Shown here piece after piece: positions 1 to 47,725 of a stretch of 47,725 nucleotides of DNA. Within the stretch, counting starts at the first letter, position 1. Each line of letters begins with the position of its first letter. The position numbers were made by a program, and so were the translations under genes. This DNA comes from an uncultured Acidobacteriota bacterium (GTDB taxonomy: Bacteria; Acidobacteriota; Thermoanaerobaculia; Multivoradales; SZUA-115): assembly GCA_937867335.1 (NCBI GenBank), contig CALMKX010000337.1, forward strand, positions 1 to 47,725, given 5' to 3'. The notes beneath the pieces were generated by a model that saw only the letters and a program-made list of their open reading frames with translations, was not told the DNA's origin and did not search any database.

Positions 1-717
1 TGGGCGGCTCGGGGGTGGCGCGGGAGCCGGAGCGGGCGGCGCGGGCCTCGCGCTCGGCTTGCTGCCACCGAGATCGAGGTCCGAGAGGGTGCGAGAGAGC
101 AGTGCGTCGACGTCACCGGTGCTCGTCCTGGGGCGTACCGGCGGCGGGGGTGGTGGCGGCGGTGGCTTGCGGACGGGGGGGGCTCCCAGCACACCCGAGA
201 GGGTCTCCTCGAGCTTGCGATTGAGCTCCGCGTCCATGCCCTCGGCCACGGAGCGACCGCGGCCTGCGGCTTCCTCGTTGTCCGAGAGCTCGGCCAGCAG
301 ATCTCCGAAAATCTCTTCGGAGGTGAGTTTGCGGCCGCCCTGCTCGGCTGCGATGGGATTGGCTTGCTGGCCAGAAAGGGTTCGCCGCACGGCCAGGCGC
401 AGATCGCCCTCCGAGAACGGCTTGGTCAAGCAGGCGTCGCAACGGCCCTCCCAGGCTTCACGCTCGCCGGAGCGCCGTTCGGACAACAAAGCGATCGCGC
501 CGTCTCCGCCGTGGCTCCGCCGGAAAGCCGCGAGCAGCAGGTCGGCACCTTCGACATCGGTGTTGACCAGGATCAGCAGGGGCTTGTCCGCCGCTGCGGC
601 CTGCAGGGCGTGGTCGTGATCGTCCACGGCCTGCACCTGCCAGCCTTCGCGGCCGAGCGCATCCTTGATGCGCTCGACGTAGCGGCTTTCTGGCTCCACC
701 AGGAGAATTCGCGACAT
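1..717 (-). CDS. Response-regulator-like protein with degenerate receiver domain (partial, C-terminus off the left edge)
   Basis: The reading frame is open from an ATG at 717 to the window edge (239 codons seen). Residues 1-115 have the layout of a CheY-type receiver: a first strand ILLVEPE, a third strand ending LILVN around residue 52, a Ser near residue 79 and the LTKPF motif with Lys99. The usual acidic pair is E8-P9, and the phosphoacceptor position appears to be Asn52 (an Asp lies two residues later), so aspartyl phosphorylation is doubtful and it may be a pseudo-receiver. The remainder is low-complexity, with acidic helices, a run of prolines near residues 190-197 and further proline/alanine-rich sequence. 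Family knowledge: such proteins mediate protein-protein signalling. The output domain, if any, lies outside the window. A well-formed promoter lies just upstream. Confidence 0.72.
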   Translation of the reverse strand, partial: MSRILLVEPESRYVERIKDALGREGWQVQAVDDHDHALQAAAADKPLLILVNTDVEGADLLLAAFRRSHGGDGAIALLSERRSGEREAWEGRCDACLTKPFSEGDLRLAVRRTLSGQQANPIAAEQGGRKLTSEEIFGDLLAELSDNEEAAGRGRSVAEGMDAELNRKLEETLSGVLGAPPVRKPPPPPPPPPVRPRTSTGDVDALLSRTLSDLDLGGSKPSARPAPPAPAPAPPPSRP

Positions 718-748
718 GGAGGTTCTCCGACCGGTTCGAACCAAGCGA

Positions 749-777
749 GTTCTAGCACCTCGCCTTGCCGGAGTCAA
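749..777 (-). promoter_or_regulatory. Sigma-70-type promoter of the receiver-domain gene
   Basis: On the minus strand TTGACT (777-772) is separated by exactly 17 bases from TAGAAC (754-749), and the -10 is preceded by TGC, giving an extended -10. Transcription would start about 25 bases before the ATG at 717. The leader contains GGAG close to the start codon. Confidence 0.65.
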
Positions 778-871
778 TTCAGGCCTGGGCAAAAGTCCTG
801 ATTCTGCTTCCACTTAGGCCGCTCGGCCCGGCTCTCCGAGCGGCGGCGCGGCTTTGCCTCGGCCCTTCCGC

Positions 872-877
872 TACAAT
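872..877 (+). promoter_or_regulatory. Probable -10 element of ruvC
   Basis: TACAAT lies 31 bases before the proposed GTG start of ruvC. I see no good -35 at 16-18 bases, so the call rests on the -10 alone. Confidence 0.35.
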
Positions 878-908
878 CGCCGCTCCGGGCCTCCCCCGGC
901 TTCGAGCT

Positions 909-1427
909 GTGAGAATCCTCGGCTTCGATCCAGGCACCCTCCACACCGGCTACGGCGTGCTGCAGGCTGAAGCGGGCCGCCTGCAGGCCCTCGCCGTCGG
1001 CCGCATCTCCCCCCCGCGCTCCGCCCCCCTGGCCGACAGGCTGGCGCAGATTTCCCTCGAAGCGCGCGAGCTCCTTGCCCGATGGCAGCCGGAATGGGTG
1101 GTGGTGGAGTCGCCCTTCCACGGCCCCAACACGCGCTCGCTGATCAGCCTGGCCGAAGCCCGCGGCGCCCTGCTCGCCACCGCCGCGCTCTCCGGCGCTC
1201 GCTTGCTCGAATACACCCCGGCCGAGGTGAAGCTCGCCGTGACCGGCTCCGGCCGGGCCGAGAAAGAGCAGGTGGCGCGGATGGTGCGGGTTCTGCTCGG
1301 CCTCGGCGACGAGGGCTTGCCCTTCGACGCCACCGACGCTCTGGCGGTAGCGATCTGTTGTGCTCAGCGTTCGCGCATGGATGCCTTGCTGAGCCCCTCA
1401 AGAGCTTCCTCTCTGACGCGGAAATAA
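909..1427 (+). CDS. ruvC: Crossover junction endodeoxyribonuclease RuvC
   Basis: RuvC is the Holliday-junction resolvase that cuts four-way DNA junctions after RuvAB branch migration. The 172-residue product has the family length. The four catalytic acids are visible: Asp7 in GFDPGT, Glu67 in VVVESPF, and Asp139 and Asp142 in FDATDALAVA. The conserved block after the Glu (GPNTRSL, AEARGALLA) and YTPAEVKLAVTGSGRAEKEQV are also typical. The frame is open further upstream to 765, but homology begins at the GTG at 909 (VRILGFDPG), which I take as the start. No ruvA or ruvB is adjacent in this window, which differs from the common ruvCAB arrangement. It is followed at about 100 bases by the DUF4388 gene, which seems to have its own promoter. 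Confidence 0.95.
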   Translation: MRILGFDPGTLHTGYGVLQAEAGRLQALAVGRISPPRSAPLADRLAQISLEARELLARWQPEWVVVESPFHGPNTRSLISLAEARGALLATAALSGARLLEYTPAEVKLAVTGSGRAEKEQVARMVRVLLGLGDEGLPFDATDALAVAICCAQRSRMDALLSPSRASSLTRK

Positions 1428-1476
1428 CTGACAGAAAAAGCTTTCCGGCAAGAAAAGCGCTCCTGCGTCAGGGCTG

Positions 1477-1485
1477 TGCTAACAT
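1477..1485 (+). promoter_or_regulatory. Extended -10 promoter of the DUF4388 gene
   Basis: TGCTAACAT matches an extended -10 (TGnTAnnnT). It lies 38 bases before the ATG at 1524. The same TGCTAnnnT form recurs in front of other genes here. No clear -35. Confidence 0.45.
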
Positions 1486-1523
1486 GCCGGAACGGTTAGC
1501 AGGCTAGCCGACATTCCGACGAC

Positions 1524-2345
1524 ATGGCATTCCAGGGGTCGATCAAGGAGCTTCCGCTCCCGGACATCATTCAACTCGTCTCTGTTTCCGGGAAGACGGG
1601 TGTCTTCGAGCTCCGGCATGGCTCCGCGGCAGGCGAGATCTTCCTTCGCGACGGGCAGATCGTCCACGCCACTTCGGGAGCTCTTGCCGGAGAAGACGCC
1701 GTCTTCGAGCTAGCGGTCTGGACCGACGGCGAGTTCGTCTTCCATCCGGGCCGGGAGGCGCCGCTCACCTCGATCAAGCGGTCGAACACCAACCTCCTGA
1801 TGGAGGCGGCCCGGCGGATCGACGAATGGCAGGTGCTGTCGAAGAAGATCCCCTCGACGCGCCTGGTGCCGATCTTCACCGAGCAGGCCAAGAAGACCTC
1901 GGTGTCGCTCACCCCGGCCGAGTGGCTGCTGATTTCTCGCATCGACGAGCGCCGCTCGATCGACGAGCTGGCCGTGGCGCTGAACGAAAGCCCGTTCGAG
2001 GTGTCGAAGAACCTCTACGGCCTGATCACCTCGGGCCTGGTGGCGCTCGAAGAGAACCTGGCCGGCCTCGACCTCGGCCGAGTCTCCTCCTGGCCTCAAG
2101 AGCGAGTTCGCAGCCTGCTCGAGCGCGTGTACGCCGAAGCGAACGCGATGCTGGGAACCCAGGCTGGCAACTCGGAGCTCGGCTCGGCGCTACGCCTCGC
2201 CCAGCTCGAGGCGAGTTCGGGCCGCAGCCTGGACGCCGTGGTGGACTTGCTCCGCTCCTGCTCGAAGGCCACTCTGGCCGCAGGGGGTCCGGCGGCGGCC
2301 ACCACTTTCCGGGAGCGTGTGGCGACCCTGCTTTCCGGGCGCTAG
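1524..2345 (+). CDS. DUF4388 (PATAN) domain protein
   Basis: The first ~100 of 273 residues match the DUF4388/PATAN pattern: an opening GSIKELPLPDIIQLVS, then KTGVFEL, then GEIFLRDGQIVHA, and an AVFELAVWTDGEFVFHPG segment. Family knowledge: this domain is common in Acidobacteria, Deltaproteobacteria and Deinococcus and is often linked to two-component or GTPase signalling as an adaptor. Residues ~130-180 (LTPAEWLLISRID to LYGLITSGLVAL) read like a winged-helix segment that usually follows DUF4388. The remaining C-terminus is helical and unassigned. There are no signal peptide or membrane segments, so it is probably cytoplasmic. Specific function unknown. The next gene starts 38 bases downstream and may be co-transcribed. 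Confidence 0.8.
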   Translation: MAFQGSIKELPLPDIIQLVSVSGKTGVFELRHGSAAGEIFLRDGQIVHATSGALAGEDAVFELAVWTDGEFVFHPGREAPLTSIKRSNTNLLMEAARRIDEWQVLSKKIPSTRLVPIFTEQAKKTSVSLTPAEWLLISRIDERRSIDELAVALNESPFEVSKNLYGLITSGLVALEENLAGLDLGRVSSWPQERVRSLLERVYAEANAMLGTQAGNSELGSALRLAQLEASSGRSLDAVVDLLRSCSKATLAAGGPAAATTFRERVATLLSGR

Positions 2346-2383
2346 AGGGCGAAGGAAGCTCTCCCAACGGCCCGCTGGCGACC

Positions 2384-3613
2384 ATGACCTCGAGGCCTCG
2401 GCAGAAGCGGTTCGGGTTCTCGGGCCTCGACTTGGCCGTCGCTTGCTGGCTCGCCCTGGCCGCCGCCGCCCACGCTGAAGGAAGCGATAGCCAGGCAGCT
2501 GGCGCAGACGCATCGAGGAGCCTCGAGCCTCCTGGCCTGGTGGTACCCAACCTCGACGTTTTGTTCCCGGAGGCGGAGTTCGACCTCCGGCTCAACCGCC
2601 TGATCGACAAAGTCTTCTTCGAAGGCCAGGTGAAGTACGACTTCGTCGACGGCGACATCACCGCCTTTCTGCGCTACCGCTACTACGGCTACCGCCGTAC
2701 CTATCAGCTCTCTGTCTTCGACTCCGTGGCGTTCAAGAACCTGGAAACCCTCTCGGCCGATTTCGAGCGGGTTCGGGGCGGGCTCTTCCTGGTGCAATGG
2801 CCGCACGACTTCCAGCACCGCACCTACCTGGTGGGCGAGGTGGACTCGATCACCTCCAACAAGGAGAGCTCCAACTCCGGCAAGACCAATATCTTCCTGC
2901 GCCTCGGCTACCAACTTGGCACTCCGGACGACTCCCGCTCGAACGCCATCGTCGGCGAACCCCGCGCCCAGGTGGAGCGGCTGTTCACGCCGTTCCGTTC
3001 CATCGGCCCGGGAGACGTGGGCCTCACCACGGCCTTGACCTGGGGCCTGCGCGGCCTGGGCGGCTCCTTCGACTACGTGAAAGTGGAAGTGGAGGCGCTG
3101 AAGCGTTTCGAGCTGCCGAGGGGTACGTTCCTGATCGGCCGCCTGCACCACGGCGGCTTCCTGCGGCATGGCGAGCTAGCGCCCGAGGACCGTCCCCCGC
3201 CACCGGAGGATGATCCCGACGATCCCACCATCGCCTGGGCGATCCCCAGAAACGAGCTGTTCCATCTCGACGGCCGCAACAACCTCAAGGGATTGACCGT
3301 CGACCGCCGCGGAACCCAGGAGGTGCACGCCACCTGGGAGTTCCTCTTCCCCTGGTTCGTCGACCGGGATCGGCCCTTTCTCAAGGCTCGTTGGCAGACC
3401 TGGTACTGGGTGCTCTACTCCGGCTACGGTGGTATCGGCAACCGCCGTGCGGACCTCGAGGACCTCGGCAGCTATGTCGCAGATGTGGGCGTGGGCTTCC
3501 AGAGCTCCTTCACCGTGCGCCACTATCAGCTCTTCTGGTCCGCGCTGTTGGCCAAGGCCTTCGAGGAGGGCAGCGACCTCCGGCTGAAGTTCTCTTTTAA
3601 GTCCTACCACTGA
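2384..3613 (+). CDS. Predicted outer-membrane beta-barrel protein (Omp85/BamA-like barrel features)
   Basis: The 409-residue product starts at the ATG at 2384, giving a signal peptide (basic start, hydrophobic stretch ALACWL-type, AAAAHA|EG cut). The same frame is open upstream within the preceding gene, but that part is a shadow. The body has alternating aromatic and polar residues typical of barrel strands. The stretch HLDGRNNLKGL with a following G-rich turn and EFLFPWFV resembles the GG...RG(Y/F) and following strand of Omp85-family barrels. No POTRA domains are present, so if related it is a barrel-only member. A proline/aspartate-rich loop (RPPPPEDDPDDP) is notable. Function unknown; could be an unrelated surface protein. 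Family call is tentative. Confidence 0.55.
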   Translation: MTSRPRQKRFGFSGLDLAVACWLALAAAAHAEGSDSQAAGADASRSLEPPGLVVPNLDVLFPEAEFDLRLNRLIDKVFFEGQVKYDFVDGDITAFLRYRYYGYRRTYQLSVFDSVAFKNLETLSADFERVRGGLFLVQWPHDFQHRTYLVGEVDSITSNKESSNSGKTNIFLRLGYQLGTPDDSRSNAIVGEPRAQVERLFTPFRSIGPGDVGLTTALTWGLRGLGGSFDYVKVEVEALKRFELPRGTFLIGRLHHGGFLRHGELAPEDRPPPPEDDPDDPTIAWAIPRNELFHLDGRNNLKGLTVDRRGTQEVHATWEFLFPWFVDRDRPFLKARWQTWYWVLYSGYGGIGNRRADLEDLGSYVADVGVGFQSSFTVRHYQLFWSALLAKAFEEGSDLRLKFSFKSYH

Positions 3614-3691
3614 AGAATTAATTTGTTTTCTCTAGCCCAGAAAGAGGCGCGCCGAACGCTCCCCGCGCGCTTCTCTCCCTCGAGACGAGTG

Positions 3692-3700
3692 TGCTAGCAT
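3692..3700 (+). promoter_or_regulatory. Extended -10 promoter of the OmpA-family gene
   Basis: TGCTAGCAT is an extended -10 element about 70 bases before the chosen ATG. The transcript would carry a leader ending in the strong ribosome binding site GAGGAGGAGG. Confidence 0.5.
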
Positions 3701-3772
3701 TCTCCAGCTGTTAGAGCAGTATTGAGGTTCCTAAAGGTCGCCGAGGCCTGGGAACCCTGCGAGGAGGAGGAG

Positions 3773-5248
3773 ATGAAGGTGCACGCGAGCAAACTGCCGA
3801 TTCGAACCGCGGCGCTGGCCCTGGCTCTGGCGCTGCTTCCCGTCGCGGGCTTCGCCGACAACGGAAGCCTCGGCCCGACGGTCACCGGCGAGACCGGGCT
3901 TTTCAGCCTGCTCTCCGGCGAAACCCTGCCGCAGGGCGAGTGGTCCTGGGGGCTCTACTACAACAACTGGGATCGAGTGGCCATCGAGCAATCGCCCTCG
4001 CCCCGGATCGCTCCGGGCAAGAACCGGGACTACGACTGGAACCGGCTCTCCACGAGCATCGGCTACGGCATCACGGACAACTTCGAGCTGTCCCTCATGC
4101 TGCCGTACGACGCGCTCAACGACAACGGCAAGCTGAACGGCCCGGTGCGGATCAACGACACCTTTTTCACCCGCAAGATCGATGGCAGTGGCCTCGCCAA
4201 CGCCCGACTCGGCGCCAAGTGGAACCTCTTCACCGCGGAAGACAAGCAGAGCCACTTCGGCCTGAATGCCTTCATCGAGGCCCCCACCGGCAAGGAGCAC
4301 GAGGGCGTCTCCACCGGCGCGACGGGCTTCGGCCTCGGCCTGGCCTACGACTACAAGCGCTGGGCTTTGAACCTCGGCTACCGGGATCCCGGCGATCCGG
4401 ACAAGATCGACTCCGCGCGCGAGATCCTGGCCGGAATCGGTTACGCCGCGCGGATCAACGACAAGTTCAGCTGGATCACCGAGCTGTCCGGCACCTTCTA
4501 CACCGGCGGTGACGCCAAGCCCCCCAAGGACGACATCGACCTCACCACCGGCGGCCGCATCTGGCTGGGGGCGGACGAGAACTGGGCCTTCAACTTCGGC
4601 CTGCGCGGCAACGTGGCCTACCTCGGCGACACCGACAAGTTCTGCCCTCTGGGCGGCCTGGTGGGGGTGACCTACTTCCCGCACCTGCTGCGCGAGAAGC
4701 GCGAAGCCGCTCGCCTCGCGGCGGAGGAAGAAGCGCGGCGCAAGGCTGCCGAAGAAGAGGCGCAGCGCAAGGCTGCCGAGGAAGAGGCGCGGCGCAAGGC
4801 CGCTGAAGAAGAGGCCCGGCGCAAGGCCGCCGAAGAAGAAGCGCGCCGCAAGGCCGCCGAGGAAGAGGCCCGGCGCCAGCAGGCTCCGCCGCCGCCCCCG
4901 CCGCCACCGGCGATCGAGGAGGTCTGCCAGTTCGCTTCCGGCTCCGCCCGCGTGGACAACCGCTGCAAGGCCACGCTCGACGAGGTTGCGCTGCGGATGA
5001 AGCAAGAGGGCCAGAGGATCGCCCTGGTGATCGGCTACACCGACTCCCCGGGCTCCGAGGCCGCCAACCTGCGCATCAGCCAGCGCCGGGCCGACGCCGT
5101 CAAGGCCTACCTGGTTTCGCGCCACGGCATCGACGCCGAGCGCATCACCACCGAAGGCCGCGGCGAAGCCGATCCGGTGGGCGACAACGCCACCAAGGCC
5201 GGGCGGGCGCAGAACCGCCGGGCGGTGATCATCCTCAAGGTGCGCTAG
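3773..5248 (+). CDS. OmpA-family outer-membrane protein with barrel, coiled-coil repeat and peptidoglycan-binding domain
   Basis: The frame opens at a TTG at 3722, but the ATG at 3773 follows GAGGAGGAGG and starts a clean signal peptide (hydrophobic ALALALALLPVAGFA|DN), so I use it. Residues ~24-305 read as an outer-membrane barrel (repeated aromatic-ending strands, FGLGLAYDYK, WALNLGYRD). Residues ~317-370 are six copies of a nine-residue Ala/Glu/Arg/Lys repeat predicted to be a long helix. A run of nine prolines follows, then an OmpA C-terminal domain (~385-491) with GYTDSPGSEAANLRISQRRADAVKAYL-type helices and a NRRAVI ending. Family knowledge: the last domain binds peptidoglycan, tethering the outer membrane to the cell wall. 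The repeat probably spans periplasm. It is transcribed alone and ends at a strong terminator. Confidence 0.9.
   Translation: MKVHASKLPIRTAALALALALLPVAGFADNGSLGPTVTGETGLFSLLSGETLPQGEWSWGLYYNNWDRVAIEQSPSPRIAPGKNRDYDWNRLSTSIGYGITDNFELSLMLPYDALNDNGKLNGPVRINDTFFTRKIDGSGLANARLGAKWNLFTAEDKQSHFGLNAFIEAPTGKEHEGVSTGATGFGLGLAYDYKRWALNLGYRDPGDPDKIDSAREILAGIGYAARINDKFSWITELSGTFYTGGDAKPPKDDIDLTTGGRIWLGADENWAFNFGLRGNVAYLGDTDKFCPLGGLVGVTYFPHLLREKREAARLAAEEEARRKAAEEEAQRKAAEEEARRKAAEEEARRKAAEEEARRKAAEEEARRQQAPPPPPPPPAIEEVCQFASGSARVDNRCKATLDEVALRMKQEGQRIALVIGYTDSPGSEAANLRISQRRADAVKAYLVSRHGIDAERITTEGRGEADPVGDNATKAGRAQNRRAVIILKVR
4721..4882 (+). repeat. 27-base tandem repeat (six units) in the OmpA-family gene
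   Basis: Six in-frame units of 27 bases encode A-E-E-E-A-R/Q-R-K-A style nonapeptides. Units differ mainly at synonymous third positions, so the protein repeat is more conserved than the DNA, suggesting selection for a charged helix. Confidence 0.9.
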
Positions 5249-5282
5249 TCGACGAAAGCTCGACGGCTCGTTCGAGGGAAGA

Positions 5283-5306
5283 GGGGCGCTCCGGCGCCCC
5301 TTTTTT
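5283..5306 (+). terminator. Rho-independent terminator after the OmpA-family gene
   Basis: A perfect 7-base-pair stem GGGGCGC/GCGCCCC closes a TCCG tetraloop and is followed by six T. It lies 34 bases after the stop codon. Confidence 0.93.
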
Positions 5307-5316
5307 GTTGCCCGAA

Positions 5317-6231
5317 TCAGCCTTCTTCGGCCGCCCCGAGCCGCTCGCGGCGCAGCGAGATCACCGCTCCGGCGAGCCCGGCAAGAGTGCCGAAGGCCAC
5401 CAGCCCGGCAAGCTCGAGGGGAGAAAGGAAGCGGCCGAGGAGCATCGAGCCCCAGAGGGTGGAGGCCACTCGAGCCTTGGCCAGCTCGAAGGCCGCCGCC
5501 AGGGCACCGGTAGCGAGCAGCCCCCCGAACAGGCCCTGGAGCAAGCCTTCCGCGTAGAACGGGCCGCGAATGAAGAACTCGGTGGCGCCTACCAGGCGCA
5601 TGATGGCGATCTCGTCGGAATAGAGGTAGGCCGTCAGGCGCACCACGCTGGCGATGGTGAAGACGGCGCCCGCCAGCAGCACCAGGCCGAGGCAGAGCCC
5701 GAGCGCACGGCCCACCGCCAGCACGGCGGTGAGCTGGCTCACCCAATCGCGGTCGTCGTCCACCAGGTCCACGCCGGGCCGCGCCTCGAGCTGGGCGGCC
5801 CAGCCCGCCGGCGGCTCCCTGCCGCCGCTTCCAGCAGGGCGGAGGCTCAGCTCCACCGAGGCCGGCAAGCCCACGCTGCCCGGCTGGTCCACCAGGCTCT
5901 CGAGGCTGGGGAAGAGCTGCAGGAAGCGGCTCCGTGCTTCCCCGGCGCTCACCAGTTGCGCCGCCCTCACGAAGGGCAGTCCCTCGAGCTCGGCCCGCAG
6001 CGCTTCCGCCGCCTCCGGGGCGGCGCCCGGCTCGAGGTAGACCACCACCTTGCGTTCCTGCCGCCAGTGCTCCACCAGGCCGCCGAAGTTGCCGCTCGCC
6101 AGCAGAAAGGCCCCACCCACGAACAGCGAGACGGCGATCGTGGCCACCGCGAGCAGGCTGACACGCCAGCTGCGGCCGAGGTTCTGCAGGGCTTCGCGGA
6201 GAAAGTAGGCGAGCGCCTTGGCGAGCGTCAT
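5317..6231 (-). CDS. ftsX: Cell-division ABC transporter permease FtsX
   Basis: FtsX is the membrane partner of FtsE; the complex couples divisome assembly to activation of peptidoglycan hydrolases. The 304-residue product shows the family plan: a cytoplasmic amphipathic start (ALAYFLREALQNLGRSW), TM1 at ~24-46, a large periplasmic domain (~50-165) with the VVYLEPG and LPASVEL segments, and three more membrane segments toward the C-terminus (~175-295), including a VRLTAYLYSDEIAIMRLVGAT loop typical of FtsX. It overlaps the upstream ftsE stop by four bases (ATGA), so the two are translationally coupled. It converges with the OmpA gene and ends about 10 bases from that gene's terminator. Confidence 0.93.
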   Translation of the reverse strand: MTLAKALAYFLREALQNLGRSWRVSLLAVATIAVSLFVGGAFLLASGNFGGLVEHWRQERKVVVYLEPGAAPEAAEALRAELEGLPFVRAAQLVSAGEARSRFLQLFPSLESLVDQPGSVGLPASVELSLRPAGSGGREPPAGWAAQLEARPGVDLVDDDRDWVSQLTAVLAVGRALGLCLGLVLLAGAVFTIASVVRLTAYLYSDEIAIMRLVGATEFFIRGPFYAEGLLQGLFGGLLATGALAAAFELAKARVASTLWGSMLLGRFLSPLELAGLVAFGTLAGLAGAVISLRRERLGAAEEG

Positions 6232-6992
6232 GCGCCGTCCCCCGCAGGCTCCTGGCCGTCGGCCTCGGGCTCCTCGGTCGGTTCCGCTTGAGCCGGCGCC
6301 TTGGGCCAGAGCATGGAGACGCTGCCTTCGAGAGAGTCGTCGCCCGCGAGCCTGCCGCCCTCGAGAGTGAGCACCCGGCCGCCCACATGGCGGATCATGT
6401 CGCGGTCGTGGGTGGCGAGCAGCACCGTGGTGCCGCGCTGGTTGATCTCGAGGAAGAGCCGGAGGATCTCTCGCGAGAGCTCGGGGTCCAGGTTGCCGGT
6501 CGGCTCGTCGGCGATCAGCAGCTCTGGCTGGTGGATCAGCGCCCTCGCGATCGCCACCCGCTGCTGCTCCCCGCCCGAGAGCTCGAGGGGAAACGCCCCC
6601 AGCCGCGAGCCCAGGCCCACGCTCGAGAGGGCGCCATGGGCCAGTCGCTTCTGTTCCTCCCGCTCCATGCCGAGAACTCGCGGCAGGAAGCTCACGTTCT
6701 CGAGGATGGTCTTCCTGGGGATCAGCCGGAAATCCTGGAACACCACGCCGATGGTGCGGCGCAGGTAGGGGATCTTGCTGGGAGGAAGCGAAGAGACGTT
6801 GCGGCCGTTGACCAGCACCTGCCCCTGGCTGGGCGCCTCCTCGCGGAAGATCAGCTTCAGGAGAGTGGTCTTGCCGGCGCCGCTCGGACCGGTCAGGAAG
6901 GCGAACTGGCCCCGGGGAACCTGGAAGCTCACGTCCGAGAGCGCCAGCTGGCCTCCCGGATAGGCCTTGGAGACGTTGAAGAAGCGAATCAC
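6228..6992 (-). CDS. ftsE: Cell-division ATP-binding protein FtsE
   Basis: FtsE is the ATPase of the FtsEX complex at the division site. All ABC-ATPase motifs are visible: Walker A GPSGAGKTT (~35-43), the Q-loop in VVFQDFRL, signature LSGGEQQR (~138-145), Walker B LLIADEPTGNLD (~158-169) and the H-loop in LLATHD. Start is the GTG at 6992 (VIRFFNVSKAYPGG). At 254 residues it is about 25-30 longer than usual; the extra part is an acidic, Pro/Glu-rich tail after the ABC fold. A promoter-like extended -10 lies nine bases before the GTG, so the mRNA may have almost no leader. It is divergent from pgeF. Confidence 0.95.
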   Translation of the reverse strand: MIRFFNVSKAYPGGQLALSDVSFQVPRGQFAFLTGPSGAGKTTLLKLIFREEAPSQGQVLVNGRNVSSLPPSKIPYLRRTIGVVFQDFRLIPRKTILENVSFLPRVLGMEREEQKRLAHGALSSVGLGSRLGAFPLELSGGEQQRVAIARALIHQPELLIADEPTGNLDPELSREILRLFLEINQRGTTVLLATHDRDMIRHVGGRVLTLEGGRLAGDDSLEGSVSMLWPKAPAQAEPTEEPEADGQEPAGDGA

Positions 6993-7001
6993 GCCGCGCC
7001 T

Positions 7002-7010
7002 AGACTAGCA
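7002..7010 (-). promoter_or_regulatory. Extended -10 promoter of ftsE, near-leaderless
   Basis: On the minus strand TGCTAGTCT is an extended -10. Its last base is nine bases from the ftsE GTG, so transcription should begin within about three bases of the start codon. Confidence 0.5.
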
Positions 7011-7040
7011 GTCCTGCTCCGAGCCGAAGCCGGGTATCGA

Positions 7041-7046
7041 TAGAAT
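7041..7046 (+). promoter_or_regulatory. -10 element of pgeF, leaderless or nearly so
   Basis: TAGAAT ends seven bases before the pgeF ATG. There is no Shine-Dalgarno sequence between them. This predicts an mRNA starting at or one base before the ATG. Confidence 0.45.
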
Positions 7047-7053
7047 TCTTCGC

Positions 7054-7740
7054 ATGTTGAGGTCCGATCTCGGCGAGCCCCGGAGGCCGGCCGGAACCTG
7101 GCTGCTCTCGGCGCCGCTGCCGGAAGCCGCCGTGTACTTTCTCGGCTGCGGCCCCCACGAAAGCGCCGAGGCGGCTCTCGCCGCCCTGGGTGAGCGCCCC
7201 GGGCGACTCGCCCATTTGCGGCAGATCCACTCGGCTCGCGTGGTGGAGGCCAGCGACGGCGGCCCCTGCGGCGAAGGGGACGCGCTCTGGACACGCTCGC
7301 CGGGGCACGCTCTCGCCATCGCCACGGCCGACTGCGTGCCGGTGGTGCTCACCGGCCCCGGCTACGTGGCCGCCGTCCATGCCGGTTGGCGGGGCATCGC
7401 GGCCGGCGTGGTACCGGCAACCGTGGCCGATGCGCCCCTGCTACCCGAGAAGCTCCAGGCCTGGATCGGCCCGGCAATCGGCCCTTGCTGCTACGAAGTG
7501 GGCGAGGACGTGGCGCTCGCGGTGGAGGTGGCGAGCGGGCCGGAGGTGGTGCTCCGCGGTCGCGGCCCCCGGCCCTATCTCGATCTGGTGGCAGCGGTGG
7601 CCGCCCAGCTCGAGAGCGCTGGCGTGGCCACCCTGGCTACCACCGGCCAGTGCACGCGGTGCGCGCCCGGGCTCTGGTGGAGCTACCGGCGAGAAGGCCG
7701 AGGCGCTGGTCGCAACTACGCCCTGGCCTGGCTCCGCTGA
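7054..7740 (+). CDS. pgeF: Peptidoglycan editing factor PgeF (YfiH/DUF152, multicopper polyphenol-oxidase-like family)
   Basis: The 228-residue product carries the full set of DUF152 motifs: QIHSARV, the GDALWT motif, TADCVPVVL, AAVHAGWRG, GPAIGPCCYEVG and a C-terminal CTRCAPGLWWSYRREG...GRNYAL. The conserved His and Cys residues (His in QIH, Cys in ADC, His in VHAGW) form the metal-binding active site of the family. Family knowledge: YfiH/PgeF removes mis-incorporated serine (in place of L-alanine) from peptidoglycan precursors; related proteins have been described as laccase-like or purine-nucleoside enzymes. It lies beside ftsEX, consistent with an envelope role, and is divergent from ftsE. 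Its stop is 16 bases from the end of the convergent TPR/FG-GAP gene. Confidence 0.92.
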   Translation: MLRSDLGEPRRPAGTWLLSAPLPEAAVYFLGCGPHESAEAALAALGERPGRLAHLRQIHSARVVEASDGGPCGEGDALWTRSPGHALAIATADCVPVVLTGPGYVAAVHAGWRGIAAGVVPATVADAPLLPEKLQAWIGPAIGPCCYEVGEDVALAVEVASGPEVVLRGRGPRPYLDLVAAVAAQLESAGVATLATTGQCTRCAPGLWWSYRREGRGAGRNYALAWLR

Positions 7741-7756
7741 GCCGCGTCCGGCTCGC

Positions 7757-10700
7757 TCAGCGATCCTCAGCGAAGCGCATCAGCGGCACCTCGCGAGTGT
7801 TCCAGCGCGCCGCCCAGCCGGGATCCGCCACCTGCTCCTGCCCCGGCAGGGGCTCCACCGTGGCACCGTCGGCCACGTTGTGGTCGCTGTCCTTGTCCCA
7901 GCCCACGGAACGGAAGAAGAAGGTACGAACCTTGCCCGGCGGCACCGCCGACAGCCCTCCAGCCGAGAAGCTGATCTCCGCCGCATCTCCCGAGTCAAGC
8001 ACCACGAGCTCGCCGTCGCGACCGAGCAGCAGGGGCAGCACCTCCCCGTAGCGGGTGGCCCGGCCGGCGAGAGCGGTTCTCCAGGGCGGCCGCGGCGAGA
8101 CTCGCCGCCAGTCCGGCACCGTAGGCGAGTTCGAATCCCGCGCGGCGAGCGCCGAGAAGCCTCGGAAGCCCAGTGTGGCCGTGCTCGGGCGGAGTCGCGT
8201 GACCGCCAGTTCGGAGCTCGGCAGGCGCTCGAAGAGAGAGAGCCGGTCCCAACGCACCTCGAAGGTGGTTTTGAGCCGGAGCCTGCGGGTTCCCGAGGCG
8301 AGCTTCCCCCCGAGGTCCACCAGGATGGTCTTGGTTTTCCCCGCCGGCAGGCCCACCACCCCAGGAACCGGCTGCCATCTCCCTGGGGCCGTCTCCATCT
8401 CGAGGGTGAGCGGCTGCAGGTTGGGTTTCTCGAGCTGGGAGAGGGCGATGTTGGTGCTGGCGTCGCCGTACTGCAGCCAGCCGGTGGCGGCGAGCACCCA
8501 CGGGCGACCGGCGGGCAGCGGGCCGAAGTCGAGCGTCAAGGTGGTGGGCCAGGTCTGCCCGCGCAGCGGCGGCGGCTGCGGCACACCGGCTCGGGCGAAG
8601 ACGCCGTCGATCTTCGCCAGGCTGGCGGTTTCGTCGCCGCCGTCCTCCCGGCGGGCCGAAAGCAATGGCTTCTCGTGGCCGAGGGCCCACAGCTCCGAGG
8701 GCGGGAAGGGGGCGGGCATCAGCTTGTCGGTGGGATGCACTTCCACCTCCGGGGGGTGATCCACCGCCAGAACCTCGGCCTGGTCGAGGTAGAAGACTTC
8801 GCGGAACTCCGAGGTGACGGCCAGGCGATAGGCGTCGCCCACCGGCGGGAAGCTCGCCTCCGGGCCGATCTCCACCAGCTCCTCCGGGTCCGCGGCGAGC
8901 AAAACCCGGCGGTTGAGCGGCAGGCCGATCGGCGAGTTGCCCAGCAAGTCCGTGACGAAACGGTAGCCGCTGCCGTCCCAGGCGTAGAGGAAGGGGCAAG
9001 AGCCGGTCGCGACGTTCTTCTCCACCAACCGAAGCGGCTTGGCCGGAGCGACCTCGAGATCCACCTGGTTGTCCACCACGCCGTTGGTCCAGAGCGTGCG
9101 AAGCGCGTCGAGCCGCGGCGCGGCCCCCACCCCCAGCTCGGTCACCGGCCCGCTCACCACCCGGGCCGAGCGGAAGCTCCCCGCGCGGGCCTCAAGCTCG
9201 GCGCCCAGGCCCTCGGGGTTGCTCTTGGTGCCGGTGAGGCGCACCTTGACCTGCCGATTCGGCCCGGCCGCGGCGTTGGCGAGGAGCTCGGGAGCCACGG
9301 TCGGCCCGGAGGCCAGAAGGTCGGTGTCGCCGTCGCCATCGAAGTCCAGAGCCGCCCAGAGGCTGGCGCCCACCGGCAGCCGACCGGCGCTGCCGTCCCC
9401 CACGACGGCAAGGCTCCCGGCGCCGTCGTTGGTCAACAGGAGAACCTCGACCTCGCTCGCGCCGGCGCCGGCGCGGCCCACCGCCAGATCGAGCGCGCCG
9501 TCGTTGTCGAAGTCGCCCGCCACAGCGGTCTCCGGCTGGAGCCCTCTCTCCTCGAGGCGAGTCTTGCCCGGCCCTCCGAGGCCCTGCGTGCGGATGCCCC
9601 CCGGGGCCACCAGCAGCGCGCTCGGCTGGCCGGAGCGATCCCAGTGGTCGAGCAGAACCCGCTCGGCCGGCGGCCAGGCCGGATCCTGCTTGGCGAACCG
9701 CCCCAGGCGGATCCCTTTCCACAGCTCGGTGCCGCGGCTGCCGAGCGCTACCACGAGATCGATCGCCACATCGCCGTCGAGGTCGGCCGCGGCGACGTCG
9801 TAGACCGGCCCGGCAACCGCCAGGCCGGCTTCGGCGGTGGCGTCCCGGAAACTGCCGTCGCCGTTGTTCTGGAACAACCTCAGGCCGGAGTCGCCGGCCC
9901 ACAGCAGGTCGAGATCGCCGTCGTGGTCGGTGTCCACCCAGAGAGCCCGCCGGGGCCTCTCCTTCGGCAGCCCTGCCGTGGCCGTGGTGTCGCGGAAAGC
10001 CGTGGGCGACTTGGCGAGCAACAGGCGCGGGCCCTCGGCCGACAGCACCAGGAGGTCCATCAGAGCGTCCCGGGCCGGGTCGAAATGGCTGCCCGGGGCC
10101 ACCGGGTCGAAGTAGTCACCTGCCAGAAGCTCGGCTCCGGGCCCGAAAGGCGGCACTCCCTCGGCTGGCTGCCAGGCCTTGGAGGCTGCCTCGGCCGCTG
10201 CCGTCAGGCGGAGCGCGCCTCCCTCGTCCAGGCCCGCCAGCCAGTAGCTGCCGTCCGCTCCGGCGCCCAGCCAGGTGATCGAACGCAGCTTCGCCCAATC
10301 CCCGCTCCCGGGCCAGTGCTCGAAGCGCAGGGCCTCGCGCTGCCCACCTCCGGCAGTGCCAACCTCCGGCACTTCGGCCAGGGTGTAGCGGCAGACCTCC
10401 AGCTGCTCCGCCGAGCGGGACTCCCCGCCCATCTCCTGGCGCAACCTCAGGAATTGCTGGTTGTAGCGCTCGTAGCTCGCGCGATCCCCGCGGGCGAGGG
10501 TCGCCCGGGCGAGCCGGTAGTAGGCGGTGGCGTGGTCCGGGTCCAGGCGGACGGTCTCCTCCAGCGCTTTTTCCGCCTCGGCAGCCTTGCCGGCACTCTG
10601 GTAGGCCGCCGCCAGTTGGAACCGCACGGCCGCGGTTTCGGAGTCCAGCCGGGCCGCCTTCTCGAGGTGGGGGATCGCCTCCGCCGCCTTGCCGGCTCGT

Positions 10701-11071
10701 GCGAGGGTGATACCGGTGAGGTACTCGGTGGCGGGCGAGCTGCCCTCGAGCTTGGACGCCGTGCCCAGGGTGGCCAGGGCTTCGTTGGTCTTGCGGGCCA
10801 GGAGGTAGGCTCGCGCGAGGTTGCGCTGGGCTGCAGGCGACTCGGGGTCCACCTGGGCGGCCCGGCCGAAGGCGGCGAGCGCTTTGCCCGAGTCTTTGTT
10901 CTCGAGCCAGGCCCGGCCCTGGTTCATTGCTTGAGAAAACACCGCCGCCTGTTCTGGTGTCATTTTCTTCCCTGAACAGGAATCGAACCCGGTGGCCAGG
11001 GCGGCGAGCGCCAAGCCCCAGGCCAGGGCCCGCGGAAAGCCCGTTCGAACCCGCTCACAACGCTGGAACAT
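7757..11071 (-). CDS. Large TPR / FG-GAP (VCBS) / ASPIC-UnbV secreted protein, probable lipoprotein
   Basis: The frame is open to 11161, but the ATG at 11071 follows a GAGGAGG ribosome binding site and begins a signal sequence (PRALAWGLALAALATG), so I start there (1,104 residues). Cys32 in FDSC could be a lipidated cysteine, though this is not a typical lipobox. Residues ~40-215 are TPR units (for example LDPDHATAYYRLARATLARGD). Residues ~300-630 hold at least three calcium-binding-like FG-GAP/VCBS repeats (DTDHDGDLDLL, DFDNDGALDLA, DFDGDGDTDLL). Residues ~630-720 resemble the ASPIC/UnbV domain (VRLTGTKSNPEGLGAELEA). The last ~380 residues are unassigned. Family knowledge: such proteins are exported and common in Acidobacteria and Planctomycetes; function is unknown. 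Divergent from the YkgJ-type gene. Confidence 0.85.
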   Translation of the reverse strand: MFQRCERVRTGFPRALAWGLALAALATGFDSCSGKKMTPEQAAVFSQAMNQGRAWLENKDSGKALAAFGRAAQVDPESPAAQRNLARAYLLARKTNEALATLGTASKLEGSSPATEYLTGITLARAGKAAEAIPHLEKAARLDSETAAVRFQLAAAYQSAGKAAEAEKALEETVRLDPDHATAYYRLARATLARGDRASYERYNQQFLRLRQEMGGESRSAEQLEVCRYTLAEVPEVGTAGGGQREALRFEHWPGSGDWAKLRSITWLGAGADGSYWLAGLDEGGALRLTAAAEAASKAWQPAEGVPPFGPGAELLAGDYFDPVAPGSHFDPARDALMDLLVLSAEGPRLLLAKSPTAFRDTTATAGLPKERPRRALWVDTDHDGDLDLLWAGDSGLRLFQNNGDGSFRDATAEAGLAVAGPVYDVAAADLDGDVAIDLVVALGSRGTELWKGIRLGRFAKQDPAWPPAERVLLDHWDRSGQPSALLVAPGGIRTQGLGGPGKTRLEERGLQPETAVAGDFDNDGALDLAVGRAGAGASEVEVLLLTNDGAGSLAVVGDGSAGRLPVGASLWAALDFDGDGDTDLLASGPTVAPELLANAAAGPNRQVKVRLTGTKSNPEGLGAELEARAGSFRSARVVSGPVTELGVGAAPRLDALRTLWTNGVVDNQVDLEVAPAKPLRLVEKNVATGSCPFLYAWDGSGYRFVTDLLGNSPIGLPLNRRVLLAADPEELVEIGPEASFPPVGDAYRLAVTSEFREVFYLDQAEVLAVDHPPEVEVHPTDKLMPAPFPPSELWALGHEKPLLSARREDGGDETASLAKIDGVFARAGVPQPPPLRGQTWPTTLTLDFGPLPAGRPWVLAATGWLQYGDASTNIALSQLEKPNLQPLTLEMETAPGRWQPVPGVVGLPAGKTKTILVDLGGKLASGTRRLRLKTTFEVRWDRLSLFERLPSSELAVTRLRPSTATLGFRGFSALAARDSNSPTVPDWRRVSPRPPWRTALAGRATRYGEVLPLLLGRDGELVVLDSGDAAEISFSAGGLSAVPPGKVRTFFFRSVGWDKDSDHNVADGATVEPLPGQEQVADPGWAARWNTREVPLMRFAEDR

Positions 11072-11169
11072 CGCCTTACCTCCTCGCCCAGGGCCGGCCA
11101 GTGCGAAGCCATTATTCCCGAACCACGGCGGCAGCGCACGGCTCGAAAGGCACAGATCCATGCAGAGGC

Positions 11170-11178
11170 TGCTACTCT
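11170..11178 (+). promoter_or_regulatory. Extended -10 promoter of the YkgJ-type gene, near-leaderless
   Basis: TGCTACTCT is an extended -10; its last base is nine bases before the ATG at 11188. No ribosome binding site lies between them. Confidence 0.5.
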
Positions 11179-11187
11179 TAAGTGCGG

Positions 11188-11832
11188 ATGCCCGGAATGG
11201 ACGGCCCTCGTCTTTGCGATTTGGACGAAGAGCTGCTACGGGAGGTGGAGGGTGCCTTCCGCCTTGCCGCGCAGCGCGCGGGCGAGCATTTGCCCTGCGC
11301 GCCTGGCTGTCATGACTGCTGCCACGGGCCTTTCCCTGTGAACCAGCTCGACGCCCGCCGTCTCCTCGCCGGCCTCGCCGAGCTGGAGGCGCGAGAGCCT
11401 TGCCGAGCCGCAGGGATCCGGCAGCGGGCCGCCCAAGCCGTAGCCTGCCTCAGCCAGGACTTCCCCGGCAACCCCTGCGAAGGCCAGCTGGCCAGTGACG
11501 ACGCGGCGGTGGATGACTTTTGCGACCGCCATCGCGAGCTGCCGTGCCCCGTGCTCGACCCGGCAACCGGCCATTGCCAGCTCTACGAGCACCGCCCCCT
11601 CGCCTGTCGCACCATGGGCCCGCCGGTTCGAGTCGGCCGGGAGGATCTGCCCCCTTGCCATCTCTGCTTCCGCGGCGCTTGCCCCCAGCTGGTCGAGGCC
11701 TGCCGGATCGAGGTCGACCCGGACGGCAAGGAGGATGTGCTGCTCGAGGAGCTCGAGTGGCAGGGCGCCCCTACCACCGAGACTCTGATTGCCTTCGTTC
11801 TCGCGCGCCCCTGCGGCGGCCAGAAACCTTGA
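11188..11832 (+). CDS. YkgJ-family cysteine-cluster protein (putative zinc/iron-chelating domain)
   Basis: The 214-residue product has the cysteine pattern of the YkgJ/UPF0153 family: CAPGCHDCCHGPF near residues 38-50, then CPVLDPATGHCQLYEHRPLACRTMGPP near 120-147, and a late CHLCFRGAC. The CxxY.HRPLxCR block is the diagnostic part. Family knowledge: members are thought to bind zinc or iron through these cysteines; the biological role is not established. Three in-frame starts are close together (GTG 11182, ATG 11188, ATG 11197). I chose 11188 because a -10 element nine bases upstream would place the mRNA start only a few bases before it. It is followed, convergently, by the lipase-CHAT gene. 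Confidence 0.8.
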   Translation: MPGMDGPRLCDLDEELLREVEGAFRLAAQRAGEHLPCAPGCHDCCHGPFPVNQLDARRLLAGLAELEAREPCRAAGIRQRAAQAVACLSQDFPGNPCEGQLASDDAAVDDFCDRHRELPCPVLDPATGHCQLYEHRPLACRTMGPPVRVGREDLPPCHLCFRGACPQLVEACRIEVDPDGKEDVLLEELEWQGAPTTETLIAFVLARPCGGQKP

Positions 11833-11866
11833 TCCACCACGCCCCGCCCCTCTCGCCCGGGCCCGC

Positions 11867-14800
11867 TCACTTCACCTTCAGCCGAAATTCGGCGTCGCCG
11901 TAGAGCAGATAGTTCGGCCAATCCTGAGTGTCGAGGATGCCCTGGCGCGCCGCCTGAAGAGCCGTGCCGAGGGTCTTGCCGTCGAGGATCTGGCGATAGA
12001 AAGTCGTGGCGAAGGTTTCGGCGGCCTCGTCCCCCACGGGCCAGTAGGTGCCCAGGAAGTTCGCCACTCCGCCCAGCAGGAAAGACTCCGCAAGGCTCAC
12101 GGCCGCCTGCAGGTGCTCGTCCCGGCTCTTGGCCCCCGCCTTCTCCTTGGCGCCGCCGGCCGCCGCTTTCTCCGGCTGGAACTGCCCGGGAGCGAGCCGG
12201 CGCACCCTGCCGGATTCGCAGGCGTTGAAGAACACCAGGGCCGGCAGCTTGGCGATTTCCGCCAGGTCCGCCCCGGTGACCGGCTCGTAGCCGGCGGCGA
12301 GAATGCCGCTCTGCTCCCGGTTGGCCGGTTCGAAGAAAGCGTGGCCGGCATAGTGCACAACGTCGTAAAGGCCGGAGCCGAGCTCCTCGATCAGCTTCTT
12401 GCGCGTGGCGTCGGCGCCCGAGATCACGGTCAGCCGCTTGCCGTGTTGGTCTTTGAACAGGCTCTTGATGCGCTCCCCCTCCCGGGTGGCTCCGGGCAGG
12501 TCTCCCGTGGGGTTGACCACCAGCAACACCTCCAGGCTGGAGCTCCAGACCCTTTCGGTGAGCCACTTCGCCACCGAAAGCTGCTCGGCGTCGTAGCGAT
12601 GGGAGAGCCCTTCGTTCTCCCGCGCCGGGAACCACAGCTCACCGTCCGGCCCGTGGAGCGCCAACGTCTCCCACGGCACTCGGGACATCGCCGCATCGTG
12701 CACCACCACCAGCGGGCTGCCCTTGAGCCGGCGCAGCACCTCGAGCACCGACGGCGAGAGCAGCAGCTTCCCGAGCTCGGCACCGTCGCGCGCAAAGTCT
12801 CGCGCTTCGGCCTGGGTGAGCCGGGCGAGCAGGTTCAAGGCCTCGCGGCTCGCCACCTGGGCCCGGCCGGAAACCACAGCTGCCTTGCCCTTGCCGCTCG
12901 GGGGCAGCACTGAGGACACCACTTCCACCACGTCGTCGCGATCGAGATCTCCCAACTGGCGGGCGATCAGGTAGGTGGGCTGCTGCTTGGGCAAGGGGAC
13001 GGCCCTCGCGCCCGCCTCACCGCCTCGGCTTTCGCGCAGCTTGCGCTCGTCGAAGGTGATTTCCACCTCGCTCGCAAGTTCGGTGGTGGCCAGCCGAACC
13101 AGCTCCCGGCGCAGCACCTGGAAGCGCTCCGGGTCTCTCTCGCAGATCACCACCCGACGGAAGAAATGGTCGCGGTCGGCGTCGAGCAGCCCGCGCACGA
13201 AGCCCAGAAGCAGGTTGCGCAGGGCCCCGGCGGTGTTCTCCACCGAGCTGCCGCCGAGTACCACGGTGGAGAACTCCTCCACCCGGGCGAGCACGAACGT
13301 GCGCAGCATGTTCTCGGCCACCGTCTGCAGCACCTCGGAGCTGAAGCCATCGAAGGGGCCGAGACCGACGAAGGCGATCAGGTCCGCCGAGAGCTCGTGG
13401 CGGCCGGTCGGCAGCACGAAGATCTCGCCGATGTTGGCGGAGAGCATGCGCCGGCGAGTGAGCTCGGTGATGGTTCCGCGCATGCGCTCGTCGAGGGCCC
13501 TGGCGGCCCCTGTCGGGTCCACTCCGCGGAAGATCCCCAGGGCCACGGCCCGGGTGTCGGCCTCGGTGATCGAGCCCAGGGCCAGCTGAACGTCCAGCCG
13601 GTGCTGGCGCCGCCGCCCCACCACCACCTGGTCCAGAGTGTGCTCGAAGCTGCCCGCCCCCGCTCCTGGATGAGGCTCGCCGGGGGCCACGGCAGGGGCC
13701 TCGGGCGCGGGCGTCATCGGCGCCGCGAACTCGCGCACCAGTTGGCGCAGCTCGCTCCTCGTGAGCGGGGCTCCGCGGTCGATCGGCAGCTCGGCAGCCA
13801 GACGATGCTCCGGCACACGGCGAGTGGCGGCGCCACGCGTCGCGGGCCGCGTCTGGGATAGCAACTGGGTGGTGCCATGGCCGAGCAGGTCGATCACCGC
13901 CTCCTCCACCTCCACGTGGTTCGGCAGGCTGCCGTGCTCGGCCTCGACGTACCAGGTGCGGGGAGCGATCGCCGGCAGCAGGCACATGGCGAGCGGCACG
14001 GTGCCGTCGCCGTCCTGGCTCTCCTCGTAGACGAACTCCCCGCTCGCGTCCCGGCTCAAGCCGGTGACCGTCTTCTGGTTGACTCCGGCGATCAGGTAGA
14101 AGTTCTCGCCCGCCAGGGGCAGGGTCTTCTGGACCGCTTCCACCTTGGCCAGGATCTCCTTGCGCGGGGCGAGGCCGTCCGCCGGCCAGTTACCGAGGTC
14201 GAAGAGGTCGATCGCCGAGTAGGCCTCGCGGGTGGGCAGCATCTCGGTCAAGCCCGGAAAGGTGTTGAAAACGTTCTCCACCAACCAGGCCACGTCGTGC
14301 TTGCGGTCGAGCCGGGCCACCGTGCGCACCACCGAGTTGACGCCGCGCAGGGCCTTGACCGGGGCGAAAGAGCCCAGGTTGGGAGTGCCCAGCATGATCA
14401 GTCGCTGGAAGAGGGCGCCCTGGGCGGCCGCCGAGCGGCAGACCAGCCCGCCCATGCTGTGGGCCACCAGCTGCACCTTCTCACCGTCCTCCTCGGCGAT
14501 GCGTTGGGCGAGCTCCCGGCCGAGCTCCGGGATGCTGCGCCGCCAGTCGAAGGGGTGGAAGGAGGCGTTGAAGCCGGACAGGCGCAGCTTCCACTTGAGC
14601 CGGGCGTAGGCGAACTGCAGCACGCCGAGCGCCTGGATGTCGACTCTCGAGCCCAGGGCGAGGTCCCCCAGGCGGCCGGCGAGGATATCCACCGGGTCGA
14701 GCCAGAGGGTGTCGTCGAAGTCCTTGCCCTTGCGCCCCAGTGTGGAGCCCATGATGCCGGGCAGGATCAACACTCGTGGCCCGCCGAAGAGGCGGCGGGA

Positions 14801-15052
14801 GCCCGCCTTCCAGGCCAGATCGCTCAGTTCGCGATAGACCTCCGGGCCGAAATAGTCCTCGAGAAGCTCACGGTGGGCGCCAGAGAGCAAGGCCTCGTCG
14901 AGCGCTTCCTCGCTCAGCCGGTACTCGGCGAAGGCCGGCTCGAGCCCGGGCTCGGTGGGCATCGCTGCCGCTTCCCCTGCCGCCTGCGGAGCGGCTGTCG
15001 CAGCAACGGCAGCCTCACGTCGGCGAGGAGCGGGCTTCTTGGCGCGGGTCAT
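11867..15052 (-). CDS. Lipase (LCAT-like alpha/beta hydrolase) fused to a C-terminal CHAT caspase-like protease
   Basis: The 1,061-residue protein combines at least three parts. Residues ~90-395 are an alpha/beta hydrolase of LCAT/lipase type: oxyanion-type LPGIMGSTL (97-105), nucleophile Ser199 in VAHSMGGL, Asp349 in DGDGTVPL and His373 in AEHGSLPNH give a complete candidate triad. Residues ~483-610 resemble the macro-like N-terminal domain of M17 aminopeptidases (IGEIFVLPTG, FVGLGPFDG, VAENMLRTFVLA). Residues ~780-1061 are a CHAT domain: VPWETLAL, His900/His904 in VVHYAGHA, Cys945 in FFNACESG, then GGVANFLGTYWPV and the NYLLYGD end. The first 35 residues are basic and Ala-rich without a clear signal peptide, so it is probably cytoplasmic. 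No obvious partner gene is adjacent. Family knowledge: CHAT peptidases act in programmed-death and defence modules. That role here is inference. Confidence 0.85.
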   Translation of the reverse strand: MTRAKKPAPRRREAAVAATAAPQAAGEAAAMPTEPGLEPAFAEYRLSEEALDEALLSGAHRELLEDYFGPEVYRELSDLAWKAGSRRLFGGPRVLILPGIMGSTLGRKGKDFDDTLWLDPVDILAGRLGDLALGSRVDIQALGVLQFAYARLKWKLRLSGFNASFHPFDWRRSIPELGRELAQRIAEEDGEKVQLVAHSMGGLVCRSAAAQGALFQRLIMLGTPNLGSFAPVKALRGVNSVVRTVARLDRKHDVAWLVENVFNTFPGLTEMLPTREAYSAIDLFDLGNWPADGLAPRKEILAKVEAVQKTLPLAGENFYLIAGVNQKTVTGLSRDASGEFVYEESQDGDGTVPLAMCLLPAIAPRTWYVEAEHGSLPNHVEVEEAVIDLLGHGTTQLLSQTRPATRGAATRRVPEHRLAAELPIDRGAPLTRSELRQLVREFAAPMTPAPEAPAVAPGEPHPGAGAGSFEHTLDQVVVGRRRQHRLDVQLALGSITEADTRAVALGIFRGVDPTGAARALDERMRGTITELTRRRMLSANIGEIFVLPTGRHELSADLIAFVGLGPFDGFSSEVLQTVAENMLRTFVLARVEEFSTVVLGGSSVENTAGALRNLLLGFVRGLLDADRDHFFRRVVICERDPERFQVLRRELVRLATTELASEVEITFDERKLRESRGGEAGARAVPLPKQQPTYLIARQLGDLDRDDVVEVVSSVLPPSGKGKAAVVSGRAQVASREALNLLARLTQAEARDFARDGAELGKLLLSPSVLEVLRRLKGSPLVVVHDAAMSRVPWETLALHGPDGELWFPARENEGLSHRYDAEQLSVAKWLTERVWSSSLEVLLVVNPTGDLPGATREGERIKSLFKDQHGKRLTVISGADATRKKLIEELGSGLYDVVHYAGHAFFEPANREQSGILAAGYEPVTGADLAEIAKLPALVFFNACESGRVRRLAPGQFQPEKAAAGGAKEKAGAKSRDEHLQAAVSLAESFLLGGVANFLGTYWPVGDEAAETFATTFYRQILDGKTLGTALQAARQGILDTQDWPNYLLYGDAEFRLKVK

Positions 15053-15136
15053 CGGCTTGGCTCCTTTTCGAGGTGGCTGCCCCGGAGCCCTTTCGACCGG
15101 GAGGGGGCGCGTAGCCGTTCTTGCTTGAGTGTGAGT

Positions 15137-15142
15137 ATTCTA
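15137..15142 (-). promoter_or_regulatory. Possible -10 element of the lipase-CHAT gene
   Basis: TAGAAT on the minus strand lies about 85 bases before the ATG at 15052. No convincing -35. The implied leader of nearly 80 bases is longer than for most neighbours. Confidence 0.35.
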
Positions 15143-15194
15143 CGCCCATACTGAACGCGCAGCGCCGCCTGTTCTCGAGGGAGGTGCCCGGGCG

Positions 15195-15223
15195 TTGACA
15201 GGCCCGCGGTCGGGTGCTAGCTT
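15195..15223 (+). promoter_or_regulatory. Consensus sigma-70 promoter of the FYDLN-acid gene
   Basis: A perfect -35 TTGACA (15195-15200) is followed after exactly 17 bases by TAGCTT (15218-15223), itself preceded by TGC. This is the strongest promoter match I see in the window. Transcription should start about 45 bases before the ATG at 15275. Confidence 0.8.
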
Positions 15224-15274
15224 GCCGACCCTCGAGCGGCGCGGGACAACGAGTCCTCGAGCCAGGAGCCAGAG

Positions 15275-15568
15275 ATGCCGGAGCTGGGAAAGAAATTCGA
15301 GTGCACGAGTTGCAGCACCAAGTTCTACGACCTCGGTCGGCCCGAGCCGATCTGCCCCAAGTGTGGCTTCAACATGAAGGATGCGGTGCAGAACGAGCTC
15401 TTTGCTGTCAGCGCGGCCGCCCGGCGGCGCCGGCGCGCGGAGATGGCCCTCGAGGGTGAGGAAGCGGACGAGGAGCCGCCCGACCTTTCCGACGAGATCT
15501 TGGTCAGCGCTGAAGACGACGACGAGGTCGAGGAAGAAGAGGAAGAGGACGTCGACCTGGACGAATAG
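15275..15568 (+). CDS. FYDLN-acid (TIGR02300-like) zinc-ribbon protein
   Basis: The 97-residue protein opens with a short zinc ribbon: CTSC near residues 10-13 and CPKC near 28-31, separated by the diagnostic KFYDLGR segment. The second half is strongly acidic, ending in long Asp/Glu runs. This is the layout of the FYDLN-acid family. Family knowledge: members are small conserved proteins of unknown function with a nucleic-acid or protein-binding-like zinc ribbon. The ATG has AGGAG nine bases upstream, and a consensus promoter precedes it. folK begins 16 bases after the stop, so it probably heads a folK-containing transcript. Confidence 0.8.
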
Positions 15569-15584
15569 CGCTCGGCCCCGCGGG

Positions 15585-16106
15585 GTGGCCCCGACGCCTT
15601 TCGCCCTCTGCTTGGGCGGCAACCTGGGCCCGGTGGTGGAACGATTCGAGGCGGCCACGGCCGCCCTCGAGCGCTGCCTGGGCCCCCTCGTTCGAGCCTC
15701 GCTGTACCGTAGCCGGCCCTTGCCAACTGCCTTCGGGCCCTCTCGTCCCCAGCCCAGCTACTGGAACACCGCCGTCGCGGGCGAAACCGTCCTCTCGCCC
15801 GACGCTCTGCTCGCCATCGCCAAGCGTCTCGAGCTCGCCTCCGGCCGCCGCCCGGCCCCCCGTTGGTCCTCGCGTCCGCTCGATATCGATCTCGCGCTCT
15901 TCGGCGCCCAGGCGCTCGAACTTCCGGAGCTCCGCTTGCCGCATCCGGGCCTCGCCGAGCGCCGCTTCATGCTGGCGCCCCTTGCCGAGATCGTGCCGGC
16001 CTGGAGGGTGCCGCCGCTCGGCCTCACGGTGGCCGAGCTCCTGGACCGAGTGGGCCAGGAAGAGCAGGTGGAGCGAGTTGGTATCATCGGCGAAAGCGCA
16101 CCATGA
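15585..16106 (+). CDS. folK: 2-amino-4-hydroxy-6-hydroxymethyldihydropteridine pyrophosphokinase (HPPK)
   Basis: FolK transfers pyrophosphate from ATP to 6-hydroxymethyl-dihydropterin in folate synthesis. The 173-residue product shows the family motifs in order: LGGNLGP, LYRSRPL, the YWNTAV segment (usually Y.N.V), LASGRRPAPRWSSRPLDIDLALFG containing the R...R.LDiDll signature and Mg-binding Asp pair, and LPHPGLAERRFMLAPLAEI. The frame is open upstream through the preceding gene, but homology begins at the GTG at 15585 (VAPTPFALCLGGN), which I take as the start. It overlaps the next gene by four bases (ATGA). No other folate genes are present nearby. Confidence 0.92.
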   Translation: MAPTPFALCLGGNLGPVVERFEAATAALERCLGPLVRASLYRSRPLPTAFGPSRPQPSYWNTAVAGETVLSPDALLAIAKRLELASGRRPAPRWSSRPLDIDLALFGAQALELPELRLPHPGLAERRFMLAPLAEIVPAWRVPPLGLTVAELLDRVGQEEQVERVGIIGESAP

Positions 16107-16789
16107 GCACCGATTCGGAGTCCACTCGCCTGCCGCTTTTCCCCTTGCCGAACGTGGTGCATTTTCCGGCCACCCACCTCAAGCTGCACGTTTTCGAGCC
16201 CCGCTACCGCCGCCTGGTGCACGACCTGATGGAGCTCACTCCCGAGTCGCGTTTCATCGGCATGGTGCTGCTCAAACCCGGCACCTACCGCAGCGGGCCT
16301 CCCGAGGTGTTTCCGGGCGGCACCGCGGGGCTTCTGGTGGACATCGAGAGCTTGCCGGACGGCCGCTCGAACATCCTGCTCCATGGCGACTTCCGCTTCG
16401 AGATCGAACGCGAGATGGAGAGCAGCCCGTATCGCACGGCCCTCGTGCGACCGGTTCAGGAGCCACTGATCAACGAGCACGACGCCGGCATTCTCTCGGT
16501 TCGGCATGAGTTGATCGAGGTGGTGGAGACGCTGGCGGGTGAACTCGGCGAGCGCTTCCCGATCCGCCCGCAGGTGCTGCTCGACGAGCCGGAATCGATG
16601 GAGTTCGAGCAGCTGGTGAACTCGATCGCAGCCGAGATCGATCTCCCGATCCTGACCAAGATGAGCCTCTTGACCGAGACCCTGCCGGAGCGTGCTCTTT
16701 CCCTGCTCCAGGTGCTGCGGAACCGCTGCGATCTGCTCGAGATGCTCAAGCCCTTCCGCCACCTGGCGAGCGATGCCGAGCTCAACTGA
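16103..16789 (+). CDS. LON peptidase substrate-binding domain protein (LonSSB)
   Basis: The 228-residue product is the N-terminal substrate-binding domain of Lon without the ATPase and protease parts. Characteristic segments are LPLFPLPNVVHFPATHLKLHVFEPRYR at the start, FIGMVLLKPG, and a loop ending in VDIESLPDGRSNILLHGDFRFEI. The C-terminal half is helical, as in stand-alone members. Family knowledge: such proteins are widespread and their function is unclear; they may bind proteins or nucleic acids. The ATG overlaps the folK stop (ATGA), so the two are translationally coupled. The HD phosphohydrolase follows after 50 bases and seems to have its own -10. Confidence 0.85.
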   Translation: MSTDSESTRLPLFPLPNVVHFPATHLKLHVFEPRYRRLVHDLMELTPESRFIGMVLLKPGTYRSGPPEVFPGGTAGLLVDIESLPDGRSNILLHGDFRFEIEREMESSPYRTALVRPVQEPLINEHDAGILSVRHELIEVVETLAGELGERFPIRPQVLLDEPESMEFEQLVNSIAAEIDLPILTKMSLLTETLPERALSLLQVLRNRCDLLEMLKPFRHLASDAELN

Positions 16790-16820
16790 CGGCCTTCAGG
16801 GCGGGGCTCGAGAGACGCTG

Positions 16821-16829
16821 TGCGAGAAT
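16821..16829 (+). promoter_or_regulatory. Possible extended -10 of the HD-domain gene
   Basis: TGCGAGAAT has the TGn spacing of an extended -10, though its first -10 base is G. It ends ten bases before the ATG at 16840. Confidence 0.35.
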
Positions 16830-16839
16830 CGCCGCAAGC

Positions 16840-18036
16840 ATGGCCACTCTCTCGCTCCGTGACCCCGTACACGGCTTCATTCGTGCGGATGGGCTCGAAT
16901 CGGCGCTGATCTCGGCCCGACCCTTCCAGCGGCTGCGTTTCATCCACCAGCTCGGCCTCTCGCACCTGGTGTTCCCGGGAGCCGAGCACAGCCGGTTCAG
17001 CCATGCCCTCGGAGCCATGGAGCTCGCCGGCAGGGTCTACGACTCTTTGGCCGCCAAGAGCGAGGGCTTGCTGCCGTCGAGCGCGCGAGCCCTCGAGCGA
17101 CGGGCCATCCGTGCCGCCGCCCTGCTCCACGACATCGGCCACGCGCCCTACAGCCATTCGGCCGAAGGTTTCTTCGCCGACGGTATCGACCACGAGGAGA
17201 TGACCCGCCGCCTGCTCACCCTGCCCGAGGTGGAGCAGGCCTTCGCACGCCACGGCGAGGGCCTCGCGCCCGACGACATCGTGCGCCTGTTGCGCCGGGG
17301 CGGCTCGGCTCGAGAACAGCTGCTCTCGCAGATCATTTCGGGCGAGCTCGACGTCGACAAGATGGATTACCTGCTGCGCGACAGCCTCTACTGCGGAGTG
17401 CGCTACGGCAATTACGACCTCGACCGCCTGCTCGACACCATGGTGCCGCTGCGGGATCCGGACAACGGCTCCTGGGGAATCGGCGTCGAGGAGGGCGGCG
17501 TCCACGCCCTCGAAGCCCTGGTGATGGCCCGCTACTACATGTTCACCCAGGTCTACTTCAACGTCACCAGCAAGGCTCTCGAGCTGCACCTCGGCGAGTG
17601 GATGCGGGAGCAAGGGCGCCGCTGGCCGGCCGAGCCGCCGGCCTTCCTGGCCGAAGACGACGTGACCACCCTCGCCGAGCTGCGACGCTCCCCGAGCCTC
17701 CATGCCCGGGCCCTGGTGGATCGCGAACATTTCGACCTCGCCTACCAGACACGCGAGCACCTCACCGTGGCCGAGGGCCATGCCTTCGAGGCGCTGGTGC
17801 GCGAGCTCTCGACCCGCTTCGACTCGGGCCGGCTCCTGGTGTCGCGCTCTTCGAAAGACCCGCACCGCTTCTCCGAAAGCCGCGTGCTGGTGCGCCGCCA
17901 CGACGGCTCCCTCGAGCCGATGGCCGAAGCGAGCCATTTCATCGCCCACTTGAAGCGCATCGAGCAGTTCCGCGTCTACACTTTGCCTTCCCTCACGCAA
18001 GAGGTGGCCGAGGCGATCCAGAACGGCCTGGGCTGA
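16840..18036 (+). CDS. HD-superfamily phosphohydrolase (SAMHD1/dGTPase-like)
   Basis: The 398-residue product resembles bacterial SAMHD1-like dNTP triphosphohydrolases. Visible are the opening LRDPVHGFIRADGLESALI, the FQRLRFIHQLGLSHLVFPGAEHSRFSHALG block with the first metal-binding His55, HD at residues 97-98 in LLHDIGHAPYSHSAE, and GELDVDKMDYLLRDSLYCGV containing the last metal Asp. That arrangement (H...HD...D) is the complete HD metal site. Family knowledge: these enzymes hydrolyse dNTPs to nucleosides and triphosphate, though individual substrate preference cannot be read from sequence. SAMHD1-like enzymes can also limit phage replication by depleting dNTPs; nothing here shows that role. 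Confidence 0.85.
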   Translation: MATLSLRDPVHGFIRADGLESALISARPFQRLRFIHQLGLSHLVFPGAEHSRFSHALGAMELAGRVYDSLAAKSEGLLPSSARALERRAIRAAALLHDIGHAPYSHSAEGFFADGIDHEEMTRRLLTLPEVEQAFARHGEGLAPDDIVRLLRRGGSAREQLLSQIISGELDVDKMDYLLRDSLYCGVRYGNYDLDRLLDTMVPLRDPDNGSWGIGVEEGGVHALEALVMARYYMFTQVYFNVTSKALELHLGEWMREQGRRWPAEPPAFLAEDDVTTLAELRRSPSLHARALVDREHFDLAYQTREHLTVAEGHAFEALVRELSTRFDSGRLLVSRSSKDPHRFSESRVLVRRHDGSLEPMAEASHFIAHLKRIEQFRVYTLPSLTQEVAEAIQNGLG

Positions 18037-18101
18037 GGGCAGAACGGCCCGCAGAGCCTCCCCCTTCTGGGTGAGGGGGCGCAAGAGACGGGCAGGTACG
18101 G

Positions 18102-18629
18102 CTAGTTCTCGGCGTCGATCACCACGGCTTCCACCCAGCCGTGGCTGAGCTCGAAACCGATGCGCAGGTCGCCCCAGGGCCGGGTGTAGAGGTAGTAGGC
18201 CAGGCCGCCCGGTGGCCCGCTGGGGGCGGGCGGCTCGTAGCGGAAGTCTTTGCCGTAGCGCTCCGGCACCTGGGCGTGCTTCACCCCGGCCGCCTGAGGA
18301 TCGACATCCAGAATCACCAGGCCGCCCTTGCGGGTGGCGCCGCGGAGGGCTTCTCTCAGCTCGACCCGCTTCAGGAACCCATGCGGAGCGGCAGAGACGT
18401 AGAGGGCGTAGAACGGGTTGGTGGCCCCGGAGTTCACCCCCAGCCGGACGCCGGTGAGCTGCTCGACCTTCTCGCGAGTCAGCGGCCGGGCCTCGATCAG
18501 CCGATCGGTCAGGGTGAAGAGGTCCTTCATCTCGCCTCCGGCCGAGCCAGCTGAACAAGCTCCCACGAGGCCCAGGACGACTCCGGAACCGAGGAGCGCC
18601 AGCCCCTCGAGGATTCGCTGCCCGCTCAT
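18102..18629 (-). CDS. Small predicted lipoprotein of unknown function
   Basis: The 175-residue protein starts MSGQRILEGLALLGSGVVLGLVGAC, a hydrophobic segment ending in a plausible lipobox (LVGAC, Cys25). The mature part contains an acidic stretch, GVNSGATNPFYALYVS, and a C-terminal GGLAYYLYTRPWGDLRIGFELSHGWVEAVVIDAEN-type beta-rich end. I do not recognise the family. It begins 31 bases after the stop of the upstream penicillin-acylase-like gene on the same strand, so it is probably the second gene of that transcript. A weak hairpin (about 18060-18079) without a T-tract lies between it and the convergent HD gene. Confidence 0.65.
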   Translation of the reverse strand: MSGQRILEGLALLGSGVVLGLVGACSAGSAGGEMKDLFTLTDRLIEARPLTREKVEQLTGVRLGVNSGATNPFYALYVSAAPHGFLKRVELREALRGATRKGGLVILDVDPQAAGVKHAQVPERYGKDFRYEPPAPSGPPGGLAYYLYTRPWGDLRIGFELSHGWVEAVVIDAEN

Positions 18630-18660
18630 CGGTTCGAGGTTGCCTCGGCCCGAGCCGCTC

Positions 18661-21006
18661 TCAGGGCTTGAGCGTCAGCGTCGACACCGTGGTCTTGGTG
18701 ATCGCCGCCTCGGAGAAGGCCTGCTGCCGGCTCTCTCCGGCGAGGAAGCTCTGTATCTGATCGTCGTAGTGCGGGTCGAACGGCTGCCCGGCTTGCCCGC
18801 CCAGCACCATCACCCGCGAGCGGTCCGGATCCGCGAGATCCGAGATCAGGCGCATCGAGGGCCCGAAGCTCACCGTCTGCGAGGGGCCGGTCCAGAAGCC
18901 GGTGAAGGCCGCCACGGTGGACGAGGAGCCGGCAACCGGCATCGGCCCGCGCGACAGCAGCCGGCCGAGCACGGGGATCGCGGCGAGCGGGTGGCGAAGG
19001 TCCAGCGCGTGAAGGCTGCCGTAGACCCAGTTGGCCACATCCTGCCCCCAGAGCTCCTGGCCTTTGTGGAGGGCACGCTCGAGGGCCTTGGTCACCGTTT
19101 GCTCGCGGCTCTCGGTAGCCGGCGTCGAGACATCGTCGAACCAGCTGGCGGACATCTCGCCGCGAAGCACGCGACGCAGGCGGTCCGCAGTGCCGAACGG
19201 CCGGGCCGAAACCTGTTTCGCCTCGTCGTCGAAGATCGCCGCGTTGAGCTCCTTCTCCGCCAGCAGGAAGAGCGCCGAGGGGCCCTGCATCGCCATCTCG
19301 CCGTCCCAGCTCTTGAGGATCTGGTAGGCCTTGGCGGCGTCTCCGGAGTAGTTGCCGGCCAGGTGCTCCACGACATCGCGGGTGTAGAGCGAGTGGGTGT
19401 CGCTCTGGAGCTTGGACAGGGAAGCGGCGTCCCATTTGCCGGCGTTCGCGAGCAGCATCTCGCGGATGCGCTGAGCTCGGGCCTCGAGGTCGAAGAAGGC
19501 CGAGAAAGGCCGGCCGTAGCCCGCCGGCACGATGTTGTTGTTGGCCGTCACCAGGAGATCCTCGGCCGGCCGCAGCACCGTAGGGTTGTCCTCTCGCGGC
19601 CGCAGACCCTTCCAGCCGTAGGCCGGGTTGGCGGCCGGCATGGGCAGCCAGCCGTCGCCCTCCTTGCGCTCGGGCACCTGGCCCATCACGGTGAACAGCA
19701 GCCCGCCCTGGCGATCCGCGACCACCAGGTTCTGGGCCGGTGCCACGAAGCCTTCGAGCTGGGCGGGCACCTCGTCCACCGTCTTCGCCCGCGCCAGGTG
19801 AAGAGTGGGCGAGAGCACATCGCCCGGCTGGTAGATCGTCCAGGCGAGGCTCCGCGGCGGCAGCCCCAGCTCCGGGACCGCTGAAAGCAGGGGCCCGCGG
19901 TCGGTGCGCTTGAGCTCGATCTCCTCATGCCGGCCGCCGCGGACGGAGACGGTGGCTTTCTCCACCTGGATCGGCAGCCAGCCGTCGCCCCGCCGCACCT
20001 GGGTGCCGGTGGGATCCAGCTCCTCGTAGAACAGGTCGTAGTCGTCCAGCATGGTGTTGGTGAGGGCCCAGGCGAGATTCGGCGTCTGGCCGATGACCAC
20101 GCCGGGCAGCCCGGGGAGGGTCATACCCTGGATCTCGAAGTCTCCCGCTCGCATCTGCACCTGGTACCAGATCGACGGCACGTTGAGCGGCAGGTGCGGA
20201 TCGTTCGCCACGATCGGCGCTCCGGTGCCGGAGCGCGAAGCCCCGACCGCCCAGTTGTTGCTGCCGAAGCCCATCGGAGAGCCGGAGAGGTCCAGGCTGG
20301 CAAGGGCTTCCCCGACCTCGCCGGAGAGCGCCGCCCTCTTCAAAATCGGAAGATCCGGCGGCACGAAGAGGGAGGGCGCCCCGAAGAGGTCGCGGGCCCT
20401 CTCGACGCCCAGCTTTTGGCTCTGCAAGTAGCGCACGTCGTCCTGGAACGTCGCGGGGAAAGACAGATTCTTGGCCATCAAGACGGCGAAGCAGAAGCTG
20501 TCCGTGGGCGTCCAGGGTTCCGGGTCCACTCCCAGCAAGCGCAGCTCGGGCGGCAGGTCCTGGCGTCGCTCGGCGAGCCAGGCGTTCACTCCGCGGGCGT
20601 AGCCCTCGAGCCAGATCCGGCTTTCCGGCCCGGCCTTGGCCACCATCCGCTCGGCCGCCTCACGCAGGCGCAGCTCGCGGCGGTTGCGGTCGATCGACAA
20701 CGCCACCTCGCCGAGCGCTTCGGCGAGCCGCCCCGAGCATTCGCGGCGACCCAGTTCGAGTTGGGTCATGCGGTCATTGGCCTGGAGGTAACCCAGAGCG
20801 GCAGCCAGGTCGGCTTCGCTCTTGGCCAGAACGTGTGGCACGGCCCAGCGGTCCCAGCGCACTTGCACCTCGGCGCCGAGGCCATCGAGACGAGCCTCGC
20901 CGTCGCGCCGGGCCTGGCCGCTGCCACGGAGGCGGAAAGCGTAGACCCCGGCTGCGATCAGGGCCAAGACGAGCACGAGGGCGAGCACACGGAGTATCTT
21001 TTTCAT
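18661..21006 (-). CDS. Penicillin acylase family protein (peptidase S45, Ntn hydrolase)
   Basis: Family members are N-terminal-nucleophile amidases, made as precursors that self-cleave into alpha and beta subunits. The 781-residue product starts with a membrane anchor or signal (MKKILRVLALVLVLALIAAG). An alpha-subunit-like part contains VRWDRWAVPHVLAKSEADLAAALGY and NDRMTQLELGRREC. The cleavage site and nucleophile are Ser249 in MGFGSNNWAVG, the diagnostic motif. Downstream are NDPHLPLNVPSIWY and GLPGVVIGQTPNLAWALTNTMLDDYDLF, also conserved. Substrate is not readable; homologues act on penicillins, acyl-homoserine lactones (quorum quenching) or other amides. A TTG at 21018 is an alternative start, but a -10-like TATTCT there makes the ATG at 21006 more likely. 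Confidence 0.9.
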   Translation of the reverse strand: MKKILRVLALVLVLALIAAGVYAFRLRGSGQARRDGEARLDGLGAEVQVRWDRWAVPHVLAKSEADLAAALGYLQANDRMTQLELGRRECSGRLAEALGEVALSIDRNRRELRLREAAERMVAKAGPESRIWLEGYARGVNAWLAERRQDLPPELRLLGVDPEPWTPTDSFCFAVLMAKNLSFPATFQDDVRYLQSQKLGVERARDLFGAPSLFVPPDLPILKRAALSGEVGEALASLDLSGSPMGFGSNNWAVGASRSGTGAPIVANDPHLPLNVPSIWYQVQMRAGDFEIQGMTLPGLPGVVIGQTPNLAWALTNTMLDDYDLFYEELDPTGTQVRRGDGWLPIQVEKATVSVRGGRHEEIELKRTDRGPLLSAVPELGLPPRSLAWTIYQPGDVLSPTLHLARAKTVDEVPAQLEGFVAPAQNLVVADRQGGLLFTVMGQVPERKEGDGWLPMPAANPAYGWKGLRPREDNPTVLRPAEDLLVTANNNIVPAGYGRPFSAFFDLEARAQRIREMLLANAGKWDAASLSKLQSDTHSLYTRDVVEHLAGNYSGDAAKAYQILKSWDGEMAMQGPSALFLLAEKELNAAIFDDEAKQVSARPFGTADRLRRVLRGEMSASWFDDVSTPATESREQTVTKALERALHKGQELWGQDVANWVYGSLHALDLRHPLAAIPVLGRLLSRGPMPVAGSSSTVAAFTGFWTGPSQTVSFGPSMRLISDLADPDRSRVMVLGGQAGQPFDPHYDDQIQSFLAGESRQQAFSEAAITKTTVSTLTLKP

Positions 21007-21017
21007 AGCTCGATCCA

Positions 21018-21023
21018 AGAATA
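21018..21023 (-). promoter_or_regulatory. Possible -10 of the penicillin-acylase-like gene
   Basis: TATTCT on the minus strand ends 11 bases before the ATG at 21006, another candidate for a very short leader. Confidence 0.35.
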
Positions 21024-21147
21024 GGTCGGTCCGGGGGGAAGCTATCCTGTCTATCCCCGAGCGGCAAGACTGGGCCCGAGGTCATGCCTTGAGTGCACTC
21101 CGACCGCCGAAAGGGGGCGGCGTTCGTGCGGCTTCGCCCAGTTGGGG

Positions 21148-21153
21148 TACGCT
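21148..21153 (+). promoter_or_regulatory. Possible -10 of apaH
   Basis: TACGCT ends ten bases before the apaH ATG, with no ribosome binding site between. -35 not evident. Confidence 0.33.
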
Positions 21154-21163
21154 CCGCCCTCGC

Positions 21164-21979
21164 ATGGCTACTTACGTCGTCGGCGATATCCACGGCTGCT
21201 TCGAGACTCTCCAGGCGCTGCTCGCCGAGATCGCCTTCGCCCCCGAGCACGACCGTCTCTGGCTGGTGGGGGACCTGGTGAACCGCGGCCCGGCTTCGGC
21301 TGAGGTGCTGCGCTGGGCGAGCCGCCTGCCCCCGGGCAACGTCGCCGTGCTGGGCAACCACGACGCCAATCTGCTGGCGATCGCCTGTGGCGCAGCCCAG
21401 CCGAGGCCACAGGACAACTCCGCTGCCGTCCTTGCCGTTCCGGATGCCGAGGAGCTGCTCCTCTGGCTCGGCAGCCGGCCGCTTTTCCACCGCGAGGGAT
21501 CCCTCGCCGTGGTGCACGCCGGCTTGCTCCCGGCCTGGAACCTGGACCAGGCCGAGAAGCTCGCCCGCGACGCCGAGGCCGAGCTCGGCTCCCCGGCTCG
21601 CCTGGAGCTCCTCGGCCAGCTCAAGCGGGGGCCCTGGCCGAGCTGGAACGAGGAGCTGCCCTGGGCCGACAAAGTACGGCTCGCCCTGGGGGCTTTCCTT
21701 CACCTGCGCACGCTCGATCGCGGCAACCATCCCGTGGCCTATGCCGGGCCTCCGGACTCCGCTCCGGAGGGCTGCCGGCCCTGGTTCGCCCTGCCTCATC
21801 GCCGGCCGCAGGACGCCCTGGTGTTCTTCGGCCATTGGGCCGCCCTCGGCCTCTACCACAGCCCGGGAGCCATCGGCCTCGACTCGGGCTGTGCCTGGGG
21901 CGGCCCGCTCTCGGCCCTGCGCCTGGAAGATCGCCGCCTCTTCCAGGCCCGCCACCGGGACGGGCTGAACCCGCGATGA
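21164..21979 (+). CDS. apaH: Bis(5'-nucleosyl)-tetraphosphatase, symmetrical (ApaH)
   Basis: ApaH hydrolyses diadenosine tetraphosphate to two ADP, limiting alarmone levels and removing Np4-type RNA caps. The 271-residue product shows the calcineurin-type metallophosphatase motifs: VGDIHGCFETLQALL, WLVGDLVNRGPAS, AVLGNHDANLLA, VVHAGLLPAWN and FFGHWAALGL followed by GLDSGCAWGG. The conserved LDSGC.WGG end and the internal KRGPWPSWNE region fit ApaH rather than a generic phosphatase. The frame is open to 21089 upstream, but homology begins at the ATG at 21164. The stop overlaps the ATG of the next gene (ATGA), so translation of the two is coupled. Confidence 0.92.
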   Translation: MATYVVGDIHGCFETLQALLAEIAFAPEHDRLWLVGDLVNRGPASAEVLRWASRLPPGNVAVLGNHDANLLAIACGAAQPRPQDNSAAVLAVPDAEELLLWLGSRPLFHREGSLAVVHAGLLPAWNLDQAEKLARDAEAELGSPARLELLGQLKRGPWPSWNEELPWADKVRLALGAFLHLRTLDRGNHPVAYAGPPDSAPEGCRPWFALPHRRPQDALVFFGHWAALGLYHSPGAIGLDSGCAWGGPLSALRLEDRRLFQARHRDGLNPR

Positions 21980-23091
21980 ACCTTCCCCAGGATCGCCTGC
22001 CCCGCACCTGGCAATGTCTCGAGGACGGGCGCCGTGAAGGCTTGCATCTCGGGGCTCAGCTCTCGGTGTGGCTGCGCGAGGAGGAAGCGGCGGACTTCGC
22101 CCTGGGCGAGAACCGCCCGGGAGAGGCCCTCACCCCCGAACACCTGATGCTCTGGCTCTCCACCTCGAAGCCGGTGACCGCCGTGCTCCTGGGGCAGCTC
22201 TGGCAAGAAGGCAGGCTGGAGCTCGACGAGCCCATCGCCCGCTACATCCCCGAGTTCGCCGCCGGCGGCAAGGAGGCCATCACCCTGCGCCACGCCCTCA
22301 CCCACACCGGCGGCTTCCGCATGCTCGAGGTGGGCTGGCCCGAGACCGGCTGGGAGGAGACGGTGGCACGCATCTGCGCCACTCGGCGCGAGCCCCGCTG
22401 GGTTCCGGGGCAGAAAGCGGGCTACCACCAGAGCTCCAGCTGGTTCGTGCTCGGCGAGGTGGCGCGGCGCCTGGACGGCCGGCCCTTCGAGCGGCTGGTG
22501 CGGGAGCGGATCTTCGAGCCGCTCGGCATGGAGGACTGCTGGATCGGCCTGCCCGCCGAGCGCTACCGCGCCTACGCCGATCGGATTGCCGCCACCTGGG
22601 ACACCACCAGCTCCCCGCCCTCTCGCTTCGGCTGGGACAGCGAGCTCCACACCGTGCGCCCCTCGCCGGCCGGAGGGGGGCGCGGCCCCATGCGCCAGCT
22701 GGCTCGCTTCTACCGCATGCTCGCCGGCGGCGGCCGCCTGGGCGAGACGAGGCTGCTCTCGCCCCAAACCGTCGAAGCGCTCACCGCCCGCCACCGAGTG
22801 GGCCTCTTCGACCACACCTTCCGCCACGTGATGGACTGGGGCCTGGGCTTCATTCCGGACTCGAAGCAGTACGGCGAGGCCGTGCCCTATGCCTACGGCG
22901 GCCACTGCTCGGCCCGCACGGTGGGCCACAGCGGCTATCGCTCCTCCACCGCCTTCATGGATCGCGAGCACGGCCTGGTGGTGGCCCTCGCCTTCAACGG
23001 CCTGCCCGACGACGCCACCCACGCCCGGCGCATCCGTCAGGTGCTCGAAGCCCTCTACCAAGACCTCGGCCTGGTAGCGACGGAGGCTTGA
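21976..23091 (+). CDS. Serine hydrolase of the beta-lactamase (class C)/PBP-like family
   Basis: The 371-residue product has the SxxK motif (Ser62-Thr-Ser-Lys65 in LSTSKPVTAV), a Tyr motif at 150-152 (YHQ, where Y-S-N is usual), and GHSGYRSS near the end in place of K-T-G. Flanking segments typical of the family are ITLRHALTHTGGF, VPGQKAGYH, FERLVRERIFEPLGMEDCWIGLP. No signal peptide is visible, so it is probably cytoplasmic and more likely an esterase or amide hydrolase than a drug-inactivating beta-lactamase. It is translationally coupled to apaH. Substrate unknown. Confidence 0.85.
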   Translation: MNLPQDRLPRTWQCLEDGRREGLHLGAQLSVWLREEEAADFALGENRPGEALTPEHLMLWLSTSKPVTAVLLGQLWQEGRLELDEPIARYIPEFAAGGKEAITLRHALTHTGGFRMLEVGWPETGWEETVARICATRREPRWVPGQKAGYHQSSSWFVLGEVARRLDGRPFERLVRERIFEPLGMEDCWIGLPAERYRAYADRIAATWDTTSSPPSRFGWDSELHTVRPSPAGGGRGPMRQLARFYRMLAGGGRLGETRLLSPQTVEALTARHRVGLFDHTFRHVMDWGLGFIPDSKQYGEAVPYAYGGHCSARTVGHSGYRSSTAFMDREHGLVVALAFNGLPDDATHARRIRQVLEALYQDLGLVATEA

Positions 23092-23134
23092 GGGCTTGTC
23101 ACAGCCAAGCCTCAGTGGCATGCTGGTCGACACT

Positions 23135-23407
23135 ATGAGTGAGCAAGCTCTCTTGGACCGCCTGGGCCGAGTCCTGATCCCGAAGCCTCTACGCCAGAGC
23201 CTGGGCCTCCAAGAAGGAACGCTCCTGGAGATCGAGGAGGAAGGCGGCGCTCTGAGACTCCGCGCCGTGCAGCCCGAACCGGAGCTGGTGAGAGAGGGTA
23301 GGGTTCTGGTCTACCACGGCACGGCTCTTTCCGATCTCGAGGCGGCCGTGGAAGCCCAGCGCGCCGAACGCGGCCAGCAGCTCGCTTTCGGCCGCTCCTC
23401 CACTTGA
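23135..23407 (+). CDS. AbrB/MazE-type antitoxin (VapB-like)
   Basis: The ~90-residue protein has a SpoVT/AbrB DNA-binding fold near its start: LLDRLGRVLIPKPLRQSLGLQEGTLLEIEEEGGALRLR. The C-terminal half is where antitoxins of this type wrap their toxin. In-frame starts are the ATG at 23135, an ATG at 23120 and a TTG at 23096; I prefer 23135, which puts the AbrB core close to the N-terminus, but 23120 is possible. The stop overlaps the TTG start of the PIN-domain gene by four bases, the usual antitoxin-toxin order and coupling. Family knowledge: the antitoxin represses its own operon and blocks the toxin. Confidence 0.85.
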   Translation: MSEQALLDRLGRVLIPKPLRQSLGLQEGTLLEIEEEGGALRLRAVQPEPELVREGRVLVYHGTALSDLEAAVEAQRAERGQQLAFGRSST

Positions 23408-23838
23408 AAGCCCTGTTCGATACCTCGGTGCTGGTGGCCGCGCTGGTCGGCCAGCACCCCCGTCACGAAGCAGCGGTTCAGTGGTTGAACCGCGCCCTCG
23501 CCGGGGAGTTCGAGCTGCTTCTCTGCTCTCACACTTTGGCAGAACTCTTCGCCACGTTGACGAGCATGCCTTTGAAGCCGCGCCTTTCCGCCAAGACGGC
23601 AGAACAGTTGATCGCCGACCTTCTGGCCAACCCGATCACTCTGGTTCCCCTCGAAGAAGACGATTGCAGAGGCCTACTGGTTCGAGCGGCCCGCCTTCCT
23701 CTCACTGGAGGCGTGGTCTACGACGCCTTGATCGCCCGCGCAGCTGAGAAGGCCGGCGTCGAAGTGCTCCTGACTCTGAACCCTCGCGACTTCCTCCGCG
23801 CTTGGCCGGAGGGTTACGAACGCGTGAGGACCTTCTGA
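23404..23838 (+). CDS. PIN-domain ribonuclease toxin (VapC-like)
   Basis: The 144-residue protein has the PIN acidic set: Asp6 in LFDTSVLVAAL, Glu47 in HTLAELFA, Asp107 in VVYDALIARAAEKAG, and Asp129 in TLNPRDFLR. Family knowledge: VapC toxins are Mg-dependent RNases that often cut tRNA or rRNA and stop translation unless bound by the antitoxin. The start is a TTG overlapping the antitoxin stop (TTGA), which should keep toxin synthesis dependent on antitoxin translation. The pair sits between the serine hydrolase and the convergent PBP1B operon; no integrase or repeats flank it. Confidence 0.9.
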   Translation: MKALFDTSVLVAALVGQHPRHEAAVQWLNRALAGEFELLLCSHTLAELFATLTSMPLKPRLSAKTAEQLIADLLANPITLVPLEEDDCRGLLVRAARLPLTGGVVYDALIARAAEKAGVEVLLTLNPRDFLRAWPEGYERVRTF

Positions 23839-23903
23839 CGAGAGTTTGCAACGGATGCCGTGAGGAAGCGCCGCCGCACCGAACGCCTGAACCCCGGCTC
23901 CTC

Positions 23904-26168
23904 CTACTCCACCACCGGCTCCGGGTCGTCGAACCAGAACCAGTGATCCCTGCGGGGCTGGGCGTCGCGGCGGAAGATCTCTCGGCGGCGCTCGCCGAAA
24001 CCCCAGCTGCCCACGCGTAGGCCGGTTTCGGGGTCGATCAACGCCTCGACCAGGTCGTCCGGCTGCTCGGGAGGCTGGCTGCCTTCGAGCTCCACCGCCT
24101 TGCCGAGGGCCTTGCGCCACAGGGGTGCCGCGGCTTCAGCTCCGGTCAAGCCGAGAGGCTCGCCGCTGTCGAGGCCCAGCCACACCACCCCCACCAGCCC
24201 ACCCGCCGTGCCGGCGAACCAGGCGTCCCGCCGCTCCGAGGAGGTGCCCGTCTTGCCGGCGATCACCACACCCGGAATCGCCGCCGCGCGCCCTGAGCCT
24301 TCCTCCACCGCGTCGCGCATCAGGTCGCGTACTAGCCAGGCGGTGGCCGCGCTCGCCACCCTGTGGTCCTTCGCCTTGAAGCGGGCGAGGGCCCAGCCCT
24401 CGGAGTTGCTGATGCGCGTCAACGGACGCGGCTCGCTCACCCGGCCCAGCCGGCCGAACACCGTGTAGGCCTGCGCCAGCTCGAGCGGAGTGGTTTCCAC
24501 TGCCCCCAGAGAGAAAGCCGGCGGCACCGGCTCGGGCAGGGTGAGCCCGGCCTCCCGGAGGCGCTCGGCCGTGGCCGAGAAGCCGCACCAGCGGGCCAGC
24601 CGTACGAACGGCACGTTGAGCGAAGCTTCGAGCGCCTGGCGCAAGGTCACCGTGCCACGAAAGCGGCCGTCGTTGTTGGCCGGCTTCCAGACCTGCCCGG
24701 AGTCGGGCAGCCTCAGCTCGAGCGCCCGGTCGAGGACCCGGGTGGACGGGAAGACCGGGCCTCGCTCGCCGCAGCGCTCGAAAGCCTCGAGCAGGACGAG
24801 CGGCTTCACCGTGGAGCCCGGTTGGCGGTGAGCGCTGCGGGCACGGTCGAAGCCGCCGCGGCTCTGGCGCGGATCACCGCCCAGATACGCTAGCACCCGC
24901 CCGCTCCCGGCCTCGAGAATCACCGCCGCTGCCGAGAGCGGCTGCCGGCCCAAGCGCCGGTAGGCCTTGCGCAGATGGTCGAGCTGCGTTGCTGCGGCCG
25001 CTTCCAGCGCTTGCTGGGCCAGCGGGTCGAGGGTGGTTTCCATCACCACGCCGCGGCCCTTTTCGAGCCTCCCCCCCACCTCCCGCTGGGCAATCTCGTT
25101 GAGCCAGCCGAGGAAGGCCTGGCCCCCTCCCGCCTCGGGCGGAGAGAGCTTGAGGCCGAGGGGGCTCTGCCGCGCTGCTGCGACCTCCCCGGCGCTCGCC
25201 CAGGAGAGCTTGGCCAGGCGTTCCAGAACCACGTTGCGGCGGGCCAAGGCCTCGGCGGGATGGCGGTCCGGGGCCAGTCGATTGGGGGATTGGATGATGC
25301 CGGCGAGAAGCGCCGCTTCGGCCAGAGAGAGGGTCCGGGCTTCCTTCGAGAAGTAGGCCCGCGCCGCCGCCCCGATGCCATGTACCGCGAGGCCTCCCAC
25401 GTGGCCGTAGTAGACATGGTTCAGGTAGGACTCGAGGATCTCCTTCTTGTCGTGCTCGGCCTCGAGCACCACCGCCCGCACCGCCTCGGAGACCTTTCGC
25501 CCCAGGGTGCGCTTGGGGGTCAGGTCCCGCATCTTGACCAGCTGCTGGGTGAGCGTGCTGCCACCTTGAACCACGCCTCCTCGCAGCAGGTTGGCGAGCA
25601 CCGCGCGGGCGATCGCTCGATAGTCCACGCCGGGATGGTCGAAGAACCGCGAGTCCTCGATCGCGAGCAGCGGCCGCCAAACTCGCTCCGGAAGGTCGGC
25701 GAGGTGGATCGGCAGCCGGGGCGCACGGTCTCCTGAAAGCGATTCAGCGAGCAGCTCGCCTTCGAGGTAGGGCATCTCCTCCCTCGCCGGCTCGCCCGGC
25801 GCTGTGGCCGGGCCGAGGATTCGCCCCTTCGCCCCCAGCCGCACCCCCACTCTGGCCGCCGGCTGCCAGGCGCCATCGCGCCAGTGCGTGCGGCGGAAGA
25901 TCCACAGCTCGCCCTGGCTTTGCGCGAACTCCCCGGGGCTTTGGGGCGAGTGGCCCTGGGCGGTGTGGTAACCCAACCGGGCCAGCCTCTCGAGCACTCG
26001 TGCCTGGGCCAGCGTCGCCCCGCGGGGCAGTTCGAAGGGCGAGGCGAACACCCTCACCTCGCTGCGCCCGAAGTCCTGCTCCAGGGAGTTGGCGCTCGGC
26101 TCGTCCGCCCTGGCCGCGGCGGCGAGGCCGAGGAGCAGGCAGGAGATCACGCAACGGGCGAAGCTCAA
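23904..26168 (-). CDS. Bifunctional penicillin-binding protein, PBP1B-like (glycosyltransferase and transpeptidase)
   Basis: The enzyme polymerises glycan strands from lipid II and cross-links them. The 754-residue product has a signal/anchor (residues 5-21), a UB2H-like domain (~36-118: SEVRVFASPFELPRGATLAQARVLERL), the GT51 domain with catalytic Glu171 in EDSRFFDHPGVDYRAI and the GGSTLTQQLVK motif (202-212), and the transpeptidase with SxxK Ser452-Thr-Val-Lys455, SLN at 516-518 and KTGTS at 639-643. UB2H is the PBP1B-specific docking site for the LpoB activator. The frame is open much farther upstream inside mtaB; I take the TTG at 26168, preceded by GAGGTGA seven bases away and overlapping the mtaB stop (TTGA). 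Confidence 0.92.
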   Translation of the reverse strand: MSFARCVISCLLLGLAAAARADEPSANSLEQDFGRSEVRVFASPFELPRGATLAQARVLERLARLGYHTAQGHSPQSPGEFAQSQGELWIFRRTHWRDGAWQPAARVGVRLGAKGRILGPATAPGEPAREEMPYLEGELLAESLSGDRAPRLPIHLADLPERVWRPLLAIEDSRFFDHPGVDYRAIARAVLANLLRGGVVQGGSTLTQQLVKMRDLTPKRTLGRKVSEAVRAVVLEAEHDKKEILESYLNHVYYGHVGGLAVHGIGAAARAYFSKEARTLSLAEAALLAGIIQSPNRLAPDRHPAEALARRNVVLERLAKLSWASAGEVAAARQSPLGLKLSPPEAGGGQAFLGWLNEIAQREVGGRLEKGRGVVMETTLDPLAQQALEAAAATQLDHLRKAYRRLGRQPLSAAAVILEAGSGRVLAYLGGDPRQSRGGFDRARSAHRQPGSTVKPLVLLEAFERCGERGPVFPSTRVLDRALELRLPDSGQVWKPANNDGRFRGTVTLRQALEASLNVPFVRLARWCGFSATAERLREAGLTLPEPVPPAFSLGAVETTPLELAQAYTVFGRLGRVSEPRPLTRISNSEGWALARFKAKDHRVASAATAWLVRDLMRDAVEEGSGRAAAIPGVVIAGKTGTSSERRDAWFAGTAGGLVGVVWLGLDSGEPLGLTGAEAAAPLWRKALGKAVELEGSQPPEQPDDLVEALIDPETGLRVGSWGFGERRREIFRRDAQPRRDHWFWFDDPEPVVE

Positions 26169-27427
26169 GGGATCACCTCGCCCGCGGCTCCACCCGCCAC
26201 CGGCCCCAGGATGCGTGTGGCCGTCACGTGGTTGCGGGCGATCCCCGGACTCTTCGTGTGGACCCGCAGGTAGTTGTCGCTGTAGCCCTGCCAGGCCCCA
26301 TTTTCGTTGGTTTCCCAGAGCACGGGCAGCACCTGGCCTCGCTGCTCGGCGGTGAAGCGCTCCTGCGCCAGCTGGGCCGCCTCGAGCATCTCGGCCGTCC
26401 TTGCGCGCGCCTCGGCGGCGGTAACCGCCCCGGGCATTGCCGCCGCCACCGTGCCCGGCCGCGGCGAATAGCGGAAGACGTGCACCCGGGCGAAAGGCAG
26501 GGCCGCCACCCGCTCGAGGGATTCCCGGTGCTCCACCGCCGTCTCTCCCGGAAAGCCCACGATCACGTCCGTGGTGAGGCCGATGCCCGGAACCTGCTCC
26601 GTGATCTGCGCGACCAGGCTCTCGTACCTCTCGGCCGTATAAGGCCGCCGCATCCGGCGCAACGTGGCCGAGCAGCCGCTCTGGAGCGAGAGATGGAGGT
26701 GGCGGCAAAGGCGCCGGTCGGCGAACAACGCGAGCAGGCGCGAGTCGAAATTCCAGGGTGCCACCGAGGTGAGGCGCAGCCGTTCGACGGCCGTTTCGCC
26801 CAGGAGGCGAGCCACCAGGTCCGAGAGCTTCCGGCCGGCTTCGTGCCAGTCCGAGATCTGGACGCCGGTGAGCACCACCTCGCGGTAGCCCCCCGCCACC
26901 AGGCCCCGGACTTCTTCCACGACCTCTTCGGCCGGCCGGCTCCACTCACGGCCTCGGGTGCTGGGGATGATGCAGAAGGCGCAGCGATGATCGCAGCCAT
27001 CGCCGATCTTCACCGTGGCCCGGGCGTGGCTGGCGGCGAAAGGCAGGTAGGGGAGCTGGGGGTCGACGGCGTCTTCCACCGCTTGCGAAGAGAAAGCCGC
27101 CTCCACCAGGCTCACCAGCCGCTGCTTCTGGTGGTTGGGCACCACCAGATCGGCCTCGGGGGATAGAGAGCCGGAGGCGCTGCCCGCCGAGGCGTAGCAG
27201 CCGGTTAGCACGGTGCGCACTTGCGGGTGCTCGCGCCGGCTCCGGCGTAGCCGGCGGCGGGATTCGCTCGCGGCCTCGCCTGTCACGGTGCACGAGTTGA
27301 TCACGTGCACATCGGCTTCGGCGAGAGCCGGCACCACGCGATGCCCCGCCGCCCGGAACTGGCGAGCGAAGGCCTCGAGCTCGGCCAGGTTGAGCTTGCA
27401 GCCGAGGTGCGAGAGGAAGATCCGCAT
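26165..27427 (-). CDS. mtaB: tRNA (N6-threonylcarbamoyladenosine(37)-C2)-methylthiotransferase MtaB
   Basis: MtaB adds a methylthio group to t6A at position 37 of tRNAs that read ANN codons. The 420-residue product shows the three-part methylthiotransferase layout. The N-terminal domain carries cysteines C10 (HLGCKLN), C46 (NSCTVTGEA) and C77 (LTGCYAS). The radical-SAM domain carries C145, C149 and C152 in GCDHRCAFCIIPSTRGREWSR. The C-terminus reads as a TRAM domain. GCKLN and CTVT with CIIP favour MtaB over MiaB and RimO. The ATG at 27427 shares one base with the stop of the Sfp-type gene (TGATG), and its own stop overlaps the PBP start, so the three genes form a coupled operon. Confidence 0.92.
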   Translation of the reverse strand: MRIFLSHLGCKLNLAELEAFARQFRAAGHRVVPALAEADVHVINSCTVTGEAASESRRRLRRSRREHPQVRTVLTGCYASAGSASGSLSPEADLVVPNHQKQRLVSLVEAAFSSQAVEDAVDPQLPYLPFAASHARATVKIGDGCDHRCAFCIIPSTRGREWSRPAEEVVEEVRGLVAGGYREVVLTGVQISDWHEAGRKLSDLVARLLGETAVERLRLTSVAPWNFDSRLLALFADRRLCRHLHLSLQSGCSATLRRMRRPYTAERYESLVAQITEQVPGIGLTTDVIVGFPGETAVEHRESLERVAALPFARVHVFRYSPRPGTVAAAMPGAVTAAEARARTAEMLEAAQLAQERFTAEQRGQVLPVLWETNENGAWQGYSDNYLRVHTKSPGIARNHVTATRILGPVAGGAAGEVIP

Positions 27428-28182
27428 CAGCCCTCCGGCCGCCAGCTCCAGCACTCGAGCCGCCAGTGGGCTCCTTCGATCGCCACGGCCCCCAGGAATT
27501 CCACGGCGGGTTCCAGGTGGTAGAGATTCCAGCTTGCCGCCCGCTCCACACTGCCCTCGAGCGCCAACATCCTCGCCGGCTCTCCCGGTGCCAGCGTGAC
27601 GTCGAAACGGTCGAGCGGGGCCGTGATGCCCTCTCCGACGGCCTTCAGATAGGCTTCTTTACGCGTCCAGCAATTGAAGAAGCCGCGAACCCGGAGCGCC
27701 GGGGGCAACGCTAGCAACACCTCGCTTTCGCGCCGCGAGAAGAAACGCTCGGCGAGCGCCTCGAGGTCCGAGAGAGGACGAAGATGCTCCACATCAACCC
27801 CGAGCTCCTGGTTGCGCGTGATTCCCAGCAGCGCGAGCTCTTCCGAGTTCGACAGATTGAATTGGAGCCCACCCCTGCCCGAGCCGTCGGCGAGTGCCGG
27901 TTTGCCCTTCGGGCCGAAGTCGTAGCGGATTCGCTCCGGGGCGAGGCCCAGGTAGGCGCCGAGCACCACGCGCTGGAAACCTCGGCCCACGATGAACCGC
28001 CGTCGGTGGACGTCGAAGCGGTAGCGGTCCGCTCGGGTCTGCTCCTCCGGGTCGAGGAGCCGGCGCAGCTCGGCGACCCGGAATTCGGGAGGATCGAGCC
28101 TCGCGACCCAGAGGTGGATCTGGCCGGCCTCGAGCAAAGGGCCTCGGCTCTGCGGGTCCGCGGTTGGAAAACGCAGGCTCAT
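27427..28182 (-). CDS. 4'-phosphopantetheinyl transferase, Sfp type
   Basis: This enzyme moves the phosphopantetheine arm of CoA onto a serine of acyl- or peptidyl-carrier proteins. The 251-residue product has the Sfp motifs: FVGRG-type P1 region (RRRFIVGRGFQR), KPALADG, the FNLSNSEELALLGIT block, LGVDVEHLRP with Mg-binding Asp and Glu, and FNCWTRKEAYLKAVGEGITAPLD. Length and two-halved structure fit Sfp rather than the shorter AcpS. No polyketide or peptide synthetase lies in the window, so the target is unknown and could be primary-metabolism carrier protein. It starts only six bases after a -10-like TAGACT, suggesting a leaderless mRNA. Confidence 0.92.
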   Translation of the reverse strand: MSLRFPTADPQSRGPLLEAGQIHLWVARLDPPEFRVAELRRLLDPEEQTRADRYRFDVHRRRFIVGRGFQRVVLGAYLGLAPERIRYDFGPKGKPALADGSGRGGLQFNLSNSEELALLGITRNQELGVDVEHLRPLSDLEALAERFFSRRESEVLLALPPALRVRGFFNCWTRKEAYLKAVGEGITAPLDRFDVTLAPGEPARMLALEGSVERAASWNLYHLEPAVEFLGAVAIEGAHWRLECWSWRPEG

Positions 28183-28640
28183 CGCGAAAGTCTACCTGGA
28201 CGAGGGCGTCTAACTCAGGCAGGGGCGGCTCCAAAGTTGAGCCAGCTGGCTCCGAGGCGGCTCCAACCGGCGGCCGAAGAGGAGAAGGACAGAAGAATTC
28301 CAGGCTTCGATCAGGCAGAGGGAGCGCGGCCTGAGAACAGCGTCCGAGGCCGCTTTCGCGCTTCTGGCACGGAATTGCCGCTTATTGCAATCCGTATCCA
28401 GATAACATTTGCAGCAATCAAGGAAAAAGCGGGCACGCCCCTTGCTCTAAGGTTCTGCAGGAGATTCAAGCGCTTGCCGGCCGGTTCGCTGTAGTTGTGT
28501 TGGATAGGAAGAGGAAAGTAGTTCTGCGCTGGCCTCGGCTACCCGTAGCCGCGAGACGGATCCGGTTGCATATTTCGATTATCGGAACCGACTTTGCGAA
28601 CGGGATCGAGCCCGGCGAATTCTATGAAGGGGGGTAAGAA
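28183..28640. other. 458-base intergenic stretch without a recognisable gene
   Basis: Only the operon promoter at 28189-28194 is assignable with some support. From about 28360 onward the DNA looks less GC-rich than neighbouring genes. A partial inverted repeat joins ATTGCAA (28384-28390) with TTGCAGCAAT (28409-28418), which could be an operator. A long plus-strand frame through the left part has no protein-like features and is a shadow of the minus-strand gene. I see no RNA gene. Confidence 0.5.
28189..28194 (-). promoter_or_regulatory. -10 element of the Sfp-mtaB-PBP operon, leaderless
   Basis: TAGACT on the minus strand is separated by six bases from the ATG at 28182, exactly the spacing expected if the A of ATG is the first transcribed base. 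Confidence 0.45.
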
Positions 28641-29105
28641 ATGAGCATCATGACCCTGGACTCGGCTTCTGTTGGTCGCCTGAAGAACATTGCCGAAGAA
28701 GTGCTGGCCGCATTCCTCGAGGCCGCAGCGCCTGGTGTCCCGGACCCGAAGCTCGCTCTCACTATCTTCGAGTGGTGCATCTTGCTGACCCTCAAGCACG
28801 AGCTGCCTGGGGACTTCCTCCTCGACGTATGGGAAGGCAGTTTCGCCCAATGGGAGAAGCAGTCTCCTCCTTGGTACGAAGGCCCAGACTCAAAGCTCTA
28901 CGGCGCGGCAAAGTCGGGAGCGATCGAGCATGCTCAGGAGGTTGGGCGTAGAGCACTGAAATTCGCCTCGATAGACGAGCCAGGGAGCGAGACTCCTCGG
29001 CTGACGGGTGAGCACTTCCTGCGAGCGCACTCCGAATTCCTCGCGAAGAAGCAGCTCGAGGGTAACTGCTCGTTCTTCTGCAACCCTGCACCCTCGGCGA
29101 AGTGA
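28641..29105 (+). CDS. Unrecognised 154-residue protein with a C-terminal two-cysteine tail
   Basis: I do not recognise this family. The ATG at 28641 follows GGGGGTAAG, a good ribosome binding site. The protein is mainly helical, with an Ala/Leu-rich start (LKNIAEEVLAAFLEAAAPGVPD), a hydrophobic middle (LALTIFEWCILLTLKHELPGDFLLDVWEG), a Trp/Tyr-containing segment (WEKQSPPWYEG) and a short end, GNCSFFCNPAPSAK, with paired cysteines. There is no signal peptide. Codon choice seems less GC-biased than in the flanking genes and the preceding gap is unusually long, both consistent with later acquisition. It lies 16 bases before the kinase gene, so they are probably co-transcribed and might work together. 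A precursor-peptide-like role for the tail is only a possibility. Confidence 0.7.
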   Translation: MSIMTLDSASVGRLKNIAEEVLAAFLEAAAPGVPDPKLALTIFEWCILLTLKHELPGDFLLDVWEGSFAQWEKQSPPWYEGPDSKLYGAAKSGAIEHAQEVGRRALKFASIDEPGSETPRLTGEHFLRAHSEFLAKKQLEGNCSFFCNPAPSAK

Positions 29106-29121
29106 GGCTGAGGACTGTCGC

Positions 29122-31716
29122 GTGACGATCCGACGGGCTCTGGAAGCGACTCTCGCCGGGCTGGCGCTGATCAAGTGTCTCTTGGCCGCGGCGGGGTTCT
29201 TCGTGGGTACGCCGACCGAGTTGGTGACCCCTCGCCCGGTTCAGCTGCTGTTGATCGCCAGCTTCGCTGGAGTCGGGGGGTTCCTGCTCCACGGCGGCCG
29301 TAAGGACCCGCGAGCGTCGTTCCTCGGTATGTCTTGGTTGCTGACGGGCGCAGCCTTCAGCAACGAGTTCTTGAAACATCTCCAGGGAGTGGCCGGGGCC
29401 TCTCTTGGCGCAGTCTTCCTTGCTCTGCGCCGAGTGGATGTCCCGGCCTTCCTTCCCCTGTACCTGACGCTCTTTGCTACCTATTTCCCCGAGTCGCCGC
29501 AACGACTCGGCCGAACCCATCGGCTGATCCTCTGGCTGCTGGCGGCGATCGGTGGCTTGATGTTTCTGGTTCCGTTCCTGGAGGAGTCCGAGCGCGGTCC
29601 GATCCTGGGAAGGGTCGCGAACTTCTCTACGGCCGGCCTCCAGTACGTGCTCTGCCTGGTACCGATTCTGGTGGCCTACTTCCGCAAGAGGCCCGTGACT
29701 CTCGCCGAGAGTCGGCGCGGCCGCCTTTTTCTCGCCTCGATCTTCGTCGGTGCAGCACCGGTGGCCGTGTGCCTCATCCTCGAGTTCAGCGTGCCCGCGT
29801 TCAGCCCCTTCATGCTCGACACGCCTCTGGGGCGAACGGTCGGAGCTCTCGCCACTCTGAGTCTCGCCACCATCCCTTTCACCACCACCTACTCGGTGGT
29901 GCGGCACAAGGTTCTCGATGTCAAGCTCATCGCTCGCAAGGCCTTGCAGCACTTGCTCGCGCGGTTCACGGTGGCGATCCTGACGCTGGCGCCGCTAGGG
30001 GGCTTGGTCGCTTTCCTGGTCACGAACCGGGATCAGACCCTTACCCAACTCTTCAGCGGGCCGAGCTTCTTGATCCTCGCCCTGCTCACCGGCGCCGGAC
30101 TCGTCGGCCTCCGGAGTCGCGAGGGGATTCTGCGTTTCGTGGACGTGAAGTTCTTCGCCGAGCAACACGCTTCCTGGGAATTCCTGGGCCAGCTGGCGAA
30201 GGAATTCCGCCTGTCCAGCACCACCGCCGAGCTGGCTCGGGACATCGCCAACGGCATCGACCGTGCCCTGCATCTCGAAACCGTGGCGGTGCTGGTTCAC
30301 AGTCGGAAAACCGGCCGCCTGGTCGATCCGGCCGAGCAGTGCCAGCCCTTCGACCCGACCTCGGAGCTCGGCAAGCTCGCCTCGGCCAATCACGCGCCGC
30401 TCGAAACCGACCTCACCGACCCCAACACTCCGTTGAAGAGCCTGCCGGAGGAGGATCGCTACTGGATCGCCGACAACCGCTTTCGCCTGCTGGTGCCCTT
30501 GTCGAGCATGGACGGTTCGCTCTTGGGCTTGATCGGCCTCGGCGAACGCCGCAGCGGTAGCCCCTTCCTGGCCGAGGACCTCAAGTTGCTCGACACCCTG
30601 GCGGATTCGGCCGCCATCAAGCTCGAGTTGCTGCTGATGCACGAGAACGAGCTGCCGGACCAGCGGCCGCCCACACTCCCGGCCAACCCCGACGAGCATC
30701 TCCGACCGGCCCGTGAATGCGTTCGCTGCGGCACCGCCCTGTCGCCGGAAGCCCTTTCCTGTGGCCGCTGCGACAGACCGACCGAGCTGCAGGAGGCGCG
30801 GGTACCCTACATCTTGCCAGGACGGCTCCGCTTCCAGCGGCGCATCGGCTCAGGTGGGATGGGCATTGTCTACCTCGCCATGGACCTGAAACTGGGAACC
30901 ACCCGCGCGGTCAAGACGCTGCGGCGAGTCTCTCCCGAGGATAGCGTGAGGCTGCAGGCCGAAGCGCGAATCGCCGCGGCGGTGACCCATCCGAACCTCG
31001 CCACCGTGTACGGTATCGAGTCCTGGCGGGGAACTCCGATGCTGATCCTCGAGCACCTGCCCAACGGCACCCTGCTTCAGCGCCTGTCGCGCAAACCCCT
31101 GGGGCTCTCCGAGACATTGCGCCTGGGCCTTGCCATCACGGGCGCCGTGGAGCGGCTGCACGATCACGGCATCCTTCACCGCGACATCAAGCCCAGCAAC
31201 ATCGGCTTCGCCCAGGACGAAACCCCCAAGCTGATGGATTTCGGCATCGCCCGGGTCCAGGTGGATCCGCGGCGAGACGGCGGCTCGGACCGGCGCTCCC
31301 TGCCCGCCGACGCCGCTGCAACGCCCACCATCTTGTGGACTCGGCGCGGTCCCAGCCGGGCATCGCAAAAGCTGATCGGTACGGTTTCCTATCTGCCGCC
31401 CGAGGCGTTTCGAAAAGGTTTCGAAGCGGACCCGAGCACCGACCTCTGGGCGCTCTGCCTAGTGCTCTACGAGTGCCTGACCGGCGAACAGGTCTTCACC
31501 GGCGACGAAATCGGCAAGATCATCCAGGACATCCGCAAGGGCGTGCCGCCGCTCGAGGAGATCTGGCGCGAGGCGGAGCTACCGCTCTGTCAGTTCTTCG
31601 AGCGCAACCTGGCGAGCGATCGCGCGCGCCGGGCTCCCACAGCTTCCGCGCTGATGCGAGAGTTGCAGCGCCTTAGCAGCAGCCTGCAGGCGGACGACCG
31701 GCAGGCGGTGAACTGA
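29122..31716 (+). CDS. Membrane sensor-type Ser/Thr protein kinase (multi-TM, GAF, zinc ribbon, kinase)
   Basis: The 864-residue protein starts at the GTG at 29122. Residues ~10-330 contain about eight hydrophobic segments, ending in VVRHKVLDVKLIARKALQHLLARF, a segment like the link after the 7TM sensor of bacterial histidine kinases. Residues ~350-505 look like a GAF domain. A zinc ribbon follows with Cys533, 536, 547 and 550 (CVRCGTAL, CGRC). The C-terminal kinase domain has GSGGMG (576-581), Lys598 in AVKTL, HRDIKPSN with Asp688, DFG at 706-708, and YLPPEAF in place of APE. All catalytic residues are intact. The usual bacterial order is kinase first and sensor outside; here a histidine-kinase-style sensor is joined to a Hanks-type kinase. 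Substrates unknown. It follows the orphan gene by 16 bases. Confidence 0.88.
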   Translation: MTIRRALEATLAGLALIKCLLAAAGFFVGTPTELVTPRPVQLLLIASFAGVGGFLLHGGRKDPRASFLGMSWLLTGAAFSNEFLKHLQGVAGASLGAVFLALRRVDVPAFLPLYLTLFATYFPESPQRLGRTHRLILWLLAAIGGLMFLVPFLEESERGPILGRVANFSTAGLQYVLCLVPILVAYFRKRPVTLAESRRGRLFLASIFVGAAPVAVCLILEFSVPAFSPFMLDTPLGRTVGALATLSLATIPFTTTYSVVRHKVLDVKLIARKALQHLLARFTVAILTLAPLGGLVAFLVTNRDQTLTQLFSGPSFLILALLTGAGLVGLRSREGILRFVDVKFFAEQHASWEFLGQLAKEFRLSSTTAELARDIANGIDRALHLETVAVLVHSRKTGRLVDPAEQCQPFDPTSELGKLASANHAPLETDLTDPNTPLKSLPEEDRYWIADNRFRLLVPLSSMDGSLLGLIGLGERRSGSPFLAEDLKLLDTLADSAAIKLELLLMHENELPDQRPPTLPANPDEHLRPARECVRCGTALSPEALSCGRCDRPTELQEARVPYILPGRLRFQRRIGSGGMGIVYLAMDLKLGTTRAVKTLRRVSPEDSVRLQAEARIAAAVTHPNLATVYGIESWRGTPMLILEHLPNGTLLQRLSRKPLGLSETLRLGLAITGAVERLHDHGILHRDIKPSNIGFAQDETPKLMDFGIARVQVDPRRDGGSDRRSLPADAAATPTILWTRRGPSRASQKLIGTVSYLPPEAFRKGFEADPSTDLWALCLVLYECLTGEQVFTGDEIGKIIQDIRKGVPPLEEIWREAELPLCQFFERNLASDRARRAPTASALMRELQRLSSSLQADDRQAVN

Positions 31717-31725
31717 GGTGCTGGC

Positions 31726-32412
31726 TCAGAACGGCCCGCCGAGCTCCGACAACAGAGCCCGGGTCTTCACGGCCACGCCCACACCATCGCCGAGCGGAAG
31801 GATCGAAGCGCTCAACTGGGGGTGGATCATCAGGTAGGTGTTGAACGCGCGAATCGCATCCGCCTGTTCCTCACCTTCGGTTTCCTCGACCGAGAGCCGC
31901 GCGACCTTGCCTTTCCAGAGCAGGTTGTCGAACACCAGGAGGCCGCCGACGCTCATCTTCGGCAACAGCAGGTCGAGACAGCGGCGATAGCTCGTCTTGT
32001 CGCCGTCGACGTAGGCGAAATCGACCGGCGGGGGCAGCGCGGCAAGCACCTCGAGGGCCTCGCCTTCCACCAGCTGTACCCGCTCGGCGACACCGGCCCT
32101 CTCGAGATAGCCCCGGGCGCGCTCCAGCCGGTCGGCGTCGCGGTCGATCGACAACACCCGTCCCTCGGGCGCCGCTCGAGCGAGGATCAGGGCGCCGTAG
32201 CCGATCGCCGTACCGACCTCGACCAGGCTTCGCGGCTGGCGCGCGCGCACCAACGCATCGAGCAAGCGGCCCACCTCCGGGTCGCTCACCGGAATGGCCT
32301 CGGCGGCGGCCACTCTCTCCATCTCGGCCAAGAGCGGCTCGCGCGGTGGCAGCAGGCGCTCGAGGTAGCGCTCCTGCTCCTCCTGCAGGATCAGGCCTCG
32401 ACCGGCTTTCAT
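31726..32412 (-). CDS. Class I SAM-dependent O-methyltransferase (caffeoyl-CoA OMT / TrmR-like family)
   Basis: The 228-residue product shows the family signature: LVEVGTAIGYGALILARA (SAM-binding motif I), VLSIDRDADRLERARGYLERAG, VQLVEGEALEVLAAL, and FAYVDGDKTSYRRCLDLLLPKMSVGGLLVFDNLLWKGKV, which includes the metal-binding Asp and DN pair. Family knowledge: members methylate catechols or, as TrmR, 5-hydroxyuridine of tRNA. The neighbourhood of tRNA/rRNA-related genes makes a tRNA role plausible but does not prove it. It starts one base after the udk stop, the last gene of the long minus-strand run, and converges with the kinase gene nine bases away. Confidence 0.88.
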   Translation of the reverse strand: MKAGRGLILQEEQERYLERLLPPREPLLAEMERVAAAEAIPVSDPEVGRLLDALVRARQPRSLVEVGTAIGYGALILARAAPEGRVLSIDRDADRLERARGYLERAGVAERVQLVEGEALEVLAALPPPVDFAYVDGDKTSYRRCLDLLLPKMSVGGLLVFDNLLWKGKVARLSVEETEGEEQADAIRAFNTYLMIHPQLSASILPLGDGVGVAVKTRALLSELGGPF

Positions 32413-32413
32413 C

Positions 32414-33040
32414 TCAACCCTCCGCCAACTGCAGCAGCTGCTCGACTCGGGCCACGATCATGTCGAGAGCCACGCGATTCTCGCCGCCCTCGGGCACGAT
32501 GAGGTCGGCGAAACGCTTGGAGGGCTCCACGAACTCCTGGTGCATGGGCCGAACGGTGCTCAGGTATTGGCGCAACACGTCGTTGAGGTCCCGGCCTCGC
32601 TCGTCGATGTCCCGCCGCAGGCGGCGCATCAGGCGGAGGTCGGCGTCGGTGTCCACGAAGACTTTGAAGTCGAGCAAGGACCGCAGCGAGGGCTCCACGA
32701 AGAGCAGAATGCCTTCCAGCAGCACCACCGGCTGGGGCTCCACCCGCCGGGTTTCGGCCTTCCGCCGGTGGCGCACGAAGTCGTAGATCGGCACGGCAAC
32801 CGCCCTGCCGTGCTTGAGCTCGGAAAGGTGCAGCGCGAGAAGCTCGGTGTCCAGGGCGTCCGGATGGTCGAAGTTGTAGTCCCGGATCTGCTCGCGGTCA
32901 CGCCATTCGACGTCGCGGTAGTAGGCGTCCATCTCGAGGAAAGCGATCCGATCTGCGCCCACAGCCTGGAGAACCGAACGGGCCACGGTGGTCTTGCCGG
33001 AACCGGAGCCGCCGGCCACCCCCAGGGTCACAGCGCTCAT
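32414..33040 (-). CDS. udk: Uridine kinase
   Basis: Uridine kinase phosphorylates uridine and cytidine in pyrimidine salvage. The 208-residue product has the Walker A loop GGSGSGKTT (10-18), FLEMDAYYRD, the substrate-binding YNFDHPDALDTELL, and VVLLEGILLFVEPSLRSLLDFKVFVDTDADLRLMRRLRRDIDERGR, all typical of Udk. Its ATG overlaps the stop of the DinB-family gene (ATGA), and the O-methyltransferase starts one base beyond its stop, so it is in the middle of a coupled group. Confidence 0.93.
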   Translation of the reverse strand: MSAVTLGVAGGSGSGKTTVARSVLQAVGADRIAFLEMDAYYRDVEWRDREQIRDYNFDHPDALDTELLALHLSELKHGRAVAVPIYDFVRHRRKAETRRVEPQPVVLLEGILLFVEPSLRSLLDFKVFVDTDADLRLMRRLRRDIDERGRDLNDVLRQYLSTVRPMHQEFVEPSKRFADLIVPEGGENRVALDMIVARVEQLLQLAEG

Positions 33041-33576
33041 GGCGTGCCCATCACAGGGGGCTGGGGCAATCCCAGCTGCTTCAAGTAGGCGGAGAGCTGG
33101 CCGCGGTGGTGAGCTTCGTGCTCCACCATGATCAGCAGGAACTCCCAGGCCGGAGCTTCGAGCTCGGTCAGCGGGTGGCGAACGCGGACCTCGGCGAAAG
33201 CCTGAGGCGGCAGGCCGGCCAGAGCTGCTTCCGTTTTCGCCTGGATCTCGCTCCAGCTCTCGAGGCAGGCCGCGAAACTGGTGCCGAAGCGACCGCTCCG
33301 GCTGGCCGCGACGTTGGTGGGCCGGAAGGCCTCGAGCTTCTCCCTGGCGCTGCCGGCGAGACCGAACGGGTCGTGGGGCTCGCCGGCTACGGCACCCAGG
33401 ATCAACCGTCGCCAGAAGAGCTCGGAGGCGATGAGATGGGCGACCAGACCGCCGCAGCTGAAGGCGTCCGGCGCGGGCGCCCAGTCGAAATGCTCCTCGG
33501 GCACGGCTCGGATCAGGTCGAAAGTCCAGCGGCGTTGGCGGCGGAAATGGCCGAGAAATTCCTCGATGCTGAACAT
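33037..33576 (-). CDS. DinB-family (DUF664-like) metal-binding protein
   Basis: The ~179-residue product is a four-helix-bundle DinB-like protein. The metal-binding histidines are visible: one in LVAHLIASELFWRR and two in MVEHEAHHRGQLSAYLKQLGL, with the final HHRGQ motif characteristic. Family knowledge: DinB/YfiT proteins are metal-dependent thiol transferases or unknown; many use bacillithiol or mycothiol. The ATG at 33576 is preferred; a TTG at 33597 is in frame and overlaps the fpg stop (TTGA), so either start may be right. Its stop overlaps the udk start (ATGA). Confidence 0.85.
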   Translation of the reverse strand: MFSIEEFLGHFRRQRRWTFDLIRAVPEEHFDWAPAPDAFSCGGLVAHLIASELFWRRLILGAVAGEPHDPFGLAGSAREKLEAFRPTNVAASRSGRFGTSFAACLESWSEIQAKTEAALAGLPPQAFAEVRVRHPLTELEAPAWEFLLIMVEHEAHHRGQLSAYLKQLGLPQPPVMGTP

Positions 33577-33593
33577 CCGGCGGATTCTATCGC

Positions 33594-34418
33594 TCAAGTC
33601 TGACAGCGCGGGCAGTAGTAGGTGCTGCGGTTGGCGAGGACCACGCGGCGAATGGCCGCACCGCAGCGCCGGCAGGGCTTGCCCTCGCGGTCGTAGACGG
33701 CGAGAGAAACCTGGAAGTAGCCGCTCTGGCCGTCGGCATCGGCGAAGTCGTTGAGCGTGGTACCGCCCTCTTCGATGGCCCGAGCCAACACCTGGCGCAC
33801 GGCCTCGGCAAGCTGCTGCCAGCGCCCGCGGGAGATCCGCGCCACCGAGCGCAAGGGGTGCACCCCCGCCTGGAATAGGGCTTCGGACGCGTAGATGTTG
33901 CCCACGCCCACCACCACCGAAGCGTCCATCAGGAAAGCCTTGACCGGCCCGCGCCGCCTCTGCGCGGCGGCCTGGAGCCCCTCACCCGAGAACTCGGGGG
34001 AAAATGGCTCCACACCCAGCTCCGCGAAATGGCGATCCCGCTCGAGCTCGGCCGTGGGCAGGGCGAGCACCAGGCCGAAGCGCCGCGGATCGCGGAAGCG
34101 CAGCCTGCTGGCGCTGCCCAGGCGAAAGGAGACGTGCTCGTGGGGCTCGAGGGGCTCCGCAGCGGGAACCACGGTCAAACGGCCGCTCATGCCGAGATGG
34201 ATCACCAGGGTCTGGCCACCCTCGAGATCGATCAGCAAGTACTTGGAGCGTCGCCGAACGGCCAGGATCTTGCGGCCGGCGACCGCCTTCTCGAGCGCGA
34301 CGACCGCCACCGGCTCACGCAGAGACACCTGGCGGACCTCGACGCTCTCGATCCGCTGGCCGAGAAGCCGCGGCTCGAGCGTGCGGCGCAGAACCTCGAC
34401 CTCCGGAAGCTCGGGCAT
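33594..34418 (-). CDS. mutM: Formamidopyrimidine-DNA glycosylase (Fpg/MutM)
   Basis: MutM removes 8-oxoguanine and other oxidised purines from DNA and cleaves the resulting abasic site. The 274-residue product begins MPELPEVEVLRRTL, with catalytic Pro2 and Glu3, and has the conserved Lys in RRRSKYLLIDLEGG, LVIHLGMSGRL, and DPRRFG. VGVGNIYASEALFQAGVHPLR forms the helix-two-turn-helix. The C-terminal zinc finger has four cysteines (PCRRCGAAI and YYCPRCQT). All key residues are present. It is 38 bases downstream of holA on the same strand. Confidence 0.96.
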   Translation of the reverse strand: MPELPEVEVLRRTLEPRLLGQRIESVEVRQVSLREPVAVVALEKAVAGRKILAVRRRSKYLLIDLEGGQTLVIHLGMSGRLTVVPAAEPLEPHEHVSFRLGSASRLRFRDPRRFGLVLALPTAELERDRHFAELGVEPFSPEFSGEGLQAAAQRRRGPVKAFLMDASVVVGVGNIYASEALFQAGVHPLRSVARISRGRWQQLAEAVRQVLARAIEEGGTTLNDFADADGQSGYFQVSLAVYDREGKPCRRCGAAIRRVVLANRSTYYCPRCQT

Positions 34419-34456
34419 GAAGGCGAGCTTATCGCGGCCGCCCCTGAGAGCCCGGG

Positions 34457-35887
34457 CTAGGCCGGGCGAGCGAGATGGACGAGGAGCTCGGCGAGCACGG
34501 CGTCCGGGTCGTCGCTACCGCCCTTCAAGGCGATCTCGGCTTCGAGCACCCGGGCCGGCAGCCGCGCGGCATCCCGGGCCGGCAGGCGGCAGGCGGCGCC
34601 GTAGGCTTTGAACAGGCGGTAGGGGTTGAGCCCGGCCAAGGGGCTCTTGCCGCCGGTGGGCAGCTCGGCGGTCAACGCCGGCACGTGGCGAGTCTCGAAG
34701 CGCTTGAAGTTGCTCTCGCCGGCGGGCAGACCGGAAAGCTCCATCAGGCCGCGAATGGCGGTGATCTGCCGGCAGAGCGCAGCCAGCAGGCCGAAGAACG
34801 AAAGCCGGGCGGCGAGCGGATCGTCTGCCGACGCGAAGAGACGAGAGAGACGAGTGAGGGCCTCACCGGCCCGGCCGCTGCCGACGGCGTCGAGCAGCTG
34901 CCAGACATCCTCCTGGCCGCGATCCTCCACGGCTTCTTCCACCATCCGCCGGGAGATGCGGGCTCCCGCCCCACCTCCCGCAAGGCTCGCCAACTTGCGG
35001 TATTCGCCGGCGAAACGGGCGGTGGAATCCGCTTCCACACCTCCCTCACGGCCTTGACGCAGGGTTCGCCGGGCCAGCTCGGCCAGGGCGTCGCGGTCCG
35101 CCACCACGTCCGTCTGCCGGGCCAGCTCTTCTGCCAGCGCGGTCAGCCCCTGCCACCCTCCACCCCGCTCGCTGGTGACCGTACCCACCGCCACCACCGC
35201 GCCTCGCTCGGCGAGCGCGGCCACCAGCGGATGATCCTCGGCCACCGTGCGCTCGGCCAGCACCAGGGCATGGCCGGGCGGCAGGCCGCGGGAAACCGCA
35301 TCGGAGAGCTCCGCGAGGTCTCCCTGCGCCCAACCGGAAAGCCCGGCTTCTCGGGCGGCTTCGAGCAGCGCCGTGAGGCCGGCGGTCAAGGTCTCCACTT
35401 CGGCCTTGGAGCGTCCCCGGGGCTTCTTCTGGCGCAGCTTGCGCCCGCCCTCGAGCGCCCACTTGGGCAGCGCGGCGAGGACGCCCGCGGCCGGTCCAGC
35501 TTCCGGGTCGAGATCGAAGAGCCGCAGGGCCTGGAGCAGCCGTGAGGCTCCGGCACGAGCGCGCGAGGGCAGCTCCCCGGGCTCGACGGGCAGGGCCTCC
35601 TCGGCCTCGTCGACGAGCTCGGCAGCGTCTCGGCGGTCCGCCAGCACGGCGGTGCCCACGGCCACCACCACCTTGGCGGAAGCGAAGAGGGAGAAAGTCT
35701 TGAGGTCGTCGAGCAGCGGGCCCAGCCGGGGCGGGTGGCGCACCACGTCCACCGGGCAGCCACCGCGGGCCGCCAGGGCATCCGCCACCCGGCGGGCTGC
35801 CGGCTCGGCCAGCACCAGATCTCCATGGAGCAGGTAGACCGGCTGGGTGGGCCCCGCGACGAGGCGCTCCAGCTCCTTTTCCGACAT
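34457..35887 (-). CDS. holA: DNA polymerase III delta subunit (HolA-like), enlarged
   Basis: HolA is the delta subunit of the clamp loader, which opens the beta clamp. The start is the ATG at 35887 (MSEKELERLVAG), which shares a base with the lapA-lapB stop (TGATG). The 476-residue product has VYLLHGDLVLAEPAARRVADAL and LDDLKTFSLFASAKVVVAVG at the start, as in HolA, and LNPYRLFKAYGAACRLPARDAARL and EIALKGGSDDPDAVLAELLVHLARP at the end. Usual HolA is about 330-350 residues; about 100-130 extra residues lie between strand LFASAKVVVAVG and the helical middle (roughly residues 90-200). The AAA-like fold of delta lacks a true Walker A, as here. The call is fairly safe from ends plus context, but the insertion is unusual. 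Confidence 0.8.
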   Translation of the reverse strand: MSEKELERLVAGPTQPVYLLHGDLVLAEPAARRVADALAARGGCPVDVVRHPPRLGPLLDDLKTFSLFASAKVVVAVGTAVLADRRDAAELVDEAEEALPVEPGELPSRARAGASRLLQALRLFDLDPEAGPAAGVLAALPKWALEGGRKLRQKKPRGRSKAEVETLTAGLTALLEAAREAGLSGWAQGDLAELSDAVSRGLPPGHALVLAERTVAEDHPLVAALAERGAVVAVGTVTSERGGGWQGLTALAEELARQTDVVADRDALAELARRTLRQGREGGVEADSTARFAGEYRKLASLAGGGAGARISRRMVEEAVEDRGQEDVWQLLDAVGSGRAGEALTRLSRLFASADDPLAARLSFFGLLAALCRQITAIRGLMELSGLPAGESNFKRFETRHVPALTAELPTGGKSPLAGLNPYRLFKAYGAACRLPARDAARLPARVLEAEIALKGGSDDPDAVLAELLVHLARPA

Positions 35888-37314
35888 CAGTGGGCGGCCG
35901 GCTCGACCCGCCCCGGCGGCAGATCCCCGGGATCCCAGCCTGCCGGCACCTCGGCGATCGGCGCCTCTTTGACTCCGAGAGCGGCCAGGGTGAGGTGCTC
36001 TTCCTCGAAGTCCAGCTCCACGGAATTCCAGGCGCCGCAGGCGTCGCAGCGATCCCGCCACTCGGAGTGAATGACGCGGCAGGCGCGGCAGCGGTATTCG
36101 CTCTCGGGAAGGCCGGTCTGGCTGGCCGAAGCCTGGTAGCTCGCGATCGCTCGCGCGGTTTCGCCCCGGCGCTCGTAGATGCGGGCCAGCAGATAGTGGT
36201 AGGTGGGCGAGGCGCCCACGCGATCCTCGATCGACTGCAGCAGCTTCAGCGCCTCCTCGTGCATCTCGAGCCGGTAGTAGAGGCGGCCCAGGAAGAAGCG
36301 GGGCAGCAGGTCGTTCTTGGCCTTGGCGATCAGCCGCCGCAGGGTCTCGATCGCTCGCCGAGGCTGCTCCTGCTCGATGAAGTGATCCTCGATCCGCTGC
36401 AGGAAGACCGGGCTGCCGGTCTCCTCGTAGCCGTCCAGCCAGCGCACCAGGGCCGCTTCTTCATCGTCGCGCAGCAGCTCGGCCTCGCCGAGCATGATGG
36501 CGGCCGCCACGAAACGGGGCTCCCGGGCGAGAACAGCGCGGAAGCGGGCGATGGCTTCGTCCACCTTCTCCTGCTCGAGGTCCAGCACGGCGCGCTGGTA
36601 CTCGAGGCCCAGGCTCAGCCTCTGCTCCTCGGGGCCGATCGGTGCCGAGCCGCGCAGAGCGCGGATCTCTTCGTCGATTTCGAGGGCGCGCCCGAGCTCG
36701 CTCGCCACCAGGGCCGCGTTGCGGCGACGGTAGAGGGCCGCGAGGCCGAGGCCAGGGAACTCGCGGAGCACGCGGTTGCGGATCTCCCGTGCCACTTCCG
36801 GCTCGCCGCGGGCTTCGTAGTCCTCCGCGAGCTGGTAGAGCGGCGAGACGTTCGCCGGATAGAGCACCGAGAGCCGCTGATGGACTTCGACCGCCTGGCT
36901 CACCTCGCCGCGCTCGCGCAGCACCTTGCCATAGAGCAGCAGGGCCGAGAACTCCTCGGGCCGTGCCTCGACCACCGCTCGGAGCTCACCGGCTGCCCGC
37001 TCGGGCTGGCCGTCGAGCTCGTAGTCCACACCGCGACGGAACGAAGCCGCCAGGCTCTCGGCCTCGCGCTGCGCCGCCCGGTCGCGGCGAACCGCCAAGT
37101 CCCCTTTGATGGTTCCGATCAGCAAAGAAGTGGCTGGGGGCAGAAACCCGAGAGTAAAGACACCGAGCAGCAAGACGAAGAGAGGCACCGTCTTGCCCGA
37201 GCTGCCCAGCAGAAACGGTTGGGAAAGAAACTCCCGATTGTGCAGGGTCAGATAGGAAACCAGTACCACCAGACCGAGGCTCGTGAGAACTCCCAGGAAA
37301 GTGCGAATCCGCAT
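35887..37314 (-). CDS. LapA-LapB-like fusion: two TM segments, TPRs and a rubredoxin-like zinc site
   Basis: In E. coli, LapA and LapB (YciM) are two adjacent proteins that regulate LpxC turnover and lipopolysaccharide assembly. Here one 475-residue chain appears to hold both. Residues 1-70 have TM segments at ~5-24 and ~43-67 separated by an N-R-E-F loop, like the LapA (DUF1049) hairpin. Residues ~90-400 are TPR units (for example YHYLLARIYERRGETARAIASYQ). Residues 407-430 are a rubredoxin-type metal site, Cys409-x2-Cys412 and Cys423-x2-Cys426, the LapB hallmark. A ~45-residue acidic, Pro-rich tail follows. It is coupled to holA and downstream of dksA-like. The role in controlling LPS synthesis is inferred from family. 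Confidence 0.82.
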   Translation of the reverse strand: MRIRTFLGVLTSLGLVVLVSYLTLHNREFLSQPFLLGSSGKTVPLFVLLLGVFTLGFLPPATSLLIGTIKGDLAVRRDRAAQREAESLAASFRRGVDYELDGQPERAAGELRAVVEARPEEFSALLLYGKVLRERGEVSQAVEVHQRLSVLYPANVSPLYQLAEDYEARGEPEVAREIRNRVLREFPGLGLAALYRRRNAALVASELGRALEIDEEIRALRGSAPIGPEEQRLSLGLEYQRAVLDLEQEKVDEAIARFRAVLAREPRFVAAAIMLGEAELLRDDEEAALVRWLDGYEETGSPVFLQRIEDHFIEQEQPRRAIETLRRLIAKAKNDLLPRFFLGRLYYRLEMHEEALKLLQSIEDRVGASPTYHYLLARIYERRGETARAIASYQASASQTGLPESEYRCRACRVIHSEWRDRCDACGAWNSVELDFEEEHLTLAALGVKEAPIAEVPAGWDPGDLPPGRVEPAAH

Positions 37315-37397
37315 GGCGGCTGCCGCTTCTCCGGCAGAGCCTCGAGGGGCACCGCGACCCGCGCTCGGAACCCGCGCGCGGCGCCCCTCCCCGGGCT

Positions 37398-37805
37398 CTA
37401 GGCCCCTTCCTCGTCGAGCAGGCCTTTTTCCGCCAGTTCCTGATATTCCACGCTGTAGCGCGCCCAGGGAACGGCTTCCAGGCGGGGCAATCCGATCGGC
37501 TTGCCCGAATACTGGCAGAAGCCGTAGCTGCCTTCATCGAGGCGGCGCAGGGCCTCGTCGATCTCGATCAGTTGATCGCGCTCAGCGTTCGAGAGCGAGA
37601 ACATCAGCTCGCGATGGTAGGAGCTGTTGGCGCGATCCACGTAGTCGTCGGTGTCTTCCTGGGCGGAATTCTGGCCTGCTTTGACGTCGGCCTCGTAGAG
37701 ATCGATGATGCGTTGGCGCTTGCGCAGAAGGGCCTGGCGCAGGCCCTCGATCGCCTCCGGAGTGAGAATGTCCGAGGTCTTCATCGTCCGCTTGGTATCG
37801 ACCAC
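37398..37805 (-). CDS. DksA/TraR-family protein with degenerate zinc site
   Basis: DksA-type proteins enter the RNA polymerase secondary channel and, with ppGpp, alter promoter choice. The ~135-residue product has the coiled-coil segment (EAIEGLRQALLRKRQRIIDLYEADV) and EDTDDYVDRANSSYHRELMFSLSNAERDQLIEIDEALRRLDEGSYGFC followed by SGKPIGLPRLEAVPWARYSVEYQ, typical of the family. The four zinc cysteines are reduced to one (FC at ~residue 102, then Q-Y-S). I start at the GTG at 37805, which has AAGGAGAAGGGG 5-10 bases upstream; the ATG at 37784 is an alternative. It lies 63 bases after the rlmH stop and 83 bases before the lapA-lapB-like gene. Confidence 0.83.
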   Translation of the reverse strand: MVDTKRTMKTSDILTPEAIEGLRQALLRKRQRIIDLYEADVKAGQNSAQEDTDDYVDRANSSYHRELMFSLSNAERDQLIEIDEALRRLDEGSYGFCQYSGKPIGLPRLEAVPWARYSVEYQELAEKGLLDEEGA

Positions 37806-37868
37806 GCCCCTTCTCCTTGATCTTGACCCTCGGTGTCGAACCCGCCCGCCCCGCGTCCCGGGAAACAC

Positions 37869-38357
37869 TTAGCCAGTGGAAAACTCCGCGCGATGGTAGT
37901 TTATTCCCGCTGCAATGCAAAGCGCCCGGTAGATCTGCTCGTAGAGAACCAGGCGGGCGAGTTCGTGCGGCAAGGTCAGGGGCCCGAAGGAAATCTCCTC
38001 CCGAACTTCGGCGCGGACTTCCGGCGCAAGGCCGAGATCGGAACCGATCAGGAACACGATGGGGTGCGGCCACTTCTCGCGCAGGCGGGCCAGCCACTCG
38101 GCCAGCTCCTCGCTCGTGCGCTGCCGACCACGGCGATCGAGAGCCACCCGCCAGCAAGGTTCGGGCACAGCGCCGAGCAGAGCCCGACCCTCCGCTCGCT
38201 TGCGGGCTGCCTCTTCCTCGCTACCCTCGCGGACCTTCACCGGCAGATCGCGCAAGGGCGTGAAGCGGCGAATCTTGTCTCGATACTGGCCGCAGAGATC
38301 TTCCCAATCCCGCCGCTGGTGGCGGCCCGCCCAGACGATGCAGAGCTCTCGAGCCAT
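37869..38357 (-). CDS. rlmH: 23S rRNA (pseudouridine(1915)-N3)-methyltransferase RlmH
   Basis: RlmH methylates pseudouridine 1915 in helix 69 of 23S rRNA. The 162-residue product has the SPOUT-type knot end: FLIGSDLGLAPEV (usually FLIGGa.G), EISFGPLTLPHELARLVLYEQIYRALCI and the terminal GINYHRAEF. These are the diagnostic C-terminal motifs (LPH...R....EQ.YRA and YH). Normal length is about 155-160. It starts 18 bases after the def stop, on the same strand, and is probably co-transcribed. Confidence 0.92.
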   Translation of the reverse strand: MARELCIVWAGRHQRRDWEDLCGQYRDKIRRFTPLRDLPVKVREGSEEEAARKRAEGRALLGAVPEPCWRVALDRRGRQRTSEELAEWLARLREKWPHPIVFLIGSDLGLAPEVRAEVREEISFGPLTLPHELARLVLYEQIYRALCIAAGINYHRAEFSTG

Positions 38358-38375
38358 GGCACCTTCCCGAGTGGC

Positions 38376-38915
38376 TCAGGCCACGGAATCGTCGTCCGGC
38401 TCGGGCTCGTTCCCCTGCGCCTGACCCTGCTCGTCGTTGAAGGCGAGGGAGCGCAGATCGCGCATGCGGTCCAGGAAGACGATCCCGTCCAGATGGTCGA
38501 GTTCGTGTTGGATGATCCGCGCTTCGAAGCCCTCGGCCACGAGCTCGTAGGGCCTGCCGTCGCGCCCGAGGGCCGAGAGGCGCAGCCTTTCGTGGCGCGG
38601 TACCAGCCCGCGAAGGCCCGGGATCGACAGGCAACCCTCCCAATCCGAGGCGAGTTCACCGTCCTCGAAGGTGATTCGGGGGTTGATCACCACGCGCTCC
38701 GCGATCTCGGCTTTGGCAGCGCCGTAGACGAAGATCCGCACCCCCGCCCCCACCTGGGGAGCCGCCAGGCCCACGCCCCGGGCCGCGACCATGGTCTCGA
38801 AGAGGTCGTCGAGAAAAGCTTGTAGATCCTTGGAGGCAATCACCCGCGGATCCAGGGGCTGAGCCACTTCGCGCAGCACGGGATGACCCAGTCGAACAAT
38901 CGGCAGTACCGCCAT
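38376..38915 (-). CDS. def: Peptide deformylase
   Basis: Def removes the formyl group from the first methionine of new proteins. The 179-residue product has all three motifs: GVGLAAPQVG (Gln54), EGCLSIPG (Cys95 metal ligand) and QHELDHLDG (His137, Glu138, His141). A Glu/Asp-rich tail of about 15 residues follows. The ATG at 38915 has GGGAGG eight bases upstream. It heads the long minus-strand housekeeping run (def, rlmH, dksA-like and so on), and a -10 element lies about 20 bases upstream. Confidence 0.96.
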   Translation of the reverse strand: MAVLPIVRLGHPVLREVAQPLDPRVIASKDLQAFLDDLFETMVAARGVGLAAPQVGAGVRIFVYGAAKAEIAERVVINPRITFEDGELASDWEGCLSIPGLRGLVPRHERLRLSALGRDGRPYELVAEGFEARIIQHELDHLDGIVFLDRMRDLRSLAFNDEQGQAQGNEPEPDDDSVA

Positions 38916-38934
38916 CCACTACCTCCCGGCCCGG

Positions 38935-38940
38935 ATTCTA
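38935..38940 (-). promoter_or_regulatory. -10 element of the def-led operon
   Basis: TAGAAT on the minus strand lies 19 bases before the def ATG, giving a leader of about 13 bases that contains GGGAGG. The -35 is weak. Confidence 0.4.
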
Positions 38941-38971
38941 CGGGATCGTCTCTCCTGTCGAGCTGGGCAAC

Positions 38972-39004
38972 AAAAAGGCCCTCCCCTCGCGGGAGGAGAG
39001 GGCC
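38972..39004 (-). terminator. Rho-independent terminator after the first M36-like peptidase gene
   Basis: On the minus strand GGCCCTC-T-CCTC pairs with GAGG-G-GAGGGCC around a CCGC loop (12 base pairs including one wobble) and is followed by five T. It starts 22 bases after the stop codon. Confidence 0.9.
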
Positions 39005-39026
39005 CCGAGCTGGCTCGCTCGCCGGG

Positions 39027-42000
39027 CTACGGCGTGCAGGCGGAAACCGAGACGTTGTCGAGGAACCAGCCGTCACCGGTCACCGAGCAGTCGCTGATGG
39101 TGGTGAAGGCGATCCGCACCGACTTGCCCGCGCAGCCGCCGGTGTTGCCGGCGATGGCGTTGCAGGCGGCGTCGAGGTCCACCGTGGTGGTGGAGAAGGC
39201 GGTGGCCGTGCCGGTGAAGATGGCCGTGCCGGCTGCGCCGGCCGGCGGGCAGCTGGCCGAGACGGTGCCGTTGTAGGTGGTGCCGGAGAGGATCGCCGTG
39301 GCCGGCACGAAGGTGTAGTTGGTGCCGTCGGTCGAGATGGCGAGGGTGCCGCCGTCGAAGCCGCTTTCGAAGTCCCGGCGGTGGCTGAAGGTCAGCCGCG
39401 CGGTGGTCGAGCCGGCGGGGATGGTGATGCCCGTGGCGCCGTTGGGCTGGGCGAAGTTGAAATCGTTGCTGACGTAGTCGGTGGTGCAGGCCGTGCCGCC
39501 GAAACGGAAGACGTTGGCACCGCTCGCCGCCGTGCAGGCCTGCACGCCACGCCAGTCGGTCACGCTGCCACCGGAGACAAAGGTGCCGCGGGTCCAGTCC
39601 GAGAGGCCGGTGGCGGCGTCGAAGTTGTTGTTGTAGAGCGTGGTGGTGGTGCAAGTGCAGGTGTTGGTGGTCGCCGAAGCCTGGGCCGAGTTGGCGGACT
39701 CGCAGGTGGCGCTGTTGGCCGCGCGCACCACATAGAAATAGGTGGTGTTGCAAGCGAGGCCGGTATTGACGAACGAAGTCGTGGTGGAGGTGCCCACCTG
39801 GGTGTAGGGGCCGCCCGAGGTGGTGGAGCGCAGGATGTGGTACTCGGTGGCACCCGCCACCGCCGTCCAGGACAGGCTCACCTGAGTGGCACCGCCGGTG
39901 GCCGTGAGCCCGGTGGGAGCACCCGGAGGCGTGCAGGTTCCCACCGAGGGCGTCACCGAAACGCACACCGAGGGCGCACCGGCGCAGGCCTCGTTGCCGC
40001 TCGGGTGGGCCACCACCTGGTAGAAGTAGGTGGTGCCGTTGCCCACGGCGTTATCGGTCGCCGAGGTCGAGGTGGAGTCGTTGGCGATCTTGGTGAAGCC
40101 AGCGTTGCAGCTGCTCTCGTTGCGGTAGAGGTCGTAGACCACCCCGGCACCGCTCGAGGTCCAGCTGGCCGAGACCGTGTTGTTGCCACCGGTGAGGGTG
40201 AGCGCCGGCGTGGCCGAGGGCGTGCAGCCGGCAAAGGTGAGGCTCGCGCCGGCGTCGCTGGAGCAGGCGATGTTGTGACGATTGAAGGCCGCGAAGATCG
40301 CTCCGCCGTGGGGCGTGCCGTCCGCCAGGTTGCCGTTGTCGTCGTCCACCGCCCGCATGGCCCGGAAGTAGGAGCCGGTCAAGCAGCCGTCCGAGGTCCA
40401 GGTCGCCACCGAGGTGTTGCACTGGAAGCCCGAGGTGGCCGTGGAACGGGAGAGGTACCAGAGGCGGTCGGTGGTGGACCAGGCAGCCCCGGTCCCGGGG
40501 CTCGGCAGATCGCGGTTGGCGAGGTCCCACAGCGCTTCCGAGGACACGTAGGACTCGCAGTGCCCCTCGCGCTTGTTGGCCGTGTTGCCACGGGCGATCG
40601 CGTCCTTGCCGCAGGGGCCGACGTAGTTGGGATTGTTCGCCGACGGCAGCGGGCAGCGGGCCTGGATGAAGTTCGGCACGGTATGAGGTGTGTTCGAGGT
40701 GTGCTTGGCCCAATCGATGTCGCGCACACCGGTGCAGCTGGTGCAGGCGTCGCCGTTGCCGGTGCAGTTGGTGGTGCGGAAGCCGGGGCCGATGCAGGAG
40801 CTGTGGGTGGCAAGAGCCGCCGTGAAGTCGCCGTAGGTCTCGCCGGTGCCGTTGTCCGCCGAAGAACCGTTGCCATCGTTCGAATCCAGGCCGTGGCCGT
40901 ACTCGTGCAGCGAAACGGCTGCAATCTCGCCGGTGTTGCCGCAGCCACCGCCTGACTTGAAGAAGTTGAGCGTCGAGCCGTTCCAGTAGGCGTTGCAGGT
41001 CTGGTTCAGGTTGACGTTCACCGTCAGCTTGGCGCTCAACCAGGCGTTCGAAGGCAGCCAGCCGCGGCCCACTTCCTTCGAGCGGTTGACATGGTAGAAC
41101 TGGGTCCGCGAAGCATGGGTGTTGCCCGCACCGCCGCTACCCGGAGTGGTGCAGTCCGTGCCGGTCGAGGTGCCGAGGGCGATCGCTCCGGTGGCGTCGG
41201 CCGCCTTGCTGATCGTGCCGCAAGTATCGGAAATCGCCACATATTGGCCGTTCAGCGTGGTGGTGCCGGTGGTGCCCGAGAACAGACCGGCCGAGTTCGC
41301 GAACACGCCCGTCGCCACGTTGGCGAAGGGCATGGCGCGCACGACCTCCGCCCCCACCGAAGGCGATTGCGGGTAGGCTCCACCGGTGACCTGCCCATAT
41401 TCGTTGCGATCGTAGAACTCCACCACCTGCCCGCTCACGGCATCCACCCGGCCGAGCCAGGTGCCGAGTTCGCCGGGGCGGTTGAATTCGAACTGCCACA
41501 CGGCGGCCACTTCGCGACCCTGGCCCAGCAAGAAGCCCTCAGCAGCCGCCGCGCTGGAGATCGAAGCCGGCAAGTAGTGCAGCCCGCCGCGGTCCAGCCA
41601 CTTGTCGCCAGGGGCGAAGCCGCCCAGGTAGTCGCCCAGAGCCCGATAGGCTTGCTCCTGCGCGACGCGGATCACCGGCAGCTTGGCGCCGGGGGCCGGT
41701 AGGTTCTCGGTGCCGAACTGGATCAGGTTGCCGTGGTTCACCCGGAACACCACGCGGGCACCCTCGATCCGCTTGCCACCGAGCGCCACATCGAAGTCGA
41801 CAAACCAGACGTTGGGCGAGACCTCTCCGGAGCGGCCGCGGTTGAGCACCAGGCTCAGGCCATCGAGGCCGAGTAGAGCCGAGACCTGCGGCACGAAGCC
41901 GCGGGCAACTTTCTCGAGCGTGCCGAGGTCCACGCCGGTGCCGCTCCTCAAGCCCGGAGCGAGGTCCTGCGGCGTGAGCGAATTGCCCCGCCCGGGAATC

Positions 42001-42308
42001 CAGGGGATGCCGGCTCCCTCCGCGTACTCCAACCGACCCGTACGGCGGTCGACGTACGCTTGCCACTCGCCACTGGCCACCAGGCGGAAAGCCGCCCAGC
42101 CATCGCGAACCGTCGGTGCCAGGCTGCTCTCGAGGTTGCCGAGCAGGTCGATGGCGGGATGGGCGACCAGCCTGCCATCCACGATCGAGCGCTCCGCCAG
42201 CCCTCTCGAGGGCGCGCTTGCTTCCTGAGCCAGGCTGGCGCTCGCGCTGCTCAGTGCCACGAGACACACGAGGCTCGAGGCGATCCTTCGAACACCTACT
42301 GCTTTCAT
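39027..42308 (-). CDS. Secreted M36 (fungalysin)-like zinc metallopeptidase with fibronectin type III domains
   Basis: The 1,093-residue product has a signal peptide (SLVCLVALSSASASLAQEA). Residues ~30-330 form a propeptide-like region with FTP-type repeats (FRVNHGNLIQFGTENLP). The zinc site is HEYGH at 468-472 with a second-helix Glu490 in GTGETYGDF, matching the HExxH...E layout of M36. Several cysteines around the catalytic domain suggest disulfides. Residues ~730-915 are two fibronectin-type-III-like domains (second: PPGAPTGLTATGG...YHILRSTTSGGPYTQVG). Residues ~945-1093 are a beta-rich C-terminal domain with FESGFDGGTLAISTDG. The ATG has AAGGAGG nearby, and -10 TACAAT lies about 90 bases upstream. 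It is a tandem paralogue of the next gene. Confidence 0.85.
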   Translation of the reverse strand: MKAVGVRRIASSLVCLVALSSASASLAQEASAPSRGLAERSIVDGRLVAHPAIDLLGNLESSLAPTVRDGWAAFRLVASGEWQAYVDRRTGRLEYAEGAGIPWIPGRGNSLTPQDLAPGLRSGTGVDLGTLEKVARGFVPQVSALLGLDGLSLVLNRGRSGEVSPNVWFVDFDVALGGKRIEGARVVFRVNHGNLIQFGTENLPAPGAKLPVIRVAQEQAYRALGDYLGGFAPGDKWLDRGGLHYLPASISSAAAAEGFLLGQGREVAAVWQFEFNRPGELGTWLGRVDAVSGQVVEFYDRNEYGQVTGGAYPQSPSVGAEVVRAMPFANVATGVFANSAGLFSGTTGTTTLNGQYVAISDTCGTISKAADATGAIALGTSTGTDCTTPGSGGAGNTHASRTQFYHVNRSKEVGRGWLPSNAWLSAKLTVNVNLNQTCNAYWNGSTLNFFKSGGGCGNTGEIAAVSLHEYGHGLDSNDGNGSSADNGTGETYGDFTAALATHSSCIGPGFRTTNCTGNGDACTSCTGVRDIDWAKHTSNTPHTVPNFIQARCPLPSANNPNYVGPCGKDAIARGNTANKREGHCESYVSSEALWDLANRDLPSPGTGAAWSTTDRLWYLSRSTATSGFQCNTSVATWTSDGCLTGSYFRAMRAVDDDNGNLADGTPHGGAIFAAFNRHNIACSSDAGASLTFAGCTPSATPALTLTGGNNTVSASWTSSGAGVVYDLYRNESSCNAGFTKIANDSTSTSATDNAVGNGTTYFYQVVAHPSGNEACAGAPSVCVSVTPSVGTCTPPGAPTGLTATGGATQVSLSWTAVAGATEYHILRSTTSGGPYTQVGTSTTTSFVNTGLACNTTYFYVVRAANSATCESANSAQASATTNTCTCTTTTLYNNNFDAATGLSDWTRGTFVSGGSVTDWRGVQACTAASGANVFRFGGTACTTDYVSNDFNFAQPNGATGITIPAGSTTARLTFSHRRDFESGFDGGTLAISTDGTNYTFVPATAILSGTTYNGTVSASCPPAGAAGTAIFTGTATAFSTTTVDLDAACNAIAGNTGGCAGKSVRIAFTTISDCSVTGDGWFLDNVSVSACTP

Positions 42309-42395
42309 ACGGGTTCCCCTCCTTCTGGGGGTGTTGGTGCCGGCTCCGGAGCGGAGCCAGGTCTGAATAGAACTTCAGGGGAGAAAAGCGGCGGG

Positions 42396-42401
42396 ATTGT
42401 A
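42396..42401 (-). promoter_or_regulatory. Possible -10 of the left M36-like peptidase gene
   Basis: TACAAT on the minus strand; no -35 at standard spacing. The implied leader is about 80 bases. Confidence 0.35.
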
Positions 42402-42583
42402 AATGATTTGGACTGCCAATACTAGTGCAGAAGCGCCTATCTCGAGGCCATTCCTGGGCGAGCCGAGGGGGCAAAGAGTCGATCTATCTGATCAAGCAAT
42501 GGGCGACAGCAATTGGGGGATTCGTTGTCGGTCGATACGTCGCGAACAGCTCGAAGAAAAACGGCTCGAATCGACCTGAAAAG

Positions 42584-42614
42584 AAAAAGGCCCTTGCTCC
42601 GAAGAGCAAGGGCC
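42584..42614 (-). terminator. Rho-independent terminator after the right M36-like peptidase gene
   Basis: On the minus strand an 11-base-pair perfect stem GGCCCTTGCTC/GAGCAAGGGCC closes a TTCG tetraloop, followed by five T. It starts 25 bases after the stop codon. Confidence 0.95.
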
Positions 42615-42639
42615 CGTTGCTCGCCGAGCGATGAATGCC

Positions 42640-45600
42640 TTACGGCACGCAGGCGCTCACGGCCACGTCGTCGAGGAACCAGCCGTCACCGGTCACCGAG
42701 CAGTCGGTGATCGAAGTGAAGGCGATCCGCACCGCCTTGCCAGCGCAGCCACCGACGTTGCCGGCAATCGCGTTGCAGGCCGCGTCGAGGTCCACGGTGG
42801 TGGTGGTGAACGCAGTGGAAGTACCCGTCCACACCGAAGCTCCGGCGGAGCCGGCCGGCGGGCAGGAAGCTGCGATCGTGCCCGTGTAACCGCCGGCGAC
42901 GATCGCCGAGCTCGGAACGAACGTGTAGTTCGTGCCGTCCGTGGAGATCGCCAGCGTGCCGCCGTCGAAGCCGGACTCGAAGGCCCGACGGTGCTTGAAG
43001 GTGAGGACGGAGCTGGTGGAGCCGGCCGGGATGGTGATGCCGCCCGCGCCGTTCGGCTGCGCGAAGTTGAAGTTGTTGTTGGTGTAGTCCGCGGTGCAGG
43101 TGGTGCCGCCGTAGCGGAAGATCCGCGTACCGGAGGCCGCCGTGCAGGTCTGGACGCCGCGCCACGTCGTCGTGGTACCGCCGGCCACGAAGGTGCCCCT
43201 CGTGAAGCCGTCGAGGCCCGAAGCCGCGTCGAAGTTGTGGTTGTACAGCGTGGTGTTGGTGCAGATCGGGCAGGTCGCCGTGGTGGCCGAAGCCTGAGCC
43301 GAGTTGCCGGACTCGCAGGTACCGCTGTTGGCCGCACGCACCACGTAGAAGTAGGTCGTGCCGCAGGCCAGGCCGGTGTCCGTGAAGCTGGTGGTGGCCG
43401 AAGTGCCCACCTGGGTGTACGGGCCGCCCGAGGTGGTGGAGCGCAGGATGTGGTACTCCGTGGCGCCCGAGGAAGCCGTCCAGCTGAGGCTCACCTGGTT
43501 GGTGCCGCCCGTGGCCGTGAGGCCGGTGGGGGCAGCCGGAGGCGTGCAGGGGCCGGAGGTCGGGGTCACCGACAGGCAGGCCGAGGGCGCGCTGGCGCAG
43601 GCCTCGTTGCCGGTCGGCTGAGCGACGGCCTGGTAGAAGTAGGTGGTGCCGTTGGCCACGCCGCTGTCCGTGAAGGTGCCGGCGCTGTCGTTGGCGATCT
43701 TGGTGAAGCCGGCGTTGCAACCCACCTCGTTGCGGAAGACATCGAAGACGCCCGTGCCGCTCACGCTCACGCCGACCGAGTTGTCGCCCGCGGTGAGGGT
43801 CAGGGTCGGAGCTGCCGACGGAGTGCAGCCGTTGAAGCAGGTGTTGGCGCCGGCGTCGGTGGTGCAGGCGATGCCGTGGCGGTTGAAGGCGGCGAACAGG
43901 TTGCAGGAGTGCGGCGTGCCGTTGGTCAGGTTGCCGTCGTCGTCATCGGCTGCGCGCATGGTCTTCCACCAGGAGCCGGCGTTGCAGCCGTTCGAGGTGA
44001 AGGTAGCACCGGTGGTGCAGCTGAACGAGCTGGTAGCGGTGGATCGGGAGAGGTACCACAGGCGATCGGTGATGGTCCAGGCCGAGCCGGTGCCCGGGCT
44101 GGGCAGGTCGCGGGCAGCGAGGTCCCACACGGCCTCGGAGGGCACGTAGGACTCGCAGTGCACTTCCTTGCCGCAGGGGCCGGAGCCGGCGCCGCAGCGA
44201 ACCTGGGTGTGGTTGGCGACGGTGGCCGCCACCGCACTCGCGTGCTTGGCGAAGTCGATGTCGCGAACGCCGGTGCAGGCGGTGCAGGCGTTGCCGTAGC
44301 CACCGCAGTTGGTGGTCAGGAAGCCGGGGCCGATGCAGGAGTTGTGGAGGGCCAGAGCGGCGGTGAAGTCGCCGTAGGCCTCACCGGTGCCACCCTCCGG
44401 GGCGGTGCCGGTGCCGTCGTTCTGGTCGAGGCCGTGGCCGTACTCGTGGAGCGAAACCGCGGCGATCTCACCGGTGTTGCCGCAGCCGCCGCCCGACTTG
44501 AAGAAGTTCAGGCTGGAACCGTTCCAGTAGGCGTTGCAGGTCTGGTTCAGGTTGACGTTGACCGTCAGCTTGGCAGCCAACCAGGCGTTGGAAGGCAGCC
44601 AGGCGCGGCCCACTTCCTTGATTCGGTTGACATGGTAGAACTGGGTGCGGGAGGAGTGGGTGTTGCCTGCGCCGCCACCGGTGGCCGGGATGGTGCAGTC
44701 AGTGCCGCCGGAGGTGCCGAGGGCGATGTTGCCCGCTGCGTCCGCGGACTTCGAGATGGCGCCGCAGGTGTCGCTGATGGCCACGTACTGGCCGTTCAGC
44801 GTGGTGGTGCCGGTAGTGCCGGAGAACAGGCCGGCCGAGTTGGCGAACACGCCGGTCGCCACGTTGGCGTAGGGCATGGCACGCACCACTTCGGGGCTCA
44901 CGGTCGGGGACTCGGGGTAGACGCCGCCGGTGACCTGACCGTAGTCGTTGATGTCACGGAAGTCGACGACGCGGCCGGTCGAGGCATCGACCCGGCCCTG
45001 CCAGGTACCCATCACGCCCTTGCGGTTGAAGGCCACGTCCCAGACGGCCAGGATGCCGCGGCCGTTGGCGAAGTCGTAGCTGTCGGCGCCGTTCAGGGCC
45101 GGCACGTAGTGCAGGGTGCCCGAGTTGACCAGCTTGTCGTCCTGGCCGAAGCCACCGATGTAGGACGCCACGGCGTTCCGGGCCCCTTCCTTGTCGATGG
45201 TGACCACCGGCAGGACGGAGGAGGACGGCGGCAGGAACTCGGTGCCGAACTGAATCAGGTTGCCGTGGTTGACGCGGAAGATCACTCGCGCGTTGTCGAT
45301 CTTCTTGCCATCCTTGAGAACTTCATACTCGACGAACCAGAGGTAATCGGACGGCTGGCCGGACGCGCTCTTGTTGATGCGCAGCTGGTAGCCCTCGAGA
45401 CCCATGAGCGAGGTAACCCGCGGCAGGAAGTCGCGGGCGATCGCGTCCATGGTGATGAGGTTCGGCTTCGTGGCGCCATTCAAGAAACCCGAGATGTCAT
45501 TCTGCGTAAGCTTGTTGCCACGGCCCGGAATCCACGGGATGCCAGAGCCCTCAGCGAAGGTGAGGCGGCCGTTGCGCGGGTCGACGTAGCCCTGCCAGGA

Positions 45601-45831
45601 GCCGCTCTGACCCAGCTGGAAGGCCACCCAGCCGTTGGCCACGTCGCTCTCGACCTGGCTCTGGACGCTGCTGAGCAGCACCGCGTCGGCCCGGACCTGG
45701 AACCGCTCGTCCATGAGCACCAGCGAGCTCAAGGCGCCGCTGCGCTCGGGGGCACGCTGCGCGAAAGCCGCGCCACTGGTGGCGACGGCCAACAAGCAGA
45801 GTGCGACGATGATCCTCCGAATCGTCAACAT
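42640..45831 (-). CDS. Secreted M36 (fungalysin)-like zinc metallopeptidase, tandem paralogue
   Basis: This 1,063-residue protein has the same plan as its neighbour: signal peptide (LCLLAVATSGAAFAQ), propeptide-like region, HEYGH at 462-466 with Glu483 in GTGEAYGDF, cysteine-rich catalytic domain, two fibronectin-type-III-like domains and a C-terminal beta-rich domain. Long stretches are almost identical in the catalytic part (ANVATGVFANSAGLFSGTTG, KLTVNVNLNQTCNAYWNG) while the propeptides differ more. The two genes are therefore a tandem duplication that has been kept and diversified at the N-terminus. The start ATG has GTAGGAGG upstream. Family knowledge: M36 enzymes degrade extracellular proteins; here FN3 domains may bind cell-wall or polysaccharide material. 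Exported role is inferred. Confidence 0.86.
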   Translation of the reverse strand: MLTIRRIIVALCLLAVATSGAAFAQRAPERSGALSSLVLMDERFQVRADAVLLSSVQSQVESDVANGWVAFQLGQSGSWQGYVDPRNGRLTFAEGSGIPWIPGRGNKLTQNDISGFLNGATKPNLITMDAIARDFLPRVTSLMGLEGYQLRINKSASGQPSDYLWFVEYEVLKDGKKIDNARVIFRVNHGNLIQFGTEFLPPSSSVLPVVTIDKEGARNAVASYIGGFGQDDKLVNSGTLHYVPALNGADSYDFANGRGILAVWDVAFNRKGVMGTWQGRVDASTGRVVDFRDINDYGQVTGGVYPESPTVSPEVVRAMPYANVATGVFANSAGLFSGTTGTTTLNGQYVAISDTCGAISKSADAAGNIALGTSGGTDCTIPATGGGAGNTHSSRTQFYHVNRIKEVGRAWLPSNAWLAAKLTVNVNLNQTCNAYWNGSSLNFFKSGGGCGNTGEIAAVSLHEYGHGLDQNDGTGTAPEGGTGEAYGDFTAALALHNSCIGPGFLTTNCGGYGNACTACTGVRDIDFAKHASAVAATVANHTQVRCGAGSGPCGKEVHCESYVPSEAVWDLAARDLPSPGTGSAWTITDRLWYLSRSTATSSFSCTTGATFTSNGCNAGSWWKTMRAADDDDGNLTNGTPHSCNLFAAFNRHGIACTTDAGANTCFNGCTPSAAPTLTLTAGDNSVGVSVSGTGVFDVFRNEVGCNAGFTKIANDSAGTFTDSGVANGTTYFYQAVAQPTGNEACASAPSACLSVTPTSGPCTPPAAPTGLTATGGTNQVSLSWTASSGATEYHILRSTTSGGPYTQVGTSATTSFTDTGLACGTTYFYVVRAANSGTCESGNSAQASATTATCPICTNTTLYNHNFDAASGLDGFTRGTFVAGGTTTTWRGVQTCTAASGTRIFRYGGTTCTADYTNNNFNFAQPNGAGGITIPAGSTSSVLTFKHRRAFESGFDGGTLAISTDGTNYTFVPSSAIVAGGYTGTIAASCPPAGSAGASVWTGTSTAFTTTTVDLDAACNAIAGNVGGCAGKAVRIAFTSITDCSVTGDGWFLDDVAVSACVP

Positions 45832-45953
45832 TCGTTCTGCCTCCTACGGGGTGTTGGAGTTGAGAAGCAAAGCGCCGCCCAGGGCGAGCGCAGGAGTGGC
45901 GGATTCGAGAGCTGAGGGGTGTTGTTGCGCAGGGGCGAAACCAGACCGCGGGC

Positions 45954-45959
45954 TATACT
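45954..45959 (+). promoter_or_regulatory. -10 element of the sulfatase-fold gene, near-leaderless
   Basis: TATACT ends ten bases before the ATG at 45970 and has no ribosome binding site between. It is divergent from the right peptidase gene. Confidence 0.45.
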
Positions 45960-45969
45960 CCCTTCCGCG

Positions 45970-47725
45970 ATGGGATGGGACTCGGGAAGCTTGTTGCCAC
46001 GGCGACTGTGCACATTCTCTGTTGTGTTCCTACTCGTGTCAGGCGGGACAAGCATTTTCGCGGCTCCCACGCCGGCGCGACCCAACCTGCTCCTGGTGAC
46101 CCTCGACACCACCCGGGCCGACCATCTGGGCATCTCCGGCTGGCAGTGGGCCCGGACCCCGAACCTCGACGCTCTCGCCCGGCGCGGCACCCGCTTCAGC
46201 CGCTGCGACACCGCGGCGCCGATCACCCTGCCCAGCCACACCTCGATGCTCACCGGGCTCTTCCCACCCCACCACGGTGTGCGCGACAACTCCACCTTCT
46301 CCCTCGACCCGAAGTTCGAGACGGTGGCCGAGCGGCTCGCCGCTCAGGGCTACGACACGGCCGCGGTGATCTCGGCGGTGGTGCTCGCCAAGGTGCACGG
46401 CCTGTCCCAGGGCTTCCGCGTCTACGACGACGACCTCGGCCGGGGTTACTCGGCCGGCACCGAAGTGGCCGAGCGCCAGGCCGACGCCACCACCGACGCG
46501 GCTCTGGGGCTCGCCGCCAAGCTGCGCCCGCCTTTTTTCCTCTGGGTGCACTACTACGACGCCCACGAGGAATACCACCCGCCCACCCGCTTCGCAGACC
46601 AGATCCAGGGCCCGAGCCGCCTCTACGACGGCGAGATCGCCTTCGTGGACGAGCAGTTCGGCCGGCTGCTCTCCGCCTTGCCGGCGAACACCGACGTGGT
46701 GGTGGTGGGCGACCACGGCGAGATGCTGGGTGAACAAGGAGAGCTCTCCCACGGGCTGCTGCTGGCCAAGGCCGCACGCCGGGTGCCCTTGATGCTAGCC
46801 GGCCCGGACGTGCCCAGCGGCAAGGTGTCGGATTGTCTGGTGCGCACCGTGGACCTCGCGCCCACCCTGCTCGCCTTGGCCGGGCTCACCCTGCCTACCG
46901 GCCTCGACGGCACTGCGCTCTTGCCCCTGCCGGGTGGGGCGAGTTGCGACCGTGAGAGCTACACCGAGAGCTTTCTTCCCTACTTCGCCTATCAGTGGTA
47001 CCCCTTGCGCTCGCTCTCGGACGGCCGCGAGCTCTACTTGAAAGCCCCCAAGCCCGCGCTCTACCAGTTGACCAGCGACCCTCAGGAAACCAGGGACCTC
47101 GCTGGCTCCGAGCCCGCTCGGGTGCAGAGCTGGAGCGACCGCCTGGTGGCGATGCTCTCGCGGATGGGCGAGAAGCTCGAGGCGGCGATCCGGCCGGAGA
47201 ACCTGCTCACCGCCGAGCAGCGCCATCAGCTCGAAGGGCTCGGTTACCTGGGAGCCGCCGCGGGCGCTGCGAGTTCGGCCCCGGCGGTGAGCGATGCGCT
47301 GCCGGACCCACGTGCCATGGTGGAGGTGGCCCAGAAGCTCCACGAGGCCGCCCGCCAGGTGCAGGCCAACCAGTTCAAGGAGGCGCTGCCCGCGCTCCAG
47401 GCGATCGTGCAGAAAGACCCGCACAACTTCCCGGCGCTTTCGCTCGCCGGGCTCTGTCTCAAGGAGACCGGCAAGCTCGATACCGCCCTCCGTCTCTTCG
47501 AGCAGGCGAGCAAGCTCAACCCGCTCTCGGCCGTGCCGATCGCCAACGGCGCCGGCACCCTGGTGGCGATGGGCCGCAAGGCCGAGGCCGAGCGGGAATA
47601 CCGCCGTGCCCTCGCCCTCGACCCCAGCCTCAACGAAGCGGCCGCGAACCTCGGCCGACTGCTGCGCGAGCGCGGCGCCGGCAAGGAGGCGCTGGCGGTG
47701 CTCGACGCCGCGCTCGCGGCGGGGG
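45970..47725 (+). CDS. Sulfatase/alkaline-phosphatase-fold protein with C-terminal TPRs (partial, runs off right edge)
   Basis: The frame is open from the ATG at 45970 to the end (585 codons seen). A signal peptide is present (LCTFSVVFLLVSGGTSIFAAPTP). The sulfatase-type fold follows: PNLLLVTLDTTRADHLG (metal Asp46 etc.), PITLPSHTSMLTGLFPPHHGV, VVVVGDHGEMLGEQGELSHG, and the later AGPDVPSG and TVDLAPTLLALAG segments. At the nucleophile position, sulfatases have C/S-x-P-x-R; here it reads T86-L-P-S-H90, so formylglycine formation is not expected. Thr is the nucleophile in LtaS-like phosphoglycerol transferases, so a phosphodiester or transferase role is possible. From ~residue 455 TPR units begin (FPALSLAGLCLKETGKLDTALRLFEQ). 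Family: sulfatase-TPR, common in Acidobacteria. Confidence 0.85.
   Translation, partial: MGWDSGSLLPRRLCTFSVVFLLVSGGTSIFAAPTPARPNLLLVTLDTTRADHLGISGWQWARTPNLDALARRGTRFSRCDTAAPITLPSHTSMLTGLFPPHHGVRDNSTFSLDPKFETVAERLAAQGYDTAAVISAVVLAKVHGLSQGFRVYDDDLGRGYSAGTEVAERQADATTDAALGLAAKLRPPFFLWVHYYDAHEEYHPPTRFADQIQGPSRLYDGEIAFVDEQFGRLLSALPANTDVVVVGDHGEMLGEQGELSHGLLLAKAARRVPLMLAGPDVPSGKVSDCLVRTVDLAPTLLALAGLTLPTGLDGTALLPLPGGASCDRESYTESFLPYFAYQWYPLRSLSDGRELYLKAPKPALYQLTSDPQETRDLAGSEPARVQSWSDRLVAMLSRMGEKLEAAIRPENLLTAEQRHQLEGLGYLGAAAGAASSAPAVSDALPDPRAMVEVAQKLHEAARQVQANQFKEALPALQAIVQKDPHNFPALSLAGLCLKETGKLDTALRLFEQASKLNPLSAVPIANGAGTLVAMGRKAEAEREYRRALALDPSLNEAAANLGRLLRERGAGKEALAVLDAALAAG

Follow-up and report, generated by a model that had tools for sequence, protein, structure and literature searches.

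What would a single bacterial protein do with both a lipase and a caspase-like protease? The question is raised by a gene in the window, as we call the whole 47,725-nucleotide stretch of Acidobacteriota DNA analyzed here. The gene is a complete ORF of 1061 codons on the minus strand (11867..15052, ATG at 15052, stop at 11867), and the sequence AAGGAG at 15061..15066 on the same strand, 8 nt upstream of the ATG, reads as its Shine-Dalgarno site. An earlier note, made from the letters alone, had described the product as a lipase, a macro-type domain, and a CHAT protease in one 1,061-residue chain, and Pfam profiles, homologue conservation, and a structural model bear this description out. We propose that the protein probably serves, under protease control, as a device for stress response or self-destruction. 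The more specific reading that we favor, at slightly under an even chance, is that of a cytosolic phospholipase gated by CHAT within a single chain and acting on the cell's own membrane.

Profile searches placed Pfam LCAT at residues 167–238 of the window protein (27.7 bits against a gathering cut-off of 21), Peptidase_M17_N at residues 505–621 (33.2 bits against a gathering cut-off of 23.4), and CHAT (PF12770) at residues 757–1045 (125 bits against a cut-off of 24, E = 4.7e-36). The LCAT/LPLA2-like lipase family is PF02450. Approximate domain extents are residues 90–394 for the lipase, 483–661 for the macro-fold domain, and about 690–1060 for the CHAT protease. PADLOC returned partial BovA and weak CHAT matches only, the BovA (Borvo) profile scoring E = 2.2e-7 over just 96 of its 711 positions, around the CHAT active site. 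No gasdermin match was found in the window protein or the window ORFs scanned.

All features of the protein are encoded on the minus strand. A helical lead (residues 34–89, 14786..14953), in which no signal peptide was seen by eye, is conserved in the window's own clade, clade A below, and is present in lipase-only relatives too. The α/β-hydrolase that follows (residues 90–394, 13871..14785) resembles LCAT, lysosomal phospholipase A2 (PLA2), and Tle4 and contains the nucleophile Ser-199 in AHSMGG (14456..14458), Asp-349 in GDG (14006..14008), and His-373 (13934..13936), a candidate triad whose positions the earlier note had given correctly. A linker (residues 395–482, 13607..13870), disordered over 447–482 and 47–129 aa long across 69 homologue rows, leads to the macro-fold domain of the M17 N-terminal type (M17N; residues 483–661, 13070..13606), recognized previously as similar to M17 aminopeptidases. 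Aminopeptidase activity is ruled out, as the M17 match covers the N-domain only and CHAT stands in place of the C-terminal metallopeptidase domain. Residues 662–744 (12821..13069), of low conservation, are modeled as β-hairpins and the first helices of the protease part. The separase/Csx29-like CHAT domain of clan CD (residues 745–1061, 11870..12820) carries the likely catalytic residues His-904 (12341..12343) and Cys-945, in NACESG (12218..12220). Behind Cys-945 lies a loop predicted to be disordered (residues 953–984, 12101..12196), the longest in the homologue set and a candidate self-processing loop.

Sequence comparison with solved structures returned lipase matches that were all weak (E = 0.066 or worse). 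A first structural model, built from 9 sequences (pLDDT 61), did not resolve the CHAT region well enough and was replaced by one built from 89 sequences (pLDDT 84.6, pTM 0.64), whose longer disordered stretches are residues 1–33, 447–482, and 953–984. The second model has a nucleophile elbow at Ser-199 and a caspase-type arrangement of the strands around His-904 and Cys-945. Compared with solved structures, residues 90–392 matched lysosomal phospholipase A2 (4x97) with a Z of 27.6 and an rmsd of 3.0 over 294 aligned residues, and the lipase domain matched Tle4 (4r1d) with a Z of 26.7 and LCAT with a Z of about 25. The C-terminal part matched separase (Z 24.9, about 300 aligned residues), Csx29/TPR-CHAT (Z 21–23, best 23.3), and gingipains (Z about 20). 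Residues 482–661 matched leucine aminopeptidase N-domains with Z scores of 19.5–20, and a first structure search gave Z scores of 18–19 for the macro-type domain against macro domains; the likeness of ADP-ribose-binding macro domains to the M17N domain is at the fold level.

The structural check that the earlier note had proposed therefore found a hydrolase at residues 90–394, caspase-type strands around His-904 and Cys-945, and domain matches with Z scores of 19–28. A common fold alone is no proof of function. The predicted likeness to phospholipases (among them Tle4, a type VI effector) on one side and to the proteolytic switches Csx29 and separase on the other nevertheless argues for the gated phospholipase.

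About 70 proteins spread over many phyla were found to share this domain order, and named isolates with family members include Mycolicibacterium, Azotobacter, Thauera, and Bradyrhizobium. A contig scan of genomes with two search patterns, one of them AHSMGGLV, yielded at least 80 loci; their forms were assigned with domain profiles built for this analysis, and ORFs were called mechanically, with starts as called. The short form (lipase-M17N-CHAT) accounts for 21 ORFs, the window gene included and one a duplicate record. Fifty ORFs are of the long form, DUF7379 hydrolase-lipase-M17N-CHAT-TPR-S, and the lipase alone is encoded by 21, among them a few that carry a frameshift or are truncated where the contig ends.

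Asp-349, His-373, His-904, and Cys-945, none of which was part of the search-pattern selection, are identical in all 68 aligned full-length homologue cores. Ser-199 is present in 67 of the 68, a count that is partly ascertainment because the pattern AHSMGGLV selected for it. His-900, which the earlier note had listed beside His-904 and Cys-945, is found in 59 of 68, so that His-904 is the likelier catalytic histidine of the two. Both active sites are kept at 22–50% identity among homologues. By conservation and predicted fold, our data show an intact LCAT/LPLA2-type lipase and an intact CHAT domain. A chance fusion or an assembly artefact, whose probability we regard as negligible, is ruled out by the about 70 homologues of the same order, several of them from named isolates.

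We examined inheritance with trees of the lipase and CHAT domains. In the lipase tree, the window protein groups with short-form proteins (8, itself counted) and 16 lipase-only rows in clade A (support 100, from a short search without bootstrap). In the CHAT tree, clade A lies on one side of a branch (97), the short-B group does likewise (85), and the long forms nearly do so. The two trees thus show the same main groups, indicating that the domains were inherited together. These sequence comparisons show lipase, M17N/macro-fold domain, and CHAT to be one conserved, co-inherited unit, and the fixed order, the conserved active sites, and the co-inheritance all argue for the gated phospholipase. 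Against it stands the linker, which is poorly conserved across homologues and in which no conserved cleavage motif is evident. Lipase-only rows also occur in more than one place of the lipase tree, suggesting repeated loss (or gain) of M17N-CHAT. Within clade A, macro-CHAT was apparently lost more than once with the lipase retained, which implies that the clade A lipase does not need CHAT and likewise counts against gating.

The distribution is patchy. The nearest relatives of the window protein by sequence come from Nitrospira and Desulfobacterales (51–53% in the lipase), and a genome of the same family as the window's (G002) carries a short-B protein. Matches at E 1e-20 occur in 5 of 297 Acidobacteriota genomes, and several genomes of the window's order encode related lipase-CHAT proteins; the window genome itself has one copy of the architecture together with other CHAT proteins. 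Plasmid copies were found in Rhizobium, Paracoccus, Azotobacter, and Ensifer, and no homologue was found in the phage collection searched. The patchy spread and the plasmid copies speak for the gated phospholipase. A recent acquisition of the window gene is ruled out, as its GC (69.4%) and GC3 (88.9%) resemble those of its neighbors. Genomes of the same family retain the HD gene at 67% identity, and the gene from the other side of the window gene was not found in them; with one flank missing there, a clean empty site could not be shown.

The window locus has housekeeping-type neighbors: genes for a CxxCxxCC protein, an HD-domain protein, and a TPR/FG-GAP protein, and, identified by reading only, FYDLN-type, folK-like, and LON-type genes. 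The scan of window ORFs turned up no TIR (ThsB) gene, neither MoxR nor vWA was found in those neighbors of the window gene that were scanned, and no OxyR or AhpC gene was recognized beside it. As the earlier note had observed, no close phage-defense neighbors are evident there. These neighbors, and the native GC and GC3, count against the gated phospholipase.

The surroundings of the relatives were examined next. Their 96 adjacent same-strand ORFs include 26 Peptidase_C14 (about ten of them added after a caspase profile search had found them), 8 TIR_2, 3 TPR-S, 2 patatin, and 2 ThsB_TIR matches; MoxR and vWA are not among the best 25 neighbor families listed. PADLOC reported 22 caspases among these neighbors, plus Thoeris ThsB and ThsA matches. 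Among the long forms, a caspase gene lies directly upstream in 20 of 50 cases, a TIR gene lies within 2 kb in 10 of 50, and one or the other is close by in 26 of 50, compared with 2 of 11 for short B and 0 of 26 ORFs for clade A (Fisher test of long forms versus clade A, p = 1.2e-6, with relatedness among loci ignored). At a Nitrospira locus (L059), the order is caspase, TPR-S-patatin, lipase-M17N-CHAT, and DUF4062; DUF4062 proteins have been reported as TIR-like NADases in antiphage defense (PMC13174449). Long-form loci also occur in Thauera sp. 2A1 and in Azotobacter chroococcum, where the gene is present in two copies together with caspase and TIR genes.

The homologue check thus found an architecture that recurs and, around its long forms, immune-type genes. 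One broader reading is a widespread immune family in which CHAT gates the phospholipase in cis and M17N, with TPR-S in the long forms, senses a TIR-made nucleotide signal; we consider it improbable as a whole. The upstream caspase would also fit parallel effectors, an equally improbable arrangement in our estimate: CHAT, with the upstream caspase in the long forms, would cut other proteins while the lipase acts independently through the same sensor, or the upstream caspase would activate the chain. A Planctomyces protein (L096) with a PLD domain added behind CHAT, which suggests stacked effectors, and M17N-CHAT-TPR-S proteins without a lipase (L050, L051) would both be in agreement with this arrangement.

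Yet the lipase is repeatedly coupled to proteases that are unrelated or encoded by a gene of their own, which favors a functional pair. A Qingshengfaniella plasmid protein (L141) has a similar lipase fused to Trypsin_2 and no M17N or CHAT match; its trypsin module has matches in many plasmid proteins that bear the annotation DNA/RNA non-specific endonuclease. On a Streptomyces plasmid, an NB-ARC-CHAT gene overlaps a lipase gene by 4 bp, and in Anaerolinea a lipase gene lies 13 bp from a caspase gene. These swapped-protease pairings are the best evidence supporting the lipase and a protease as a functional pair. Together with the caspase, TIR, patatin, TPR-S, and Thoeris-type neighbors of the relatives, the recombination of the lipase with other proteases argues for the gated phospholipase.

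Clade A presents a different picture. Its 80 neighboring ORFs include 9 LysR (OxyR-like on visual inspection of the sequence), 4 AhpC/TSA, and 5 acyl-CoA dehydrogenases, and almost no PADLOC matches. An exception to this near-absence is the short-form plasmid copy of Rhizobium leguminosarum GLR17 (WP_168302769.1), with 44.5% identity over the lipase-M17N query. Many gammaproteobacterial members are without macro-CHAT and adjoin an OxyR-like gene, and lipase-only genes of clade A stand directly behind such genes at several loci. One full-length protein (L062) also follows an OxyR-like LysR gene. A lipid-stress housekeeping role would account for this setting: the lipase would remove damaged (e.g. 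peroxidized) acyl chains, and CHAT would trim, turn over, or regulate, with no suicide. The clade's lack of caspase or TIR neighbors and the native composition of the window gene are consistent with such a role. On the other side are the absence of a recognized OxyR or AhpC gene beside the window gene, the sporadic distribution, and the Rhizobium plasmid member, downstream of which a SIR2-pYEATS protein and then a DNA/RNA non-specific endonuclease are encoded. We hold this role to be doubtful overall, somewhat less so than parallel effectors, and yet a serious rival for the window's own clade. The defense or cell-death role put forward earlier is strengthened by relatives that adjoin caspase, TIR/ThsB, patatin, DUF4062, SIR2-pYEATS, and endonuclease genes; for clade A, with its count of 0 of 26, a role in cell death has less in its favor. 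Through the lipase-only relatives beside an OxyR-like gene, a stress enzyme and a suicide effector could be compared as they occur naturally.

Under the gated-phospholipase reading, the resting protein would keep its lipase inactive or off the membrane. The macro-type domain, or TPR-S and partner caspase/TIR proteins in the long form, would sense a stimulus that switches CHAT on. CHAT might then cut the flexible linker at 395–482 or its own 953–984 loop, or rearrange, and the freed lipase would deacylate the cell's own phospholipids, damaging the membrane and killing or arresting a cell under stress or infection. We infer the control of the lipase by CHAT, its attack on the cell's own membrane, the sensing by the macro-type domain, and the lethal outcome.

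If this is true, a single gene found in many phyla would supply an enzyme that destroys membranes and carries a caspase-like switch of its own, and protease-gated cell death would extend from pores (gasdermins) and nucleases to lipases. On the immune-family reading, these proteins would be the lipase counterpart of gasdermin-protease and nuclease-protease systems. Proteins whose sole annotation is "CHAT domain-containing protein" would also gain a hypothesis for what they do. The earlier note knew of no characterized system with this order, and our literature search likewise found no paper on the lipase–macro–CHAT architecture. As far as the literature searched shows, the idea of a protease-gated effector is already known and the single-chain lipase-macro-CHAT family is undescribed.

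Lysosomal PLA2/LCAT and the T6SS lipase Tle4 share the fold and the Ser-Asp-His triad with the window lipase (Z 25–28); these enzymes are secreted or injected and are not known as protease fusions, whereas the window lipase is fused to CHAT. In bacterial gasdermin systems, a CHAT or caspase-like protease probably unleashes a membrane-attacking effector; here no gasdermin domain was found in the protein or the window ORFs scanned, and the attack would come from an enzyme in the same chain as the protease. Type IV Thoeris couples TIR signaling to caspase-like effectors. In Thoeris more generally, TIR proteins signal to macro-domain effectors (PMC11204291); some long-form relatives adjoin TIR/ThsB-type genes, and the window chain combines a macro-fold domain with a caspase-fold protease, but no TIR was seen among the window ORFs scanned and the chain's macro-type domain is of the M17N kind. 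Csx29/TPR-CHAT of type III-E CRISPR (Craspase, PMC9729208) has the CHAT fold and the His/Cys dyad in common with the window protein; Csx29 acts under an RNA-guided complex, whereas no CRISPR components were seen among the neighbors here. In other bacterial systems, experiments have established that proteolysis activates nuclease proenzymes (PMC12799240), and this precedent from antiviral defense supports the gated phospholipase by analogy. The nuclease-protease pairs and canu caspase-nuclease loci of that work likewise encode protease and effector together, and our relative L141 carries a trypsin; their effector is a nuclease proenzyme from a separate gene with tested cleavage, whereas here the putative effector is a lipase in the same chain. 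Finally, Kaur et al. 2020 (PMC7159879) predicted pairs of a caspase and an α/β-hydrolase in MoxR-vWA-VMAP conflict systems. Like the window protein, these putative bacterial immune systems join a protease of the caspase superfamily to an α/β-hydrolase; their hydrolase is encoded by a neighboring gene of its own in a ternary system, whereas here lipase, macro-type domain, and CHAT form one chain.

Among the lipases of clade A, the group of the window protein in the lipase tree, a LysR gene that looks OxyR-like by eye lies directly ahead of most of the lipase genes at loci L062, L065, L068, L071-L074, L077, and L093, and AhpC/TSA genes are present among the neighbors of clade A lipase genes. The clade A lipase is possibly a peroxide-stress phospholipase.

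Some relatives lie in caspase or TIR settings (coordinates count within each locus). In Nitrospira (L059:4334-12727), genes for a caspase, a TPR-S-patatin, a lipase-M17N-CHAT protein, and DUF4062 share a single strand. Azotobacter (L103:1135-14416) carries a caspase, the long form, and a TIR gene, followed in tandem by a second, divergent long form. On a Rhizobium plasmid (L147:1047-13842), two large TIR-domain proteins flank a CHAT protein, whose match starts at the M17N part and runs onward only. A lipase-M17N-CHAT chain from Planctomyces (L096:7806-13070) bears an extra C-terminal PLD domain, and a genome from the window's order encodes a SIR2-CHAT fusion (L049:5978-8287).

Within the window, two large ORFs lie next to each other on the minus strand (39027-42308 and 42640-45831); they are nearly alike in length, both contain an fn3 domain, and they possibly represent a tandem duplication. 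The GAF and Ser/Thr kinase protein (29008-31716) strongly matches PADLOC kinase models, probably through generic kinase similarity.

Lipases also occur with other proteases. A Qingshengfaniella plasmid encodes a lipase and a trypsin-like protease in one protein (L141:6842-9364); its trypsin module recurs in plasmid-encoded proteins whose annotation is non-specific endonuclease (e.g. L145:2950-5217). On a Streptomyces plasmid (L144:775-6263), a CHAT domain is part of an NB-ARC (STAND) protein whose gene has a 4-bp overlap with that of a lipase; the pair resembles an NLR-type two-gene system.
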